Shown here one piece after another: positions 1-64,000 of a DNA stretch of 64,000 nucleotides (position 1 is the stretch's first letter; every line of letters begins with the position of its first letter). The stretch is from Sediminispirochaeta smaragdinae DSM 11293. Its GTDB lineage: Bacteria; Spirochaetota; Spirochaetia; DSM-16054; Sediminispirochaetaceae. Both the position numbers and the translations under genes were made by a program. The stretch lies in the NCBI RefSeq assembly GCF_000143985.1, contig NC_014364.1:4414582-4478581 (forward strand), given 5' to 3'. Under the pieces are notes generated by a model. The model searched no databases. It was not told where the DNA came from and saw only the letters and a list, made by a program, of their open reading frames with translations.

Positions 1-56
1 GCTAGAGCGGTTGGTTCGCAATCAACAGGTCGTGGGTTCGACTCCCATCAGCTCCA
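1..56 (+). tRNA. tRNA-Ala(CGC), 3' part
   Basis: The window opens inside a tRNA. The anticodon stem is GTTGG (10-14) with TCAAC (22-26), and the 7-nt loop puts anticodon CGC at 17-19, which reads GCG (Ala). A 5-nt variable loop is followed by T stem GTGGG/CCCAT around TTCGACT. The acceptor 3' strand is CAGCTCC with discriminator A56. The T at tRNA position 70 is compatible with the G3:U70 identity pair of alanine tRNAs, but position 3 lies outside the window. CCA is not encoded (TTAT follows). Confidence 0.85.
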
Positions 57-71
57 TTATCTTGTACCCAG

Positions 72-104
72 AAAACCGGTGAGCCTTGAGCGGCCGGTTT
101 TTTT
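72..104 (+). terminator. Intrinsic terminator after the tRNA
   Basis: AAAACCGG at 72-79 pairs with CCGGTTTT at 94-101 and is followed by a T run, 16 nt after the tRNA end. It fits a Rho-independent terminator of the tRNA transcript. Confidence 0.7.
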
Positions 105-119
105 CTATCCAATTATATG

Positions 120-272
120 GGTAGTGTTCGGAATCCTGGTGGTGATATGTCGTCTTTGCTGGAAAAACTCTTGCTTTTTTCTTCCTCGATTGATCTTTTT
201 ATAAGAATCTTCGCAATTGACGGTAATAAAAAGAATTGCACCCTTTATACCACCAATATTCGTAACACTACC
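120..272. mobile_element. Small element with 24-bp inverted ends (MITE-like or IS remnant)
   Basis: The 24 bases from 120 match the reverse complement of 249-272 at 20 positions; both ends read GGTAGTGTT inward. The flanks AATTATATG (111-119) and AATTACAATG (273-282) look like an imperfect 9-10 bp target duplication. The ~105-bp interior is AT-rich and holds no convincing gene. Inverted ends, short size and a flanking duplication fit a non-autonomous transposon. The end sequence reminds me of IS256-type ends, which is a weak impression only. It supplies nearly all the sequence upstream of the following dehydrogenase gene. Confidence 0.5.
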
Positions 273-292
273 AATTACAATGGGGGCATGTC

Positions 293-1453
293 TTGAACTT
301 TCCCAACACATTTCACTTCATCCTTCCGACAGAAATTCGTTACGGTAAAGGAATCATCCACGAGTTGCCGGCAGTACTCAAAGCAACCTCGGCAAGAAGC
401 GTTATGCTGATCACCGATACGGCCATCCGCCGCCAACCATTCTGTCAGGAAATCATCAACCAGCTCAAAAACGGAGGGATTGAAGTTCACCTGTTCGACG
501 GTGTCGAGGCCAACCCCAAGGATCACAACGTGGAAGAAGCGGCACGGCTTGCCACCGATTTGCATGTCGAAGCCTTGATTGCCCTCGGAGGCGGGAGCCC
601 CATCGATTGCGCCAAGGCCGTCGGCGTCGTTGCAAGCCACGGAGGAGCTGCTCGTACCTATGAAAATCGGAATTTGATAGTAAAGCCGACCTTGCCGCTC
701 TATACCATTCCCACCACGGCAGGTACAGGAAGCGAAGTGACCTTCAGTTCAGTCATCACGGACAGCCGGGAACGATTCAAGTTCACCATAAAGTCCCCAG
801 CTATCGCCCCGAAGATAGCCTTTATCGATCCTACATATACCCACTCCATGCCTGCCGGACTTACCGCAGCAACGGGACTGGATGCACTCACCCACGCCAT
901 CGAGGCCTTTACCGCCAAGGTTGCAACTCCCTTATCCGACGCGGCTGCCCTTTATGCTATTGAACGTATCAACAGCAATCTCAAACAGGCGGTCTTCGAA
1001 GGGGATAATGCTCAGGCCAGAGAGGCCATGATGACGGGAAGTCTTCTGGCGGGAATTGCTTTCAGCCATTCGGATGTTGCGTCCGTTCACTGCATTGCGG
1101 AGGCCCTGGGAGGTAAGTACGATGCCCCACATGGAGTTTGTAATGCAATCGCTCTTCCCGTTGTGATGGAGTATAATCTCGCTTTTGCTGCCGAGCGCTA
1201 CGCACGTGTGGCAAAGGCCATGGGGTTTCACTTTGCAACGGAACAGGAAGGAGCAGAAATGGCTGTCAGGCGGGTACAGCAGCTGGCAAAGGAAATCGGA
1301 CTTCCCGAATTTCGGTCCCTTGGAGTCCGGCCTGAGGATCTGGACGAGCTTGCGGAACACGCGACGCGAAACGGAAGCAACCGGGACAATCCCAGGCCTA
1401 TGGAAAAGAGCGACTACCTCTGCCTTCTGAAGACTCTTATGAATCAGAAGTAG
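293..1453 (+). CDS. Iron-containing (group III) alcohol dehydrogenase
   Basis: A 386-residue Fe-ADH family enzyme, expected to interconvert an alcohol and an aldehyde or ketone with NAD(P)H in the cytoplasm. The N-terminal half carries the nucleotide-binding signature GGGSPIDCAK (99-108) and TTAGTGSE (141-148). The C-terminal helical half carries the metal ligands: D197 and H201 in GLDALTHAIE, H266 in SVHCIAEA and H280 in APHGV. Length is normal for the family. The start is TTG, chosen because GGGGG lies 6 nt upstream and the nearby ATG at 288 runs into a stop. Its upstream region is the inverted-repeat element, so its promoter may lie within that element. Its stop codon abuts the stop of convergent folB with no gap. 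The substrate cannot be told. Confidence 0.9.
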   Translation: MNFPNTFHFILPTEIRYGKGIIHELPAVLKATSARSVMLITDTAIRRQPFCQEIINQLKNGGIEVHLFDGVEANPKDHNVEEAARLATDLHVEALIALGGGSPIDCAKAVGVVASHGGAARTYENRNLIVKPTLPLYTIPTTAGTGSEVTFSSVITDSRERFKFTIKSPAIAPKIAFIDPTYTHSMPAGLTAATGLDALTHAIEAFTAKVATPLSDAAALYAIERINSNLKQAVFEGDNAQAREAMMTGSLLAGIAFSHSDVASVHCIAEALGGKYDAPHGVCNAIALPVVMEYNLAFAAERYARVAKAMGFHFATEQEGAEMAVRRVQQLAKEIGLPEFRSLGVRPEDLDELAEHATRNGSNRDNPRPMEKSDYLCLLKTLMNQK

Positions 1454-1831
1454 CTACTGCATCTCTTCGCGGCCGCGTTCAATGACACAACCGGTGTGGT
1501 TGAAAATGCCGCCGATGGGGGCAGCCGGCTTTTTTACCGTCACTTTCACCCTGGATGCAGGGGTATCGGTAAAAACCTCTTCGATAATGCGATAGGCAAT
1601 CCGTTGAATCAGTTTGTATTCCTCATTTTCGACAACCCGTTTGGCAGCCTTAAAAAGGGCCACATAGCTAATCTCCCATACGAATTCATCCCGCTCGCAC
1701 ATATCGGTCATGTCGATCAACGCTTCAATATCTACAATAAACTCCTGACCCAACTTATTTTCTTCGGGAAAATAGCCGTGAGTCCCCCAGAAACGCATTC
1801 CTTCAACAAGCAGAATATCCTCTTTTCGCAT
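1454..1831 (-). CDS. folB: Dihydroneopterin aldolase FolB
   Basis: A 125-residue protein of the FolB family, which converts dihydroneopterin to hydroxymethyl-dihydropterin and glycolaldehyde in folate synthesis. The N-terminal motif GTHGYFPEE followed by GQEFIVDIEA is the classic family signature, and VKKPAAPI near residue 100 carries the conserved lysine. Length is typical. A good Shine-Dalgarno (GGAGG) precedes the ATG. It lies 54 nt downstream of the esterase gene on the same strand and may be the last gene of an exchanger-esterase-folB transcript. No other folate gene is in the window. Confidence 0.88.
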   Translation of the reverse strand: MRKEDILLVEGMRFWGTHGYFPEENKLGQEFIVDIEALIDMTDMCERDEFVWEISYVALFKAAKRVVENEEYKLIQRIAYRIIEEVFTDTPASRVKVTVKKPAAPIGGIFNHTGCVIERGREEMQ

Positions 1832-1885
1832 AAACCGACCTCCGTGAAGATGATCATCGCATCATAGAGATTTCGGTCTAAAGGT

Positions 1886-2827
1886 TCAAGATGTAGATGT
1901 CTGTACAAGACGAGCGACCTCTTGGAGCACGGCTTGCGATTCGGGAAGGGGAAGCATGATGCCGGGATGTACCAGGCCTTCGATCTCATGAAGCTCGATA
2001 GTACTCCCGACTTCCATCCCTTTTTGACGAAGACGTCGGCAGTCGGCAAGGAGCATATCGTTGGTTCCGACAAAGATGGTAATCGGGGGGAGAGCTCTCA
2101 AGTCCCCATAGAGAGGGCTTACGAGGAAATGGGCAGGATCAATGCTTCCTGCATAGGAGAGCCCGGCCGACTTAAGGCCGGATCGGTTAAGACAGGGATC
2201 GCGGGAATCCAGTTCGGCGATGTCAGGATTTGTCATGGTGACATCCACCCATGGCGCAAATAAAATAAGGCGGCAAGGGACACGAAGCCCTTCATCTCTG
2301 GCTTTCTGGGCCAGTGCAAGGGAAAGCCCCCCTCCTGCAGAATCCCCCATCAGGATAATATGCTCATATCGGGCGGAAATATCACGATAGAGAGGCAGAA
2401 TCAAATCGAAAACATTCTTCACCGTCGACCTCGGAGCCAGGGGATAATCCGGTGCAGTAACACTAACACCGAGGCTGCGGACCAGGTTACCGATAAGATG
2501 CCAATGAAGACGGTGGAATCCCATAATATAGGATCCACCATGAAAATAGATGATATGAATGCTCCTGCTCCGCCCCTTTGGTGCGATGGTCCAGATATCG
2601 TTTCCCATCCTGGTCTCACAGGAAACGTCAAACTCCTTTCTCATCCGCTTGGAAGGCTTTGCATCGATAAAGTTCATGAAAGCATTGGTCACGGGCATAA
2701 GGCGTTTCGTACCGATGGCTCTGAAAAACCGCTCGGCCCGCTTGCTGTCAACACTTTGCCGCATCTTCTCCATCAAATCCCCGCTTGCCCCAATTTGTGT
2801 GTGTTCACCGTTTAAGGGTATACTCAC
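1886..2827 (-). CDS. Alpha/beta hydrolase of the hormone-sensitive-lipase type
   Basis: A 313-residue cytoplasmic esterase-type hydrolase. The oxyanion motif is HGGSY (96-100), the nucleophile elbow is GDSAGG (S163), and the likely acid and base are D257 (GTNDMLL) and H287 (GLVHPG), a full catalytic triad in the order typical of the HSL family. The substrate is probably a short-chain ester, which is inference. The listed start is GTG, overlapping the upstream exchanger gene by 23 nt; an ATG at residue 19, preceded by GCGGGG, is an alternative. The overlap suggests translational coupling. Confidence 0.85.
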   Translation of the reverse strand: MSIPLNGEHTQIGASGDLMEKMRQSVDSKRAERFFRAIGTKRLMPVTNAFMNFIDAKPSKRMRKEFDVSCETRMGNDIWTIAPKGRSRSIHIIYFHGGSYIMGFHRLHWHLIGNLVRSLGVSVTAPDYPLAPRSTVKNVFDLILPLYRDISARYEHIILMGDSAGGGLSLALAQKARDEGLRVPCRLILFAPWVDVTMTNPDIAELDSRDPCLNRSGLKSAGLSYAGSIDPAHFLVSPLYGDLRALPPITIFVGTNDMLLADCRRLRQKGMEVGSTIELHEIEGLVHPGIMLPLPESQAVLQEVARLVQTSTS

Positions 2828-3944
2828 CCCGCCTGTGCTGTCTGATTCCTTTAATCAACAAATATGCGGCAAAGATTACCGTTAACGGAACCACTATGTA
2901 TAACACAAGTTGTATAAACAGGAAAAGATGGGGGCTTGCCGCCGCATCAAGGATAAGATATGCGATGTAGATGCAATAGTAGAGAATAAAAGCGACACCT
3001 TCACCGCGGCTGATCTTGTGACTTGTAAGAAAAACAGGGAGACAGGCCAAAGCGGAAAAGATCATAACAGGCAGATCCACATGCAACGTGGAAGAAGCAA
3101 CAGGTACCCCCGAAGGAGACGCAAGGCCCGATAGCCCCAAAACGGCAAGGATATTGAAAAGACTGCTGCCGACGGCATTACCGACGGCAATATCCCGCTC
3201 TCCCCTAATACCGGCCATGATACTGGTGGCAAGTTCGGGGAGGCTGGTCCCTATCGAAACGATGGTAAGGCCGATAATCAGATCGCTGACTCCAAAGAAC
3301 TCCGCGATAGCGACCGCACCATTAACAAGCATATTACTTCCGAAAATGAGCATTCCAATACCGACACAGAGAAGAAACAGATTCAAGAACACGGCTTTCG
3401 GACCGGTTTGTTTGAGTCCAGGTACCTCATCAGGAATAGAATGATCATGTTCTTCTCCGAATCGCTGACCATATTCGTCAGAGACATCGGAAGATTCTCT
3501 TCGACTCGAATGGATCGACCACCAGGTGTATGCAACAATCAAGACAAAAAGAAGTACACCGTCCCATCGGGAGATCACACCGTCCAGGGAGAGCACCAGA
3601 AGCAAAAAGGAGGCTCCGACCAGCAGGGGAACCTCCTTACGGATCACCTGGGCATGTACCACAAGAGGGGCAATTAACGAGGCAACACCGAGAACAACAA
3701 AAGTATTGAAAATATTACTTCCGACCACATTACCGACTGTGATCCCCACCTTACCGATCAAAGCAGATTTGAGACTCACAGCGGCCTCTGGTGCACTCGT
3801 ACCGAAAGCGACCACTGTCAAACCAACTACCAGCGGAGAAATACCGACTAAAAGAGCAAGTCGTCCTGCCCCTTTTACCAAAAGATCAGCACCGTAGGTA
3901 AGCAAGATAAAGCCTATAAGAATCATTCCAAGAGATAACAACAT
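2805..3944 (-). CDS. Calcium/sodium antiporter, CaCA family (YrbG-like)
   Basis: A polytopic membrane protein with the two homologous alpha repeats of the CaCA superfamily. Repeat 1 contains GLTVVAFGTSAPE and GNVVGSNIFN; repeat 2 contains GLTIVSIGTSLPE and GNAVGSSLFN. About ten membrane segments are visible, with a hydrophilic loop of ~45 residues (rich in Ser, Glu and His) between the halves. It should exchange Ca2+ for Na+ or K+ across the inner membrane. The start at 3944 is chosen because TGGAG lies 7 nt before this ATG; an in-frame ATG at 3956 is the alternative. A TATATA element about 30 nt further upstream may be its -10 box. Confidence 0.9.
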   Translation of the reverse strand: MLLSLGMILIGFILLTYGADLLVKGAGRLALLVGISPLVVGLTVVAFGTSAPEAAVSLKSALIGKVGITVGNVVGSNIFNTFVVLGVASLIAPLVVHAQVIRKEVPLLVGASFLLLVLSLDGVISRWDGVLLFVLIVAYTWWSIHSSRRESSDVSDEYGQRFGEEHDHSIPDEVPGLKQTGPKAVFLNLFLLCVGIGMLIFGSNMLVNGAVAIAEFFGVSDLIIGLTIVSIGTSLPELATSIMAGIRGERDIAVGNAVGSSLFNILAVLGLSGLASPSGVPVASSTLHVDLPVMIFSALACLPVFLTSHKISRGEGVAFILYYCIYIAYLILDAAASPHLFLFIQLVLYIVVPLTVIFAAYLLIKGIRQHRRGEYTLKR

Positions 3945-3956
3945 GATGATCTCCAT

Positions 3957-4249
3957 TAAGCATTCAGTTCCGACTCTTTATATAGAGTATGCTTCACCGA
4001 TCTCAAGGTCAACAGGAGCTACAGAACTACTGGAGAGAGAAATTCGGAGACGCTCCCGAGTCGTTGGAATCTTCCCCTCGGCGGAGTCTTACCTGTGAAT
4101 ATTGTAAATTATGAGATAGACAGCATTTTCTTTGTGTTCAGATAAGCGAAACAGCCGACTTTCTTTGTTGTAGACTTTTTAACGTATGCTTGATAGCCAG
4201 ATTGATGTAACCAATAACAATTGAAAGAGCGTTTGGAATGTCAAGCTGG
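3957..4249. other. Non-coding stretch between the exchanger and the pseudogene
   Basis: No intact gene was found. The exchanger promoter probably lies at 3975-4000. The minus-strand codons of 4140-4245 contain a run like IPNALSIVIGY that might be a decayed C-terminal piece of the adjacent nitroreductase remnant, but this is too degraded to assert. Confidence 0.35.
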
Positions 4250-4436
4250 CTACGTAACACCTACCAAATAAGCCTGCTTAATGTTCTCCAGCGTTTCGCT
4301 ACCCGCAATAAAGATCTCCCATGGTTGCGTATTGGCTCAGGAAGGGGCACACCGCATCGCTTAAGATAGCAAGGAGCGTGTCCCTGTCAACCACGTCCGA
4401 TTTGAATGCCCGCAGGAACGGCGGGCTTGTAATACT
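4250..4436 (-). pseudogene. Nitroreductase remnant, frameshifted and truncated
   Basis: Reading the minus strand with frame changes gives the N-terminal third of a nitroreductase: VLQARRSC, then after a frameshift RAFKSDVVDRDTLLAILSDA, then after another frameshift RCAPS, a TGA where the family has Trp, and ANTQPWEIFIAGSETLENIK up to a stop at 4250-4252. RRSxRAFK, DRDTLLAIL and NTQPWE are hallmarks of FMN-dependent nitroreductases. The remnant begins about 20 nt after the SDR gene on the same strand, so the two probably formed one operon. With two frameshifts and one nonsense codon it cannot make a functional enzyme. Confidence 0.85.
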
Positions 4437-4456
4437 TTACTACACCGCTAATGTAA

Positions 4457-5299
4457 TCATTCGAAATCGGTCCCAAGGGATGTAACTTTCCATGCTTCAA
4501 AATCTTTTTTCAATGCGTCGATTTTATTAAATATCCATTCATAAGCGTCTTTACCTAGAAGCAAATGCATTGGCGGTTCTTCAGATTCGACGACCTCGAT
4601 GAGAGCCTGGGCAGCTTTTACGGGGTCTCCTGCTTCGTGCCCGCCTCCCTGAGCGGCGGCCGCCAGTCTTTGTCCGACTATGGTTTCTTTGTAATCTTCA
4701 ATAGCAGTCTGTGTTTTTACAGATGAACGACCTGACCAATCTGTCCTGAACCCACCTGGCTCAATAAGGGTGACTTTTATGCCAAATGGCGCGAGCTCCT
4801 GAACAAGTGTTTCCGAAATGCCTTCGACCGCATATTTTGTGGCATTGTAGTAACCAAGGGTTGGAAATGACATCAAGCCCCCAATTGACGAAAAATTGAT
4901 GATATGTCCCGATCTCTGCTTTCTCATGTAAGGCAAAACCTGAGTGGTCACACTCATAAGCCCCCAAAAATTTATCTCAAACATTTTCCGAATTTCTATT
5001 TCAATGCTTTCTTCAACAGAACTGAAATAGCCAATACCCGCATTGTTTACCAATACATCGATACGTCCGAATTTCTCCACCGCCGCCTTGACCGCTTCAC
5101 TGACCTGAACGTTATCAGTTACGTCCAGCGTGAGTGCCAACGCGTTTTCTTTATTCGTTACCAAATCTTCAATTTTTGCTTTATCCCTTGCGGTAGCCAC
5201 AACCCTGTAACCTGCCGCGATCGTTGTTCTGGCGACCTCACGCCCAAAACCTGTCGAACAACCTGTAATAAACCAAACTTTTTCTTGACTAACCATCAT
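4457..5299 (-). CDS. Short-chain dehydrogenase/reductase
   Basis: A 280-residue classical SDR, an NAD(P)-dependent oxidoreductase of unknown substrate. Cofactor motif TGCSTGFG (12-19), NNAG (85-88), catalytic S138, and Y151/K155 in the YNATK motif are all present, followed by EPGGFRTDW. It resembles the SDRs often annotated as oxidoreductases acting on ketones or quinones. The start is supported by AGGAGG just before a double ATG. It is followed by the nitroreductase remnant, suggesting a former redox or detoxification operon. Confidence 0.9.
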   Translation of the reverse strand: MMVSQEKVWFITGCSTGFGREVARTTIAAGYRVVATARDKAKIEDLVTNKENALALTLDVTDNVQVSEAVKAAVEKFGRIDVLVNNAGIGYFSSVEESIEIEIRKMFEINFWGLMSVTTQVLPYMRKQRSGHIINFSSIGGLMSFPTLGYYNATKYAVEGISETLVQELAPFGIKVTLIEPGGFRTDWSGRSSVKTQTAIEDYKETIVGQRLAAAAQGGGHEAGDPVKAAQALIEVVESEEPPMHLLLGKDAYEWIFNKIDALKKDFEAWKVTSLGTDFE

Positions 5300-5392
5300 T
5301 ACCCCTCCTATCAGTTAATATTAGGATAATCCCTAGAGTAATATCTAAGTCAATACTTATTGGAAAGCGAAGTGGAGGGAGAAGGTTCCAAG

Positions 5393-6280
5393 CTACAAAA
5401 CTACAACCACCCCGGTTTGAATAAGATCATCAACGAGATGACGCTCCTCTATGGGGTTGCCTCGAAGATTTACGAATCGCAAGGCAGCCAGCTCAAGAAG
5501 AGGCGCGATATCCTCAATCTCGTTGTCTTCAAGATCGATAATCTCAAGAGAAGAAATTCCTGCAAGCGGTGTAATATCACAGATACCATTGCCTGCAAGA
5601 TAGAGTTCCACCAAATGGTCTGAAGAGCCGAGTTCCCCAACCGATGTGAGATTGTTCCAAGAAGCATCAAGAGCAGAGATGTTGGTACAGAATTCAAAAC
5701 CATCCAGGTCGTAAAGGCCGTAGTGGGAAACATCAAGAGGACCATCGAGATGCGAAAGCTCAAAAGGAGAGATTTCAATATCGAGATTCCCCACCGAATC
5801 AAGCTTTACAGCATCCAGAAAAGAGAGCCCCTCAGCATCTTCCCATCGGCTCTCGACATCGGCATCATCGACACATCCCCATATGCCGTCATCCCATATA
5901 TGCTCCTCTCTGTAATCCCGGATATCGAAATCGACACGCCGTTTCGGCACCGAGGCGCTTCGACGAAAAGCAAGAAGAGAAGATAATTTTTCCAGGGCCT
6001 GCACATCCTCCCGTTCTATGGCAGATCGAAAATCTCCACATAGATGAGGGAGCTTGTCAGGATGCACCATAGCCACAATCCGATAAAAAAGGGTCCTTGC
6101 CGGAGCAGAAACCACTTCCGGCCCAAGCCCCGCCCGCTCGGCATAGGCTCGCAAAAGTGCTACATCCCCACCGCGGTGGGCTTCGATGACCAGCCGTGTA
6201 AGCTCCTGAAGCCGAGCACTCGTCAATTGTTTTTCAACGGATTCCTTCAATGTTGCTATCGGTGATACAGGGTCAATCAT
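5393..6280 (-). CDS. Leucine-rich-repeat protein with a J-domain-like segment
   Basis: A protein of about 295 residues without a signal peptide. The C-terminal half has four or five LRR units of the SDS22-like kind (LVELYLAGNGICDITPL, LEIIDLEDNEIEDIAPL, LRFVNLRGNPI), a protein-interaction solenoid. Upstream, FYRIVAMVHPDKLPHL (about 67-82) resembles helix II and the HPD loop of a DnaJ domain, though the rest of a J domain is not clear. A very acidic linker joins the two. The ATG at 6280 is preferred to GTG at 6286 because GGGAG lies 5 nt before it. The partner is unknown. Confidence 0.75.
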   Translation of the reverse strand: MIDPVSPIATLKESVEKQLTSARLQELTRLVIEAHRGGDVALLRAYAERAGLGPEVVSAPARTLFYRIVAMVHPDKLPHLCGDFRSAIEREDVQALEKLSSLLAFRRSASVPKRRVDFDIRDYREEHIWDDGIWGCVDDADVESRWEDAEGLSFLDAVKLDSVGNLDIEISPFELSHLDGPLDVSHYGLYDLDGFEFCTNISALDASWNNLTSVGELGSSDHLVELYLAGNGICDITPLAGISSLEIIDLEDNEIEDIAPLLELAALRFVNLRGNPIEERHLVDDLIQTGVVVVL

Positions 6281-6336
6281 AGACACTCCCGGAAGACGGC
6301 AAAGGGTACTGTCTTATAGAATTAATGTCAGAAATA

Positions 6337-6365
6337 TTGAGTCATAAGTCTAAGCATGATACCCT
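6337..6365 (+). promoter_or_regulatory. Sigma-70-type promoter of arfB
   Basis: TTGAGT (6337-6342), a 17-nt spacer and TACCCT (6360-6365). The arfB ATG follows after 6 nt with no Shine-Dalgarno sequence, so the transcript may be leaderless. Confidence 0.45.
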
Positions 6366-6371
6366 TTTTTC

Positions 6372-6785
6372 ATGGAAGATGGAATTCTTGCCGATCTGAT
6401 TCGCGCGGTGGCAAGTCAACAATTTGCACGGTCCTCCGGGCCGGGAGGCCAAAATGTCAACAAGGTCAATACAAAGGTCTTGCTGCGCATTCCCCTGGGA
6501 AAACTCGGCCTTTCCGAAAGCCAGCTTGCCCGTCTCAGAAGCAAACTTGGTAAGCGAATCACCGGTGACGACGAACTTATCATAGAAAGTAGTGGATCAA
6601 GAAGCCAAGAGGCAAACAGGAAAGAAGCCATAGGCCGGGCTGCAAAAATCATATCCGCCGCCATTGTTCCGCCCCGGCCAAGGCATCCCACCCGGCCGAC
6701 AAAGGCATCACGACAGCGGCGTTTGGAAAAAAAGCAAGCCTCTTCCCGAAAAAAGCAGCTTCGACGGCCTCCTGCGGAAGAATAG
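6372..6785 (+). CDS. arfB: ArfB-type ribosome rescue factor (YaeJ)
   Basis: A 137-residue class-I release-factor-like protein. The catalytic GGQ loop (SSGPGGQNVNKV, GGQ 25-27) hydrolyses peptidyl-tRNA. There is no codon-recognition domain, and the tail is strongly basic (RQRRLEKKQASSRKKQLRRP), as in ArfB, where it enters the empty mRNA channel of stalled ribosomes. Length and layout match the family. No Shine-Dalgarno is visible; a promoter lies 6 nt upstream. The sugar island begins directly downstream. Confidence 0.9.
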   Translation: MEDGILADLIRAVASQQFARSSGPGGQNVNKVNTKVLLRIPLGKLGLSESQLARLRSKLGKRITGDDELIIESSGSRSQEANRKEAIGRAAKIISAAIVPPRPRHPTRPTKASRQRRLEKKQASSRKKQLRRPPAEE

Positions 6786-6803
6786 GATTGGCTTCAGTGC
6801 CCT

Positions 6804-6844
6804 TCCGATAGCGCCTTAAGCTCCGGAAGGGTAGCGAAAAAGTC
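6804..6844 (-). repeat. Copy 1 of a 41-bp repeat (GNAT 3' end)
   Basis: Matches 13689-13729 with 3 mismatches. Read on the minus strand it encodes DFFATLPELKALSE plus two residues and a stop, close to the C terminus of the GNAT gene at 13682-14248 (DFSATLPELKALSDK). It is an orphan fragment at the outer edge of the sugar island. Confidence 0.85.
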
Positions 6845-6848
6845 TTGG

Positions 6849-7499
6849 TTACGGTCGTTCAAACACAACTGTTCCAAAGTATTCAGGCCTATGGAAATCG
6901 GGATGAGGACTTTCAATCTTGAACATACTAAGAAAGTGTGGATCTTTCAATTCGTCCCCACATTTATAGAAGTTGGCCCTAAACGCTTTCCCTCCTGGTT
7001 CATGTAACGGTGTACCCTGAAAAAGTTTCAAAGGAATATCGACCGTGATGGTCCATTCTTTTATGTACTTTTCTTCAAAGGGCTCCCTTCCTATAGAAGA
7101 CAGGGATGTTATAGTTGTTGCTTCTGCCATCGGCCTACTGTCCGCTCTACACGTCCCGTATCCTAAATAGACAGTCCCGATTGAATTCATTTCTATATTA
7201 AAATAGCTGCCGTTGCCAGGATCAATGAAAAACTCAACACAACTATCCAAATGAACGGGATCATTCGCCATCCGGAATTTCGCCCTGGTCGTCCTCTCGC
7301 GAACGGTAAATTTCAGATAGAGGTCATTATCACTCCACCCTGCCCTGACCGTTACTTTAGGCTTATAAGGATACTCCTCCCAAGAGGCAATACCAATGGA
7401 TTCAGCCAGGATATTTTCATTCATATATACATCGACTTCATCGAGATTCCCATTACCTCCCGAAAAATCTATGTATTTAAACAGGATGCATTTCCCCAT
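6849..7499 (-). CDS. CBM9-like carbohydrate-binding protein
   Basis: About 216 residues with no signal peptide, resembling the family-9-like carbohydrate-binding fold often annotated as carbohydrate-binding family 9-like protein. Typical features are WSDNDLYLKFTV, DSCVEFFIDPGN, the middle WTITVDIPLKLF, and the C-terminal RANFYKCGDE with PDFHRPEYFGTVVF. It is the last gene of the sugar operon, starting 7 nt after the Gfo/Idh stop. ATG 7499 is preferred; a TTG at 7517 would overlap the upstream gene. The absence of a signal peptide suggests a cytoplasmic or non-classical role, which is unresolved. Confidence 0.7.
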   Translation of the reverse strand: MGKCILFKYIDFSGGNGNLDEVDVYMNENILAESIGIASWEEYPYKPKVTVRAGWSDNDLYLKFTVRERTTRAKFRMANDPVHLDSCVEFFIDPGNGSYFNIEMNSIGTVYLGYGTCRADSRPMAEATTITSLSSIGREPFEEKYIKEWTITVDIPLKLFQGTPLHEPGGKAFRANFYKCGDELKDPHFLSMFKIESPHPDFHRPEYFGTVVFERP

Positions 7500-7506
7500 T
7501 ATATTT

Positions 7507-8505
7507 CTATGCCTCAATTATTTTGTGATCTCTAGCAGAAATATGGATTGCGTCAATTATTTTTGTTATGTATTCACCATGGATATGGTCTGATTCAGGT
7601 TTTTTCCCTTTTCGAATATGGTCTATAAAATCAAATAACATGAGGCTCGGAGCTCCCAGCATCCTACCATCTACCGAATATCCAAGGGTATGAAGATTCT
7701 TATATTCTCCTCCATACTGCTTGACCATTTGATCCTGCAAGTCGATGTAATAACTATTTTTAGATCCGATAATCTCTACTTTTAAATCATACACAAGTGG
7801 CAGTGTATTTTGTAGTGTCCATGTGCTGTTGAAACTTGCAGCAAAACCTGAATTAAATTCCAAAAGTGCCTTCATAGAATCATAGGTTTCAATTCCCATC
7901 GTTTTAAGCACACCCTCTCCAGCCCAACCGTAAATACGTTTGATTTGATCGCCGGTCAGCCAGCACACAAGATCAATGGCATGGGGAAATAAAAACCAGC
8001 CGGGAGATGAGAGCTTAGCCCAAGGTAACATCTCCGTGGGCACAAAAATAGTGTCATTCAGTGTAACATTAATCGAAACGACCTTGCCAAGATTACCTGA
8101 AGCAATCTCATTTTTCACTGCAACGAAAGGAGCATTCCACCGGTTCTCAAAGGCAACCATACAGAGTACGTCATGTTCCGTTATGGTCCTTGCTATCAAA
8201 GAAGCATCCTCACTATTGGTTGCCAGAGGTTTTTCTACCAAAATATGACAACCGGCTTCAGCCGCACAGAGAGAGGGTTCGAGATGGAGGAAATCAGGAG
8301 TTGCAATAATAACGGCATCAAGGTTTGCATCATCAAACATCTTTCTATAATCGCCGTACGTCCTTATTCCTTGCTGACCGAATTTCCCAAGTTTTGTCTG
8401 ATCGGCATCGCAGATTGCTGTTAATTCAGCATATGAGTTTTGCGAGAGTGTATCTGCATACATAGATCCTCTAATTCCCGCTCCGATAATTCCAAAATGA
8501 ATCAT
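7507..8505 (-). CDS. Gfo/Idh/MocA-family sugar dehydrogenase
   Basis: A 332-residue NAD(P)-dependent oxidoreductase. The N-terminal Rossmann fold starts FGIIGAGIRGSMYADTL. The family motif EKPLA is present, preceded by IIATPDFLHLEPSLCAAEAG. The C-terminal alpha/beta domain carries the probable substrate site (FPHAIDLVCWL). Such enzymes oxidise or isomerise sugars and inositols. The start at 8505 has AAAGGAG 7 nt upstream; longer in-frame sequence runs into the permease gene. It sits 14 nt after the second permease, so it probably acts on the imported sugar. AT-rich like its neighbours. Confidence 0.88.
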   Translation of the reverse strand: MIHFGIIGAGIRGSMYADTLSQNSYAELTAICDADQTKLGKFGQQGIRTYGDYRKMFDDANLDAVIIATPDFLHLEPSLCAAEAGCHILVEKPLATNSEDASLIARTITEHDVLCMVAFENRWNAPFVAVKNEIASGNLGKVVSINVTLNDTIFVPTEMLPWAKLSSPGWFLFPHAIDLVCWLTGDQIKRIYGWAGEGVLKTMGIETYDSMKALLEFNSGFAASFNSTWTLQNTLPLVYDLKVEIIGSKNSYYIDLQDQMVKQYGGEYKNLHTLGYSVDGRMLGAPSLMLFDFIDHIRKGKKPESDHIHGEYITKIIDAIHISARDHKIIEA

Positions 8506-8519
8506 ATCGATCTCCTTTG

Positions 8520-9350
8520 TTATTGCTTTACGGCACCAGCCGTCATACCGCTGATGAGATATTTTTGTAGTACAAGAAAAAGAAACACAATCGGCAAAGC
8601 GATAAAAACAGACCCTGCCATAATAGTTGACCAGTCCGTAGTATACTGACCTTGAAAACTGGAAATCCCCAAAGAAAGGGTCCATTTGCTATACGATTTC
8701 ATGAAAACACTGGCAAAGATGTATTCATTCCAGCCAGTGATAAATGAAAATACAGATGTCACCGCAATTCCCGGGATTGTTAAAGGCAAAATAACCCGGG
8801 AAAAAACCTGAAACATAGTGCATCCCTCAACGATGGCTGATTCATCAAGGGTATTCGGGATAGCATTAAAGAATCCTTTTATCATCCACGTGCAAAAAGG
8901 TACGGCAAAGGTGATATATGCAAGAGCAAGTCCAAATAGAGTATTCAAAAGATGTAATTTCCCCATTAAGAAATAAAAGGGAATAATCATGACCGACCCC
9001 GGCAGGACTTGAGAAATAAGAATGATATAGCCAATGGTCTGTTTACCCTTAAAAGAATAACGGGATAAAGCATATCCACCGGGAAGAGCGATGAGCATCG
9101 AGAAAATTGTAGTCAGTAAAGAAACCACAAAACTATTCCAAGCCCAGCGGAGAAAGTTAAAATCACTTTGGCCATTACTAAACAGAATATTTTTGTATCC
9201 TGCAACAGAAGGCTCGTTCGGTATAATCCGTGGCGGATAAGCATAGACTTCTCCAGCCGGTTTAAAAGAAGTTGATACCATCCAAATAAAAGGGAACAAA
9301 GTGAAAAGGAGAACTATTATGACACCAATATATATCAATGATCTTTTCAT
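8520..9350 (-). CDS. Carbohydrate ABC transporter permease, MalG type
   Basis: A 276-residue inner-membrane protein with six hydrophobic segments. The N terminus (IVLLFTLFPFIWMVSTSFK) is typical of the MalG/LacG branch (CUT1 sugar permeases). The EAA loop, which docks the ATPase, reads DESAIVEGCTMFQVFSRVILPL. It starts 2 nt after the stop of the partner permease. Together they should form the transmembrane channel for the island's sugar. Confidence 0.92.
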   Translation of the reverse strand: MKRSLIYIGVIIVLLFTLFPFIWMVSTSFKPAGEVYAYPPRIIPNEPSVAGYKNILFSNGQSDFNFLRWAWNSFVVSLLTTIFSMLIALPGGYALSRYSFKGKQTIGYIILISQVLPGSVMIIPFYFLMGKLHLLNTLFGLALAYITFAVPFCTWMIKGFFNAIPNTLDESAIVEGCTMFQVFSRVILPLTIPGIAVTSVFSFITGWNEYIFASVFMKSYSKWTLSLGISSFQGQYTTDWSTIMAGSVFIALPIVFLFLVLQKYLISGMTAGAVKQ

Positions 9351-9352
9351 AC

Positions 9353-10231
9353 CTATGCACTCTCCAAATCACGCATATAAAATACCGTAAAAAGCAATGA
9401 GAATAACAGAAGGACACAACCTCCAGCCGCAGCAACCCCAAAATCAAAATATTTAAATGATGTTTTATACACATATATGGTCAAGATTTCAGTTGCTCGA
9501 GAAGGACCGCCCTCCGCCAAAAGATACGCAATAGCGAAATCCTTCATTGTCCAGATAATCAATAAAAGAAATACAACCTTTGAAACTGGTTTTAACATGG
9601 GAACAGTGATATCTCTAAATTTTTGAAATCCGGAAGCGCCGTCCACAGTTGCAGCTTCATACAGCTCTTTAGGAATGCTCTGGAGTCCTGCCAAAATCAT
9701 AATAGCAACAAACGGAAAGCCCTTCCAAATATTTACAACCATAGCGGCCGGCAGAGCCGTTCCTGGATCCTCAAGAAAGCGAACATTTTCATGCAGTATA
9801 TGAAAATTTGTTATGATATAATTGATAATTCCAAATTCCTGATCATACATGAGTATCCACACTAAGCAGGCAACGACTTCCGGTATTGCCCACGGAATTA
9901 TTATTAGTGCCCGTGCAAGTGCCCTTCCTTTAAATTTCAAATTTAAAAGAAAAGCAACAAGATACCCTAATACAAATCGAAAAAATACTGTTACAGAAAT
10001 ATAAATGAACGTCTTTCCCAAAGATGATAAAAAGGCTTTATCAGAAAAAAGATGGAAAAAATTCTTCAGTCCGACAAACGTTGTATTCGGTCCTTTTTTA
10101 GGAAGATACCAATACTGTATACTCATTAAAACTGTTTTCGAAATCGGATAAATCAAGAAAACAAGAATGACTATGATGAGAGGAAAAAGAAATTGCGTTG
10201 GAAATTTATTAAAGATGCGGGAATCACTCAT
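9353..10231 (-). CDS. Carbohydrate ABC transporter permease, MalF/UgpA type
   Basis: A 292-residue permease with about six membrane segments. The N-terminal FLIYPISKTVLMSI, the central RALIIIPWAIPEVVACLVW, and the EAA loop YEAATVDGASGFQKFRDITVPML are typical of the CUT1 MalF/UgpA branch. It is the first permease of the operon, 69 nt after the binding-protein gene with a strong hairpin in between. No ATPase gene accompanies the pair, so a shared MsmX-like ATPase encoded elsewhere is expected. Confidence 0.92.
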   Translation of the reverse strand: MSDSRIFNKFPTQFLFPLIIVILVFLIYPISKTVLMSIQYWYLPKKGPNTTFVGLKNFFHLFSDKAFLSSLGKTFIYISVTVFFRFVLGYLVAFLLNLKFKGRALARALIIIPWAIPEVVACLVWILMYDQEFGIINYIITNFHILHENVRFLEDPGTALPAAMVVNIWKGFPFVAIMILAGLQSIPKELYEAATVDGASGFQKFRDITVPMLKPVSKVVFLLLIIWTMKDFAIAYLLAEGGPSRATEILTIYVYKTSFKYFDFGVAAAGGCVLLLFSLLFTVFYMRDLESA

Positions 10232-10261
10232 GAACGCTCCTTTTGAACCTGGTGCAGCAAA

Positions 10262-10292
10262 GACTACAGGATGTTTTTAGCATCCTGTAGTC
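10262..10292 (-). other. Intercistronic hairpin between binding protein and permease
   Basis: A perfect 12-bp inverted repeat, GACTACAGGATG and CATCCTGTAGTC, with a 7-nt loop. On the minus strand it is followed by only three T residues, so it is more likely an mRNA-stabilising or partial-termination element that favours binding-protein expression over the permeases, as known for malE-malF. Confidence 0.7.
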
Positions 10293-10300
10293 GATAATAT

Positions 10301-11620
10301 TTAGCGCTCCATTACCACTTGCATCTCTTTCTTGGCCCCTTCCAAAATAGCCGTAGCATCTGCATCTGCTGATGAAAAAATACGCTGAGTTGCTTCTATC
10401 ATGATTTGCTGCAATTCTCCGATCTGGGGGATGGAAGGGTCACTGATCAGAGGATCATAGTAATTGGCGATGAAATCATAAAACTGATAAGCAAGCTTAT
10501 GTGTGGCTTTATAATTCGACTCGGTTACATATGACTTGCTGTTGGGAATCATACCACACTCGGCAATGATCTCCTGTGCCTCTTTTGATGCCATCCATTT
10601 AAGAAAATCCCAAGCTTCTTTCTGGTGTTCGCAATTTTTGCTGATGACCGTGATAAGGGGATATTGAGAAGGATTCGGTCTATATGTCTTGCCTTCATAT
10701 TCCACAGAGGGCTGTGGAATGAGACCTACATCTTCAAGGAGAGCAGGATCACGTGATTCGGTCATTCCAATGAACCAAGGTCCATCAAGATTAAATGCGA
10801 TCTTCCCATTCCAAAATAATTCCCGCACATCTTTTTTATCTTTAAGAACCCTGGCCGATTTATCCTGAAGGATCATATTTTGCCACCATTGTGCCGCCCA
10901 AATATTGGCCGGATCGGTCACATTGATACGATCCGCCGTGAAAGGTCCCTTTTCCCCGGGAAAATAGAGGCCTCCTGAAATAACTCTGGCTATAAATCGT
11001 GCCCATTCGGAAACAACAAAGCTATGAGAAGAAACCAAAACTCCAAACCCTGATACGTTGTCGTTTGTGAGTTTCAAGCTTGCGTTCCTAAAATCCTCCA
11101 CACTTTTAATCGAAGCAGGATCTACGCCTGCCTTTTCTAATATTGATTTTCGATAAAACAGGCCAGTTGTTCCCCAAGCGTAATTTGAAAAGGCAACATA
11201 ATCACCGTCATATTTACACTCGTCCTGCCCGACCAAATCTTTCTCATAGGGTGTCCCCACGATTTTATCGTTCAGATTTAAAAATGTTCCTTCCGGTCGA
11301 AGTGCATGGTATTGTGCAATATTCGAAGTATACATCTGAATAATGTCAGCCTCATTATTACTCAGTATCTCCGTGGTCATATTGTCCCAAAAACTGCTCC
11401 ACCCCGCTCCATAAACCTCTATCTCAACATTCGGGTTTTTTGCATTGTAGGTGCTAATCAATTTGTCGATTACAGCCTTATGCGGAGCTTCAACATAAAT
11501 TGAAGTAGCGAAGGATAGCTTTATCCTCCCTCCATCATCATCCTGATTACCGCTTGCAAACAGCATGGTTGATACCGACAGCAAAACGATAACCAACGTC
11601 CCTACAAGTGTCTTCTTCAT
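10301..11620 (-). CDS. Extracellular sugar-binding protein (SBP family 1)
   Basis: A 439-residue ABC binding protein. The signal peptide MKKTLVGTLVIVLLSVSTML ends at a probable FA-SG cleavage site; there is no lipobox cysteine. The mature part looks like family-1 sugar-binding proteins (maltose/sn-glycerol-3-P type): AGWSSFWDNMTTE near the start, WNGKIAFNLDGPWF in the middle, and EAWDFLKWMASKEAQE followed by CGMIPN near the end. The start at 11620 has AGGAGG 5 nt upstream. It is the first gene of the sugar operon; a promoter lies at 11649-11677. The ligand is unknown. Confidence 0.9.
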   Translation of the reverse strand: MKKTLVGTLVIVLLSVSTMLFASGNQDDDGGRIKLSFATSIYVEAPHKAVIDKLISTYNAKNPNVEIEVYGAGWSSFWDNMTTEILSNNEADIIQMYTSNIAQYHALRPEGTFLNLNDKIVGTPYEKDLVGQDECKYDGDYVAFSNYAWGTTGLFYRKSILEKAGVDPASIKSVEDFRNASLKLTNDNVSGFGVLVSSHSFVVSEWARFIARVISGGLYFPGEKGPFTADRINVTDPANIWAAQWWQNMILQDKSARVLKDKKDVRELFWNGKIAFNLDGPWFIGMTESRDPALLEDVGLIPQPSVEYEGKTYRPNPSQYPLITVISKNCEHQKEAWDFLKWMASKEAQEIIAECGMIPNSKSYVTESNYKATHKLAYQFYDFIANYYDPLISDPSIPQIGELQQIMIEATQRIFSSADADATAILEGAKKEMQVVMER

Positions 11621-11648
11621 CGCGACCTCCTTTTTAGCGATTTTGCAT

Positions 11649-11677
11649 AATATAGTACGTTCAGTCATCATCAGTAA
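11649..11677 (-). promoter_or_regulatory. Promoter of the sugar-uptake operon
   Basis: On the minus strand TTACTG, a 17-nt spacer and TATATT, about 28 nt before the binding-protein ATG. The -35 is weak, which fits an activator-dependent promoter served by the divergent two-component system (inference). Confidence 0.4.
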
Positions 11678-11755
11678 CAACAAACAAAAGTACTAAAAAG
11701 ACAGGACATTAATACTAATTTCACCCTCAAAGATATGTATAGGGATCTTCTTCTT

Positions 11756-11783
11756 TTGTAAGAAAATAGCTCTATGGTATACT
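11756..11783 (+). promoter_or_regulatory. Promoter of the histidine-kinase gene
   Basis: TTGTAA (11756-11761), 16-nt spacer and TATACT (11778-11783). The kinase ATG begins 8 nt later without a Shine-Dalgarno sequence, so the mRNA is probably leaderless. Confidence 0.5.
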
Positions 11784-11791
11784 AATGAAAG

Positions 11792-13057
11792 ATGAAACAT
11801 GCTAATAGTTATGGCGGTGCCAAAATCTCCCTAACCAGTATTACTCTTATCATTCATATCGTTTGCATTTTTCAATATCATCAAACATCGCAATTCTCAG
11901 GGATGCCGCTATTTTATATACAGAGCGTGCTTGTTCTTCTTTTTATCGATGCTGTCATAGCAATAATAAACATCATAAAGCTTTTAACCATACCCAATCT
12001 TGCTCTGTTTTATCTCCGGGGTTTTATCATTCTCATCATTTCTTATACCATACAAGAAGATTTTCTACTGGAGATCCTTCTATACATAGATTATTCCATT
12101 CCTACCCGTTACCGTAACAACTGGAAATACAGCATCATGTATTTATCCTTGTATTTATGCCTTTTAGCCTTATTCCAGTTCCCCAATCCCTTATTTGGCA
12201 CAGCCTTTCTTTCCTGGAATTTTAAGGTTCCCTTGTTTTGGGACTACTCAATGTTCTTGCTCCTTACTATTCTCTTCACAATATCCCTGTTTTTCATGAT
12301 ATATTATCGTGAACAGCTGCTTCAGAGCCGCAGAGAACTCTCTTTGGAAAAATCAATTAAATCAAAATTATTGCACCTGAATCAGCGATTCCAGGATTAT
12401 GCTTATACTGCTGAAAATAACGCAAAACGAAAAGAGCGGAGAGTAATCACGCAAAAAATTCACGACTCCACCGGCTATAGCTTCACTAATATTATCTCGT
12501 TGATGGACGTAGCGATAAGTATCGGAGATGAAGATTTTGATCGCCTTACAGAAATTCATATGACAGCAAAAAAAGAAGCAAAAAACGGTTTGAATCAGAC
12601 TCGCAAAATACTTACATATACCAGAAACCAAGAACAGCCCAATACTATCGAGGATGAAGCCAGTATTCTTCATTTAATACGAACTTTTAGAAAGGTCACA
12701 AATATCGAAACACGCTTGGAGATGGTAAATTCCAAGCAATCCTATGGAAAGGTGACGGACGGTATTCTTTTTTCCATCGTTCGTGAAGCCTTAACCAATA
12801 TTTTGCAGCATAGTAATGCAGATAAGGTCTTCATCTACTTCGGTGAAGTAAGAGAGGATATTTTACTTTACATCAGAGATAATGGCAGGAATTATGGAGA
12901 AACAAACTTTGGCATCGGGCTGACTGGAGTTCAAGAACGAGTAGCGAGTGTGGGGGGACGTGTAACATTTCAATACTCTATTGACGGTTTTACCATCAAG
13001 GCGGAGATTCCTATAAATAAAGGGGAAAAAAAATATGATAAGGATTCTCATCGCTGA
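11792..13057 (+). CDS. Membrane sensor histidine kinase, NarX/DesK type
   Basis: A 421-residue kinase with about five N-terminal membrane segments (roughly 12-30, 41-66, 69-87, 113-130, 150-172) and no large external domain. A coiled linker leads to a HisKA_3-type dimerisation region with phospho-acceptor H224 (QKIHDSTGYS) and a C-terminal ATPase domain (SIVREALTNILQHSNA, RDNGRN, GIGLTGVQERV). It should phosphorylate the response regulator whose gene overlaps it by 23 nt. Divergent from the sugar operon, it probably senses the sugar's presence or uptake. AT-rich like the rest of the island. Confidence 0.88.
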   Translation: MKHANSYGGAKISLTSITLIIHIVCIFQYHQTSQFSGMPLFYIQSVLVLLFIDAVIAIINIIKLLTIPNLALFYLRGFIILIISYTIQEDFLLEILLYIDYSIPTRYRNNWKYSIMYLSLYLCLLALFQFPNPLFGTAFLSWNFKVPLFWDYSMFLLLTILFTISLFFMIYYREQLLQSRRELSLEKSIKSKLLHLNQRFQDYAYTAENNAKRKERRVITQKIHDSTGYSFTNIISLMDVAISIGDEDFDRLTEIHMTAKKEAKNGLNQTRKILTYTRNQEQPNTIEDEASILHLIRTFRKVTNIETRLEMVNSKQSYGKVTDGILFSIVREALTNILQHSNADKVFIYFGEVREDILLYIRDNGRNYGETNFGIGLTGVQERVASVGGRVTFQYSIDGFTIKAEIPINKGEKKYDKDSHR

Positions 13058-13679
13058 CGATCAGGAACTTTTTGCGGAAAGTTTAAAAACTCTTTTAACA
13101 ACATATACTGATGATATTGAAATCGTTGGAATCGCAGAAAATGGTCGAAAAGCTATTTCCTGGGTAGAAAACACTACCATTGACATCATCCTCATGGATG
13201 TCAAAATGCCGGAACTTGACGGGGTAGAAGCCACAAAAATCATTCTGCAATCACATAAGTCAATCAAAGTCGTTATGCTTTCCACCTTCAAAGAAATAGA
13301 TTTCGTCAAAAGGGCGTTACGCTATGGAGCTCTTGGGTATCTGCTGAAAGATATCTCTCCTACCGAATTAATTGCATCAATACGCGCCGCTTATAACGGA
13401 GCAACACAAATTTCCCCTGCAATAGCCGCCAACATAGTAGAATCAAAATATACCGACAAGGACAATAATGGAACATCCATAGAATGGTACAAAGATCTTA
13501 CCAAACGAGAAAAGGAAATATTTAAACTGATATCCCGTGGATATGATAATACCGAAATCGCCGATGAACTTTGTATCGCGTATCAGACAGTACGAAATTA
13601 TGTAAGTTCAATTATATCAAAGCTCGGTATTAAGAACCGCTATGAGATCATTAAACTGGCTAACAGAATGTTGAAGTAG
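13035..13679 (+). CDS. NarL/FixJ-type response regulator
   Basis: A 214-residue regulator. The receiver domain has acidic D8/D9, phospho-acceptor D55 (LMDVKMPELDG), the conserved T/S region (MLSTFKE) and lysine in YLLKD. The C-terminal LuxR-type helix-turn-helix is LTKREKEIFKLISRGYDNTEIA with YQTVRNYVSSIISKLG. The partner kinase is immediately upstream, with overlapping reading frames. The likely target is the adjacent sugar operon promoter. It is the last gene of the island before the GNAT repeat. Confidence 0.92.
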   Translation: MIRILIADDQELFAESLKTLLTTYTDDIEIVGIAENGRKAISWVENTTIDIILMDVKMPELDGVEATKIILQSHKSIKVVMLSTFKEIDFVKRALRYGALGYLLKDISPTELIASIRAAYNGATQISPAIAANIVESKYTDKDNNGTSIEWYKDLTKREKEIFKLISRGYDNTEIADELCIAYQTVRNYVSSIISKLGIKNRYEIIKLANRMLK

Positions 13680-13681
13680 CA

Positions 13682-14248
13682 TCACTTATCCGACAGCGCC
13701 TTAAGCTCCGGAAGGGTAGCTGAAAAGTCCCGATCGAGCATCTCCATGTAGATCTCATCGAAATAGCGGCCACCGATGCAAACACATTCGCTTCTCCTTC
13801 CAATTTCGCGAAAGCCAAGTTTCCGGTAGCAACGCTGTGCAACTTCGTTAAAGGAGCGGACCCTAAGCATAACATTGTGCAGGTTAAGGAGGTGGAAGGC
13901 ATAAGCTAAAAGCAGACCGATGGCCTCTCCCCCAAAGCCCTTTCCCCGCTGCGATTTCTCTCCGATGAAGATTCCCATTTCACCTCGGCTTTGGATTAGA
14001 TCGACATCCATCAGGCCGCAGCTACCGATCAACTGATCACCTTCCTTAAGAACGATACTGAAGTTGTAGCCCTCCTGTAACTTCTGAATCATATCACGCT
14101 CTTTATCCTGGGATATGATACCTGTGGCAAGCTGCAGATTTAGTGTAGTTTCGAGATTATTCACCCATGAGGTATAGAGCTCAAGGTCATCATCAGAAAC
14201 GGGAGAAAGGTAAAGACGTTCTCCCACAAGCTTTTGATAATAGGACAC
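13682..14248 (-). CDS. GNAT-family N-acetyltransferase (RimJ/RimL-like)
   Basis: A protein of about 188 residues of the Acetyltransf_3 branch, using acetyl-CoA to acetylate an amine (protein N terminus, ribosomal protein or small molecule; not determinable). It shows MGIFIGEKSQRGKGFGGEAIGLLLAYAF, whose Q/RxxGxG/A-like motif binds acetyl-CoA, and the C-terminal NEVAQRCYRKLGFREIGR. GTG at 14248 is chosen because AGGGAGG lies about 6 nt before it; the longer frame from 14275 would contain this ribosome site inside the gene. Its last codons are the second copy of the island-flanking repeat. Confidence 0.85.
   Translation of the reverse strand: MSYYQKLVGERLYLSPVSDDDLELYTSWVNNLETTLNLQLATGIISQDKERDMIQKLQEGYNFSIVLKEGDQLIGSCGLMDVDLIQSRGEMGIFIGEKSQRGKGFGGEAIGLLLAYAFHLLNLHNVMLRVRSFNEVAQRCYRKLGFREIGRRSECVCIGGRYFDEIYMEMLDRDFSATLPELKALSDK
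13689..13729 (-). repeat. Copy 2 of the 41-bp repeat, within the GNAT gene
   Basis: The last codons of the GNAT gene, matching 6804-6844 with 3 mismatches in the same orientation. The pair brackets the AT-rich sugar island. Confidence 0.85.
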
Positions 14249-14268
14249 CGGTAACCTCCCTTCAGAAA

Positions 14269-14297
14269 TTGACACTATCGTATCAAATTTCTACTGT
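14269..14297 (+). promoter_or_regulatory. Promoter upstream of the ECF sigma gene
   Basis: TTGACA (14269-14274), 17-nt spacer and TACTGT (14292-14297). A second candidate, TTGACG at 14315 with TAGTAT at 14336, has a short 15-nt spacer. Confidence 0.4.
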
Positions 14298-14355
14298 TCC
14301 GAATATTGCTGATATTGACGTATATTCTTTTTCACTAGTATGGTGACGGCGACCA

Positions 14356-15129
14356 ATGGAAGCATATGACGACGATTTTGCAGAGCTGCTCAGAAGCCAT
14401 ATACGGTACATCTACACGGTAGCCTTCCGCTTCTGCGCCGATGCTCACGATGCTGAAGATCTCGCACAACAGGCTCTTCTCTCCGCATGGGAAAAGCGAA
14501 GCCAGCTTGCGGAACCTGCAAAAATCTCCGCTTGGCTCAGACGGATTTGTCTGAATCTTTACCTTGATGCACAGAGGAAAGCGAGACACATTATCCAGAT
14601 CGAAGACGGTTTTGAGGATATGCTCACAGATATCGACCCACTGCCGGAACAGGAGCTTTTAGTTGATGAATCGGTACGGGAGCTGCAGGACGGCTGTTTT
14701 ACCGCAATGGCATCTCGCCTCACTTTGGCCCAGCGTAGCTCATTTATCCTGGTGGATATGTTTGGTCTTTCAATTGAAGAGGCGGCCGAAATCCTAAAGC
14801 TTTCTCAATCATCAATTAAATCTCTTCTTTTTCGCGCTCGTAAAAACCTAAATGCTTTTTTTGGGCATCACTGCCAGTGGGTTCTGCCGGAAAACTCATG
14901 CAGCTGTAAAGCGTGGTATGAATTCTCCAGACGAAGAGAGGATTTACGGGAAGAAGTACGAAAGCATGGCGGACCTCCGGATTTTGCCGATCCCGAATAT
15001 GCGGCAAAAAGCGATCCGTCTACCATGAGAAAGGTTCTTTCACTTTTCAGGAATCTACCGGAACGAAGACCCGATGCATCCTGGTATAGCAAAACGGCAT
15101 ATCTTGTCGGTTCGCTGTTAAAAAAATAG
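14356..15129 (+). CDS. ECF-type RNA polymerase sigma factor with C-terminal extension
   Basis: A 257-residue sigma-70-family factor. Region 2 shows YTVAFRFCADAHDAEDLAQQ and LRRICLNLYLDAQRK. Region 4 shows LTLAQRSSFILVDMFGLSIEEAAEI with LSQSSIKSLLFRARKNL. About 85 extra residues follow, beginning HHCQW, with CSCKAW and a charged stretch. Cys/His-rich tails occur in some ECF groups and may bind metal or sense redox state (inference). No anti-sigma gene is adjacent; the next gene encodes a Cys-rich DUF3795 protein, a possible functional partner. Confidence 0.88.
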   Translation: MEAYDDDFAELLRSHIRYIYTVAFRFCADAHDAEDLAQQALLSAWEKRSQLAEPAKISAWLRRICLNLYLDAQRKARHIIQIEDGFEDMLTDIDPLPEQELLVDESVRELQDGCFTAMASRLTLAQRSSFILVDMFGLSIEEAAEILKLSQSSIKSLLFRARKNLNAFFGHHCQWVLPENSCSCKAWYEFSRRREDLREEVRKHGGPPDFADPEYAAKSDPSTMRKVLSLFRNLPERRPDASWYSKTAYLVGSLLKK

Positions 15130-15193
15130 AAAAAAGAGATCCTACCCGCATCTTTGAAGCTTCTTCTGCATCTTTATTTGTATAAGGAGAATT

Positions 15194-15640
15194 ATGATGA
15201 AACGAACAGAAATTCTTGGCAAACTGGCCCCATGCGGGCTCGACTGTTCCTGTTGCGCATCTTTCAAAGGGGGCCCGATAGCGAGGCAGAGTCGCACACT
15301 TCTGGAAGCTTTAGGCGACTACCAACGGATGGCACAAAAGATGACCGCTTTTTTCGAACCCTTTGCCCACTTTGATTCTTTTCAAGAAATTCTTCGCTTC
15401 TTTGCAGATGCGAAATGCGACGGATGTCGATCGGGCGGCAGCAGATATCCAGATTGTGCGGCAAAAAGCTGTTTCAAAGAAATGAAGGTCGACTTTTGCG
15501 GAGAATGTAAGGAATTCCCCTGTTCAAGAAATCGATACAATGAAGACCTCCATAAGCGTTGGCTTGCAAACGGTGAATTCATAAGAACAAAGGGAATCGA
15601 ATCATTCTACGATATGCAGGCTGGCAAACCCAGATATTAA
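15194..15640 (+). CDS. Cysteine-rich DUF3795 protein
   Basis: A 148-residue protein with clustered cysteines: APCGLDCSCCASF (residues 12-24), KCDGCRSGGSRYPDCAAKSC, and FCGECKEFPC. This is the layout of DUF3795 proteins, probably metal-binding, with unknown function. Two consecutive ATGs follow AAGGAG. It lies 64 nt after the ECF sigma gene on the same strand and its stop overlaps the end of convergent panE by 4 nt. Confidence 0.8.
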   Translation: MMKRTEILGKLAPCGLDCSCCASFKGGPIARQSRTLLEALGDYQRMAQKMTAFFEPFAHFDSFQEILRFFADAKCDGCRSGGSRYPDCAAKSCFKEMKVDFCGECKEFPCSRNRYNEDLHKRWLANGEFIRTKGIESFYDMQAGKPRY

Positions 15641-16557
15641 ACGGGTACTTCCACCATTTGATTCAAAAAGGAAAGCTGATCTGCAAGAGCTTCGACAAGG
15701 GGTAAATCGGCTCCGTTCTTTCGTGCTTCCTGTAGAGGCTTCCGATACATATATTCAACTTCCATCGGCCTCTTATGATCATAATCAAGTTTCATACTCG
15801 GGTCATAAGGGGCCATCGTATGGGTAGACTCCAGCATACCCGCAATTGAGCCGGAAGGGAGATTGCAGCCGCAGGCACTCGCCCCTCGAGAAACCTCTTC
15901 CATAAGTTTTTGGGTAAGGGATAATCCATAAGGATTATCCATAATCTCTTTTGTGTTGGCATTCAGGACAACCGAGAGCCCGTTAAACGGTATATTCCAT
16001 AAAAGCTTTCCCCAACGGGCATGATTCAGATTCCTGTTCAGCGTCATCTCAATTCCCGCCTGTACAAAATCGGACTGCATCTTTTCGACGATAGGGAAAT
16101 CACTCTCATGCAATGGGGCGGCAGTAATCGGACCTTTATCGAGATGAACAATATATCCCGGCCCCCGCTTCTGGGAACAGATAAAACACATCCCGCCAAC
16201 CACAACGGCATGGGGAAACTGTTCCTGTAGCTCCTCTTCCATTCCCAAACCGTTTTGTAAGACGAAAATTACCGTTCCCTCTTTTACAATAGGCAATAGA
16301 AGTTCGGAGAGGTTTTCATTTGCCGTTGTCTTCATCGATACGATGACGACATCCGTATCCGGCAAATTCTGCACAGAATCATAAACATCAAGCTCCCTCA
16401 GAATAAAATCGCCCCTTATGGAGTCAATCGTAAGACCATGTTCTTTTATGTGCTGATAATCACTGCGGGCAAGAAAATCAACAGGAAGACCGCTCTTTCG
16501 AAGCATACCTCCGTAATAACCGCCTATTGCTCCAGTTCCAAGTATAGTATATTTCAC
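15637..16557 (-). CDS. 2-dehydropantoate 2-reductase-like protein (PanE/ApbA family)
   Basis: A 306-residue NADPH-dependent ketopantoate-reductase-family protein, which in pantothenate synthesis reduces 2-dehydropantoate to pantoate. The N-terminal ILGTGAIGGYYG is the cofactor motif. The C-terminal ApbA_C domain carries RWGKLLWNIPFNGLS (the conserved Lys, Asn region) and the conserved stretch PYDPSMKLDYDHKRPMEVEY. GTG start with GAGG about 7 nt upstream. No other pantothenate gene is near, so a role on another 2-keto acid is possible. Confidence 0.85.
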   Translation of the reverse strand: MKYTILGTGAIGGYYGGMLRKSGLPVDFLARSDYQHIKEHGLTIDSIRGDFILRELDVYDSVQNLPDTDVVIVSMKTTANENLSELLLPIVKEGTVIFVLQNGLGMEEELQEQFPHAVVVGGMCFICSQKRGPGYIVHLDKGPITAAPLHESDFPIVEKMQSDFVQAGIEMTLNRNLNHARWGKLLWNIPFNGLSVVLNANTKEIMDNPYGLSLTQKLMEEVSRGASACGCNLPSGSIAGMLESTHTMAPYDPSMKLDYDHKRPMEVEYMYRKPLQEARKNGADLPLVEALADQLSFLNQMVEVPV

Positions 16558-16614
16558 AACAGTTACCTCGGGATGGTGGGATATTGTTATTAAAGACCAA
16601 AGCCGTCGCCCAAG

Positions 16615-16858
16615 TCAACAAGAGTGGGAAAATAGGTGCAATCCTTTCCTCAGCTGATTCCAATCTGCCGCCCCTCCCTCAACAGCGGCAAGAGAGAGAA
16701 AACCGAAGAAAAGCTGCATCGCGGCATTACATCCGGTTTCCGTCACAACAGGTGAAGAGTCCAAGGCAAGCTCTCGTTCAAGCATGTCAGTCAAGAGCTC
16801 CCCGCAAAAATGAAAAAGTTCCCCTTTTCCTGCAAAATAAGGATCAAAGTAGTATGGT
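16615..16858 (-). pseudogene. Probable tetR-family repressor remnant
   Basis: The minus strand carries an open segment reading YFAGKGELFHFCGELLTDML, then AMQLFFGFLSLAAVEG and WNQLRKGLHLF to a stop at 16615. This looks like the end of a TetR helix-turn-helix region joined to a shortened ligand-binding domain. There is no start codon with a ribosome site and most of the DNA-binding domain is missing. The frame runs on into the divergent gene only by chance. With the operator-like palindrome beside it, it fits a decayed divergent repressor. Confidence is moderate. Confidence 0.4.
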
Positions 16859-16884
16859 TTATTTAGACCGTTTGGACTAAATAA
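16859..16884. promoter_or_regulatory. Operator-like palindrome before the epimerase-like gene
   Basis: Half-sites TTATTTAGACC (16859-16869) and GGACTAAATAA (16874-16884) are inverted repeats with one mismatch around GTTT. Size and symmetry fit a TetR-family operator. It lies 9 nt before the ATG of the downstream gene, overlapping its Shine-Dalgarno region. Confidence 0.6.
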
Positions 16885-16893
16885 GGAGATTAC

Positions 16894-17778
16894 ATGAGAA
16901 TTCTCATAGCAGGAGCCAGCGGATATCTTGGCAGACATGTAAGCGAAGAAGCAAAGAAAGCAGGTTTTACGGTCAGGGTGCTTCTGAGAAAGGAAAGCCA
17001 AGCCGCATCGTTTTCTTCTCTTGCCGATGAAATCATCGTTGGGCAGGCGACAAAACCAGCCGATCTCAAGGGCATTGCGGAAAACTGCGATATTGTCTTC
17101 AGCAGCCTCGGCATAACCAGGCAAAAGGACGGGTTAACCTATGAGCAGGTTGACTATCAGGCAAACGCAAACCTTTTGGCAGAGGCCGAGAGATCGAAGT
17201 GTACTCTTTTTTGCTATGTTTCGGTGTTCAAGGGGAGGAATCTTCGCTGGGTGAAGCTGGTGGAGGCAAAGGAACGCTTCGTCGATCTCCTTTCTCAATC
17301 GACAATTCCCTCTGCGGTAATTAGACCCACGGGATTCTTCTCCGACATGGCCGATTTTTTCAACATGGCTCAAGCCGGCCGGGTGTATCTTTTTGGAAAA
17401 GGCACGGGGCGCTTTAATCCGATATCAGGCAAAGACCTTGCAGTAGAGATAATTCGAAGTTGCAAGGCTCAGATAGACCGTGGAGAAAGGGCCAGCGAAC
17501 TGAAGATTGGAGGCCCCGATACGCTCAGCATGAATCAGATTGCACTCCTTGCCCTAAAAGCCTCGGGAAAGCAGGAAAAGATCGTACATCTGCCCGACGT
17601 GCTTCGTCGCATAACCCTGGCCGTATTACCCCGCATTACCCCGTTATCGGTCTATGGGCCGCTACAGTTTTTTCTCGCCGCAATGGGTATTTCAGATCTT
17701 GCCGCTCCCGAATACGGAAGCGACCATCTGTCGGATTTCTATCGGCAACTTGCAGAAGGAACGAATGAGGAACCGTAA
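16894..17778 (+). CDS. NAD(P)-binding atypical SDR (NmrA-like)
   Basis: A 294-residue extended/atypical SDR. The Rossmann motif GASGYLGRHV sits at residues 7-16, then VFSSLGITRQKDGLTYEQVDYQANANLLAEA and IRPTGFFSDM. No catalytic YxxxK is evident, which is common in NmrA-like members that act on quinones or sense redox state. The ATG follows AAGGAG. An operator-like palindrome overlaps its ribosome site and a probable tetR remnant lies on the other side, so expression was probably once controlled by a neighbouring repressor. Confidence 0.8.
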   Translation: MRILIAGASGYLGRHVSEEAKKAGFTVRVLLRKESQAASFSSLADEIIVGQATKPADLKGIAENCDIVFSSLGITRQKDGLTYEQVDYQANANLLAEAERSKCTLFCYVSVFKGRNLRWVKLVEAKERFVDLLSQSTIPSAVIRPTGFFSDMADFFNMAQAGRVYLFGKGTGRFNPISGKDLAVEIIRSCKAQIDRGERASELKIGGPDTLSMNQIALLALKASGKQEKIVHLPDVLRRITLAVLPRITPLSVYGPLQFFLAAMGISDLAAPEYGSDHLSDFYRQLAEGTNEEP

Positions 17779-17800
17779 GGCCACCCCACAGAGAAAGACA

Positions 17801-18706
17801 CTATTTCCAGAGCCGATCAGGGTATACCCCTTCCCGAACAAGATGCCGTATGGCCTCGACAACCGCGGGGCGGTCCTCCTGATAGGTGATACCGAACCAG
17901 TGTGCGTCAGATCGAAGCACCTCCATTGAGGCACCAAGCTCTTTGACAGCCCAGTTTGCAACGGTCGGTATGTAGAATTCAGCCTTCGGCTCATGAATAT
18001 GCTCACGCAGGAAATCGGCAAAAATCCTTTCCATGTCGGGCAGCACATGAGGAGTAAACCCGAAAAGGTTCATGCTTACCGGTTCTTCTCCTGAGAATTT
18101 CAGCTCCCTTCCATCCGGTACATAGCTCATGATACCATCGGAAAGCTTTTCCAGGCGGGTGTGCTCTTCCATACCTATCAGCATTCCCTTCTCATCGGTT
18201 TCGCAAATTCCCCGGGAAACGGTACCATGCTCACTAACCGTATTCTTAAGTTTATACCCCACCATACAGTAGCGATCTTCCTCATTTGCCCGCTGTGAAA
18301 GAAAGTCCCCAATAACCTTAAAGGCATCTCTTCCGTAAAAGTCGTCGGCATTGATAACGGCAAATGGTTCGGCTATTTCTTTTCGGGCGGCAAGAACCGC
18401 ATGTGCCGTTCCCCAGGGCTTCTTCCGCTCCCGGGGAAGTGAAAAGCCTTCAGGAAGGTCGTCCATATGCTGAAAAACAAAACTACAAGGGATCCTCGAA
18501 GAAAAACGGGGCAATACATGCTTGGTAAAATCTTTCTCAATCTCTTCTCTGATGACGAAAATGGCCTTGCCGAACCCCGCACGTATGGCATCAAAAAGAG
18601 AAAACTCCAGGATGATTTCATCGTTGACGCCTACAGGCTCTATTTGTTTGATGCCACCGTACCGGCTTCCAAGTCCGGCTGCAAGAATCACTAAGCTTGG
18701 TTTCAT
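17801..18706 (-). CDS. Nucleotidyltransferase (sugar-nucleotide pyrophosphorylase-like)
   Basis: A 301-residue NTP-transferase-fold protein. The N-terminal LAAGLGSRYGG followed by KQIEPVG is the nucleotide-binding signature, and FAVINADDFYG carries the metal-binding aspartates. Members join NTP to a sugar phosphate or phosphocholine-like headgroup; the specific substrate cannot be inferred. The ATG has GGAGG 6 nt upstream. It is transcribed divergently from the large GGDEF-like gene. Confidence 0.82.
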   Translation of the reverse strand: MKPSLVILAAGLGSRYGGIKQIEPVGVNDEIILEFSLFDAIRAGFGKAIFVIREEIEKDFTKHVLPRFSSRIPCSFVFQHMDDLPEGFSLPRERKKPWGTAHAVLAARKEIAEPFAVINADDFYGRDAFKVIGDFLSQRANEEDRYCMVGYKLKNTVSEHGTVSRGICETDEKGMLIGMEEHTRLEKLSDGIMSYVPDGRELKFSGEEPVSMNLFGFTPHVLPDMERIFADFLREHIHEPKAEFYIPTVANWAVKELGASMEVLRSDAHWFGITYQEDRPAVVEAIRHLVREGVYPDRLWK

Positions 18707-18844
18707 ATCATCCTCCGTAGGTATAGGTTCCTTTGGCCAGTATACAATAGATCAGGTTTTTGAACGAGAAACAACGCTTTTTTTCCGCTGACATAAAGGT
18801 TGAAACTGTGTTCGCTCCAAGAGTATCGGTATATACTTATGACT

Positions 18845-21280
18845 ATGGCAAAGCAGCCCCCAAAGAGATACCGTCCCGGAGAACTTGACCGAACACGAAA
18901 TAGGCTCGGTCCGCTTTCCAAAGAAGAAGCACAACGGATGGCTGAACTCCTTGGGGGAGAAGTTGGTACAGAACGGGATGATCCTATTCTTGAAGAACGA
19001 TACAGGAAATTAAAAGAGCGGGCCTACGGTGACAAAATTCTCCAGGCTGATACTCTTTCGGTCTCAGAAACCAGGGAAAATCCAGGAATATCGAAAGCCG
19101 ATGAGACTTTTTTCCGACAGGAAGGAGGAATCAAACGAAGCTACACCAGCCGATTTAGAATCTGGTATCTTGCAAGCCGCCCGGAATTCGCCATCATGCG
19201 AAGACGCACCGCCTGGGCTGCTCTTTGGCCGTTCTCTCATCCGCAGGAACTTCTCCATCCTAAATTCGTGCTTAACAGCAGTGAAATCTTTTATCGGAGA
19301 ATCGAGACGGTGGTGCTCTCACTTCGGGGTATTCTCCGACGAGTGGAGAAGAACCGTATTCATCAACTTCGCAGTCCTTTTTATCGAAAGATTGCCGAAT
19401 CCATTAAGGAATGGGAGATCGAGGCGCTTCACCGAGAGCTTTCACGCATTCAGCTTCATCCCCGACACGTATCTATACGAGATTTTTCCCGGGTTGTCTT
19501 TTTTCTCTACCGTCCATTCATTCAGCTTCAAAAACTGAGTCCCGTTATGATCCAGAGGGCGTTTCGTCACCTCTACGACCTTTCACTCCTGGAACTTCCA
19601 AAAAGAAACCTTGAAGCGGATAGGATGCGGCGCTATTATGCGGCGGCGAGTAGCGAATTGTACTATATCTTTGAGACGCTCCCGGTGCGGTGTTTTCCCC
19701 TTCTGCTTTTGCTTTTTGCAGAAAAGCCGATGCAGTATCGGGAGTTACTCGACGAAAAGGAAGAAAAAATTCTGGAGTTTTTCCGCTTGAATAAGCAAGA
19801 GGTGATCGATTCCCCTGCGCCGAAGAGCGAGGAAACGCCCTCCGAGGAGAAAGAACCCAAGCAAACGGAAACGGAACATACGACGGCACAGGCAACGGAC
19901 GAAGAGCAAGAAACCTCCGATATCCCGGAACATGAGAGTATCGGTTTTCGTCGCAGCCTTTTGATGCTTGAACGACTTTTCCCCGGTTCGGGTTGGATGG
20001 GACTTTCCGATCATCCGGATCTGTTCCCCTATTTTGATCCGATCCTCAAGCTTCCCCAGGAAAGCGGCCTCATACCTCCAGGGGACCCGATGCAGTATGT
20101 GGTAATTCTTACCGCGATACTGAGTGAGTTGCTCTACGGCTTTCGCGAAGCAGAAATGGGAAGCTTCCTCGATGAAAAGGAGACACCTACGGAGATTGCT
20201 CCCATCTTCGAAGAGATCGAAGGAAACTGGCATCGTTTCCTCGATGAACTCATAGAAAAACAGTATCTTGGGACCTTACGTGATTATTGCCGGAATGTCG
20301 AACGATCCTTCGATTTTGTGCTTTCGGAATACGGAAAGCGCATAGAAGCCGACATTCTCTTTCTCCGCCAACGTTATCTGTTTCCGAACCTCCAACACTC
20401 CATCCCCAAATATCTACGTCCCAGAAACCTGCCGCCCATACCAAAGTTTTACGAATCGGTTTCACAACTGAAAACACTTTTTGCTTGTATGGCAATGGAA
20501 GAGGGTGCCCAATCCCTGAAAAATCCGACACAAACCTATCGCTTTCCGGTACCGAATACCCTGAGCAGGCGTCTTGATACCATCCTCGACCAAGGAGAGG
20601 GGAGCCGATCGTTCAAGAACCTCGCCCGCTACTCATACGCCGTTACCCTCGTGCTCGACCGTATCTTGCAGCAGGAACATAGCGCTCCGACTCCCCTTTA
20701 TCGGCATGTAGACCAGCGACAGGACCTGCCTGTTTACTCGGTTACCAGCCTCGATACCGGAAAACTCTTACGAAGATTCGAAGCAAGAAGATCGCCGACT
20801 CCCGATATCGAAGAGTTGACGGGCAATTATGATGAACTTACCGGTCTTGCCGGAAATGGGTTGGTGGAGCGAGAACTCTGTGCCGTCCTGGCAGAAAGAA
20901 GCGGCAGTACGGCTGTTCTCCGTATCAGAAGCGGCTGCGAAAGGGCATTGGAATCGGCGAAACGGATCGAATCGGAATTGCGTCTCTTTCAGGATCAGCT
21001 TTTCAGACTCTTCGGAAATGATTTCCTCGCAATTCTCACCGAAACCGAAAAAGATACGGCCGTAGAAGTGGCAAAACGCATAGCACAAAGACTGGAACTT
21101 CCCGAAAAGCCGGGTCCGGTTATTTCCGTCCTTATTCCCCCGGAAAAAGAGGAAAAGGAGCAGACGGATGTACAAGGGCTCCTGGGAGAGATCGAGGCCT
21201 CGGTGCCTGCGGGACCGCTTCCCTTGGGAAGCAGGATCTACCTCTGGAATGGGGAAGAACAGAAACCTGAGCTGCTTTAA
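18845..21280 (+). CDS. Large protein with a degenerate C-terminal GGDEF-like domain
   Basis: About 811 residues, no signal peptide or membrane segment. The first ~650 residues match no family I recognise; they are rich in Leu, Arg and Glu, with a Glu/Pro/Thr-rich linker near residues 335-375. The last ~150 residues resemble a diguanylate cyclase fold: YDELTGLAGNGLVE corresponds to the D(E)LTGLxNR motif and LFRLFGNDFLAILTETE to the GGDEF region, but the signature is FGNDF, so catalytic activity is unlikely. ATG 18845 lies 7 nt after a TATACT box with no Shine-Dalgarno; an upstream ATG at 18839 is in frame. Confidence 0.7.
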   Translation: MAKQPPKRYRPGELDRTRNRLGPLSKEEAQRMAELLGGEVGTERDDPILEERYRKLKERAYGDKILQADTLSVSETRENPGISKADETFFRQEGGIKRSYTSRFRIWYLASRPEFAIMRRRTAWAALWPFSHPQELLHPKFVLNSSEIFYRRIETVVLSLRGILRRVEKNRIHQLRSPFYRKIAESIKEWEIEALHRELSRIQLHPRHVSIRDFSRVVFFLYRPFIQLQKLSPVMIQRAFRHLYDLSLLELPKRNLEADRMRRYYAAASSELYYIFETLPVRCFPLLLLLFAEKPMQYRELLDEKEEKILEFFRLNKQEVIDSPAPKSEETPSEEKEPKQTETEHTTAQATDEEQETSDIPEHESIGFRRSLLMLERLFPGSGWMGLSDHPDLFPYFDPILKLPQESGLIPPGDPMQYVVILTAILSELLYGFREAEMGSFLDEKETPTEIAPIFEEIEGNWHRFLDELIEKQYLGTLRDYCRNVERSFDFVLSEYGKRIEADILFLRQRYLFPNLQHSIPKYLRPRNLPPIPKFYESVSQLKTLFACMAMEEGAQSLKNPTQTYRFPVPNTLSRRLDTILDQGEGSRSFKNLARYSYAVTLVLDRILQQEHSAPTPLYRHVDQRQDLPVYSVTSLDTGKLLRRFEARRSPTPDIEELTGNYDELTGLAGNGLVERELCAVLAERSGSTAVLRIRSGCERALESAKRIESELRLFQDQLFRLFGNDFLAILTETEKDTAVEVAKRIAQRLELPEKPGPVISVLIPPEKEEKEQTDVQGLLGEIEASVPAGPLPLGSRIYLWNGEEQKPELL

Positions 21281-21294
21281 TACGGCTCAAAGCG

Positions 21295-22134
21295 TCAAAG
21301 AGCAGGATCATCCATCCCGAGTTTTGCAAAAAACTCTTTTCGTTCGCTTCCCTCTAGTCCGACGGAATTACCGGCAATCAGACTGCGAAGGGCATCCAGC
21401 TCCGGAGCAGAAAAATTCTCGGCATTGAGCACAAAATCACGAAAGGCTTCGGAGGCCAGGGGACAAACCCCCTCGACAATCTCGAGGATCACGGCGGCGT
21501 AGGCACGAATCTCTTTTTGGGCGTGCGCATCGAGACGGAGCTTCAGAAAATGAAAGAGGTTGTGAAGATCCATTTGCCAATACCATTCGGTGTAAAGGCT
21601 TAAGGGAAGATCGATTCGTGCTATCTCCCTTGCAATCCCCATATCGAGCATACGGTTATAACCATCCCACACCGCAGCCCTGCCGTTTTCAAGCACTCCC
21701 CGGACCTTTTTCGCAACATTCGCTTCCACAGCCTCGTTCTGCCGTCCCTGTTTATTATCGCTGCTTTGATACGCAATATCTTCATCCTGCGGAAGGTAGA
21801 ATTCCTCCTTCATGATGCTGTATCGTCCGGAAATTTCATTCAACCGCCCGGTCCGGTGACGTACCCACTGGCGGGCGACAAAGATGGGCATCTTTACATG
21901 GAAGGTAAAAACCACCTGTTCAAAGGGACTGGTGTGTTGGTTTCTCATCAGATAGCGGATCAATCCCCGGTCACGGCGATAACTGGTCGTACCACCTGCA
22001 TAACTTACCCTGGCCGCCTCGACGATGCGTCTATCATCACCAAGATAATCGACAAGACGGACAAAGCCCTTGTCCAGCACCGGAAACTCCCTATCAAGCA
22101 GCTTATCGGCTTCCTGATTCTCTAAACGTGCCAT
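21295..22134 (-). CDS. thyX: FAD-dependent thymidylate synthase ThyX
   Basis: A 279-residue flavin-dependent thymidylate synthase, which methylates dUMP to dTMP using methylene-tetrahydrofolate and FADH2. The signature RHRX7S is present as RHRTGRLNEIS, followed by GRYS. Further family features are ARVSYAGG near the N terminus and SLYTEWYWQMDLHNLFHFLKLR. The start at 22134 follows AAAGGGGG. No thyA gene is in the window, so this may be the organism's only thymidylate source (inference). Confidence 0.93.
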   Translation of the reverse strand: MARLENQEADKLLDREFPVLDKGFVRLVDYLGDDRRIVEAARVSYAGGTTSYRRDRGLIRYLMRNQHTSPFEQVVFTFHVKMPIFVARQWVRHRTGRLNEISGRYSIMKEEFYLPQDEDIAYQSSDNKQGRQNEAVEANVAKKVRGVLENGRAAVWDGYNRMLDMGIAREIARIDLPLSLYTEWYWQMDLHNLFHFLKLRLDAHAQKEIRAYAAVILEIVEGVCPLASEAFRDFVLNAENFSAPELDALRSLIAGNSVGLEGSERKEFFAKLGMDDPAL

Positions 22135-22246
22135 CACAGCCCCCTTTCTGGGGGCATTGTAGCCTATCAGCGAGGAGGGCAACAAGCCAGTCAGCAAGGT
22201 CAGAATTCATTGACAGAGCCCCTCCCCATCGTGTAAGGATATGGGT

Positions 22247-23527
22247 ATGGACATACGCGAGGCACATGAACCTCAACAAGAGTTTCGCCTCGACAACGCG
22301 GCGAAGATTTTTCCCTCGTTGCTGACAAAACAACAGACAACGATATTTCGTCTCTCGGCAAATATCGACAAAGCAGTAAACATCAAGATACTGGAAGAGA
22401 GCCTATCGGCGATGCTTGTCCGTTGCCCCTATTACAGGGTCCACCTGCGCAGGGGCCTTTTCTGGTATTATCTCGAACCGTGCGACAGCGAAGCGCGAAT
22501 CGAGGCGGAAAGCAGGTATCCCTGCCTCTATCTACCCTATAAAAAGCCGGGAGTCCTCCCCTTTCGGGTCCTCGCCTACCAAAACAGGATAGCCTTCGAG
22601 ATTGCCCACTTCATTACCGACGGGACCGGTGCTCTCAATTTTCTTAACGGCCTTTTGCTCGAATACCTCCGTCGCCGGGGGGAGAAGATTGATCCCGAAG
22701 GGCGTATCATCGAATGTACAGATCCACCCGATCCCAAAGAGGGCGAGGACAGTTTTCGCATCCACTATGAGAAAGGGGTTCCCCAGGCAAAACAACTTCC
22801 TCCGGCCCTTCAGCTCGGGGGAAAGCAAGAAAAACCTCCCATTTTCCATGTTACGGAAGGGAAGATGGAGAGTGCCGATCTGAAACGGGAGGCTTCCCGC
22901 TACGGGGCAACTATCGGAGAGTTTCTCACCGCCTTACTGATCGATGTGGCACAAGAGGTGATGGTACGCAGAAAGTTAAAACCACGCCCTATTCGCATCA
23001 GCATCCCCATTAACCTCCGCAAGGTCTATCCCTCGATTACCATGCGTAATTTCGCCCTGTCGGTGGAACCGGGAATCGATCCGCGGCTTGGTGATTTCCA
23101 GTTTGGCGATATTGTTGCAAAGGTTCACCATTTTATGAAGATGGAATTCGATCAGCGGATGATCAGGCGGCAGCTTGCCCGTAACATCGAAGGGGAGAAG
23201 AATCCTTTTGTCAGGATCATCCCGCTGCTCTTCAAAGATCCGCTGCTTCGCCATTTTTACGGTATATTCGGAAGAAAGGCTTTTACCTTGAGTTTTTCCA
23301 ATCTGGGGCGGATTCAAATCCCTGAGCAGATGAAACCCTTTATCAAGGGCTACCAATTTCTTCCGCCGCCACTTAAACAAAGCGTCAATGCCACATCCGT
23401 CGCCTACGCCGGTAAGACCAGCCTCTTTATCACCTCGACGGTCCAGGACCGTTCCGTCGAGCGTTTGGTATATACCCGACTGCGGAAGATGGGCATCCGC
23501 GTATCTGTTACGACGAACAGGAGGTAA
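22247..23527 (+). CDS. Condensation-like acyltransferase (alcohol acetyltransferase family)
   Basis: A 426-residue member of the CoA-dependent acyltransferase/condensation superfamily. The catalytic HxxxDG motif is AHFITDGTGAL; FSNLGRIQIP near residue 350 corresponds to the conserved second motif region. These enzymes move acyl groups to hydroxyl acceptors; the substrate is unknown. ATG 22247 is preferred (AAGGA 7 nt before, TTGACA at 22210); ATG 22241 is also in frame. The next gene follows after 4 nt and encodes a membrane protein, so the two probably work together. Confidence 0.78.
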   Translation: MDIREAHEPQQEFRLDNAAKIFPSLLTKQQTTIFRLSANIDKAVNIKILEESLSAMLVRCPYYRVHLRRGLFWYYLEPCDSEARIEAESRYPCLYLPYKKPGVLPFRVLAYQNRIAFEIAHFITDGTGALNFLNGLLLEYLRRRGEKIDPEGRIIECTDPPDPKEGEDSFRIHYEKGVPQAKQLPPALQLGGKQEKPPIFHVTEGKMESADLKREASRYGATIGEFLTALLIDVAQEVMVRRKLKPRPIRISIPINLRKVYPSITMRNFALSVEPGIDPRLGDFQFGDIVAKVHHFMKMEFDQRMIRRQLARNIEGEKNPFVRIIPLLFKDPLLRHFYGIFGRKAFTLSFSNLGRIQIPEQMKPFIKGYQFLPPPLKQSVNATSVAYAGKTSLFITSTVQDRSVERLVYTRLRKMGIRVSVTTNRR

Positions 23528-23531
23528 ACCT

Positions 23532-24395
23532 ATGGCATATTGTCCCCGTTGCGGGGTCGAGGTAGAGGACAGGCTCGAAGCCTGCCCCCTCTGCGATACC
23601 CCCATCCCCCAGGAAGTAAGAGAGCACCCGGAAAAGCCCGCCAGCTTTCCAAAGGATGTTATTCCGCCCAAGCCTCTCTATCGAAAACTCACCGACCGAC
23701 AGAAGAACATCCTTCGGGCCTCGCTTATTCTCTTCCTCGGCCTCTTTCCCATAGCCCTCACCGCAGGTATCGATCTTGCCAGAAACGGCGGCGTCACCTG
23801 GTCCTATTACGTTGCCGTTCCCCTTATCGGTGGCGCAAGCATCGCCTGGCTCTTTGTCAAATATGGGAAAAAGCCGCTCATCTCGGTTACCGCCATGATG
23901 CTCATCGTGCTAATCATCCAGCTATTGCTAGGGTATCGCAATGCCCCCGGCAGATTCTTCCATGCACCGGAATTTCCCTATTGTCTGGCTTCATTTGCGG
24001 CGGTGGAGCTCTTTCTTTTCTACGTCGTGAAACGCAAGCCCCCGGTACTTTTACTGCTGGCTTTTCTTGTCTTCGATGCAGCCCTTCTTATTATTACAAT
24101 CGAGCTGATCACCTCTGCGACGCTTTCCTGGTCTCTGATCGTTGTATCCGCGCTTTTTCCCTTGGGACTCTACCTTATCTATGCCCGGTACGTAAAGAAA
24201 AAGGGACTGAACCTGGCCGGTTTCTTCTTTCTCGACCTCACGGTGATGATGATCGTTCTTAATCTCTCTATTCAGGGGACATTGACCTGGTCATTGATCA
24301 CATCACTGATCTTTCTTCCCATATCGGCGTTCTTTTATGTGCTGCATGTGGCCTTGTTCAACGACACCGACTGGAAAAAAGCCCTTCATCTGTAG
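23532..24395 (+). CDS. Zinc-ribbon membrane protein (DUF6320-like)
   Basis: A 287-residue protein. The N terminus has a zinc ribbon (YCPRCGVEVEDRLEACPLC, four cysteines), a basic linker, then about eight membrane segments from residue ~60 to the end. This matches DUF6320-type proteins, which I recall as partners of alcohol-acetyltransferase-like genes. AGGAGG precedes the ATG. Its 3' end overlaps convergent rsmE by 38 nt. A longer frame from 23388 is an overlap artefact with the upstream gene. Confidence 0.72.
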   Translation: MAYCPRCGVEVEDRLEACPLCDTPIPQEVREHPEKPASFPKDVIPPKPLYRKLTDRQKNILRASLILFLGLFPIALTAGIDLARNGGVTWSYYVAVPLIGGASIAWLFVKYGKKPLISVTAMMLIVLIIQLLLGYRNAPGRFFHAPEFPYCLASFAAVELFLFYVVKRKPPVLLLLAFLVFDAALLIITIELITSATLSWSLIVVSALFPLGLYLIYARYVKKKGLNLAGFFFLDLTVMMIVLNLSIQGTLTWSLITSLIFLPISAFFYVLHVALFNDTDWKKALHL

Positions 24396-25131
24396 CGAGG
24401 AGAATGGCAAGGGCTGCGGTGGATGCGGTTTCTGTTCTTAAAATTCGTCCGCCAAGCCCTGCAAAGCTCCACCCTGCTTTGCTGAAAAGCTTCCGTTCGC
24501 GATCGCTCCAGCCTCGCTCGCTTCCTACCGCAAGCACGGCAGGCAGTTTTCCGGCAAATTCGAAAAGCGGTTTCGATGGAGCTACATTATCCAAGGTAAT
24601 CCGCAGGTACTCCGGGGAAAATATGGCATCTGAAAGATAGTGATCGAGGCTCTCAAAGAGGCGGAGAGCGGGGATCGCTGTGGCGGCAGCCTGGACGACT
24701 CCGTCGATCAGATAGCGTTCGGCCTCTCCCGAGCTCCAGAGCTTGGCTTCCCGATAACTCCGCTCTCCGAGGTCCGTTCCGACAACACTGATGGAAGAGA
24801 CCCCGAGCATGGCGGCCTCCCGCAGGATACGCTTGGCGCAGATAGGCCTGACCTGACCGACAACAAGATCCAACAGAAAGGGGCCGATTCCGGCGGATTC
24901 TTCCTGCTCCCCGGAATCGGGAACAAAGGAAAGCACGATACCATCTTCTTGTATTTCATCAACAGAAGCCTTTCCCCGGGGACCGTCGGCAATACCGGCC
25001 CTTACGACGTCACCCTTTTTCACCCCCAAAATCTTAAGCAGATGGCGGGCCCGATCATCGAATAGAGGAAGAAAGAAATTCGATCTTCCCTTATCGCTTC
25101 TATCGGAAGGGAAAAAGAGTAGAATATTCAT
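24358..25131 (-). CDS. rsmE: 16S rRNA m3U1498 methyltransferase RsmE
   Basis: A 257-residue SPOUT-family enzyme that methylates U1498 of 16S rRNA in the 30S subunit using S-adenosylmethionine. The N-terminal PUA-like part has RARHLLKILGVKKGD. The C-terminal knot motifs are AVGSERGWSDRE and LGGRILRTETA, both diagnostic of RsmE. It has a clear promoter 8 nt before the ATG and no Shine-Dalgarno, suggesting a leaderless mRNA. It is divergent from the ABC exporter genes. Confidence 0.92.
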   Translation of the reverse strand: MNILLFFPSDRSDKGRSNFFLPLFDDRARHLLKILGVKKGDVVRAGIADGPRGKASVDEIQEDGIVLSFVPDSGEQEESAGIGPFLLDLVVGQVRPICAKRILREAAMLGVSSISVVGTDLGERSYREAKLWSSGEAERYLIDGVVQAAATAIPALRLFESLDHYLSDAIFSPEYLRITLDNVAPSKPLFEFAGKLPAVLAVGSERGWSDRERKLFSKAGWSFAGLGGRILRTETASTAALAILLATDEGLFSSRCR

Positions 25132-25139
25132 GCTGCTCT

Positions 25140-25168
25140 ACTATACGACCGATTTTCTTGTGCCGCAA
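25140..25168 (-). promoter_or_regulatory. Promoter of rsmE
   Basis: On the minus strand TTGCGG, 17-nt spacer and TATAGT, then 8 nt to the rsmE ATG at 25131. No ribosome-binding site fits between them. Confidence 0.6.
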
Positions 25169-25222
25169 TGTGGTAGCCGACAAAAATCAAAACCCTTATA
25201 TTGAAATGAAGCGAGGTTTTGT

Positions 25223-26956
25223 GTGCTGAAAGAGTTTAAAACCCTTTTACCCATGGTCAAAAAGTACCGCTGGTGGTATGTTGCCGGGCTTATAAGCCTT
25301 ATCATTACCGATGCCGGAGAGCTGTTGATTCCCCAGATGATAAAACAGGCCACGAATATCATTGCATCGGGAAGTTTCTTCCCCGCCGCAATCGCGACCC
25401 CGGTACTTATCATGATTGCTCTGGCGGCAATCGTCGCCCTCTCCCGCTTTGGCTGGCGCTTTTTTCTTCATGGCGCAAGCAGACGTATCGAGCGGGACCT
25501 GCGGGACAAGCTCTTTGCGCACCTGCTTACCCTCTCCCCATCATTCTACGGCACCATGAAGACCGGAGATATCATGGCAAGGGCGACAAATGATATGCGT
25601 GCAATCCGTATGGCAACAGGAATGGCCCTGGTTGCCTTCATGGATGGTCTTTTTCTTACCCTTGCAATCCTCATCATCCTCTTTACGACAAATCCCGCTC
25701 TGGCCGCCATAACGATTATCCCCCTTCCCCTGATTACCATCATCATCCTTGCCTTCGGCACTGTCATAGGACAGCGATTCAAGGCCGTACAAGAGGGGTT
25801 CAGCCGACTGAGCGAACATGTCCAGGAGACGCTTTCCGGTATCCGGGTGTTAAAATCCTTCGTCCGGGAATCCTGGGCACAGGAACGATTCGTCGATACA
25901 AGCGATGCCTATATGCAGAAAAACATGCAGCTGGTAAAGCTTTGGGGCTTCTTCTTCCCCCTTATCGTGTTCATCTCGGGACTCACCTCCCTGCTTCTAA
26001 TGAGATTCGGAGGAGTAGCCGTTATGCTCGGCTCTTTTACGCCTGGCGACTTTGTTGCTTTCCTTACCTACCTCTCGATGCTTCAGTGGCCCGTCATCGG
26101 TATGGGAATGACCGTCAATATGATCCAGCGGGGGGCAGCAAGCCTGGGCAGGATAAACATGATCCTCAACGAAAAACCGGACATCGTGTCTCCCCCCCGG
26201 GGGCGCACGAACATCGATCACACCGGCATCGAAATCAAGAAACTCAGCTTTTCCTATCCTGATTCGGAGATCAAGGCCCTGGATCAAGTCGATCTCATGC
26301 TTGAAGAAGGAAAAACCCTCGGCATCCTCGGAAGAACAGGAAGCGGAAAAAGTACCCTGGTTCGCATATTGCCGAGGCTTCTCGATCCCCCCTCCGGAAC
26401 GGTTTTTCTCGGCGGCGTCGATATTCGGGAGTATGATCTTGAAACCTTAAGGAACGCGATAGCCCTTGTTCCCCAGGATACCTTTCTTTTCAGCGCATCG
26501 GTGCGGGAGAATATAAGCTTTGCGCGGCCGGAAGCCGATGAGAGCGAGATCATGGATGCTGCACGAATCAGCACCATAGACCGGGAAATAGAGAAATTTC
26601 CTAAAGGATGGGAAACAGAGGTGGGGGAACGTGGTCTTTCCGTATCCGGGGGACAAAAGCAGCGGATAGCAATCAGCAGGGCCATACTACCGAATCCGCC
26701 TATACTGATCTTCGATGATTCCCTTTCGGCAGTCGATACGGAAACGGAGGAAAAGATACTCAACGCCTTTCTGGAGCACCGCAAGGGGAAAAGTAATATT
26801 CTGGTAAGCCACAGGGTTTCGACCCTTCAGTGGGCCGATTATATCGTGGTGTTCGATCGGGGACGAATCATCCAGCAGGGAAGTCATACGCAGCTGCTCG
26901 CGACAGAGGGCCTCTATCGCAATATCTATCTGCTGCAACAGGAAGGGAGCCTCTGA
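25223..26956 (+). CDS. Heterodimeric ABC exporter subunit, degenerate catalytic site
   Basis: A 577-residue half-transporter with six membrane helices (about 1-310) and an ATPase domain. Walker A is GRTGSGKST, the signature is LSVSGGQKQR, and Walker B is ILIFDDSLSAVD. The residue after Walker B is Asp, not the catalytic Glu, as in TM287-type subunits of heterodimeric exporters. GTG start with GCGAGG upstream. The partner gene overlaps its stop by one base (TGATG). It probably exports a lipophilic compound or drug; the substrate is unknown. Confidence 0.92.
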   Translation: MLKEFKTLLPMVKKYRWWYVAGLISLIITDAGELLIPQMIKQATNIIASGSFFPAAIATPVLIMIALAAIVALSRFGWRFFLHGASRRIERDLRDKLFAHLLTLSPSFYGTMKTGDIMARATNDMRAIRMATGMALVAFMDGLFLTLAILIILFTTNPALAAITIIPLPLITIIILAFGTVIGQRFKAVQEGFSRLSEHVQETLSGIRVLKSFVRESWAQERFVDTSDAYMQKNMQLVKLWGFFFPLIVFISGLTSLLLMRFGGVAVMLGSFTPGDFVAFLTYLSMLQWPVIGMGMTVNMIQRGAASLGRINMILNEKPDIVSPPRGRTNIDHTGIEIKKLSFSYPDSEIKALDQVDLMLEEGKTLGILGRTGSGKSTLVRILPRLLDPPSGTVFLGGVDIREYDLETLRNAIALVPQDTFLFSASVRENISFARPEADESEIMDAARISTIDREIEKFPKGWETEVGERGLSVSGGQKQRIAISRAILPNPPILIFDDSLSAVDTETEEKILNAFLEHRKGKSNILVSHRVSTLQWADYIVVFDRGRIIQQGSHTQLLATEGLYRNIYLLQQEGSL

Positions 26957-29073
26957 TGGAAGAAGAGAAGATCGTAAAGGGATATGACCCGGTCATCATG
27001 CGAAGATTGCTCGGATTTGTCGCTCCCTATAAAAAATTGGTCACCATCGCCCTTCTTGCAATGGTTCTGGCAACCCTTGCGGAACTTTTGGGCCCGGTTA
27101 TTCTTCAGAGGTCTATCGACCAGGATATTATAAATCGATACCACCGCGTCTCTCTTTCGAAGATGGACGATGCTCTGGCCGAGCGGCTCTTTGCTCCGCC
27201 GGTCCTTCCTCAACTTTTTCACAAAAGTGATCCTCCTCTTTTCGGTGACAATCGCTTTATCACTTCATCGATGCTGGAAAGGCTCTCTGCCGAAGAACGG
27301 AAAAAACTGTTCGATGCGAACATTGTCGATACTATGGAGTGGTATCTTTCCGGCAAGTTGAACAACGCGGAAGAGCTGCTGTCAACACTACCGGCCGAAG
27401 CCGAAGCAATGCTCCAGGATGGCTGGATCGCCATGCCGGCATCATCCCTGAAAAAGCTCGACAAGGAGAGTCTCGGCCTTCTGCGTGCCAACGACCAAAA
27501 GAGCCTCTCCCACAAGACCGGTGTGTATCTTATTTTTCTCATCGTCATGCTGCTGTTTTCCTTTTTGCAGGTCTACCTCATGGCCTATACCGGCCAAGGT
27601 GTGATGAGAGGGCTCCGGGAGAAGCTTTACCATCATGTGATGAGTCAGAACCTCGGCTATCTCGGCAATGTACCGGTAGGCACTCTCGTTACGCGGGTCA
27701 CCAACGACGTCGAAACCATCAACGAGCTCTTTACATCGGTGGCAACGGGATTACTCAGAGACTTTGCCACCATGGGAGGCGTCATCTTCATCCTCTTCTA
27801 TCTCGATCCGCATCTCGCCCTTATCACCAGTGCAAGCCTTCCGCCGGTGGTGATTCTTGCCGTCATCTTCAGAAATCGTGCAAGAGATGCCTACAGAAGG
27901 GTGAGGATCTGGACCAGTAAGGTCAACGCCTTTTTGTCGGAACATATTTCCGGCATGGATGTGGTACAGGCCTTCCACCGGGAAAAAAGGAGTCAGGAGA
28001 ACTTCCAAAAGATAAATGGACAGTTGCTTTCTGCAAATCTCGCGGAAATGTATGTCTTTGCAACCTTTCGTCCGTTGATCAGCCTTCTTACATCCATCTC
28101 CATAGGAACCGTTCTCTATTTCGGCGCTTCAATGGTCCTTAATTCGGCAGTAAGCCTCGGTGTCATGATTGCCTTCGTCAATTTGATGCAGATGTTTTAC
28201 CGACCGGTCATGGACTTTACCGAGAATTTTACGATTCTCCAGTCTGCCATGGCCGGAGGAGAGCGAATTTTCAATCTCCTCGACAGAAACGAGGTGATCC
28301 CAGACAACGGTACCACGCCCATCCCTGCTCCCGTAAAAGGAAAGATAGAATTTAGCCACGTCAATTTCGGCTATACAAACGACGAACAAGTCATTCGCGA
28401 TCTCTCGTTTACCATCGAACCGGGAGAAACCGTCGCCATCGTCGGTTACACGGGGGCAGGAAAGACGACCATCGCCAATCTTCTGACCAGGCTTTGGGAT
28501 ATTGAGGGCGGTACCGTTCTTCTGGACGGTATCAATATCTCCCGGATATCCCTATCGGAGTTGCGCTCCACCGTCGTCCCGGTCCAGCAGGATGTTTTTC
28601 TTTTTGCCGCTTCGATACGGGAAAATATTACCCTTGGCAGGGATATCCCCGAACAGAGGGTCAAAGCGGCAGCAGAAACGGTTCAAAGTGCCCCATTCAT
28701 AGAGTCCCTTCCCAGGGGCTACGATACAGTGCTCAGCGAACGGGGGGCCAATCTTTCCACAGGGCAAAGGCAGTTGCTCGCTTTCACAAGGGTCGTGGCC
28801 CAGAACCCCCGGGTCATTATCCTCGACGAGGCGACGGGAAGCATCGATACCGAAACGGAAAAGCTGATTCAAAAGGCGATGGAACGGCTTACACAGGGGA
28901 GGACATCCATTGTGATAGCCCACCGCCTTTCAACCATTCAGCACGCCGACCGTATCATGGTCCTTTCAGGCGGGCGCCTGGTGGAAATGGGAAATCATGC
29001 CGCTCTGTTAGCAAAGAACGGTGTCTATGCGAACCTGTATCGCCTTCAATATAAAGACGCTGTTCAGGAATGA
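26956..29073 (+). CDS. Heterodimeric ABC exporter subunit with an extracytoplasmic insertion
   Basis: A 705-residue partner subunit. It has Walker A GYTGAGKTT, a deviant signature LSTGQRQ, and canonical Walker B with catalytic Glu (VIILDEATGSID). This mirrors the TM288/LmrD side of heterodimeric exporters. Between TM1 (about 28-50) and TM2 (about 189-210) lies an insertion of about 125 mostly charged residues that would face outside. This explains its greater length. The ATG overlaps the upstream stop, indicating coupled translation and equal stoichiometry. Confidence 0.92.
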   Translation: MEEEKIVKGYDPVIMRRLLGFVAPYKKLVTIALLAMVLATLAELLGPVILQRSIDQDIINRYHRVSLSKMDDALAERLFAPPVLPQLFHKSDPPLFGDNRFITSSMLERLSAEERKKLFDANIVDTMEWYLSGKLNNAEELLSTLPAEAEAMLQDGWIAMPASSLKKLDKESLGLLRANDQKSLSHKTGVYLIFLIVMLLFSFLQVYLMAYTGQGVMRGLREKLYHHVMSQNLGYLGNVPVGTLVTRVTNDVETINELFTSVATGLLRDFATMGGVIFILFYLDPHLALITSASLPPVVILAVIFRNRARDAYRRVRIWTSKVNAFLSEHISGMDVVQAFHREKRSQENFQKINGQLLSANLAEMYVFATFRPLISLLTSISIGTVLYFGASMVLNSAVSLGVMIAFVNLMQMFYRPVMDFTENFTILQSAMAGGERIFNLLDRNEVIPDNGTTPIPAPVKGKIEFSHVNFGYTNDEQVIRDLSFTIEPGETVAIVGYTGAGKTTIANLLTRLWDIEGGTVLLDGINISRISLSELRSTVVPVQQDVFLFAASIRENITLGRDIPEQRVKAAAETVQSAPFIESLPRGYDTVLSERGANLSTGQRQLLAFTRVVAQNPRVIILDEATGSIDTETEKLIQKAMERLTQGRTSIVIAHRLSTIQHADRIMVLSGGRLVEMGNHAALLAKNGVYANLYRLQYKDAVQE

Positions 29074-29161
29074 TTCTACGTCTCGAAATCCACTTTCGGT
29101 AGAGGGCTTGGGAAAAATGTGATACAAATAGCCATTCGATAGAGAAAAGGAGGCACGTTTC

Positions 29162-30172
29162 ATGAAAAAGGTTCGAGTCCTGCTTTCGGAGACCTATGAC
29201 CCATGGTTCAACCTTGCAACGGAGGATTGGATTTTCAGAGAAATGGATCCGAAGAGTGACACTCTTTTTCTTTGGAGAAACGATAACACTGTTGTCATCG
29301 GTCGCTACCAGAACCCCTGGGAAGAGTGTAATCTCAAGGCGATGGAACGGGACAATGTAAAACTTGCCCGCAGGCAAAGCGGAGGAGGAGCCGTCTATCA
29401 CGATCTGGGGAACACCAACTTTACCTTTCTTTCCGGCAGAAAAGATTACGATAAAGAGGCAAACAGCAAGATCATCATCAACGCACTCCGTCGCTTCGGC
29501 ATCCACGCGGAAACATCGGGCAGAAACGATATCCTGGTCGAAGGGAAAAAGATATCGGGGAGCGCCTACAAACTCACTTCGGACCGTGCCTTTCATCACG
29601 GGACCCTGTTGATCAACGCAGCCCTTACAAAAATAGCCGACTATCTTACCCCGGAAAAGAAAAAGCTGCTTAGTAAAGGGATCTCTTCGGTACAATCCAG
29701 GGTCGCAAATCTTTCGGAATTTGTCCCCGACATCAACCATGAAGTACTTTGTGATGCAATCATCGAAAGTTTCTTTGAGGCAAAGGGGACACGATGCGAT
29801 ATAGAAATCCTCGACCATGAAACATTGAAACGAATCCCCCATCTATCGAGCTATTTTCAGCAGCTCTCGGCCTGGGAATGGAGATTCGGAAAGACACCCG
29901 AATTTACCTACCGCCTAAAAGAGCGCTTTGAATGGGGATCGATCGACCTCCACATAGATACAAAGGGGGGCATTATCAGGGAAGTAAGCATCTTTTCCGA
30001 CTGTCTTAAGCCGGACATGGTCGAAAAACTTATCGATACCCTTCCCGGTGTGCGCTACGATTCGGTTGAGATTGCGGAAAGGATTTCTTCTCTTATGAAC
30101 GAGTTGCCTTCTGCTCATCAAGAACTGGAAGATATCACCCGATGGCTTGAGCAGGCGATAGGAGATGCCTAG
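29162..30172 (+). CDS. lplA: Lipoate-protein ligase A
   Basis: A 336-residue lipoate ligase, which activates lipoate with ATP and attaches it to lysines of 2-oxoacid dehydrogenase or glycine-cleavage proteins. The BPL/LplA catalytic domain shows NDNTVVIGRYQNPW, RRQSGGGAVYHD and the lysine in KKISGSAYK; a C-terminal accessory domain follows (about 250-336), as in full-length LplA. AAAGGAGG precedes the ATG. The genome probably depends on scavenged lipoate, though lipA and lipB could lie elsewhere. Confidence 0.93.
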   Translation: MKKVRVLLSETYDPWFNLATEDWIFREMDPKSDTLFLWRNDNTVVIGRYQNPWEECNLKAMERDNVKLARRQSGGGAVYHDLGNTNFTFLSGRKDYDKEANSKIIINALRRFGIHAETSGRNDILVEGKKISGSAYKLTSDRAFHHGTLLINAALTKIADYLTPEKKKLLSKGISSVQSRVANLSEFVPDINHEVLCDAIIESFFEAKGTRCDIEILDHETLKRIPHLSSYFQQLSAWEWRFGKTPEFTYRLKERFEWGSIDLHIDTKGGIIREVSIFSDCLKPDMVEKLIDTLPGVRYDSVEIAERISSLMNELPSAHQELEDITRWLEQAIGDA

Positions 30173-30230
30173 GACGCTGGACGATATGCGCCTAACAGGG
30201 TAGGTTTACAGTATCGTAGGGAGTCTTTCG

Positions 30231-30590
30231 ATGATAAGAAAACGCGTCTTGTATGCCGAGGATGAGTTTATCAACAGAAAATTGATCGAAATACGTCTTC
30301 GCAAAGAAGGGATTGTATGTGACCTGGCTGAAAACGGTAGACAGGCCCTCGATCTCTTCCGTAGTCGCAGGTATGATCTGGTAATCCTCGATAATTATAT
30401 GCCGGAGCTTAATGGTGCGGATGTCGCGCGATCGATTCGATCAGAAAACACGGCTATCCCCATCATTGCAATCACCAGCGACGATGAAGAAATTCCCACC
30501 CTCAAAAAAGCCGGATGTAATGAAATTTTTATCAAACCGCTGTATGGACCGGCCTATATGCAGCGTATTCTCAAACATTTACAGGATTAA
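30231..30590 (+). CDS. Single-domain response regulator
   Basis: A 119-residue stand-alone receiver domain. It has acidic E10/D11, phospho-acceptor D54 (ILDNYMPELNG), T83 region (AITSDDEE) and the conserved lysine in FIKPL. It resembles receivers cut from hybrid kinases rather than CheY. There is no output domain. GGGAG precedes the ATG. The cognate kinase is unknown; it is followed after 3 nt by the peptide-binding lipoprotein gene, a pairing of uncertain meaning. Confidence 0.88.
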   Translation: MIRKRVLYAEDEFINRKLIEIRLRKEGIVCDLAENGRQALDLFRSRRYDLVILDNYMPELNGADVARSIRSENTAIPIIAITSDDEEIPTLKKAGCNEIFIKPLYGPAYMQRILKHLQD

Positions 30591-30593
30591 CCA

Positions 30594-32261
30594 ATGAAAA
30601 CAACGACAAAAATCGTAACGATCAGCCTGCTCTTCTGTGTGCTCCTTGCTTCCTGCCAGAGTACGGCAGAATCCCAGGCAGATCCCCCAAAACCCGAAGA
30701 TCGGTCTCAACCACAAAGCGAAAATCAGGCACAAGAGCCGCAGGCAAACGACGAAAACATGCTGGTCGTCTCACTCTCTCCGCCAAAGATCAACCTTGAT
30801 CCGCTCCATACCTTTACCAGTACCGAGGCACAAATTTATACGGCCATCTACGAGGGGCTGGTTACCTATCACCCCTTTACCCTCGAGCCGATGCCGGCGG
30901 TTGCCGAATACTGGGAGATCTCTTCCGACAGAAAAACCTATCGTTTTCACATACGGGAAAGTGCCCGATATTGGAACGGAGACCAAGTGGAGCCCGAACA
31001 TTTTCGAGACACCTGGCTGGCTCTGATTAATCCTGCAAATCCCGGCGAATATGGTTCCCTGCTCGATATCATAAAGGGCGCAAGAGATTATCGTCTCGGC
31101 CTAAACGATGATCCAACTTCGGTAGGCATTACCGTTCCCGAGCCTGGGATCCTCCAAGTCGAATTGGAAAAACCGGCCCCTCATTTCCTCAAGATTCTCT
31201 GCCATCACAGTTTTTCCCCTCTGCATCCGAAGATGCTTGAGGTTAAAGACTGGAGCAACATGACAACGGTTCTGGGTAACGGCCCCTTTACCATTGTGGA
31301 GTCAAACGATACGGAAATGGTGCTGAAAAAGAATCAGCTTTACTGGGATAGTAACGCCGTTCACCTCGATGGAATAAACATCGTCTATAGCGACGACGGG
31401 AAATGGGCGGCGAGGTCGATAGACAACGGGACACTTCACTGGGCAGAAGGTAATGTTGATTTCGACATCCTTGAAAACAAAGAGGCCATGATCCTCAATC
31501 CGGTCTTTTCGACAACCTACTTTTTCTTTTCTTCCTCTTCCAGCCAAAGCGAAAGCTATAACAATCCTCAGCTGCGTAGAGCTCTAGGCCTTCTGGTTCC
31601 CTGGGATGAGGTGAGAAGCACCCAATATATGTATCTTCCTACCGACTCCCTGGTACCCCAGATATCAGGGTATCCCACTGTTCACGGTATCGCCGCCACG
31701 GATTCCGAAACAGCGATGAAGCTCCTCGACGAGGCGGGATTTTCCGACGGCAAAGGGCTTCCGGAAATCAAATTCTTAATTCCTGAAGGAACGGAAGCGC
31801 AGCGCATCGCCGACTTGATGGCCGAAGCCTGGAGGAAGGCCCTTGGGGTGAAGGTGACGATTGAAAACGCCGGTTTTGGTGACTATTATGAGAGGATCAA
31901 GAATGAAGATTTTACCCTCGGAGTCCTGACATGGGTGGGAGATTTCGCCGATCCCCTCTCTTTTCTTCAGATGTGGACCAGCGATGCTGCCCTAAATGTC
32001 GGGAAATACCATAACGACCGATACGATGCAATGGTCTCAGAAGCCGCTACGGAAGAAAACGAAATTGAACGTTATAAAGAGATGGCAACGGCGGAACAGC
32101 TACTGCTTGATGATGCTACGGTTTTGCCTATCAAACATGCCCCCGCGTTTAATATTATCGATCTTGACCGGGTAAGGGGATGGTTCCCCAATCCCCTTGA
32201 TATCCATCCGTTCAAGTATCTTGAATTCGAACAATTCATTCTTCCGGACGGGGTTGTTTAG
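30594..32261 (+). CDS. Peptide-type ABC substrate-binding lipoprotein (SBP family 5)
   Basis: A 555-residue binding protein. The lipobox LLAS-C puts the lipidated cysteine at residue 21, followed by a flexible Gln/Glu/Pro-rich tether (about 22-55). The family-5 body includes LDPLHTFTSTEAQIYTAIYEGLV, YRFHIRESARYWNGD and GLPEIKFLIPEGTEAQ. It is related to OppA, binding peptides or other solutes outside the inner membrane. No permease or ATPase gene is adjacent. It starts 3 nt after the receiver gene, and its 3' end overlaps convergent malQ by 26 nt. Confidence 0.9.
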   Translation: MKTTTKIVTISLLFCVLLASCQSTAESQADPPKPEDRSQPQSENQAQEPQANDENMLVVSLSPPKINLDPLHTFTSTEAQIYTAIYEGLVTYHPFTLEPMPAVAEYWEISSDRKTYRFHIRESARYWNGDQVEPEHFRDTWLALINPANPGEYGSLLDIIKGARDYRLGLNDDPTSVGITVPEPGILQVELEKPAPHFLKILCHHSFSPLHPKMLEVKDWSNMTTVLGNGPFTIVESNDTEMVLKKNQLYWDSNAVHLDGINIVYSDDGKWAARSIDNGTLHWAEGNVDFDILENKEAMILNPVFSTTYFFFSSSSSQSESYNNPQLRRALGLLVPWDEVRSTQYMYLPTDSLVPQISGYPTVHGIAATDSETAMKLLDEAGFSDGKGLPEIKFLIPEGTEAQRIADLMAEAWRKALGVKVTIENAGFGDYYERIKNEDFTLGVLTWVGDFADPLSFLQMWTSDAALNVGKYHNDRYDAMVSEAATEENEIERYKEMATAEQLLLDDATVLPIKHAPAFNIIDLDRVRGWFPNPLDIHPFKYLEFEQFILPDGVV

Positions 32262-33804
32262 GCCGGGGAAGCCGTCCGTACAGCCATGCAAGCTCCCGGG
32301 CCCGGCCGGCGACCCAGTCGTTGGCCACTCCGGGGGTCATGCGCCAACTCCAGTTTCCCCCGATCGTCGACGGAAGATTCATTCTGGCATCGGTATTCAA
32401 AACCAAGAAATCCTGCATGGGAATGATTGCATACTTCGCCACCGAAGCATAGGCGGTCCTGATCAGGTCCCAGACAATATCGTCGTCCGGACGGGCCAAA
32501 TAACGACGGACTAAATCCCGCTCCGTATCGTTGATAGAACGATACCAGCCGAGGGTGGTATCGTTGTCGTGAGTACCGGTATACACTACGCAGTTTTTAT
32601 CATAGGTATGAGGCAAGAATCCGTTTGTCGCGGTAAGATTCCCGTCGCGGTCATGCTCAAAGGCAAACTGCAGAACCTTCATGCCGGGGAATGCGTAACG
32701 GTCCCGAAGCCCAACCACCTCCGGAGTAATGACACCAAGGTCTTCGGCAAGGATGGGGATGGGGCCGAGACGCTTTATTACCGCATCGAAGAGTTCTTTC
32801 CCCGGAGCCTTGACCCATGTACCTTTGACCGCGGTCTTCTCCTTGACAGGGATCTTCCAGTAGGCTTCAAAGCCCCGGAAATGGTCGATACGAATGATGT
32901 CGACCACATTGAGCATCGCCTGAATACGGTGAATCCACCAGGAGAACCCCTCTTTTCTCATGGCATCCCAATCATAGAGGGGATTTCCCCATCGCTGTCC
33001 CGTAGGAGAGAAATAGTCCGGTGGGACTCCTGCAACATGCGTAGGCATAGCTTTTTCATCGGTTAAGAAAAGGTGGCGTTCGGCCCAGATATCCGAACTG
33101 TCGGGACTTACAAAAATGGGAATATCCCCGATGATGGAAATTCCCCGCTCGTTGGCATAGGCCTTGAGCTCTCGCCACTGTTCATAGAAGAAGAACTGAA
33201 GGACCATGTGTTCTTCAATCTCTCGCTGATGCCCGGCTGAAAAGGCCTCCAATGCCTCGGCATCCCTTAGCGCAAGGGCTTTATCCCAGTAGACGTTCCA
33301 GCTTGCATCCTCGACACCCTCTTCTTCGGCTTTTGCATCGTAGAATTCCTTGATGGTTGCAAAAAGAGCGAAATCATTGAGCCATGAGGCCTTCTCTTCG
33401 CAAAATTCGCCAAAGGCTTCCAAACGACTTGCATTGCCACTGTCGAGAAAACGGCCGGCCGCGTGACGAAGCAGGGGCTCCTTCCAGGAACGTACCCGTG
33501 CATAATCCACGGTGCATATGGGAAAATCCGGAATATGCTCCACCATCCGAGCAGGAAGATCCCCCTGTTCGAGAAGGCGATCGATGCTGATCAGCAAAGG
33601 GTTGCCGGCAAATGTCGAAAGGCACTGGTACGGCGACTCACCATAACCGGTAGGCCCCAGGGGAAGAACCTGCCAAAGAGTGATACCAGCCCGTTCCAGA
33701 AAATCGATAAAACGATATGCTTCACCGCCCAAATCTCCGATTCCATAAGAGCCCGGTAGAGAAACCGGGTGAAAAAGAACTCCCGCTCTTCGTTCCCCAA
33801 CCAT
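32236..33804 (-). CDS. malQ: 4-alpha-glucanotransferase (amylomaltase)
   Basis: A 522-residue GH77 enzyme, which transfers alpha-1,4-glucan segments between maltodextrins. Family motifs include LPGSYGIGDLG, LPLGPTGYGESPYQ, IIGDIPIFVSPDSSD, DIIRIDHFRGFEAYW (nucleophile Asp in RIDHFRG), ILAEDLGVI (acid/base Glu) and YTGTHDNDTT. GGAGGGTG precedes the ATG at 33804. It indicates maltodextrin or glycogen metabolism. It is divergent from carD and monocistronic here. Confidence 0.95.
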   Translation of the reverse strand: MVGERRAGVLFHPVSLPGSYGIGDLGGEAYRFIDFLERAGITLWQVLPLGPTGYGESPYQCLSTFAGNPLLISIDRLLEQGDLPARMVEHIPDFPICTVDYARVRSWKEPLLRHAAGRFLDSGNASRLEAFGEFCEEKASWLNDFALFATIKEFYDAKAEEEGVEDASWNVYWDKALALRDAEALEAFSAGHQREIEEHMVLQFFFYEQWRELKAYANERGISIIGDIPIFVSPDSSDIWAERHLFLTDEKAMPTHVAGVPPDYFSPTGQRWGNPLYDWDAMRKEGFSWWIHRIQAMLNVVDIIRIDHFRGFEAYWKIPVKEKTAVKGTWVKAPGKELFDAVIKRLGPIPILAEDLGVITPEVVGLRDRYAFPGMKVLQFAFEHDRDGNLTATNGFLPHTYDKNCVVYTGTHDNDTTLGWYRSINDTERDLVRRYLARPDDDIVWDLIRTAYASVAKYAIIPMQDFLVLNTDARMNLPSTIGGNWSWRMTPGVANDWVAGRARELAWLYGRLPRPKQPRPEE

Positions 33805-33845
33805 AAAACACCCTCCATAGAAGGCAGTATAATCAATCGGCCCCT

Positions 33846-33874
33846 TTGACGAAATGGGTACTTTTCGATAGTAT
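33846..33874 (+). promoter_or_regulatory. Strong sigma-70 promoter of the carD-isp-nth operon
   Basis: TTGACG (33846-33851), exactly 17 nt, and TAGTAT (33869-33874). The predicted transcription start falls at about 33881-33882, which is the first base of an in-frame ATG. Confidence 0.75.
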
Positions 33875-33881
33875 GCCATAT

Positions 33882-34397
33882 ATGGAAGCTGATAATTCTA
33901 TCCTGGATACCCCTGCATTCAAGGTTAACCAGCACGTGGTATACCCACTTCAAGGAGTGGGCATCATTACCGATATTCAAGAACGGGTACTTAAAGGGAA
34001 AAAGACCCTTTACTATGTCATCTATCTGGAACTTTCGGACATGACCGTGATGATCCCGACCGATAAGACCGACGAGAGGGGCATTCGTGCAATTGTACCG
34101 AAGGAAGAGGCAGAAAAGGCGCTTCAACTCATAAGTGAAGAGTATGAACCCGTTACCGCAGACTGGAAAATGCGATACCAGATGAATCTTGATCTTTTGC
34201 GAAGCGGAAGCATCAACGACATCGCCACCGTGGTTCGTGCACTTTATCATCGAAGTAAGGTAAAAGAACTTCCGATACAGGAACGAAAGCTCTACGACGA
34301 TGCGATGAAGATTCTTATTGATGAGGTAACCTGCTCTCTCGGCAAGAAAAAAAGCGATGTAGAGGAACTCATCTTCGAACGGTTGGAGAGTGAGTGA
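33882..34397 (+). CDS. carD: CarD-family RNA polymerase-binding regulator
   Basis: About 171 residues. The N-terminal Tudor-like RNA-polymerase-interacting domain is recognised by FKVNQHVVYPLQGVGIITDI and YYVIYLELSDMTVMIPTDK; a C-terminal helical DNA-contacting domain follows (MRYQMNLDLLRSG, IATVVRALYHRSK, MKILIDEV). CarD proteins bind the polymerase beta subunit and tune initiation, often at rRNA promoters. The start is placed at ATG 33882 because the frame upstream is the promoter itself. No ribosome site precedes it, so the mRNA is probably leaderless. The gene overlaps ispD (GTGA). Confidence 0.88.
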   Translation: MEADNSILDTPAFKVNQHVVYPLQGVGIITDIQERVLKGKKTLYYVIYLELSDMTVMIPTDKTDERGIRAIVPKEEAEKALQLISEEYEPVTADWKMRYQMNLDLLRSGSINDIATVVRALYHRSKVKELPIQERKLYDDAMKILIDEVTCSLGKKKSDVEELIFERLESE

Positions 34398-35095
34398 AAT
34401 CGGAGGTTCTTCCCTCGGCACTTTTGCTTACCGCCGCGGGAAGCAGTTCTCGATTTCTTGCCTCGAGTGCTCAAAGACAAAAAAAAGAGTATGCGGATAT
34501 TGCCGGAGTTCCTGTCCTTCTGCATGCTCTTGAACCCTTTCTTCGAATTTCAACAGTCAGAAACATCGTCATTACCTGTCCTGCGGGAGATGAAGAGGTA
34601 GTTACCCATCTGCTGCAGGATTGGCCGTTTGCCCCGCTTCTCGAAAACCGCTTTCCGTTCTTGGTTTCCGGAGGTTCCAGCAGGCAAGCCTCGGTACTTG
34701 CAGGGTTAGAGGCCCTTGAAGGAAGCGGTGCCGCTATCGTCTTGATCCACGACGGTGCAAGACCCTGGATAACGAAAGAAGTCATCGAACGGGTGATGCA
34801 CGGAGTCGAAGAACACGGCGCAGCAATCCCCGTGGCCCCCTCCACCAGCGCCATGAAAATGGTAGATGAGTCAGGAAAAATCCTTCGCCACCTGCCCCGC
34901 AGCCAGACGGTAGAGGCACAGACGCCCCAAGGCTTTCGCTTTCCTGAAATTCTCACCGCCCATCGAAAGGTCTTCGGTGACGGAAAACTCTATATCGACG
35001 ATGCCGAGGTCTATGATAAGGTCATTGGGCCGGTTTTCACCGTCGACGGGGACCCAAATAATCGAAAAATCACGTACAGGAGCGACCTATCATGA
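34394..35095 (+). CDS. ispD: 2-C-methyl-D-erythritol 4-phosphate cytidylyltransferase
   Basis: A 233-residue enzyme of the non-mevalonate isoprenoid pathway that makes CDP-methylerythritol. The cytidylyltransferase signature LLTAAGSSSRF, the lysine in QKKEY, IHDGARPWI and VEAQTPQGFRF are present. It starts with GTG inside the carD stop and overlaps ispF by 4 nt (ATGA), so translation is coupled. Confidence 0.95.
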   Translation: MKSEVLPSALLLTAAGSSSRFLASSAQRQKKEYADIAGVPVLLHALEPFLRISTVRNIVITCPAGDEEVVTHLLQDWPFAPLLENRFPFLVSGGSSRQASVLAGLEALEGSGAAIVLIHDGARPWITKEVIERVMHGVEEHGAAIPVAPSTSAMKMVDESGKILRHLPRSQTVEAQTPQGFRFPEILTAHRKVFGDGKLYIDDAEVYDKVIGPVFTVDGDPNNRKITYRSDLS

Positions 35096-35592
35096 GTAAC
35101 TTGCGAATCGGTCAAGGCTGGGATCTTCATCGCCTTGCATCCGGCCGACGCCTTATCATCGGTGGCGTAGAGATTCCCTCACCAAAGGGAGAAGTTGGGC
35201 ATAGTGATGGCGACGTCCTTATTCACGCCCTTATCGATGCCCTGCTCGGAGCCGCCTCCCTCGGAGATATCGGCAGCCACTTTCCTCCTTCCGATGATCG
35301 CTGGAAAGATGCCGACAGTGGCGATCTCCTTCGAAAGAGCCTTAAGTTGATCAGGGAAGCTGGCTTCCGTCCGGTACATGTCGACTCCACCGTGATTCTT
35401 CAGGAAATCAGGCTTTCCGGCTATCGGGAAACGATTAGGAATAAGCTGGCACAATTGCTCGAGCTTTCCGTCGAACAGGTGTCGGTAAAGGCAAAAACAA
35501 AGGAGGGGGTTGATGCAACCGGTCACGGCGAAGCCATCGAGGCAATGGTGGTGGTGCTCCTTGGTGAAGACGATCCCTCTGTCTGGTTATGA
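35092..35592 (+). CDS. ispF: 2-C-methyl-D-erythritol 2,4-cyclodiphosphate synthase
   Basis: A 166-residue trimeric enzyme that cyclises CDP-methylerythritol phosphate. Metal ligands are in GWDLHRL (D, H) and HALIDALLGAASLGDIG; HSDGDVL and the C-terminal VSVKAKTKEGVDATGHGEAI match the family. It overlaps ispD and nth by 4 nt each. Normal length. Confidence 0.95.
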   Translation: MSNLRIGQGWDLHRLASGRRLIIGGVEIPSPKGEVGHSDGDVLIHALIDALLGAASLGDIGSHFPPSDDRWKDADSGDLLRKSLKLIREAGFRPVHVDSTVILQEIRLSGYRETIRNKLAQLLELSVEQVSVKAKTKEGVDATGHGEAIEAMVVVLLGEDDPSVWL

Positions 35593-36263
35593 ACACGGCT
35601 GAACATCTTTCCATCGAGCGTTACGGAGGGTGGAATCTCCTCATTGAGAACATTCGCAAGGCCACGGGACGTGCACCGGTCCCCTCGGTTACGGCGGTTG
35701 CCGACGAGGTAAGGGACCCCTACCGTGTTCTTGTTAGTACCATTATCAGTCTGCGTACAAAAGATGCGGTAACCCTTGAGTCTTCCAGGCGGCTCTTCCA
35801 AGAAGCACCGGACCTCGGATCCCTGGCAGCCATGGATACAGAACAGATAGCAAAGCTGATTTATCCCGCTGGTTTTTACCGGGTAAAGGCCGCACAGTTG
35901 AAGACGATTGCGATGAAACTGAAAGAAACGGGGGTTCCGGCAGAGCGCGACCGCTTACTTGCACTTCCCGGGGTCGGCAGAAAAACGGCCAACCTTGTCC
36001 TTGGCCTTGCCTTCGGTATTCCTGCAATATGCGTAGATGTCCATGTTCACCGTATTTCCAACAGATTGGGATTGATTACCACCACAACCCCGGAAAAAAG
36101 TGAAATGGCCCTCGAGGCTATCTTGCCCCGCCGGTACTGGATTGAAATCAACACCCTATTCGTGGCCTTTGGCCAAACACTTTGTAAACCGGTCAGTCCG
36201 CTTTGCTCGCGCTGTCCTCTTGCAGACGTCTGTCCTCAAAACGGGGTTGAACGCAGCAGATAA
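35589..36263 (+). CDS. nth: Endonuclease III (DNA glycosylase/AP lyase)
   Basis: A 224-residue base-excision-repair enzyme removing oxidised pyrimidines. The helix-hairpin-helix LPGVGRKTANLVLG contains the catalytic lysine, and VDVHVHRISNRLGL carries the catalytic aspartate. The four cysteines of the 4Fe-4S cluster are in CKPVSPLCSRCPLADVC. It ends the carD-ispD-ispF-nth operon. A weak AGGG/CCCT hairpin followed by a T run (36264-36297) may terminate the transcript. Confidence 0.95.
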   Translation: MNTAEHLSIERYGGWNLLIENIRKATGRAPVPSVTAVADEVRDPYRVLVSTIISLRTKDAVTLESSRRLFQEAPDLGSLAAMDTEQIAKLIYPAGFYRVKAAQLKTIAMKLKETGVPAERDRLLALPGVGRKTANLVLGLAFGIPAICVDVHVHRISNRLGLITTTTPEKSEMALEAILPRRYWIEINTLFVAFGQTLCKPVSPLCSRCPLADVCPQNGVERSR

Positions 36264-36318
36264 GGGTAAATTACGCCCTAATAAAATCATTTTTTTGCAC
36301 GTTTCTATTTATAGTAAC

Positions 36319-36347
36319 TTGACAAAAAAAGAAGGCCCTTTTAAGAT
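36319..36347 (+). promoter_or_regulatory. trp operon promoter
   Basis: A near-consensus promoter: TTGACA (36319-36324), 17-nt spacer, TAAGAT (36342-36347). The start point predicted 6-7 nt later coincides with the ATG of the leader peptide at 36354. Confidence 0.8.
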
Positions 36348-36353
36348 ATGGTT

Positions 36354-36413
36354 ATGGAAAAGAAAAGCCTTATAACATCGATACAGAATAATTGGTGGGC
36401 CTGGCAGCTGTAG
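36354..36413 (+). CDS. trpL: trp leader peptide
   Basis: A 19-codon frame ending NNWWAWQL, with three Trp codons at 36393, 36396 and 36402 close to its stop at 36411-36413. It lies between the promoter and a terminator hairpin upstream of trpE, the textbook layout for ribosome-mediated attenuation: stalling at Trp codons when charged tRNA-Trp is scarce should free the antiterminator. There is no ribosome site; an in-frame ATG at 36348 falls inside the promoter's discriminator, so translation probably begins at the 5' end of the mRNA. Confidence 0.85.
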   Translation: MEKKSLITSIQNNWWAWQL

Positions 36414-36414
36414 C

Positions 36415-36471
36415 TGGGTCCTGGAGACGAGATATTCGCGGACCCATAGCAAGGGCCCGCGGTTTTTTTTT
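36415..36471 (+). terminator. trp attenuator (antiterminator/terminator pair)
   Basis: Terminator: CGCGGACCC (36437-36445) pairs with GGGCCCGCG (36453-36461), one mismatch, 7-nt loop, nine T residues. Antiterminator: TGGGTCC (36415-36421) pairs perfectly with GGACCCA (36440-36446), which would destroy the terminator stem. A competing upstream pairing uses CAGCT/AGCTG around the leader stop codon. Confidence 0.85.
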
Positions 36472-36474
36472 GCA

Positions 36475-36502
36475 AAAGACCGCCAAAAGGCGGTCTTTTT
36501 TT
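36475..36502 (+). terminator. Second intrinsic terminator before trpE
   Basis: AAAGACCGCC (36475-36484) and GGCGGTCTTT (36489-36498), perfect 10 bp, AAAA loop, T run to 36502. It begins 3 nt after the attenuator's T run and ends about 20 nt before the trpE ATG. Confidence 0.8.
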
Positions 36503-36523
36503 ATGACCTCAACAGGAGAAAAC

Positions 36524-37966
36524 ATGAAAAGAGAACCGAAAGAACAGGACAAAGAAAAACATCTGATCAAGATGATCCCGGGCAACGGCAGAGCTCCCCA
36601 TCAGCTGGCCCGTCTGCTCAATGCAAAAATGCTCCTTGAATCGGCATCCTTCGAAGATGGGAAGGCCCGCTATTCCCTGATCATGGTAGATGAGGCCTTC
36701 CGTCTCGTTCAGCGAAAAGATCAAATCTACTTCAAATGTCCGGAAGATCGAAGAGAGCTTCGTTACGATGTACAGGGAGATATTCTCGATGCTCTGAACG
36801 AGATTGCTAATCGATATGCCCCACCCCATCAGGACTTTCCCTTCCCCGCCGGCGGAGTTGGCTATGTAAGTTACGAATTCTCGGCCAAATGCGACACCAT
36901 ACACTTTATCGACAGGGAAGACCCTCTCGATATGCCGGAAGCCCTCTTCCTCTTTGGCCATCGCTTTGTCATCGTCGACCACCGCACAAGTTTGCTCTAC
37001 CTGATCGGAATCAACTACCGGGAACACCGCATCAATATAGAATCTGCAATGACCGAACTTGAACAGCTCCTTGCCAAACAATCAGTTCTGCAAGAACCAG
37101 TTGCGAAAACGATGACAGTAAAGCATGGCACAGTGGTCTCCGGACGTTCGGAGGAAGAGCGGGAATGGTATCTCAAAGGAGTTCAGAGGGTACGGGAGGA
37201 GATTATTGCAGGAAATCTTCTCCAGGGAGTCCTCTCGAGAAGGATTGTCTTCGAGAGCGACATGTCGGCCATCGATGCTTATGTACGGCTGCGGGCAGGT
37301 GACCCCTCCCCGTATCATTTCTATTTCGATTTCGGCGACTGCCAGCTTTTCGGAGCATCCCCGGAGGTCCACGTTTCGGTCAAGGAAGGAACAGCATCCA
37401 TGAAACCTATTGCAGGGACAAAACGACGAGGAAAAAGTCGGGAGGAGGATATTGAGGCGGAGATGGCGCTTCGGGAAGATCCGAAGGAAAAAGCCGAACA
37501 CCTTATGCTGGTCGATCTTGCCCGAAACGATCTCGGAAGGGTGTGTAAACCGGGAACAATAAAGGTGGACGACTTTATGAGCATAGAACGCTTTTCCCAG
37601 GTGATGCATATCGTCTCCAGGGTTTCGGGCAAACTTGCCCCCGGCAAAGAGGGAATAGATGCACTGAGAGCGACCTTTCCGGCCGGTACCGTTAGCGGGG
37701 CACCTAAAATCAAGGCCATCGAGATCCTCGATGCCATCGAACCCCACAGGAGGGGGTTCTATTCAGGCGTTGTCGGCTATCTGGAACCCGGTGGGAACCT
37801 CGATAGCTGTATCACCATCAGATCTGCCCTGAAAAAAGAGGGGAGATTTATCCTACAGGCCGGAGCCGGACTTGTGTACGACTCCATACCTGAAAACGAA
37901 TACGACGAAACAGAAGCAAAACTTTCGGCCCTTGCACAGGCCGTCGGATTGGAGGCAAAAGCATGA
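36524..37966 (+). CDS. trpE: Anthranilate synthase component I
   Basis: A 480-residue chorismate-utilising enzyme, which with TrpG converts chorismate and glutamine to anthranilate. The tryptophan feedback-site motif LLES is present near the N terminus ([10 protein letters not shown]). The catalytic chorismate-binding domain shows PVAGTKRRG-like [38 protein letters not shown] and [14 protein letters not shown] precedes the ATG; longer frames run back into the attenuator. It overlaps trpGD by 4 nt. Transcription is controlled by the leader. Confidence 0.95.
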
Positions 37967-39588
37967 TTGTATTGATCGATAACTACGATTCCTTTACCTA
38001 CAACCTTTTCCAGATGATCAGCGAATTGAGCAGCGAAGAGGTAACGGTGCTGCGTAACGACGAAACGAACATCAAAAGCATCGAAGCATTGGCCCCTTCA
38101 AAAATCGTCATCAGCCCCGGGCCGGGCCGTCCGGAAGAGGCGGGAATTACCTTGGAAGTAATCCGTCATTTTGTGGGAAGACTTCCCATTCTCGGAATCT
38201 GTCTCGGTCACCAAGCCATTGCGGCCGCCTTTGGTGCCAAGATCGTCGGAGCAAAGCATATCTGCCACGGTAAGGCCGAATACATGGATCTCGACGGCCG
38301 GGGGCTCTTTCGCTCCGTCCCGTCTCCATCGACCTTTACCAGATACCACTCCCTTGCTGTAGATGAGGCAACGCTTCCCGACTGTTTCGAGGTCTCGGCA
38401 CGTAGCAGCGACGGAGAGATCATGGGAATACGCCACAAGGAACATGTGATCGAAGGGGTACAATTTCATCCCGAATCGGTAGGATCAGCGGAAGGCAGAA
38501 GGATCCTCGGAAATTTTCTCCACTATCACCGTGAATCATTCTCACCCAAGGCCTACATATCCAGGATGCTCATTGGTGAACACCTCAGTAGAAGTGAAGC
38601 CGAAAATATCATGGAAGACCTAACCGACGGAAACCTGACGCCAAGTCAGATTGCAGGTTTTTTGGTTGCCATGAACGCCAAGGGGATTACGCCGGAAGAG
38701 ATAGCGGGATGTGCTGCCGTACTCCAGCGAAAACGTACCCCCCTTGTAGCGGAGGGCAATCTCCTGGACACCTGCGGAACCGGCGGGGATGAAATCGGCA
38801 CCTTCAACATCAGCAGTTTCGCGGCCCTGGCCGCGGCCGCATGCGGGGCAAAGGTGGCAAAGCACGGGAACAGAGCGGTTTCAAGCCGTAGCGGAAGCGC
38901 CGACTTTTATCAGGCCCTCGGCATACGAACGGGTTTGAAACCTGCCGGAGCGGCAAAAGTACTGGAAGAGACCGGCTTCTCCTTTCTTTTCGCCCCAACC
39001 TACCACAGCGCCATGCGCTTTGCAGCAACACCGAGGCGGGAACTCGGTATAAAAACCATCATGAATCTCTTAGGTCCCCTGGTAAACCCCGCGGCAGCCC
39101 AATATCAGATCATCGGGGTCTTCGATGAGGCCTATTGCGAACCCATGGCACAGGCGGCGCATATGCTCGGGATCAAACGAGTAATGGTAGTATACGGAAC
39201 CGACGGGCAGGATGAAATTTCCGTATGTGCCCCATCCAGAATCGTTATGATGGAGGAGGACGGCACCATGACCACAAGCACCTTCGATCCCAAAGAACTT
39301 GGAATCGCTTCTCATCCCTTAGAGGAGCTTATAGGAGGAGATGGACAGGAAAACGGCAAACTTGCAAAAGAGATCCTCGAAGGAAAGGGGCGGACAGCCA
39401 TACGGGATGCGGTTGCAGTAAACGGTGGCGCTGCCCTGACGGTCTACGGCATAAGTGAATCGATCCGGGAAGGGACCGAGATGGTTATGAAAGCCCTTAG
39501 CGACGGCTCTGTAAAGCGACAGCTGGAAGCAGTTGTTGCAAGCAGCGCCAGGATCGCAATGGAAGAGGAGCGGGGTGATGTCGCCTGA
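37963..39588 (+). CDS. trpGD: Fused anthranilate synthase component II / anthranilate phosphoribosyltransferase
   Basis: A 541-residue bifunctional protein. Residues 1-190 are a glutamine amidotransferase (TrpG): [11 protein letters not shown], nucleophile C80 in LGICLGHQ, and H169/E171 in VQFHPES. Residues ~198-541 are TrpD, which adds phosphoribose to anthranilate: [32 protein letters not shown] and [19 protein letters not shown]. The same fusion occurs in enteric bacteria. It overlaps trpCF by 11 nt. Confidence 0.95.
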
Positions 39589-41158
39589 GACAGCCGGTAC
39601 AAAGCTTCCCAATATTCTCGAGCGGATCGTTACAAGGCGCAGGGAGCGCCTTACAGCAGAAGGAAGCCTTCTTTCGGCCCAGGAGCCTTCATGGGGAAAA
39701 AACAAGGCTCCTGCCCCTCTGCCTTTTCTTCCCCAGGGAGGGCTTATCTGTGAAGTAAAGCGGAAAAGTCCAAGCAGGGGCCACATAGCCGAGATCACGG
39801 ACCCGGTCGCTCTGGCAAAGCGATACCAACAATTGGGAGCCTCGGCAATATCCGTACTCACCGAGGAAGACCACTTTGGAGGCTCTCTCAACGATTTGGC
39901 AACGATCAAAGAAAAGCTTCCCGATATGCCGCTTCTGCGCAAAGATTTTCTCTTCGATGGTGAGGATGTAGTGGTAAGCAGGCGTTTCGGGGCAGATGCA
40001 GTGCTCCTCATCACCCGGATTCTCGAACAAAGCGCCGTTGAAGAAATGTTCTCCGCTGCCCGAGAACTGGGCATGACGGTACTTGCCGAGGCCCACAGCA
40101 GGGAAGATATTGAAAGGCTCAGGGGCTTCGCACCAAAGCTCATCGGCATCAACAGCAGGGACCTGGCAAGCTTTCGGATCGACCCCTTCGGCCCCGCCGC
40201 CCTTGCCGATGCCATCCAGTGGCCCACCGTTCTTGTCTGGGAATCCGGGATTCTCGGCGCCGAAGAGGCGAAGATCGCAGCAGGATGCGGCTTTGCCGCA
40301 GCCCTTGTCGGAGAGGGAGTGGTCACCGCCCCGGAAAGAATTCCCGATATCACTACAGCACTCTCGGCAGCGGACCAGAAAAACAACGCTCCCTTTTTCT
40401 GGAAAGCCCTGGCCGTTAAGCAAGCTGCCCTGCAAGATGCAGCCCCAAATGGAGAGAGACCAGAGAGGCCGCGCCCCTTGGTGAAGCTCTGCGGCATTAC
40501 CCGCATGGAAGATGCGCAAAAGGCGGCCGAGGCCGGAGCGGACATTCTTGGATTCATTCTCGCCCCATCCAAACGCAAAGCAGAGGCCGACTTCATTCGA
40601 TCGGTTGCTTCTGCGGCACAGGATAGGCCGGATTCCCCCCTTGGCAGAGCACTACGGGTGGCGGTCATTGTAGAAAGGAAAGAGGGAATAGAGGCAAAAG
40701 AGCAGATTGATCAAGCCAGAAAGCTGCTGGCAGAGGGGGCTATCCACGGGGTCCAGCTCCACGGCGATAGTTCCCCTGAGCTTTGCGCCGCCACCGCTTT
40801 CCCCTATTTTAAGGCGTTGCGGCCCTCCTCGATTGCCGAGGCAAAACAGCTGGCTGCAACGCCGAAAGAGGGAGGGTACCGTTGCCCAAGGATACTTGTC
40901 GATGCCTTTTCATCAGAGGCCTATGGAGGAACGGGAAAAGCGGTGGACCCGGATATCGTGCGGGCCGTCATCGAGCGCTCGGGCAGGCCGCTCTGGCTTG
41001 CCGGGGGTATCACTCCGGAAAATGTGGAAGCCATTGTAACACGCTATAAGCCGGAGCTTATCGACATAGCTTCGGGCGTGGAAGAGGGGCCGGGAATCAA
41101 GGACCACCATCGTATCGAACAGCTTTTCGAAGCAATACAAAGGAGCTGCATATCATGA
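39578..41158 (+). CDS. trpCF: Fused indole-3-glycerol-phosphate synthase / phosphoribosylanthranilate isomerase
   Basis: A 526-residue bifunctional enzyme. The N-terminal TrpC barrel shows [31 protein letters not shown] and IGINSRDL; the C-terminal TrpF barrel begins about residue 300 with [12 protein letters not shown], then GVQLHGDS and the end motif [10 protein letters not shown]. About 35 residues link the two. GAGGAG precedes the ATG at 39578, inside the trpGD end. In pathway order TrpF acts before TrpC. Confidence 0.94.
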
Positions 41159-42408
41159 ATAGAGAGGATTCGAAGAAGTCAGGATACTTCGGTCGCTTTG
41201 GAGGAGCATATGTTGCCGAAGTGTTGAGACCGGCCCTTCTGGAGCTTGAGACAGCCTTTGGCAAGGCTATGAAGGATCAGAGTTTCCTCGCAGAGCTTGA
41301 TAGGATCGGGAAAGAGTATATCGGCCGTCCGACCCCCCTACTCCATGCCAAAAACGCCAGCCGGGCTATCGGCGGGGCCGAGATGTACATTAAACTTGAG
41401 GGTTTGGCCAACACCGGAGCCCATAAGATCAACAACGCCGTGGGACAGGCCATGCTTGCAAAGCGAATGGGCAAGACGCGCATCATCGCCGAAACAGGGG
41501 CAGGCCAACATGGTCTTGCCACTGCAGCTGCTTGTGCACGCCTCGGTTTGGAATGTGTCATTTATATGGGGGAGAAAGACCATAGGCGTCAGCGTCCTAA
41601 TGTTATGTATATGGAGTTTTTCGGCGCTACGGTTATCCCCGTAAAGGGCGGTTCCGGGACCCTTAAGGATGCGGTAAACGAGGCCCTTCGGGACTGGGCC
41701 GGAAGTTTTTCAAACACCCACTACCTTATCGGGTCGGCACTGGGTCCTGCCCCCTTTCCAGCAATTGTAAAAGCGTTTCAGTCCGTCATTGGAAGGGAAA
41801 CCGAGCAGCAACTCTCGGAGGCCGGGGTAAAAGCCGACCTTCTGGTCGCATGTGTCGGGGGCGGGAGCAATTCCATCGGCTTCTTCTCTCCCTGGATAGA
41901 TGAGCCGACCTTGAATGAGCACCTAAAGACCAGGCTATTGGGAGCAGAAGCAGGAGGAAAGGGCAGGGCCCCAGGAGAGCACGCAGCACGTATGGACGGC
42001 TCAGGAAAGGAAGGAATCTTTCAGGGCTACAAGAGCCTCTTTCTCCTTGACGAAGACGGTCAGGTCTACGGTACCCACTCCATCAGCGCCGGTCTCGATT
42101 ACCCGGGCATCGGCCCACGGCTCGCCTGGGAGCATGAACAGGGCAGGATCGAATTTACGAGGGTAAGCGACGAACAGGCCCTGGAGGCCCTGCGTTTCTT
42201 TGCAAAGACCGAGGGCACCCTTTTTGCCCTGGAATCCGCCCATGCCGGGTACGCGGCCATGCAGGAGGCAAAACGCCTCGGTCCGGGAAAGGTCATCGTT
42301 ATCAATATGTCGGGACGAGGTGATAAAGACCTTTTCATCACCGCAGCAAACGAAAAACCGAAAGAATGGGCGGAGTTCCTCCGCCGTGAAGCGGAGGCCT
42401 TATCATGA
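41155..42408 (+). CDS. trpB: Tryptophan synthase beta chain
   Basis: A 417-residue PLP enzyme joining indole and serine. GRFGGAYVAEVL at the N terminus, PLP-lysine motif HKINNA, catalytic Glu in AETGAGQHG, phosphate-binding GGGSNSIG and the C-terminal SGRGDKD are all present. The usual H before TGAHKINN is replaced by N (NTGAHKINN). It is of the standard TrpB1 class and overlaps trpCF and trpA by 4 nt. Confidence 0.95.
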   Translation: MNREDSKKSGYFGRFGGAYVAEVLRPALLELETAFGKAMKDQSFLAELDRIGKEYIGRPTPLLHAKNASRAIGGAEMYIKLEGLANTGAHKINNAVGQAMLAKRMGKTRIIAETGAGQHGLATAAACARLGLECVIYMGEKDHRRQRPNVMYMEFFGATVIPVKGGSGTLKDAVNEALRDWAGSFSNTHYLIGSALGPAPFPAIVKAFQSVIGRETEQQLSEAGVKADLLVACVGGGSNSIGFFSPWIDEPTLNEHLKTRLLGAEAGGKGRAPGEHAARMDGSGKEGIFQGYKSLFLLDEDGQVYGTHSISAGLDYPGIGPRLAWEHEQGRIEFTRVSDEQALEALRFFAKTEGTLFALESAHAGYAAMQEAKRLGPGKVIVINMSGRGDKDLFITAANEKPKEWAEFLRREAEALS

Positions 42409-43187
42409 AGAAAACGAATAGCAAGGATGGCAGCCATAGCCGTCCTCTTTTGATGGCACATCTTATCGCCGGCTATCCCGACCTTGCCACAAGCCTCGAG
42501 ATAGCAAAAGCCCTTGTCGAAGGGGGTGCCCAAATGCTCGAACTGCAGATGCCCTCCTCCGATCCTGCTGCCGACGGGCCTGCCATCCAAGCGGCCTGTA
42601 CCCAGGCCCTTGATCGAGGACTTCGCCTTGATCACGGTTTTGAACTTGCCAAACGTATTGTCGAGGCAACCAAGGTACCTCTTTACATCATGGCATACGC
42701 CTGTCAGATATACGCCCGAGGCATCAAGCGATTTGTCGATGATAGCAGTAAAGCAGGGGCGGCCGGAATCATCGCACCGGACCTTCCAGTGGGAGAAGAT
42801 GAAGGACTTTACGCGGCCTGTGCACAGAGCGGCTTGGATTGTGTACCGGTCATCCCTATTACCGCACCTCAAAAACGGGTAGAGGAGATTATGGCCGCTG
42901 CCAGACCCGCCCGCTGGGTCTACACAGCTCTCAGAGCGGGAATTACCGGTTCGCAAACGAAACTCACCTCTGAGGCCATGGCACTACTCGAAGATATTCG
43001 GCAACGGGGAGCCAGGACCATTGCAGGTTTTGGTATCTCAAGTAAAGGTCAGATAGAGCTGCTTGCAGGCCACAGCGATGCAGTGGTAGCAGGGACCTTC
43101 TTTGTTCGGACAATTGCAAAGGCTCAATTAGAGGGAGAAGCCCCGACAACTGCAGTTCGGATCGCTGCAGAGAAGCTTTTGAGCTAA
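42405..43187 (+). CDS. trpA: Tryptophan synthase alpha chain
   Basis: A 260-residue TIM barrel that cleaves indole-glycerol phosphate and channels indole to TrpB. Catalytic Glu is in LELQMPSSDP and Asp in SDPAADGP. The loop reads MPSSDP where most TrpA proteins have PFSDP, a notable deviation beside the active site. IAGFGISSKGQI near the end is the phosphate-binding region. It is the last gene of the trp operon, followed by a strong terminator. Confidence 0.93.
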   Translation: MKKTNSKDGSHSRPLLMAHLIAGYPDLATSLEIAKALVEGGAQMLELQMPSSDPAADGPAIQAACTQALDRGLRLDHGFELAKRIVEATKVPLYIMAYACQIYARGIKRFVDDSSKAGAAGIIAPDLPVGEDEGLYAACAQSGLDCVPVIPITAPQKRVEEIMAAARPARWVYTALRAGITGSQTKLTSEAMALLEDIRQRGARTIAGFGISSKGQIELLAGHSDAVVAGTFFVRTIAKAQLEGEAPTTAVRIAAEKLLS

Positions 43188-43250
43188 TGATATAACACAG
43201 GTCCCGATTCCTTTGTACAACAACACACACCGGTACCTGCCTGACAAGAA

Positions 43251-43284
43251 AAAGCCCGCTCTTCCAGCCGGAAGAGCGGGCTTT
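43251..43284. terminator. Bidirectional terminator after trpA
   Basis: A perfect 15-bp stem, AAAGCCCGCTCTTCC with GGAAGAGCGGGCTTT, 4-nt loop, between convergent trpA and the P-loop gene. A-rich and T-rich flanks allow termination in either direction. Confidence 0.9.
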
Positions 43285-43311
43285 CATTGCATTGTTAGAA
43301 AAGTATTATAC

Positions 43312-44013
43312 TTACTCGGCAATGAGAAGCGTCTTTGGATCAAGACTAAGCTGAAGATCCTTAACACCAATCTCGTCATGATTTTTTGCCACTTCCAGGT
43401 GTACATACTCACCCTCATAGCGGAGATTGATCAGAACATCGATGGCATCGAGATATGGTTCTACATCAACAGGGATACCCTGAGCATTGAATTTCGGCTG
43501 CTCACCTTTAAGGCTTGCCGAGTACCATACCTCAATCTGCATCTCTTTTGCAAAAGCAGAAACCTTCTGAAACCGTTCCAAGGTACCATGTTCAAAATCA
43601 TAGCCGTCAACAATGATGGAGTCGGCAGGGAAATGACCTTCGGTGATCATTGCCTTAATGCTTCCAAGGATCTGTTCGGTCGTTGTTCCCGCAAAACTGA
43701 AATTCATGATGACTCGATTTTTGATAATCTCGTCATGTATGCGCTGAACCTCTTCCAGGTCACGCTTCTTTGCGATTTCGCGAAAAATGTCTTCGTACCA
43801 ATTAATGATGTGATCTACGTTTCCCGCAAAAGAAACATGTAGGACGCGTCGGTCTCGAAGCAGTTTATCCACGGCAATATGGGTCAGACACGCAGTCTTG
43901 CCCACACCCTTCTTGCTGGCGACAACACCAATGTTGCCCTTGCCCACTCCACCTTGAATCGATTTCTCGAACACTCGGAGGGGACTACGGTCGATAAGTT
44001 CTTTCTTCACCAT
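43312..44013 (-). CDS. P-loop ATPase-like protein of unknown function
   Basis: A 233-residue cytoplasmic protein. Walker A is ASKKGVGKT (32-40), a deviant ParA/RecA-like P loop; SIIVDGYDF (about 142-150) may be Walker B. There is no sign of a DNA-binding domain. I recall similar proteins in other spirochaetes but not a function. It starts 61 nt after the EF-G gene on the same strand, with AAGGAG before the ATG and a hairpin in the gap, so it may be co-transcribed with it. Confidence 0.7.
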   Translation of the reverse strand: MVKKELIDRSPLRVFEKSIQGGVGKGNIGVVASKKGVGKTACLTHIAVDKLLRDRRVLHVSFAGNVDHIINWYEDIFREIAKKRDLEEVQRIHDEIIKNRVIMNFSFAGTTTEQILGSIKAMITEGHFPADSIIVDGYDFEHGTLERFQKVSAFAKEMQIEVWYSASLKGEQPKFNAQGIPVDVEPYLDAIDVLINLRYEGEYVHLEVAKNHDEIGVKDLQLSLDPKTLLIAE

Positions 44014-44064
44014 ATGAATAACTTCTCCTTATTCCTGATTATACTACGACAACCGGCAGATCGC

Positions 44065-44094
44065 GAGGCCGGACTATTTTCCGGCCTCTTTTTT
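44065..44094. other. Hairpin spanning the EF-G stop codon
   Basis: GAGGCCGGA (44065-44073) and TCCGGCCTC (44080-44088) form a perfect 9-bp stem whose loop contains the TAG stop of the EF-G gene. The T run (44089-44094) is on the plus strand, so as a terminator it would act on antisense transcripts; on the minus strand it is only a structure between the two genes. Confidence 0.55.
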
Positions 44095-46164
44095 CCGCTT
44101 TTCCTCGTACGTCTTAATCAGTTCGTCGGAGATACTCTGAGGAACCTTTCCGTATTTGAGGAATTCCATGGTAAACTCGGCCTTACCCTGAGTCAGAGAA
44201 CGAAGAGTCGTCGAATACCCGAACATCTCACTTAAGGGGACTTCGGCTTCAACCTGACAGAAAAGGCCCTCCTCCACAGAGGCAACAATCATACCTCGAC
44301 GCTGGTTGATACTGGCGAAGATATTCCCCTGAAACTCGGTGGGCCCCTCCACACTAACCTTCATGATCGGCTCCATGATAACCGGCTTCGCCTTGTGGTA
44401 TACCTCACGGAAAGCTCCGATGGCCGCGGCCTGGAAGGCCATATCGGAGGAGTCCACGGAATGGCTCTGCCCATCGTTTATCGTTACCCGAACGCCTACG
44501 ACAGGGAAACCGATAAGGCTTCCTTTGGTCAATGCGGACTTGAATCCCTTATCAACGGCAGGAATGTATTCGGTCGGAATAGATCCACCCTTGATTTCGT
44601 TGACAAACTCGTAGTTACCTTCTGCCAAAGGCTCGACAAAACCTGCAACACGACCGTACTGACCGGAACCACCGGTCTGCTTTTTGTGCGTATAGTTGAA
44701 ATCGGCCCGCTGGCTGATTGTCTCACGGTAAGCAACCTGGGGCATACCAGTCTCAACTTCGGCACCATACTCACGCTTCATTCGTTCGATATAGACATCG
44801 AGGTGAAGCTCTCCCATTCCCTTGATGATGGTCTGATTGGATTCGGGATCAACATAGGTCTGGAAGGTAGGATCTTCCTTGGTAAATCGGTTGAGAGCCT
44901 TTGCCATGTTGTCGGCGGCTTTTTTATCTTTTGGCGTAATGGCGAGGCTGATAACAGGCTCAGGAACGAACATACTGGTCATAGACCAGTTATTGCCGTC
45001 TCCGGTAAAGGTATCACCGCTGGCACAATCGATACCGAAAAGAGCGGCAATCTCACCGGAATGGGCATCGTTAATATCTTCCATATGATCGGCATGCATC
45101 TTAATCAGACGACCAACCTTGAACTTCTTTCGGCTTCGGATATTGTAAAGCTCGTCACCCTTCTTGATGCTTCCCTGGTAGATACGGATGTAGGTAAGCT
45201 GACCGTACTGACCGTCCTCAAGCTTGAATGCAAGGGCAACGGTAGGTAGATCATCCCCCGCTTCCAAAGGAATTTCAGCCTCATCATGGTCAAGGTCGAG
45301 AGCAATATTGTTTACCTCGGTGGGATTCGGCAGGTAGGCAAGTACCGCATTGAGCAGGGGCTGTACACCCTTATTCTTATAAGCCGATCCCATAAACACT
45401 GGAGTAAGCTCGAGGCTAAGGGTTCCCCTTCTGATTGCATCCCGAATCAGCTCTTCGGTTACCTTCTCTTCCATGATCGCTTCCATCAGATCATCGCTGA
45501 ACATGGAAACCGCATCGAGCATCTCTTCCCGCTTCTCCTCTGCCTCAGCCTTCAGCTCATCGGGAATATCCCGTTCGACCATATCATCCCCGGAAGGACC
45601 TTCGAAGTAGAGAGCCTTCATGGTCACAAGGTCGACAACTCCCTCAAGCTTGTCTTCCAGACCAATGGGAATCTGCATCAAAACGGCGTTGTGGCCAAGC
45701 TTTTCAACAAGCTGCTTTTTTACCTTGTAGGGATTTGCACCGGTACGGTCGCACTTATTGATAAAGGCGATCCGCGGGACATTGTAACGCTTCATCTGGC
45801 GGTCAACGGTGATAGATTGAGACTGGACACCTCCGACGGAACAGAGTACCAAAATGGCTCCGTCGAGCACCCGCAGGGCCCGTTCTACCTCAATAGTGAA
45901 GTCCACGTGTCCCGGAGTATCGATAATGTTGATCGGATGGCCTTTCCATTCAACATGCGTAGCTGCGGACGCAATGGTAATTCCTCGTTCTCGTTCGAGC
46001 TCCATGGAGTCCATGGTCGCTCCGACACCATCCTTTCCGCGTACCTCGTGGATTGCGTGTATTCGCTTGCAGTAGTAGAGGATACGTTCGGTCAGGGTGG
46101 TCTTTCCGGAATCGATATGCGCACTGATACCGATATTCCTCATCTTGGTGATGTCATAGCTCAT
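44074..46164 (-). CDS. fusA: Translation elongation factor G, spdEFG1/mitochondrial-EFG1 type
   Basis: A 696-residue translocase that moves tRNAs and mRNA through the ribosome with GTP. G1 is AHIDSGKTT (most bacterial EF-G has AHIDAGKT), switch I is RERGITI, G3 is DTPGHVDF, G4 is NKCDRTG (usually NKMDRxG). The run [20 protein letters not shown] and the HEVRG motif strongly resemble mitochondrial EFG1, the relative of spirochaete spdEFG1. Domains II-V follow at normal length. In Borrelia two such paralogues divide translocation and ribosome recycling; a second copy is expected elsewhere. Confidence 0.93.
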
Positions 46165-46371
46165 AGTTCTTCAACCCTCTCCCTATAATATCGAGTTAGC
46201 CCCAACCTTTTGGTTGAAGACTATCATTTCACATGATACAATTACTGTCAGTGGTCTCTGCGGTTTTTCTCAGTCCGCTCAGGGACGGTAGTGTAGCTGA
46301 AATATCCATTATGTTCAATCCCGCCGGGCACTTAACGTGAAGGGTTCTCATAGATTTCTTACAATATAGAG

Positions 46372-47175
46372 ATGCATTACATTGGAACAAGCGGTTATTC
46401 ATACTCAGACTGGATCGGGCCTTTCTATCCCAAAGGGATGAAATCCAGCGATTTTCTTTCCTGGTATGCCCGATTCTTCTCCTTTACCGAGATCAACTTT
46501 ACCTACTATCGCATGCCGGAGGAAAACATCTTTGCCTCGATGCTTGCTTCGGTTCCGAAAGGCTTTCTCTTTAGCGTAAAGGCCCATGCATCGCTGACTC
46601 ATCAAAGAACGAAAGAGTGGAAGGATCATTGCAAACAATTTCAAACAGCCCTCGTTCCCCTGGTACAAGCCGATGCCCTTGCCGGAGTATTGCTCCAATT
46701 CCCTTTTAGTTTTCACTACACTCCCGAAAATCGCTTTTATCTCGATGCCCTTCTTGGAGAACTACACACCACCCCCTGCTTTGTCGAGTTTCGCAATACC
46801 GACTGGCAGATCGAAAGGGTCTTTGAGGGGCTCAAACGGCGCAACTGCGGGCTTGTCGTTACCGACGCCCCACAGTTACAGGGTGCTCCCCGGTATTGCC
46901 CGGAAATCACTAGTCAAGATGCGTATTTTCGCTTTCATGGGCGAAATAGTGTAACATGGTGGACAGGAGACAACGCCACCCGGTATGATTATCGCTATTC
47001 GGAAAAAGAACTTTTCCTGCTTGCGGAGGGGGTATTGGCGACAGGAAAAAGGGCTCGCAACGTTTTTACCGCCTTCAACAACCATAAAGATGGGCAGGCA
47101 CCTGACAATGCCGAAAAGTTTCAGGAGATACTACATGGAAGGTCCCAGGGAAAAAAGACCGAACCGGTTTCGTAA
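46372..47175 (+). CDS. DUF72 (YecE-like) protein
   Basis: A 267-residue TIM-barrel-like DUF72 protein. The N terminus reads YIGTSGYSYSDWIGPFYP, then EINFTYYRMP, VKAHASLTHQR, LLQFPFSF and CFVEFRNTDW; the C-terminal RFHGR and FNNHKDGQAP complete the family pattern. The biochemical function is unknown. TACAAT at 46360-46365 is 6 nt before the ATG with no Shine-Dalgarno, suggesting a leaderless mRNA. It heads a run of five genes, the next overlapping it by 41 nt. Confidence 0.85.
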   Translation: MHYIGTSGYSYSDWIGPFYPKGMKSSDFLSWYARFFSFTEINFTYYRMPEENIFASMLASVPKGFLFSVKAHASLTHQRTKEWKDHCKQFQTALVPLVQADALAGVLLQFPFSFHYTPENRFYLDALLGELHTTPCFVEFRNTDWQIERVFEGLKRRNCGLVVTDAPQLQGAPRYCPEITSQDAYFRFHGRNSVTWWTGDNATRYDYRYSEKELFLLAEGVLATGKRARNVFTAFNNHKDGQAPDNAEKFQEILHGRSQGKKTEPVS

Positions 47176-47569
47176 GCTTATCGAACATATTTCCAGCTGC
47201 ACCGGTTACGATCGGCTTGCCTATTACAGTTTCTCGGGAAAAGAGAAAGAAATACTTTACCGTGAGTGCTGGAGAGGAAGCGGTGCATGTCCCGAGGCAA
47301 CCCGAGTCGATCCGGAGCTGTACGATTTTCTGAAGGAAAGCGGACGGTCGGTGGTTGCAAACAGCAGAGAAGAAACGCCGCTGCCCGGACTTTTCCTTGA
47401 CGAAACAGCCGAAAGTGTCCTGGCCGTACCCGTTCCTGAGGCAGGAAAAGAGGGGCCGAAGGGGATATTTTTCCTGTTCTCGGCGGCACCCTACGCCTTT
47501 TCCGGTACCATGATCCAAACTATTGAGGAGCTGATATCCCGTATGCTGCTGTTGGAGGAAGAACCATGA
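47135..47569 (+). CDS. Small GAF-like protein
   Basis: A 144-residue soluble protein. The pattern RLAYYSFSGKEKEILYRECWRG, VVANSREETPLPGLFLDE, SVLAVPVP and GIFFLFSAAPYAFS fits a single GAF-type sensory domain; no output domain is attached. The ATG at 47135 has AGGAG 7 nt before it and lies within the DUF72 gene's end. It overlaps the HEAT-repeat gene by 4 nt (ATGA). The ligand is unknown. Confidence 0.6.
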   Translation: MEGPREKRPNRFRKLIEHISSCTGYDRLAYYSFSGKEKEILYRECWRGSGACPEATRVDPELYDFLKESGRSVVANSREETPLPGLFLDETAESVLAVPVPEAGKEGPKGIFFLFSAAPYAFSGTMIQTIEELISRMLLLEEEP

Positions 47570-50169
47570 ACACCCCGTTCTCATTTTTGCAGGAGATCCC
47601 TATGTGGCTGCTTGTTGTAGATGCAAGTGTTGTCGCCATACTCCTATTGATGATTATTGTTACCTTGATCACGTTCCTTCGGTTGAGGAAGTCGATCCGG
47701 CAGGCTGTCGAAAGTTGGCATCGTTATCGCGAGAAGCGCCCTTGCAGACTTTCTGTGGCCGTATTGGAACTTTTCGGCAGAACATTGGAAAAACGAAGCA
47801 TGGAAAGCGGTGTCAACCTTTTTCAGATATTCGGCTTGGAAAAACGCATGATCGGACGTATCTCGGTAGAAGGGAAGCAAAAAGCTCCACACAAGCGGGT
47901 TTCCCGTACCGATATTCGAAGAGCCCTCGCCTTTTTCCCGGACCAGGCGCTTTTCCCCATATTTCTCCTGGCTCAGAAGAGACGGAAGGTCGCCCTTGAG
48001 CTGGAAAGCTGGCTGGAAGGTGCCGGAGAACTTTTTGTCTTGAGAAGGCTTGCCATTAGCTCCGGCGGCACCGACTTTGACGGAAAGCAAGCCTTACGAC
48101 TTTTGGAATCACATACGGAGGAGATATGGGCCCTTGCCGAGGACCCTGATTATCGGGCTCGCTTATTTGCACTACGGATAGCAGCCGCCGGTCATCAGGA
48201 ACAGGATCGATTGGTCGTTCACAAGGCATTCTCCGATGAGCATCCGGAGATACGTATTGCGACGATTAGGCTCTACATTCCGGAAGAGGAAGAACGGGAC
48301 GCTTTCTACAAACATCTCATAGAGGTAATGAAAGAAGACCCCAATCACCAGGTAAGAATCACAGCGTCAGGACGTCTCTACAAAGAGTTTCCCGATGCGA
48401 AGCTTCCGGAAGCAGAGACACTGAACACCATAGAAGCGATCAGGATTGCCGAACTACTCAATCCCGACAGAAGCGAAGATCAAAATCTCGCTTTCAAATT
48501 TCTTCTCTCGGATGACCCGGAGCTTTCCCTGATCGCGGCACGATTTCTCGATGCTTGCGGTGCATTTTCCCGACTTTTTATGGCTGCTGACTCAGGAGAT
48601 GAGGACGGGATGCGACGTATTGAAAAGCTGCTTCGCAAAGGGGCCATATCCCACTGCTTCGGCTATCTCAACGTCTTGTCCCAACAGACACCACTATCTA
48701 CCGCTTCGCTTGTGCTCGCTTCAAGGCTGCTTTTACGGGAGGGAGCACGGCCTCTCATAGGTGCCCTCCTCAAACGGTTTTCCGCCCTTCCGAAAGAAAA
48801 ACAGCAAAGCTCTGAGGGACGGGAAATAGTGCTGAACACCCTGGAAGCGGCAACAAAACGGGGGGATGAGGAAGCAATGAAGATGGCGGCACACATGCTC
48901 CTCACCCATCCCTACGATGAAGCGCTGCAGCGAACAATTATTGAAAATATATCCCGCTCCTATGCGGATCTTTTTATTGAAGCGCTGTTGGAACTTTTGA
49001 AAAATCCGGATTATCAAGAAGAAGCGTTGTTAATCTCGAAGTTTGCCGAACTCCCTGCCGATCTTTCGGTTCATGCCCTTCTCGATTTGGTACGGTTGCC
49101 AGGGGAGGTCCCGCTGATTGGTCGGAAACGGGCGATAAAAGTCCTTCTTAGAAAGGGAGAAAGGGCGGGAATACAGGGGATTCTCGAAGAAATGCCGCTT
49201 ATGGAACTTAATGAAGCGGCAGAGTGCGCCGGGTGGCTTGAACAGTTTATACCGACCGGTCTCGAAGAACGACTGGCCGCTATTTTTTCGTGCAATGACG
49301 GCCCCTTGCGGGCAAGGATGATCGCAGCGATCCCAAGCTCGCTTATCAAGCGCTTTAACGAGGCAATCACAGAGGCCTTGGACGACCCCGATCCTGAGGT
49401 ACGAAAAGCCGCTGCCATCGCTCTTTTCGATCAGAAAAAGAAAAAGGTGATGGCCCTTTTACACGACCCCGTCCCCCAGGTCAGGGAAACGGTTGCGGCC
49501 CTGGCAGGGAGGACAATCACAAGCCTTGAAGAGCTGAAAGAGCTTGTTATGGATCCCAACGAAGTGGCATCGGTCAAACAGGCTGCCCTCAAGGGGATCG
49601 CATCGGCGGGGGATAAAGAGGCGGCCGACTTTCTACTTGCTGTTTTGGAAAAGGAGCTTGAGATTGAGGAAGAAATCATTGATGCGGCCGCAGGATTCGA
49701 CAAAGGAAGCGAATTCGAACCCTTTGTACGACGTTTGGAAACCGCTCCCGATGACCTACGAGAAAAGATTCTGAAGGTGCTGATCGCTTCCGGTGAACGG
49801 GGAGAAGCCGCTTTACTTTCCCTTCTTGAAGAACCGGTTCCCCTCCGTGACAGTGCGGCGGCAGCCCTCGAGGCGATAGGAACCGTGGAACGAACCATGC
49901 GCCGACTCTCTGCACGGAACCCGGATATCCGTCTCGAAGCGGCACAGTTGCTTTCCAGAATAGGAACAAACGGGGCATACCGAGGCATCGTTCTCGCAGT
50001 CAAGGATCCATCCGAAAAGGTCAGAGTCGAAGCAACGAAGGCGCTTCAAGCATTGAAAGATCAACGCGGTCTAACCGTCCTCGAACATCTCACTCGTGAT
50101 CCTGTTCCACGAGTTCGCAGATATGCAAGGTGGGCGAAAGAACGACTTAAAGCGGAGGCTCTGAATTAG
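47566..50169 (+). CDS. Membrane-anchored HEAT-repeat protein
   Basis: An 867-residue protein. One membrane segment (about 13-37, VDASVVAILLLMIIVTLITFL) with a long cytoplasmic part. From about 180 onward it is a helical solenoid of HEAT/PBS-lyase-like repeats, clearest at ALDDPDPEVRKAAAIALF, LLHDPVPQVRETVAALAG, AVKDPSEKVRVEATKAL and LTRDPVPRVRRYARWA. It is presumably a large scaffold at the inner membrane. The cluster context (GAF protein before, two DUF4230 proteins after) suggests a complex, but no function is known. Confidence 0.75.
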   Translation: MNTPFSFLQEIPMWLLVVDASVVAILLLMIIVTLITFLRLRKSIRQAVESWHRYREKRPCRLSVAVLELFGRTLEKRSMESGVNLFQIFGLEKRMIGRISVEGKQKAPHKRVSRTDIRRALAFFPDQALFPIFLLAQKRRKVALELESWLEGAGELFVLRRLAISSGGTDFDGKQALRLLESHTEEIWALAEDPDYRARLFALRIAAAGHQEQDRLVVHKAFSDEHPEIRIATIRLYIPEEEERDAFYKHLIEVMKEDPNHQVRITASGRLYKEFPDAKLPEAETLNTIEAIRIAELLNPDRSEDQNLAFKFLLSDDPELSLIAARFLDACGAFSRLFMAADSGDEDGMRRIEKLLRKGAISHCFGYLNVLSQQTPLSTASLVLASRLLLREGARPLIGALLKRFSALPKEKQQSSEGREIVLNTLEAATKRGDEEAMKMAAHMLLTHPYDEALQRTIIENISRSYADLFIEALLELLKNPDYQEEALLISKFAELPADLSVHALLDLVRLPGEVPLIGRKRAIKVLLRKGERAGIQGILEEMPLMELNEAAECAGWLEQFIPTGLEERLAAIFSCNDGPLRARMIAAIPSSLIKRFNEAITEALDDPDPEVRKAAAIALFDQKKKKVMALLHDPVPQVRETVAALAGRTITSLEELKELVMDPNEVASVKQAALKGIASAGDKEAADFLLAVLEKELEIEEEIIDAAAGFDKGSEFEPFVRRLETAPDDLREKILKVLIASGERGEAALLSLLEEPVPLRDSAAAALEAIGTVERTMRRLSARNPDIRLEAAQLLSRIGTNGAYRGIVLAVKDPSEKVRVEATKALQALKDQRGLTVLEHLTRDPVPRVRRYARWAKERLKAEALN

Positions 50170-50174
50170 ACGAA

Positions 50175-50768
50175 ATGAAGCAAAAAAGTGTCTTTACCAG
50201 CATCCTGTTCCTGTTGCCGTTTTTACTTCCGGGGTGTCGCATGCCCCCTTCGCAAAAGCTCTCTCCCGACATCGTCGAATCCCGAATTCGCACTGTTTTC
50301 GAACTTCCCCTCTATGAACAACTTTATCACGACATCGTGTATGTCGGAGAAGAGGCGCGCTTTTTCGGAATCAAACACATCGACACCAAACTTTTATTTA
50401 GTATCGATATCAGAATTCAGGCAGGAATCGATCTCCTAAAAGAAATATCGGTTCTCCCTGCGCAGGATGGATCGCTCGTAGTTTTGCTGCCCGAACCGGA
50501 AATCCTTTTGGTGGATGCCGACGAATCGACTATTCGGGAATATTTTCTCAAGGAACACGGTAAGGCGATAAGCCGCCTCGACTATTATGACGAAATTGAG
50601 AAAGGTAAAGATCGAGTCCGCCAAGAAGCAATCGAACGGGGAATCATCGAAAAAAGTAAAGAGCTGGCACGCGATGCCGTCGGCGGCCTCTTTGCGTCCG
50701 ATGCAGATCGAAAGATAAACGTCCGTTTCCGCTCTCAAGCCGGGGAAGGAAAAGGAGAAAAGCTGTGA
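50175..50768 (+). CDS. DUF4230 lipoprotein
   Basis: A 197-residue protein with signal peptide and lipobox (LLPG-C, Cys at about 21). LFSIDIRIQAGIDLLKEI and LVVLLPEPEILLVDADE are the DUF4230 core. The C-terminal helix (GKDRVRQEAIERGIIEKSKELARDA) is also typical. The function is unknown. It begins 5 nt after the HEAT gene and overlaps the next gene, a second DUF4230 protein, by 4 nt, so they may form a hetero-oligomer. Confidence 0.75.
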   Translation: MKQKSVFTSILFLLPFLLPGCRMPPSQKLSPDIVESRIRTVFELPLYEQLYHDIVYVGEEARFFGIKHIDTKLLFSIDIRIQAGIDLLKEISVLPAQDGSLVVLLPEPEILLVDADESTIREYFLKEHGKAISRLDYYDEIEKGKDRVRQEAIERGIIEKSKELARDAVGGLFASDADRKINVRFRSQAGEGKGEKL

Positions 50769-51493
50769 GGCACTTGAAAAAAACCATCCTAAAAGCCGGC
50801 ACGCTTCTTTTTCTACTTTTCATCTTCATTGCCGGGGGCTATCTGCTTGCCGCTCGTCTGGATATCACCTTTCGGCTCCCCTTTTTTAGTCATCAGCGAG
50901 AAGCCGATTCCAAGGTCGTACTCTCCGAAAGCAGGGAAATCCTCCGGCTCGCAACAGTGGAGTATCTATATAAATCCGTTTTCCCGTATGATTTCATTCC
51001 CGAGGGTACCGATTTCCGAAAGCTCTTCTCCTCCCTCTTTCGCAACGAAAAGTTGACCGAGGAGGAACAAGCACTGATCGACCTCTACCGGCTCTGCGCG
51101 GAGATCGGCATCGATCTCAACATGGAACAGTACACCTTTGCCGTCATTACCACCAGGGTGAAGGGTGGCTTCGACCTTTCCCAAAAAGGTATCGGCATAG
51201 AAGAGACGGACGGAGAAGGACCGGGGAAACACAATGTCACCATCACTCTGCCCAAGCCGATCATAACCGAGTGTGTGGTGGAAGATGAAACCAGCGACCG
51301 CTATCCCTACCCCGATATACAGGCAGGCCCGGCAGCCTGGAAAGAAATTACCTCGATGGCACAAAGAGCAATCAGAAAGCGGGTTATAGAAGAGGGAATC
51401 CTTGAAGAAGCGCAACAGAGGGGGAAAGCCTATCTCGAGCCTCTTTTCTCCCAGGCAGGTTACGACAAGATTTCCTTCCGCACGTACGACTGA
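50765..51493 (+). CDS. DUF4230 membrane-anchored protein
   Basis: A 242-residue protein with an N-terminal membrane anchor (about 10-31, TLLFLLFIFIAGGYLLAA). The DUF4230 core is VITTRVKGGFDLSQKG and HNVTITLPKPIITECVVEDE, followed by a C-terminal helix (IRKRVIEEGILEEAQQRGK). GTG start within the upstream stop. It is a diverged sister of the preceding lipoprotein. Its 3' end overlaps the convergent hybrid kinase gene by 34 nt. Confidence 0.72.
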   Translation: MRHLKKTILKAGTLLFLLFIFIAGGYLLAARLDITFRLPFFSHQREADSKVVLSESREILRLATVEYLYKSVFPYDFIPEGTDFRKLFSSLFRNEKLTEEEQALIDLYRLCAEIGIDLNMEQYTFAVITTRVKGGFDLSQKGIGIEETDGEGPGKHNVTITLPKPIITECVVEDETSDRYPYPDIQAGPAAWKEITSMAQRAIRKRVIEEGILEEAQQRGKAYLEPLFSQAGYDKISFRTYD

Positions 51494-53868
51494 AACCGAG
51501 CATAGGCATCGTCAAGCTTTTCAAGCAATGGAGGGAAAAGCTCGACGTTTCCATCAGCCGCAGCAGATTCGAGGGCGGCTGCGGCATTTCCCAGAGGTTT
51601 TGCGCTAAGGTTGAGTGATCCACCCTTTAATCCATGTGCATAGCCTCGAACCGCCTCGGCATCTTCACGTGCAACAACTTCATGGAGTAGGAGGATTTGT
51701 TCTGCCAACTTATCGAGAAAGGAGGCAAGCACCTTACGCAGGATCTCTTCCTTGCCCATAAAGGTGTCGAGGGCGTCATTCCAATCCAATACGATCTCTT
51801 CGGACGAAAGCGAAGAATTTATCTCCTCCTCAGAGCTAAAACGATCATCACGAGCACCCAGCCATCGATCGAGAACGGGAATCAAATCACGTTTTTTAAA
51901 GGGCTTAACAAGGAATCCGCTCATACCGACATTACGGCATCGCTCTTCTTCTCCCCGTAGAGCGCTCGCCGTAACGGCAACGATCGGGGTATCGATTCCC
52001 GAAGAACGTATCGCACTGGTAGCCTCATAGCCATTCATCTCCGGCATCTGAACATCCATAAAGATCAAATCATAACGACGGCCATGGGTCGCTTGCACGG
52101 CCTCTTTTCCATTCGAAGCCAAATCAACTTCGTGCCCAAAGCTTTCGAGGATGGTCTTGAAAAGCTGCTGATTGACCTCATGATCTTCTGCAACCAGGAT
52201 GATACTACCGGTCAGTTCTTCTACGAGATCAACGGCATCTCCATCCGAGAGCTCTTCCAAACGCTCAAGTTCCTCGGCCTCATCCTCAGAAGCCTCCTTC
52301 TCGTCGTCACCGAGAAAGCATTTCACCATCTCGCGAAAGAGGCGACTCTTGCGAATAGGTTTTGAAAGGTAGCCATGATACCAATGCAATAGTTTCATTT
52401 TTGCTTCGTCGCCGCTCTTACCCGAAGGGCTCATCAGGAAGAGACGAATTCCCCGCAGGCTCTCGTCGGAATTAACCTCGCTGGCAAATTGCCAGCCGTC
52501 CATACCCGGCATCATCTGATCGACAATGCAAAGGGTAAAGCCATTGCCTTCGGCGGCCTGACTACGGAGTACATCGAGGGCCGCAGGACCATTCGATGAA
52601 CATTCGATACTGCATCCCCATTCGGACAGATAGGCGCAAACCGCCTCCCGTACCGAGGGCGTATCGTCAACCACCAGTACCTTGGCCGAAAAATAACCGG
52701 GAGGCAGGGTATGATAAAAGCTCTCCTCCTCCTGAAGGCCGAATACGGCGGTAAACCAGAAATTGGAGCCGACACTTTCCCTGCTTTCGACACCGATCCG
52801 ACCGCCCATCATCTCGGAGAGATTCTTGCTAATCGAAAGGCCAAGCCCTGTTCCGCCATATTTTCTTGTGGTTGAACTATCCACTTGGGTAAAAACCCGA
52901 AAAAGATTTTGAACCTTTTCCTCGGCTATGCCGATCCCGGTGTCACGAACTTGAAAGCGAAGCCTCACCTTCCCGTCAGAGCGATCATCAAGAGAAATCC
53001 GAAGCTCAACCTCACCTTTTTCGGTAAATTTCACTGCGTTATTAAAAAGGTTGACAATAATCTGCCGCAGCCTGATGGGATCCCCCAAAAGAAGATGCGG
53101 TACATCGTTCTCGATATAGACAATGGTTTCCAGCCCCTTTTTGTGTGCCTCAAGAGAAACCATATCCACCGCATCTTCCGCCGTATCGTAAAGATCGAAG
53201 GTGATGGTTTCCAGTGAAAGTTTTCCCGCCTCGATCTTGGAAAAATCAAGAATATCGTTTATCAGGCTAAGGAGGACATCGGCACCAAATTGAATCTGCT
53301 CGGTATACTCCTGTTGTTCAGGGTCGAGGGCCGTCTCGGAAAGGAGTTCCGACATGCCGATGATGGTATGGATCGGCGTTCTAATCTCATGGCTCATATT
53401 TGCCAGGAATTCGCTCTTCGTTCTTGTCGCCCGTTCAGCCGCCTCCTGTGCCCGTTCAGAGGACTCCTTTGCCTCCCTGAGTTCCTGCTCATAGAGCTTG
53501 CGGAGGCTGATATCCTCGGCAAACACAACATATCGCTTTGCATCAGCCCCGACCGAATCCTTGGGACGAAGATTCGAGATATTCAGACGCCACCAGGAAA
53601 CCGATCCGTCGTCTCGACGATAGCGCATCTCCTTTGCACCCGAGCCACTAACGCTTGCGGCAATTTCATCGAGGTAATCAAGAAACCGTTCATCGGTCCA
53701 CTCCTCAAGAAAAGAAGAAAATTTCGTAGAGGGTGGCAGCTCTGTTTTTCCGATGATATCGCAAAAAAGTTTGTTGGAAAAAAGGACCTCGTCGGAGGAA
53801 GAAAGTATGACAACTCCCACCGGCGCATCCATGAAGATCGAACTGAATATTCGTTCCTGGTCAGGCAT
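51460..53868 (-). CDS. Hybrid histidine kinase (PAS-HisKA-HATPase-REC-REC-HPt)
   Basis: An 802-residue soluble phosphorelay protein. Order: PAS (about 5-125), coiled linker, HisKA with H160 (NMSHEIRTP), ATPase (NLFNNAVKFTEKGE, RDTGIGI, GGTGLGLSI), receiver 1 (VLVVDD, IVDQMMPGMDG), receiver 2 (ILVAEDHEVNQ, FMDVQMPEMNG, FLVKPF) and a C-terminal HPt domain with the phospho-histidine in YAHGLKGGS. It lacks membrane segments, so the signal is cytoplasmic. It starts 8 nt after the double-receiver gene and is probably its partner. Confidence 0.93.
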   Translation of the reverse strand: MPDQERIFSSIFMDAPVGVVILSSSDEVLFSNKLFCDIIGKTELPPSTKFSSFLEEWTDERFLDYLDEIAASVSGSGAKEMRYRRDDGSVSWWRLNISNLRPKDSVGADAKRYVVFAEDISLRKLYEQELREAKESSERAQEAAERATRTKSEFLANMSHEIRTPIHTIIGMSELLSETALDPEQQEYTEQIQFGADVLLSLINDILDFSKIEAGKLSLETITFDLYDTAEDAVDMVSLEAHKKGLETIVYIENDVPHLLLGDPIRLRQIIVNLFNNAVKFTEKGEVELRISLDDRSDGKVRLRFQVRDTGIGIAEEKVQNLFRVFTQVDSSTTRKYGGTGLGLSISKNLSEMMGGRIGVESRESVGSNFWFTAVFGLQEEESFYHTLPPGYFSAKVLVVDDTPSVREAVCAYLSEWGCSIECSSNGPAALDVLRSQAAEGNGFTLCIVDQMMPGMDGWQFASEVNSDESLRGIRLFLMSPSGKSGDEAKMKLLHWYHGYLSKPIRKSRLFREMVKCFLGDDEKEASEDEAEELERLEELSDGDAVDLVEELTGSIILVAEDHEVNQQLFKTILESFGHEVDLASNGKEAVQATHGRRYDLIFMDVQMPEMNGYEATSAIRSSGIDTPIVAVTASALRGEEERCRNVGMSGFLVKPFKKRDLIPVLDRWLGARDDRFSSEEEINSSLSSEEIVLDWNDALDTFMGKEEILRKVLASFLDKLAEQILLLHEVVAREDAEAVRGYAHGLKGGSLNLSAKPLGNAAAALESAAADGNVELFPPLLEKLDDAYARFQSYVRKEILS

Positions 53869-53876
53869 ATTCTTCG

Positions 53877-55148
53877 CTAAAATGAAGTGCTCAGCACTTC
53901 CGTCGCTTTTTTCAACAGCTGCTCGGGCTTCAAGGGTTTAATCAAATAACTCTTAATCCCAAAACCGACAGCCTTAACAATGGTCTCTTTTTTTGAGAGG
54001 GCCGAAAAGACGATGACCGGTATATCAAGCTTTTTTGTTTTCAAATATTCCAATACTTGAAAACCATTCACCTTCGGCATCATAAGATCAAGAAAGACCA
54101 GATCGAAGTTCTGATTTGGTTCGTCAAGCAAAAAGTCTTTGCCGTCTCCGTACACCTTGAGGTTCCAATTAGTCTCGGAAAAAACAGTCTTTACCAACTC
54201 CTGAATAATGAAATCATCATCAACGATTGCGACCGTTGCTTCACTCGCAAAAACGCCCCTTGGTTCCCTTTCTTCATCGTCCTTTATACGCTCTCCGGCG
54301 TCGTAGCGAAGCTGAATCGATTCATCCATCTCTTTTTTGGGTTTACTGCTGGTAAGCAATTTTTTCTGGGCAACCTCGTCATGGGCAATGGAATCGGCCT
54401 TAAGGCCGACCAGTTCGTCCATTGCATCTTCAAGACTGGAAAAGACCGAAATATCCTGATAATCGGTAGAACCTTGAACATAGCTCTTTATCCGATCGTT
54501 AGCCGTCAGGATCTTTATAAGCCGGGGATTGGGCTGTGCATATTGAAAAATAACATCGAGAAGCCGTTTAAGTTTAAAGATATGATCCTCGGGAAGTTCC
54601 ACACTCGACATCATGAGCAGGACCTTGGGAACGACGACATCATACAATTCAAGCAGCTCGACAATCTTATATCCGAGCAATTCAACCTTTTCCGCATTGA
54701 GCCCTCTGGCAATCTCAATAAACAGAATATCTTCGTTGAAGTGGGCCTCGACCACACAGGGGCTTTTGTCCATCTCTATGCTCTGTCCGATAAGCAAACT
54801 GATGGTCTCCAGTAAGCCTTCCATTTTGACCGGTTTTGAAAAGATCTTTTTCACGTTCATACCGGCAAGCTCAAGCACATGCCCTCGGTCGATTTTGGGG
54901 GCAAGCATGATAACCGGAATATGCTCTATGTTCCGGTTTGTTTTCTTCTCTTTTAGAATCTCAATGCACCCTTTTCGAGAAAGATAGTAATCCATGACGA
55001 CAAGGTCGGGTAGTTCGTTTCGCATTTTCACCCAACCATCAAGTCCATTGACACCGACAAGAACTTCTACCCCGTGGCTTTCTAATTTTTCTTTCAGATA
55101 GTTTCGAAAAAGTGTCGATTCATCAATAAGAAGTACCCGTTTTGCCAT
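53877..55148 (-). CDS. Double-receiver response regulator (REC-x-REC)
   Basis: A 423-residue protein. N-terminal receiver: LLIDES, phospho-acceptor D53 (VVMDYYLS), and KKIFSKPVK for the conserved lysine. C-terminal receiver (about 305-423): IVDDDF, FLDLMMPKVNG, YLIKPLK. The middle (about 130-270) is a separate alpha/beta domain, possibly STAS-like, with no recognised output. GGGGG precedes the ATG. The order in the operon is this gene, then the hybrid kinase with HPt, so phosphate could pass among five relay domains. Confidence 0.85.
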   Translation of the reverse strand: MAKRVLLIDESTLFRNYLKEKLESHGVEVLVGVNGLDGWVKMRNELPDLVVMDYYLSRKGCIEILKEKKTNRNIEHIPVIMLAPKIDRGHVLELAGMNVKKIFSKPVKMEGLLETISLLIGQSIEMDKSPCVVEAHFNEDILFIEIARGLNAEKVELLGYKIVELLELYDVVVPKVLLMMSSVELPEDHIFKLKRLLDVIFQYAQPNPRLIKILTANDRIKSYVQGSTDYQDISVFSSLEDAMDELVGLKADSIAHDEVAQKKLLTSSKPKKEMDESIQLRYDAGERIKDDEEREPRGVFASEATVAIVDDDFIIQELVKTVFSETNWNLKVYGDGKDFLLDEPNQNFDLVFLDLMMPKVNGFQVLEYLKTKKLDIPVIVFSALSKKETIVKAVGFGIKSYLIKPLKPEQLLKKATEVLSTSF

Positions 55149-55204
55149 AGCTGCCCCCGTCTTTTTATAGATTATAAATCGAAACCTTCATAAATCAAGA
55201 AGAG

Positions 55205-55240
55205 AAAAAAACCGGAACGGCTGACAAGAGCCGATCCGGT
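55205..55240 (-). terminator. Terminator after the adenosine-specific kinase gene
   Basis: ACCGGAACGGCT (55211-55222) and AGCCGATCCGGT (55229-55240) pair with one mismatch; on the minus strand the stem is followed by a T run. It ends the PheS-PheT-kinase transcript. Confidence 0.85.
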
Positions 55241-55283
55241 CCGTTCTGTCATGAAACATCAAACACTGGAGGTCCGTCCGATT

Positions 55284-55775
55284 TCAACCTAATTTGTAGC
55301 CGATGGTCCTTAACAAGGATTTTCGATCAGCCTTGTCGCTGTCGCTCTCCACACCCTTTGGAGCAAAACCGTCGATGGCACCAATGATTCCGTTCCCCTG
55401 ATCGGTTGAGGCAACCACCAGTTGGAGCTCATTAGCGGTAGCCGCAAAAAGGTGAACAACCTCGGGACAGGCCTTGATTCGGTCAAGTACATTGATGGGA
55501 TAACAGTTTCGCAAAATAAGGAAAAAGGTATGACCGGCGGCGACCTTTTGAGCACAAGCGACAGCCTGATCTATGAGATCGGAATCGGTCCCCTCGGTCC
55601 GTATCAGACAGGGACCACTGGCCTCACAGAAGGCAAGGCCGTACTGAATACCGGGTACGGACGTGGCAAGAATCTCGGGGATATCCTCGATCGTCTTGAT
55701 GAAATGACTCTGTCCGACAATAATGTTGCATCCATCCTCCCAGGAGAGATCAACCGCCTTGAGTGTAAGATCCAT
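55284..55775 (-). CDS. Adenosine-specific kinase family protein (DUF355)
   Basis: A 163-residue protein of the family whose archaeal members are described as adenosine-specific kinases. Features are GQSHFIKTIEDI, PGIQYGLAFCEASGPCLIR and HTFFLILRNCYPINVL, then a Gly-rich end (GIIGAIDGFAPKGVE). Length is typical. Its ATG overlaps the pheT stop (TAATG), so the two are co-translated. It may belong to purine salvage with the nucleoside genes 6 kb away, but the link to PheRS is only by operon. Confidence 0.82.
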   Translation of the reverse strand: MDLTLKAVDLSWEDGCNIIVGQSHFIKTIEDIPEILATSVPGIQYGLAFCEASGPCLIRTEGTDSDLIDQAVACAQKVAAGHTFFLILRNCYPINVLDRIKACPEVVHLFAATANELQLVVASTDQGNGIIGAIDGFAPKGVESDSDKADRKSLLRTIGYKLG

Positions 55776-57496
55776 TACGCTTCTCCTTTTGCCGCTAAAA
55801 GCAGATCAAGATCTATTTCGCCCCCGGCACAGGGCATCTGAATTCCCCAGCTTTCGAGCACCACAGGATGAATTTCCCCAAACAGTCCAAGCTCCTTCCC
55901 GTCACTGAAGATTCGAGCACAGCGGCCTGAAATAAACCGGGGATCGTCCAGTTCCCTGAGGTCGTACTCCTTGGCAATGTAGTAGAAGATTGCGGAGATG
56001 TGGCTCAGTGCATCGTTGAACCCCGCCTCTCGGTCGCTGATGAGAAAGCCGAGGCAATTCTTGGTAACCGTCCCCGAATTATCCGTTTCGTCAAGCCGTG
56101 CAATTTTTCCCGTTTCAAAGATTTTGTGGGGATATACGGCATTTCCGCTCACCGATTCCGATTCCAGCATATTTGGAAGGATAGAGGCACGAACATATTC
56201 GTAGTTCTCGGTCATAGGGTTCGCGATACGAATATACTCTTTTCCCTCTACATGCATCTTTTCGATATAGTCTTTCCGGCTGCCAAGATAGTTGTACATC
56301 ATTTCCTGATAACCAAGCCCGACCATGATATCCTTTATTCTGCGGGCAAAATGCTCCTCGGCAGAAAGACGGCCGATGGTATAGTCGGAAGGAAACACGG
56401 GAGGGAAGGTCGCGACCCCCCGCCCAATCATGACATCTTCTGCAACATCCGCAGGATGAAGAAAATCGTTGCGATACTCAGGGACACGAACCGTCAGCAC
56501 GGGATCCTCGGAACTGTCGGAGGAAGCTGCAACGCCCATACGGGAAAGGGCTTCGATGCACTCCTGTGCCGAAAGGTCTTCACCGAGAAGCTTTTGAATA
56601 TAAGAAACCTTAGCCTGGATCGGCTGCTGGAAATAGCGGGGAAAGACCACCTCGCGGCCGAAGGGGGTATCGTAGGGATAGACTACCTTGACCGGCAGGA
56701 TCGTATAACCGGCATCGGCAAGGTCACAGGCGACGATCGAGGCCGTCAAAGCAAGGTCCTCCATAACGGTCCCGGTCAGTTCGACAAAGAGGTGGCCGTC
56801 ACCGATCTTTACGGCACCGATCTCTGCGCTGTTGATGATAGGAGGGAAACTGAGTACCTTTTCGTCCTTATCCACAATAAAGGGGAAGAGACGATCGGCG
56901 GCGACAATATGGCCGAACTCCTTTCCCTTGGGGTGCTCGTTGAGAATTTGCCGAAGACTCATCTCCCGTTCTTCCTGAAGGGGAACAAATTTGGTTGTAT
57001 CCGGATCGACTGCCTTATAGCGAATCGGATAGGCGAAAAGATCGCTGCGATAGACCCCCATGGCAATGGATTTTCTCTTTCGTCCGAAGTTCCAGCAGAG
57101 CTTTTCCTGGGTCTGAATCAGATCCTTGAGGGTCGCCTCATCCACCCCCTTACCGAAAATGGCAAAAGCTACGATAAAGGGGCGCGTTTCTTTGATGGCG
57201 GGATCCACTTCAACGATCCTGTCGCCATAGTCCTGCGGCTTGTCATCGGTGGAAAAAAAGGAATAGCTGGGAAGTTTTCCTGTTTCATAACAACAAAGCT
57301 GGCGTCCCAGCCCTGCGGTAGACCAAAGGTCGGGACGGTTGGTGTCGTTCAATTCGACCTTCAGGATCCCTTCATCGGGGTCGCTTCCGTCGAGTTCGGC
57401 CTTGGCACAGGGAAAAACCTCTTCAAGGCCCTGTTCTGTATAGCGTTTTCCGGCGAAACCATAGAGGGCGTCGGCGTATAGTTCAATCTTTGGCAT
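55775..57496 (-). CDS. pheT: Phenylalanyl-tRNA synthetase beta chain, archaeal type
   Basis: A 573-residue beta subunit, far shorter than the ~800 residues of common bacterial PheT, and lacking the N-terminal tRNA-binding (EMAP) and C-terminal anticodon domains. VELNDTNRPDLWSTAGLGRQL and the B3/B4-like and B5 regions match archaeal and spirochaetal enzymes, as does PVKVVYPYD with the conserved tail GEIHPVVLESWGIQMP. It pairs with PheS encoded 2 nt upstream. Spirochaete PheRS is known to have been acquired from an archaeal-type source. Confidence 0.93.
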   Translation of the reverse strand: MPKIELYADALYGFAGKRYTEQGLEEVFPCAKAELDGSDPDEGILKVELNDTNRPDLWSTAGLGRQLCCYETGKLPSYSFFSTDDKPQDYGDRIVEVDPAIKETRPFIVAFAIFGKGVDEATLKDLIQTQEKLCWNFGRKRKSIAMGVYRSDLFAYPIRYKAVDPDTTKFVPLQEEREMSLRQILNEHPKGKEFGHIVAADRLFPFIVDKDEKVLSFPPIINSAEIGAVKIGDGHLFVELTGTVMEDLALTASIVACDLADAGYTILPVKVVYPYDTPFGREVVFPRYFQQPIQAKVSYIQKLLGEDLSAQECIEALSRMGVAASSDSSEDPVLTVRVPEYRNDFLHPADVAEDVMIGRGVATFPPVFPSDYTIGRLSAEEHFARRIKDIMVGLGYQEMMYNYLGSRKDYIEKMHVEGKEYIRIANPMTENYEYVRASILPNMLESESVSGNAVYPHKIFETGKIARLDETDNSGTVTKNCLGFLISDREAGFNDALSHISAIFYYIAKEYDLRELDDPRFISGRCARIFSDGKELGLFGEIHPVVLESWGIQMPCAGGEIDLDLLLAAKGEA

Positions 57497-57498
57497 CG

Positions 57499-59040
57499 CT
57501 ATTTTCTCCTCCTAAGCCGTACATTCTCAATATTTGCGGTAAAAAGCTCCCGAAGATCGTTGAGCCCCAGATTCATGAGGGCCATACGATCAATCCCAAG
57601 CCCCCATGCAAGGACCGGAACATCGACACCCAAGGCTTTCGTCACCTCGGGACGGAAGATACCGCTTCCTCCAAGCTCAAACCAACCAAGCCGAGGATGT
57701 TTAATGTGAACCTCGATTGAGGGTTCGGTGAAAGGAAAGTATCCCGGAACATACTTGACCTCTTCGGCCCCGGCTACCTCTTCGGCAAACATCTTCAAAA
57801 GCCCGAGGAGGGTGCGCAAATTAACATCTTCACCAAGCATGATCCCTTCGGTTTGATAGAAATCGGCACCATGGGTCGCATCGACCTGATCGTAGCGGAA
57901 ACAACGAACAATGCCGAAGTATTTTCCGGGAATCTTCGCCTTGGGAAGCTGTTTCGCAGAGAGAACCGTTCCCTGGCTTCTGAGAATCAGCCGACGGGTA
58001 AAATCCCGGTCAAAGGTGTAGCCCCAGCCGCGGCTGCCGCTCTTCCATCCGTTTTCATGGGTTGCCGCAACCTGATCCAGATAGGGCTGTTCTATTTCAC
58101 GGGCCCGTTCGGGCTCGGCAACATAGTAGACATCATGGATATCCCTGGCGCTGTGAAACTGAGGCATAAAGAGGGCATCACCGTTCCAGAATTCGGTCTC
58201 AACCAGAGGACCATCAAACTCTTCAAAGCCGAGACTGATAAGCTTATCCTTGACCCACTGAAGGTACTCCGAATAGGGGTTTCTTCGACCGAGCAAGACA
58301 CGCGTCGGTGTCGTGTTGAGGCTATATTCGCGGAAGTCGACATTCTTCCACTTTCCTGAGGAGAGAAGTTCAGGTGTCACCGAACCGATTTCCTCACCGG
58401 TGAGTCCTTCGGCTTCGATGACCTTCTTTGCTTCGGCACCGAGCTCCGTCAGCCGGTAGAGCACCTCTTCGCGTTCGCTGACCCTGAAGGGAGCCGCTGC
58501 AGCACCCCGCTTTTTACTGATCCCCTTCATTACCTCCAACTGCTCTTTCGAAAGTGAACGCTCTTCCAGGCGTTCCTCTTTTGCCCCGCTCTCCAGCAGC
58601 TTCCGTATCTGCCCCATTCTGGCCGAAGGCCCGTCGGCTACAAGCTCGACCCGCTTGCCTTCGCCCATGCGCAGGACCCCTTCCTTGCTCAACTGGCCAA
58701 AGGCGGAACCGACATCCCTGTTTTCAAGAGACAGCGATGAGGCAATGTCGGGCATGGTTTTTGCACCTTCCTTCGTCAGAAGGGTAAAAATCCGTTCTTC
58801 AGGGGTCCCTTCGGCGGCAAAACTGCGGCCGAGATCGGTTATTTCAAAAAAAGTCCTTGCGGTGCGGCTCGACTCTTCGATAAAACCGCGGCTGGAAAGC
58901 CAGCTAAAGGCCTGATTACATTGTCCCAGTTTGTAGTTGAGTTCCCGTACGATCCCGTCGGCGGAAATATCCTCGCCGAACCGGACAGATCGTAGCAACC
59001 TGATCTCCAGAGGGTGGAGACTCTTCACATCAATGTCCAT
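57499..59040 (-). CDS. pheS: Phenylalanyl-tRNA synthetase alpha chain, archaeal type
   Basis: A 513-residue catalytic subunit, longer than typical bacterial PheS (~330-350). The N-terminal ~220 residues are winged-helix-like units, as in archaeal/eukaryotic PheS. The class II core begins about 270: FDGPLVETEFWNGDALFMPQFHSARD, then GIVRCFRYDQVDATHGADFYQTEG, FPFTEPSIEVHI and motif 3 LAWGLGIDRMALMNLGLNDLRELF. AGGAG precedes the ATG at 59040. TTTACT and TACAAT upstream (minus strand, about 59070-59100) may form its promoter. Confidence 0.94.
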   Translation of the reverse strand: MDIDVKSLHPLEIRLLRSVRFGEDISADGIVRELNYKLGQCNQAFSWLSSRGFIEESSRTARTFFEITDLGRSFAAEGTPEERIFTLLTKEGAKTMPDIASSLSLENRDVGSAFGQLSKEGVLRMGEGKRVELVADGPSARMGQIRKLLESGAKEERLEERSLSKEQLEVMKGISKKRGAAAAPFRVSEREEVLYRLTELGAEAKKVIEAEGLTGEEIGSVTPELLSSGKWKNVDFREYSLNTTPTRVLLGRRNPYSEYLQWVKDKLISLGFEEFDGPLVETEFWNGDALFMPQFHSARDIHDVYYVAEPERAREIEQPYLDQVAATHENGWKSGSRGWGYTFDRDFTRRLILRSQGTVLSAKQLPKAKIPGKYFGIVRCFRYDQVDATHGADFYQTEGIMLGEDVNLRTLLGLLKMFAEEVAGAEEVKYVPGYFPFTEPSIEVHIKHPRLGWFELGGSGIFRPEVTKALGVDVPVLAWGLGIDRMALMNLGLNDLRELFTANIENVRLRRRK

Positions 59041-59138
59041 GTATATTTCTCCTGGATAAACCGTGTCCCGATTATTGTAAAGAAGATCGCCGGAAAGTAA
59101 AAGCCCCGACCTTTTGCTTCCCAAACCCAAGTCCGTCT

Positions 59139-60413
59139 TTAGACCAGGATAGGCTCGGTTTGCCTTCCGTCGAAATAGACCACTTTTCCTCCGGTAAAGG
59201 CAGCGGTCTGTTCGAGAAAGGCATAGGCTTTTTGACCTTCCCACTCGGCTATCGGCAGGGCGGCATTCAGCTCGATCGCATAACAGGTGTCGTTATAAAG
59301 CGGGTAATCTCCCTTAACAGGGATGGTCTCCTGCTGATTATAGAGCCCGATGGTGGGGCCGGCTCCATGGCCGTGAAATCCTATGGGATGGGTGTATACC
59401 GTCGCCTCCATACCTGCGTCCTCTGCCGCTTTCAGGGTCGAGAGAAGGATTTCATTACCGCTTCTACCCGCAACAAAGCGATCGGTAAGGAGATCCTGGA
59501 GCCTGTTTCCCTCTTTGACGAGGCTGAGGATCCCTTCCGGTGCACAGGATTCCCCCTCTTTAAGAACGTAGGCCAACTTCTGGGTATCGGTGCAGAGCCC
59601 CAGATAACGCAGTCCTACATCACAATGGAGAAGATCTCCACCTTGGATGACAAGCCCCGAACGTTGGGGATCCTCCGAACCCCGTCGCTGAAGATCAACG
59701 GTAGGCATAAACCAGGCAGAAAGCCCGAGGGTTTCGATACGCTCCCTTATCCACCAGGCGATATCGTCTGTGGATGTGACGCCGGGGTGAACAAGGGCAG
59801 GACTGAAGGCTTCATCGATAATGCGGTGGGCAAGAGCAACAATTTTTCCGTAACGCTCAAGCTCAGGAGCGGTGCGAGTTTCCAGCCAAGCGACGGCAAG
59901 CGATTCGGCACTGGCAAGGGCATGAACCAATGCAATACCACCGGCCTTCTCCAGGGCCGCCTCAAGTCGACGAAAAAGTCCGACCGAAAGGCCGTCGCCA
60001 AAAGCGAACTCCTGGGAGACATTGATTCCGATTCGAGACGGAGAGCTCTTTTGCAATACCCCGGCAAGGGCATCCCACTGATCGATACCCGAGGCCTTCG
60101 ACCAGGCAGGGCGATAATAGGGGGCCAGTTCCGGATAAGGAGGAGAGAAGGAGAGCCGCTCGAGGCTACCATCCTCTTTTCGGAGGAATAAGAGTATGGT
60201 CAGACGCCTGGCCGTCATCATAGGTTCGGGAAGGAAGGTCGGCAACAGAGGGCCTTCGTTATACTCCCGGGCAGCAACGATCCACGCGTCAAAGCCCTCC
60301 CGCTCCATCAAACGGGAAAGAAGATGTTCAAGCCGAAAGGCAAGGGTATCATTCCAGATTTCAGCCTGCCGACGGGAAGAAAGAATTGAAATATCACATC
60401 TCGGACGTATCAT
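59139..60413 (-). CDS. M24-family metallopeptidase (Xaa-Pro aminopeptidase-like)
   Basis: A 424-residue creatinase-fold protein. The N-terminal creatinase-like domain (about 1-170) contains RLEHLLSRLMEREGFDAWIV. In the C-terminal pita-bread domain metal ligands are seen in LLHCDVGLRYLGLCTDTQ (two Asp), THPIGFHGHGAGP (His) and CYAIELNA (Glu). It probably removes an N-terminal residue before proline, but creatinase-like non-peptidases share the fold. GAAGGAG precedes the ATG. It is divergent from the deaminase gene. Confidence 0.85.
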   Translation of the reverse strand: MIRPRCDISILSSRRQAEIWNDTLAFRLEHLLSRLMEREGFDAWIVAAREYNEGPLLPTFLPEPMMTARRLTILLFLRKEDGSLERLSFSPPYPELAPYYRPAWSKASGIDQWDALAGVLQKSSPSRIGINVSQEFAFGDGLSVGLFRRLEAALEKAGGIALVHALASAESLAVAWLETRTAPELERYGKIVALAHRIIDEAFSPALVHPGVTSTDDIAWWIRERIETLGLSAWFMPTVDLQRRGSEDPQRSGLVIQGGDLLHCDVGLRYLGLCTDTQKLAYVLKEGESCAPEGILSLVKEGNRLQDLLTDRFVAGRSGNEILLSTLKAAEDAGMEATVYTHPIGFHGHGAGPTIGLYNQQETIPVKGDYPLYNDTCYAIELNAALPIAEWEGQKAYAFLEQTAAFTGGKVVYFDGRQTEPILV

Positions 60414-60437
60414 CTAAGGCTCCTTCTCGCTGAAGTA

Positions 60438-60446
60438 TGATATGAT
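60438..60446 (+). promoter_or_regulatory. Extended -10 promoter of the deaminase gene
   Basis: TGA followed directly by TATGAT (60441-60446), an extended -10 element; no good -35. The ATG starts 8 nt later with no Shine-Dalgarno sequence, again suggesting a leaderless mRNA. Confidence 0.45.
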
Positions 60447-60454
60447 ATCATGCC

Positions 60455-61771
60455 ATGAGAACACTGTACCATACCATTGATATTTTACTCACACCCAATG
60501 AGATGCTCCACAATAGTTCCATTCTTGTCGACGACACGAACATAGCTGCCGTCGGAAAAGCTGCGGAACAGGAGCCCACGGATCTGAAGGTCGATTGCAG
60601 CGGTAAACTTGCCATGCCTGCCCTGAAAAACGGTCATGCGCATTCTGCAATGACTCTCCTTCGCGGCTTTGCAGACGACATGAAACTCTATCCCTGGCTC
60701 AATGAGAAAATTTGGCCGACAGAGGCAAAACTTACCGGCGAAGATGTCTATCACGGGGTCCGCCTTGCCTGTCTGGAAATGATAAAGAGCGGAACAATCT
60801 TCTGCAATGATATGTACTTTTTCCTGCCGGAAGCGTGGCGGGCCTATCGGGAGATGGGAATAAAAGCGGCCGTGGGATCGGCAATCATCGATTTCTCCGA
60901 TCCGAAAAAAGCCGAAGAAGCCCGTCGGCAAATCTTAGAAGAAGTCGACCGTTTTGGCCCCAAAGGCAACGAGGCCGATGAACGAAAGCGGGTCTCTCTG
61001 GCCATTGCACCCCACGCCATCTACACTGTCGGGGCCGACACCCTGCAATGGTGTGCAGAAAGAGCAAAGCAGGAGAATATTCCTTTTCACATCCATTTGG
61101 CGGAAAGCGAAAAAGAGGTCGCCAACTGCCTTGCCCAAACCGGTAAGCGGCCTGTCGCCTATCTCGACGAGCTTGGGGTACTCGATACAAACTGCATTGC
61201 CGCCCATGGGATTTGGGTAGATGAAGAGGACCTTGATATTCTCGCAGCCAGGGGTGTCACCATGGTGCACAATCCTGCAAGCAACATGAAAACATCGGCA
61301 GGTTCATGCTTTCCTTATCAGGAGTATCGGAGGCGCGGGATTCCCCTTATGATCGGAACCGACGGCTGTGCCAGCAACAATGCCCTCGACCTTTTCTCGG
61401 ACGGCCGCCTTGCAGGGTTACTGCAGAAACATCACTTCGGAGACCCGACCCTCTTACCGGCCGAGGAGATAGTTGCTTTGATCACCGGGGGCGCGGCAAC
61501 GCACGACGAGAAGATCGGCCCCTTCGGAAACCTGGGAGCCGAGATTCGTGCAGGGGCACCGGCAGATATCATTTTCCTCGATCTCACCGCTCCCCGAATG
61601 GCACCATTACACAATCCTATCAGCAATATCGCTTATGCAGCCGACGGAGCTTGCGTCGATACGGTCATGTGCGACGGATCGGTTCTTATGGCGGGAGGGA
61701 AAGTCCCCGGAGAAGAGGCCATCGTAGCCGCAGCGGCCGAAGCCGCTACAGCCCTTGTAGGTCGAAACTGA
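60455..61771 (+). CDS. Amidohydrolase, SAH/MTA deaminase type
   Basis: A 438-residue metal-dependent deaminase of the MtaD/SAH-deaminase group, which converts S-adenosylhomocysteine, methylthioadenosine or related adenosines to the inosyl compounds. Metal-site motifs: NGHAHSAMTLLRG (HxH), HIHLAESEKE (His and catalytic Glu), AAHGIW (His) and IGTDGCASNN (Asp). AIAPHAIYTV and HNPASNMK are typical of this branch. It converges on purine nucleoside phosphorylase, whose substrate would include the inosine-type product, so the pair is metabolically coherent. Confidence 0.85.
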   Translation: MRTLYHTIDILLTPNEMLHNSSILVDDTNIAAVGKAAEQEPTDLKVDCSGKLAMPALKNGHAHSAMTLLRGFADDMKLYPWLNEKIWPTEAKLTGEDVYHGVRLACLEMIKSGTIFCNDMYFFLPEAWRAYREMGIKAAVGSAIIDFSDPKKAEEARRQILEEVDRFGPKGNEADERKRVSLAIAPHAIYTVGADTLQWCAERAKQENIPFHIHLAESEKEVANCLAQTGKRPVAYLDELGVLDTNCIAAHGIWVDEEDLDILAARGVTMVHNPASNMKTSAGSCFPYQEYRRRGIPLMIGTDGCASNNALDLFSDGRLAGLLQKHHFGDPTLLPAEEIVALITGGAATHDEKIGPFGNLGAEIRAGAPADIIFLDLTAPRMAPLHNPISNIAYAADGACVDTVMCDGSVLMAGGKVPGEEAIVAAAAEAATALVGRN

Positions 61772-61780
61772 AAAGGGAGG

Positions 61781-62605
61781 TTATGGCCAGATCCGGATGA
61801 TAGCGCGGACGAGGCTAAGGAACTTTTCTTTTACAAGCTCTCCGGTCTCCATCACCTCTTTATGGTTCAGGGGCTGAGGAAGGATTCCCGCCGCCATATT
61901 GCTGATACAGCTGATGCCGAGCACCTTCATCCCTGCATGGGCCGCGGTAATAACCTCGGGAACGGTGGACATACCCACGGCATCGGCTCCGAGGGTTCTG
62001 AGCATGCGAATCTCCGCGGGAGTTTCAAAGCTGGGCCCTCCCATAAAGGCATAAACCCCTTCCCGAAGATCGATGCCCTTCTCTGCGGCAACCCTTTTGG
62101 CAAGGTCCCGCAGCTTACGGGAATAGGCCTCGCTCATGTCGTTGAAACGGGGTCCAAGCTCGTCAACATTTTTTCCCCGCAACGGACTGTCGACGAAGAA
62201 TTTTATGTGGTCGGTGATCAGCATAAGGTCTGCGGGATGAAAAGCCATATTGACCCCGCCTGCGGCATTGGTCACCAGAAGGTTCTCAATACCCATGACC
62301 TTCATCGCAAGGACCGGAAAGGTGACCTGGTCGAAGCCGTATCCCTCGTAAAAATGGAAGCGTCCCTGCATCACCAAAACCCGACGCCCCTCCAATTCAC
62401 CAACGACAAGACGACCGGCATGGCCGGGAACCGTCGATACGGGGAATCCGGGTATATCCTTGTAATCAATTATAACGGGTCGTTCAATTTCATCTCCAAG
62501 AACCCCAAGCCCCGAACCAAGAATCAGACCAATTTCGGGAGGAGTACCGATCTTGGAAAGAATGAGTTCCACGGCTTTTTGGGCTGCCGCTAATCTTTCG
62601 CTCAT
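61781..62605 (-). CDS. punA: Purine nucleoside phosphorylase, trimeric class
   Basis: A 274-residue PNP that splits inosine and guanosine with phosphate. GLILGSGLGVLGDEI (phosphate site), VPGHAGRLVVGEL, QGRFHFYEGY (the conserved His), TNAAGGVN, the base-pocket region FMGGPSFETPAEIRML with GADAVGMSTVPEV, and a conserved C-terminal Asn (SNMAAGI) match the trimeric PunA class. AAGGAG precedes the ATG. It follows the nucleoside-receptor gene but is separated from it by a terminator. Confidence 0.94.
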   Translation of the reverse strand: MSERLAAAQKAVELILSKIGTPPEIGLILGSGLGVLGDEIERPVIIDYKDIPGFPVSTVPGHAGRLVVGELEGRRVLVMQGRFHFYEGYGFDQVTFPVLAMKVMGIENLLVTNAAGGVNMAFHPADLMLITDHIKFFVDSPLRGKNVDELGPRFNDMSEAYSRKLRDLAKRVAAEKGIDLREGVYAFMGGPSFETPAEIRMLRTLGADAVGMSTVPEVITAAHAGMKVLGISCISNMAAGILPQPLNHKEVMETGELVKEKFLSLVRAIIRIWP

Positions 62606-62622
62606 GATAGCATTCTCCTTAG

Positions 62623-62653
62623 AAAAAAAAGGCCAGACGATATACGCCTGGCC
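62623..62653 (-). terminator. Terminator between receptor and phosphorylase genes
   Basis: On the minus strand GGCCAGGCG and CGTCTGGCC pair (one G-U), 5-nt loop, then eight T residues. It ends 17 nt before the punA ATG. Confidence 0.85.
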
Positions 62654-62674
62654 GCAATATACAATTCCGAATCT

Positions 62675-63733
62675 TTAAAGGCCCAGTTCGGCACGGGTGG
62701 TCGCAATCTTGACCTTTCCGGCCTTCATATCCCCGATGGCCTTGGCAACGGCATCTTTCACTTCCTGAGGAACGACATCGTTGAACTGGTTGAAAGGGCT
62801 GATTCCAGTAGCGTCCTCTTCGATACCGAAGACCTTTGTTCCGCCCTGAAAGGTTCCGTCCTTTACCTCTTCGAGGGCAATATAGACGGACTCGGGGATT
62901 TTCTTAACGGCACTGGTAAGAACGGTATCGGGAGCCACAGAACTCTGATCAACATCAACACCGATGGCAAGGACGCCCCGCTCTTTTGCCGCCTGGATAG
63001 CACCGAGACCGGTAAGTCCTGCAGCATGGAAAACAATATCGGCACCCTGATCGATCATTGCAAGGGCAGCCTCTTTTCCCTTAGCCTGGTCCACAAAGGA
63101 ACCGGTGGTAACAGAAAGAACCTTACAATCGGGGTTGACCGACTTCACTCCCTGGATAAAACCGACTTCATACTTCTCTACGGCAGGGATAAACATCCCA
63201 AGCACAACACCGACAACGTTTTTGTCGTTCAGCTTCGGAGAGGCTGAAGCGTACTGCTTTGTCATAAGACCAGCAACAACACCTGCGAGGTAACCGGACT
63301 CCTGCTCTTTATAGAGGATACCGAGGAAGTTTTCGGGGTCACCCTCGCTAGTACCGATATCGATTCCGGCAAAGTAGGTATTCGGATTCTGGACAGCTGC
63401 CTCTTTGACGGCCTGTTCCATCAGATAACCAACGGCAAACACAATACTAGCACCATCTTCGGCAAGACCGGCAAGATTTGGCACATAGTCGGTCTGCTGC
63501 TTTGATTCAACAACTCGGGCTTCAAAGCCGAGAGCCTCACCTCTCGTCAGGCCTTCGTAGGCTCCATCGTTGAAAGATTTATCACCGAGGCCTCCAACAT
63601 CGGTGGCCATAGCCGCAATCAGCTGTCCACTATCTCCAGCAGCCGCGTTGTCTTGCTGACCACCGGCAAATACCATACCGACGGAAAGAAACAGTGCAAT
63701 ACCGATTGCAAGCATTTGAAAGCTCTTTTTCAT
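62675..63733 (-). CDS. BMP-family nucleoside-binding receptor (PnrA/TmpC-like)
   Basis: A 352-residue periplasmic receptor of the basic-membrane-protein family, whose Treponema member TmpC/PnrA binds purine nucleosides. Signal peptide MKKSFQMLAIGIALFLSVGM with cleavage at VFA-GG; no lipobox cysteine, unlike the lipoprotein PnrA. The body shows DVGGLGDKSFNDGAYEGL, SIVFAVGYLMEQAV, GILYKEQESGYLAG and HAAGLTGLGAIQAAKERG. AGGAGG precedes the ATG. It sits between the permease end and punA. Confidence 0.92.
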   Translation of the reverse strand: MKKSFQMLAIGIALFLSVGMVFAGGQQDNAAAGDSGQLIAAMATDVGGLGDKSFNDGAYEGLTRGEALGFEARVVESKQQTDYVPNLAGLAEDGASIVFAVGYLMEQAVKEAAVQNPNTYFAGIDIGTSEGDPENFLGILYKEQESGYLAGVVAGLMTKQYASASPKLNDKNVVGVVLGMFIPAVEKYEVGFIQGVKSVNPDCKVLSVTTGSFVDQAKGKEAALAMIDQGADIVFHAAGLTGLGAIQAAKERGVLAIGVDVDQSSVAPDTVLTSAVKKIPESVYIALEEVKDGTFQGGTKVFGIEEDATGISPFNQFNDVVPQEVKDAVAKAIGDMKAGKVKIATTRAELGL

Positions 63734-63770
63734 TGTAACTCCTCCTGTTACGTTTTACGTTAGAACGTAT

Positions 63771-63799
63771 AGTATAATCACTCTGCCGTACAGGCACAA
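63771..63799 (-). promoter_or_regulatory. Promoter of the nucleoside-receptor gene
   Basis: On the minus strand TTGTGC (-35), 17-nt spacer and TATACT (-10), followed by ACGTT/ACGTA repeats and a strong ribosome site. It gives the receptor its own transcript besides any read-through from the permease. Confidence 0.5.
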
Positions 63800-63810
63800 T
63801 GATTACCGAT

Positions 63811-64000
63811 TCACTCTCCCGTCTTCTCGATCATAAAATCCTCTCCGTCAGCTTTCGGAGATCGGCTTTTCCTCACCAGCCCGGCAACGGCGATGACCGT
63901 CGCAAGATAGGGAAAGATAATGAAAAGCTCTTCGGGAATCGGCAAAAGCTTGAAAACCTGAAATCGAATTTGAAGCGCATCGGCAAAACCGAAAAAGAGC
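63811..64000 (-). CDS. Nucleoside ABC transporter permease, C-terminal end (partial)
   Basis: The last 62 codons of a gene that starts beyond the window. The translation LFFGFADALQIRFQVF, then EELFIIFPYLATVIAVAGLV and a charged tail, matches the C terminus of the RbsC/NupQ-type permeases that work with BMP receptors. It lies upstream of the receptor gene on the same strand, as in other nucleoside uptake operons. Confidence 0.82.
   Translation of the reverse strand, partial: LFFGFADALQIRFQVFKLLPIPEELFIIFPYLATVIAVAGLVRKSRSPKADGEDFMIEKTGE

Follow-up and report, generated by a model that had tools for sequence, protein, structure and literature searches.

Genes of the Island and Its Flanks

The window analysed here is a stretch of 64,000 nucleotides from the single-contig genome (4,653,970 bases; 4.65 Mb) of Sediminispirochaeta smaragdinae DSM 11293. 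Within it, arfB, which encodes an alternative ribosome-rescue hydrolase (6372–6785, plus strand, stop codon at 6783–6785; above the cut-off of the NCBIfam ArfB equivalog model and 97% identical in amino acid sequence in the congener), lies to the left of an island of seven genes (6845–13688; 6,844 bp), and a gene for a GNAT acetyltransferase (13682–14275, minus strand; PF13302; 93% amino acid identity in the congener) lies to the right, with its last codons and stop at the island junction. The GNAT gene is intact, as a first-pass annotation of this DNA had proposed, although its longest open reading frame spans 13682–14275 (197 aa) rather than 13682–14248.

The island encodes a CUT1 sugar ABC transporter, a MocA-type oxidoreductase, a CBM9 protein and a histidine kinase/response regulator pair. 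On the minus strand are the gene for the CBM9-domain protein (6849–7499; PF16011, E 6e-54), whose stop codon ends 4 bp from the left repeat described below; a GFO/IDH/MocA-family oxidoreductase (7507–8505; PF01408), which is inositol-dehydrogenase-like but below the NCBIfam cut-off; two CUT1 sugar ABC permeases (both PF00528), one MalG-like (8520–9350; MalG model below cut-off) and one UgpA/MalF-like (9353–10231; UgpA/MalF models below cut-off); and the ABC sugar-binding protein (SBP; 10301–11620; PF01547/PF13416). In the gap that separates the SBP gene from the first permease gene is a strong hairpin (10262–10292) of the kind that is common 3′ of highly expressed binding-protein genes. On the plus strand are a membrane histidine kinase of the HisKA_3/UhpB-NarX type (11792–13057; PF07730, with a weak PF02518 match below the Pfam cut-off and NCBIfam UhpB/MctS-like similarity below cut-off) and a NarL/LuxR-type response regulator (13035–13679; PF00072, PF00196), whose stop codon ends 9 bp from the right repeat.

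The description of this block as a self-contained cassette for sugar uptake and regulation agrees with its gene content. From the SBP, the two permeases, the oxidoreductase and the CBM9 protein, the cassette is most likely to import and begin processing one sugar, and the divergent kinase/regulator pair most likely controls the transporter operon. There is no ATPase gene in the island; CUT1 systems often share one ATPase. Like other CUT1 sugar ABC operons accompanied by a two-component regulator, the cassette has an SBP, MalF/MalG-like permeases, a MocA oxidoreductase and a NarL-type kinase/regulator pair, but its particular combination of genes was not seen at five further CBM9 loci inspected in spirochaetes. 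All seven genes could be assigned and none is an integrase or other recombinase, in keeping with the first-pass annotation; nor is any of them a relaxase, transfer or other mobility gene. In a genome search for PF00589, the nearest match was ~628 kb away.

The Flanking Direct Repeat and the Edges of the Block

Copies of the GNAT 3′ end stand in the same orientation at both edges of the island, forming a direct repeat of 41 nt (6804–6844 and 13689–13729; 38/41 positions identical, 93%), as had been noted at the outset. The right copy lies inside the 3′ end of the GNAT gene on the minus strand. The left copy, also read on the minus strand, is an orphan beside arfB that reads …FFATLPELKALSEGH and runs on to a stop codon at 6794–6796. 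Matches to the 41-bp repeat occur at only two places in the 4.65-Mb genome, both at this locus, and its 15-bp core, CTCCGGAAGGGTAGC, occurs exactly twice with one mismatch allowed. The pair gave a BLAST E of 2e-10 within 20 kb, and no comparable pair (28–400 nt, at least 85% identical, at least 1 kb apart) was present in any of 22 other 20-kb stretches of the genome, drawn from 20 sampled stretches and the rest of the window. Chance origin of the repeat was rejected on its uniqueness to two places, its E value and the empty control stretches, and a genome-wide REP-like or common-terminator element was rejected because the repeat has two copies only. No tRNA target or known RNA motif was found at the site.

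The block between the repeats extends to 13688 and not to 13681, where its end was first placed: the seven bases that adjoin the right repeat lie on the block side of the junction, and the GNAT stop codon (13682–13684) is among them. With the CBM9 and regulator stops 4 and 9 bp from the repeats, the block extends hardly beyond its outermost genes. Its lower GC content, which had been apparent from inspection, amounts to 39.7% in 6845–13688 vs. 49.1% and 47.9% in the flanks, and the proposed check of codon use gave a GC3 of 0.33–0.43 for the block genes vs. 0.44–0.58 for their neighbors. About 6% of control windows of the block's size have GC as low, so patches of high AT content are no rarity here, and composition alone is not strong evidence.

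The Restored Gene End

When the left flank and orphan copy are joined to the body of the GNAT gene, one intact open reading frame results in both species; it ends in …ALSEGH, and its stop lies 8 bp from the arfB stop, tail-to-tail. The present gene is instead open to a new stop at the cassette edge, where it ends in …ALSDK. Over the outer edge of the orphan lies a hairpin (6798–6833) with a perfect 10-bp stem (6798–6807/6824–6833), the left arm of which starts outside the 41-bp repeat and the right arm of which is inside. The orphan folds at −20 to −21 kcal/mol, and the GNAT copy, which lacks the 10-bp stem, at −11 to −12 kcal/mol; measured against shuffles, the stability of the hairpin in the window sequence is modest (z −1.9 and −1.4 on the two strands). 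Between the two species, none of the 20 stem bases is substituted, vs. 9 of the 27 non-stem bases of the orphan repeat (Fisher p 0.006); the right stem arm is coding in the GNAT copy, and the orphan itself is non-coding. The unchanged stem points to the arfB side as the place where the gene end originally stood, and the same conservation suggests that the hairpin still serves the convergent transcripts. A canonical U-tract terminator was rejected, there being no T run on either strand.

Distribution in the Congener and Other Relatives

The genomes compared within the family were those of one congener and, as drafts, of two members of another genus. Gene order, block, both repeats and junctions are all shared by the congener, at ~95% DNA identity, which places the insertion before the split of the two species. 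Synonymous divergence (dS) between them is 0.14–0.33 for block genes, within the range of the flank genes (0.01–0.44), so the block has been inherited vertically since the split; a separate insertion in each species was rejected on the identical junctions and the flank-like dS. The site in the congener is thus filled, with one GNAT gene and the same orphan, and arfB–GNAT adjacency was seen in no other genome searched. In the two drafts of the next genus, arfB and the GNAT gene are on separate contigs with no common neighbors. No empty site was found in relatives, as only the filled congener site was recovered and a GNAT contig search returned distant relatives only; the ancestral arfB–GNAT neighborhood is therefore a reconstruction.

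The CBM9 protein was not detected in the two same-family drafts of the other genus, a soft absence because both are drafts and one is 68% complete. The SBP had no match at E 1e-60 outside the genus among 393 genomes of the phylum. Plasmids yielded nothing close as a donor of the SBP (<25% identity among the best matches), and 299 genomes of the Paenibacillus class yielded no match at E 1e-30 in a search run without a positive control. The distribution of the CBM9 protein and the SBP, together with the low GC and GC3 of the block, is consistent with a foreign origin of the cassette.

Origin of the Island

We consider it probable, with fair assurance, that a GNAT gene lying tail-to-tail with arfB received a single insertion in its 3′ end, and that 41 bp were duplicated. 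Before the split of the two Sediminispirochaeta species, a foreign cassette for sugar uptake and sensing would have entered the last GNAT codons, duplicating 41 bp of the gene end. One copy would have stayed beside arfB as a non-coding relic with the original stop and hairpin, and the other would have stayed on the GNAT gene, which then came to end on a cassette-donated stop (…ALSDK). The first-pass annotation had proposed that the segment went in at the 3′ end of a gene and that this end was duplicated. This remains the most economical reading, given the restored GNAT/arfB pair, the hairpin over the orphan boundary and the identical congener junctions; the identification with an integrative element fares less well, as there is no integrase or mobility gene.

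The first-pass annotation had also raised the alternative that the orphan is what remains of a second GNAT paralogue: arfB would have been followed by a tandem GNAT pair, with the cassette arriving between the two or replacing one of them, so that nothing survives of the second gene but its 14 final codons. The orphan does keep the GNAT frame through to its own, different stop, and abrupt edges are expected of deletions. Against this, GNAT similarity ends at 41 bp on either side in both species with no decaying upstream trace, the CBM9 stop codon starts only 5 bp from the orphan, and the closest other GNAT of the genome, encoded far from this locus, shares only 31% identity. Requiring a duplication, an insertion and a deletion, more events than the single insertion, and leaving no trace beyond 41 bp, a paralogue remnant appears improbable.

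Two routes share the weight of the single-insertion reading. Integrative elements are recognized by direct repeats of 8–60 bp, one copy of which completes the 3′ end of an undisrupted gene (PMC5704250), and the 41-bp repeats at both edges, together with the undisrupted target gene, fit this hallmark and resemble integrase-dependent genomic islands and IMEs at gene 3′ ends. The island could be what is left of a site-specific element, of the tyrosine-recombinase type, that brought the 41-bp GNAT end in its attP; its integrase would later have disappeared, or would have acted in trans. Unlike such elements, it has no recombinase, relaxase or mobility gene in it or nearby; its metabolic genes stop just 4 and 9 bp short of the repeats, too close for any remains to fit in between; the nearest PF00589 match is the one ~628 kb away; the genome contains no third copy of the repeat that would mark another element; and its target, a GNAT gene, is neither a tRNA nor a highly conserved housekeeping gene. 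This origin is possible but rather doubtful.

The other route is an illegitimate, replication-based insertion, in which a fork would stall at the arfB–GNAT hairpin, copy foreign DNA and return 41 bp upstream, so that the gene end is copied twice. Such an event would account for a duplication of arbitrary length, for the missing recombinase and for placement at a hairpin. It has precedent in E. coli, where illegitimate recombination has been put forward as the probable origin of most small variable segments other than mobile or repeated elements; some 10% of variable segments have direct repeats at their flanks (PMC2884548). The island shares with those small segments (PMC2884548) its ordinary cargo, flanking direct repeats and lack of mobile-element genes; it differs in its size (6.8 kb), its 41-bp repeat and its content of a whole operon with regulators, and in being present in both species of the genus examined rather than variable. 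No direct mark of template switching is seen, and the clean joins near both outer stop codons are left unexplained by this route, which we regard as plausible, if somewhat short of an even chance. The lack of a recombinase, the distance of the nearest PF00589 match and the tight edges of the block argue for illegitimate insertion or for a recombinase acting from elsewhere; of the two routes, we lean slightly toward illegitimate insertion. The island is an old and ordinary kind of genomic insertion. It offers one clean example of the addition of a metabolic operon, by which a halophilic anaerobic spirochaete would have gained sugar uptake with no visible recombinase and with the target gene kept in frame.

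Possible Exchange Between the Repeat Copies and Nearby Variation

At positions 13 and 17 of the repeat, the two species differ while the two copies within each species agree; the opposite pattern occurs at 0 sites. With the orphan and GNAT copies denoted o and g, and S. smaragdinae and the congener denoted 1 and 2, the distances are 3 for o1–g1, 5 for o2–g2, 9 for o1–o2 and 4 for g1–g2. In simulations without conversion, two or more such sites arose with p 0.010–0.018, for a pattern that was noticed after the fact; since positions 13 and 17 lie 4 bp apart, one conversion tract suffices. These sites give a weak hint that gene conversion may have acted between copies 6.9 kb apart. It is a long shot that the two 41-bp copies still recombine, whether by conversion or by loss and regain of the island, which would then be an integrase-free cassette able to leave cleanly with both neighbor genes restored. 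Were the repeats still exchanging, the locus would show in simple, natural form how an operon can be gained reversibly and without an integrase.

The surroundings of the island also differ between the two species. A 1.36-kb segment (4031–5390) with an open reading frame for an SDR oxidoreductase (4457–5299, minus strand) is missing from the congener; at its edges the alignment blocks overlap by 14 bases, and a short imperfect direct repeat is present (GCTACAGAACTAC/GCTACAAAACTAC). At 18749–18757, a few kb from the island, the window has 7 bp where in the congener there is a distinct sugar ABC cassette of 4.3 kb (LacI-type regulator, SBP and two permeases; congener contig C9, ~113836–118126); no clear flanking direct repeat was seen around this cassette. 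To the right of the GNAT gene, a sigma factor and the next small gene (14250–15640) are nearly identical in the congener, with dS of 0.04 and 0.01 vs. ~0.15–0.2 around them, which suggests that this region may have been exchanged recently between the two species.
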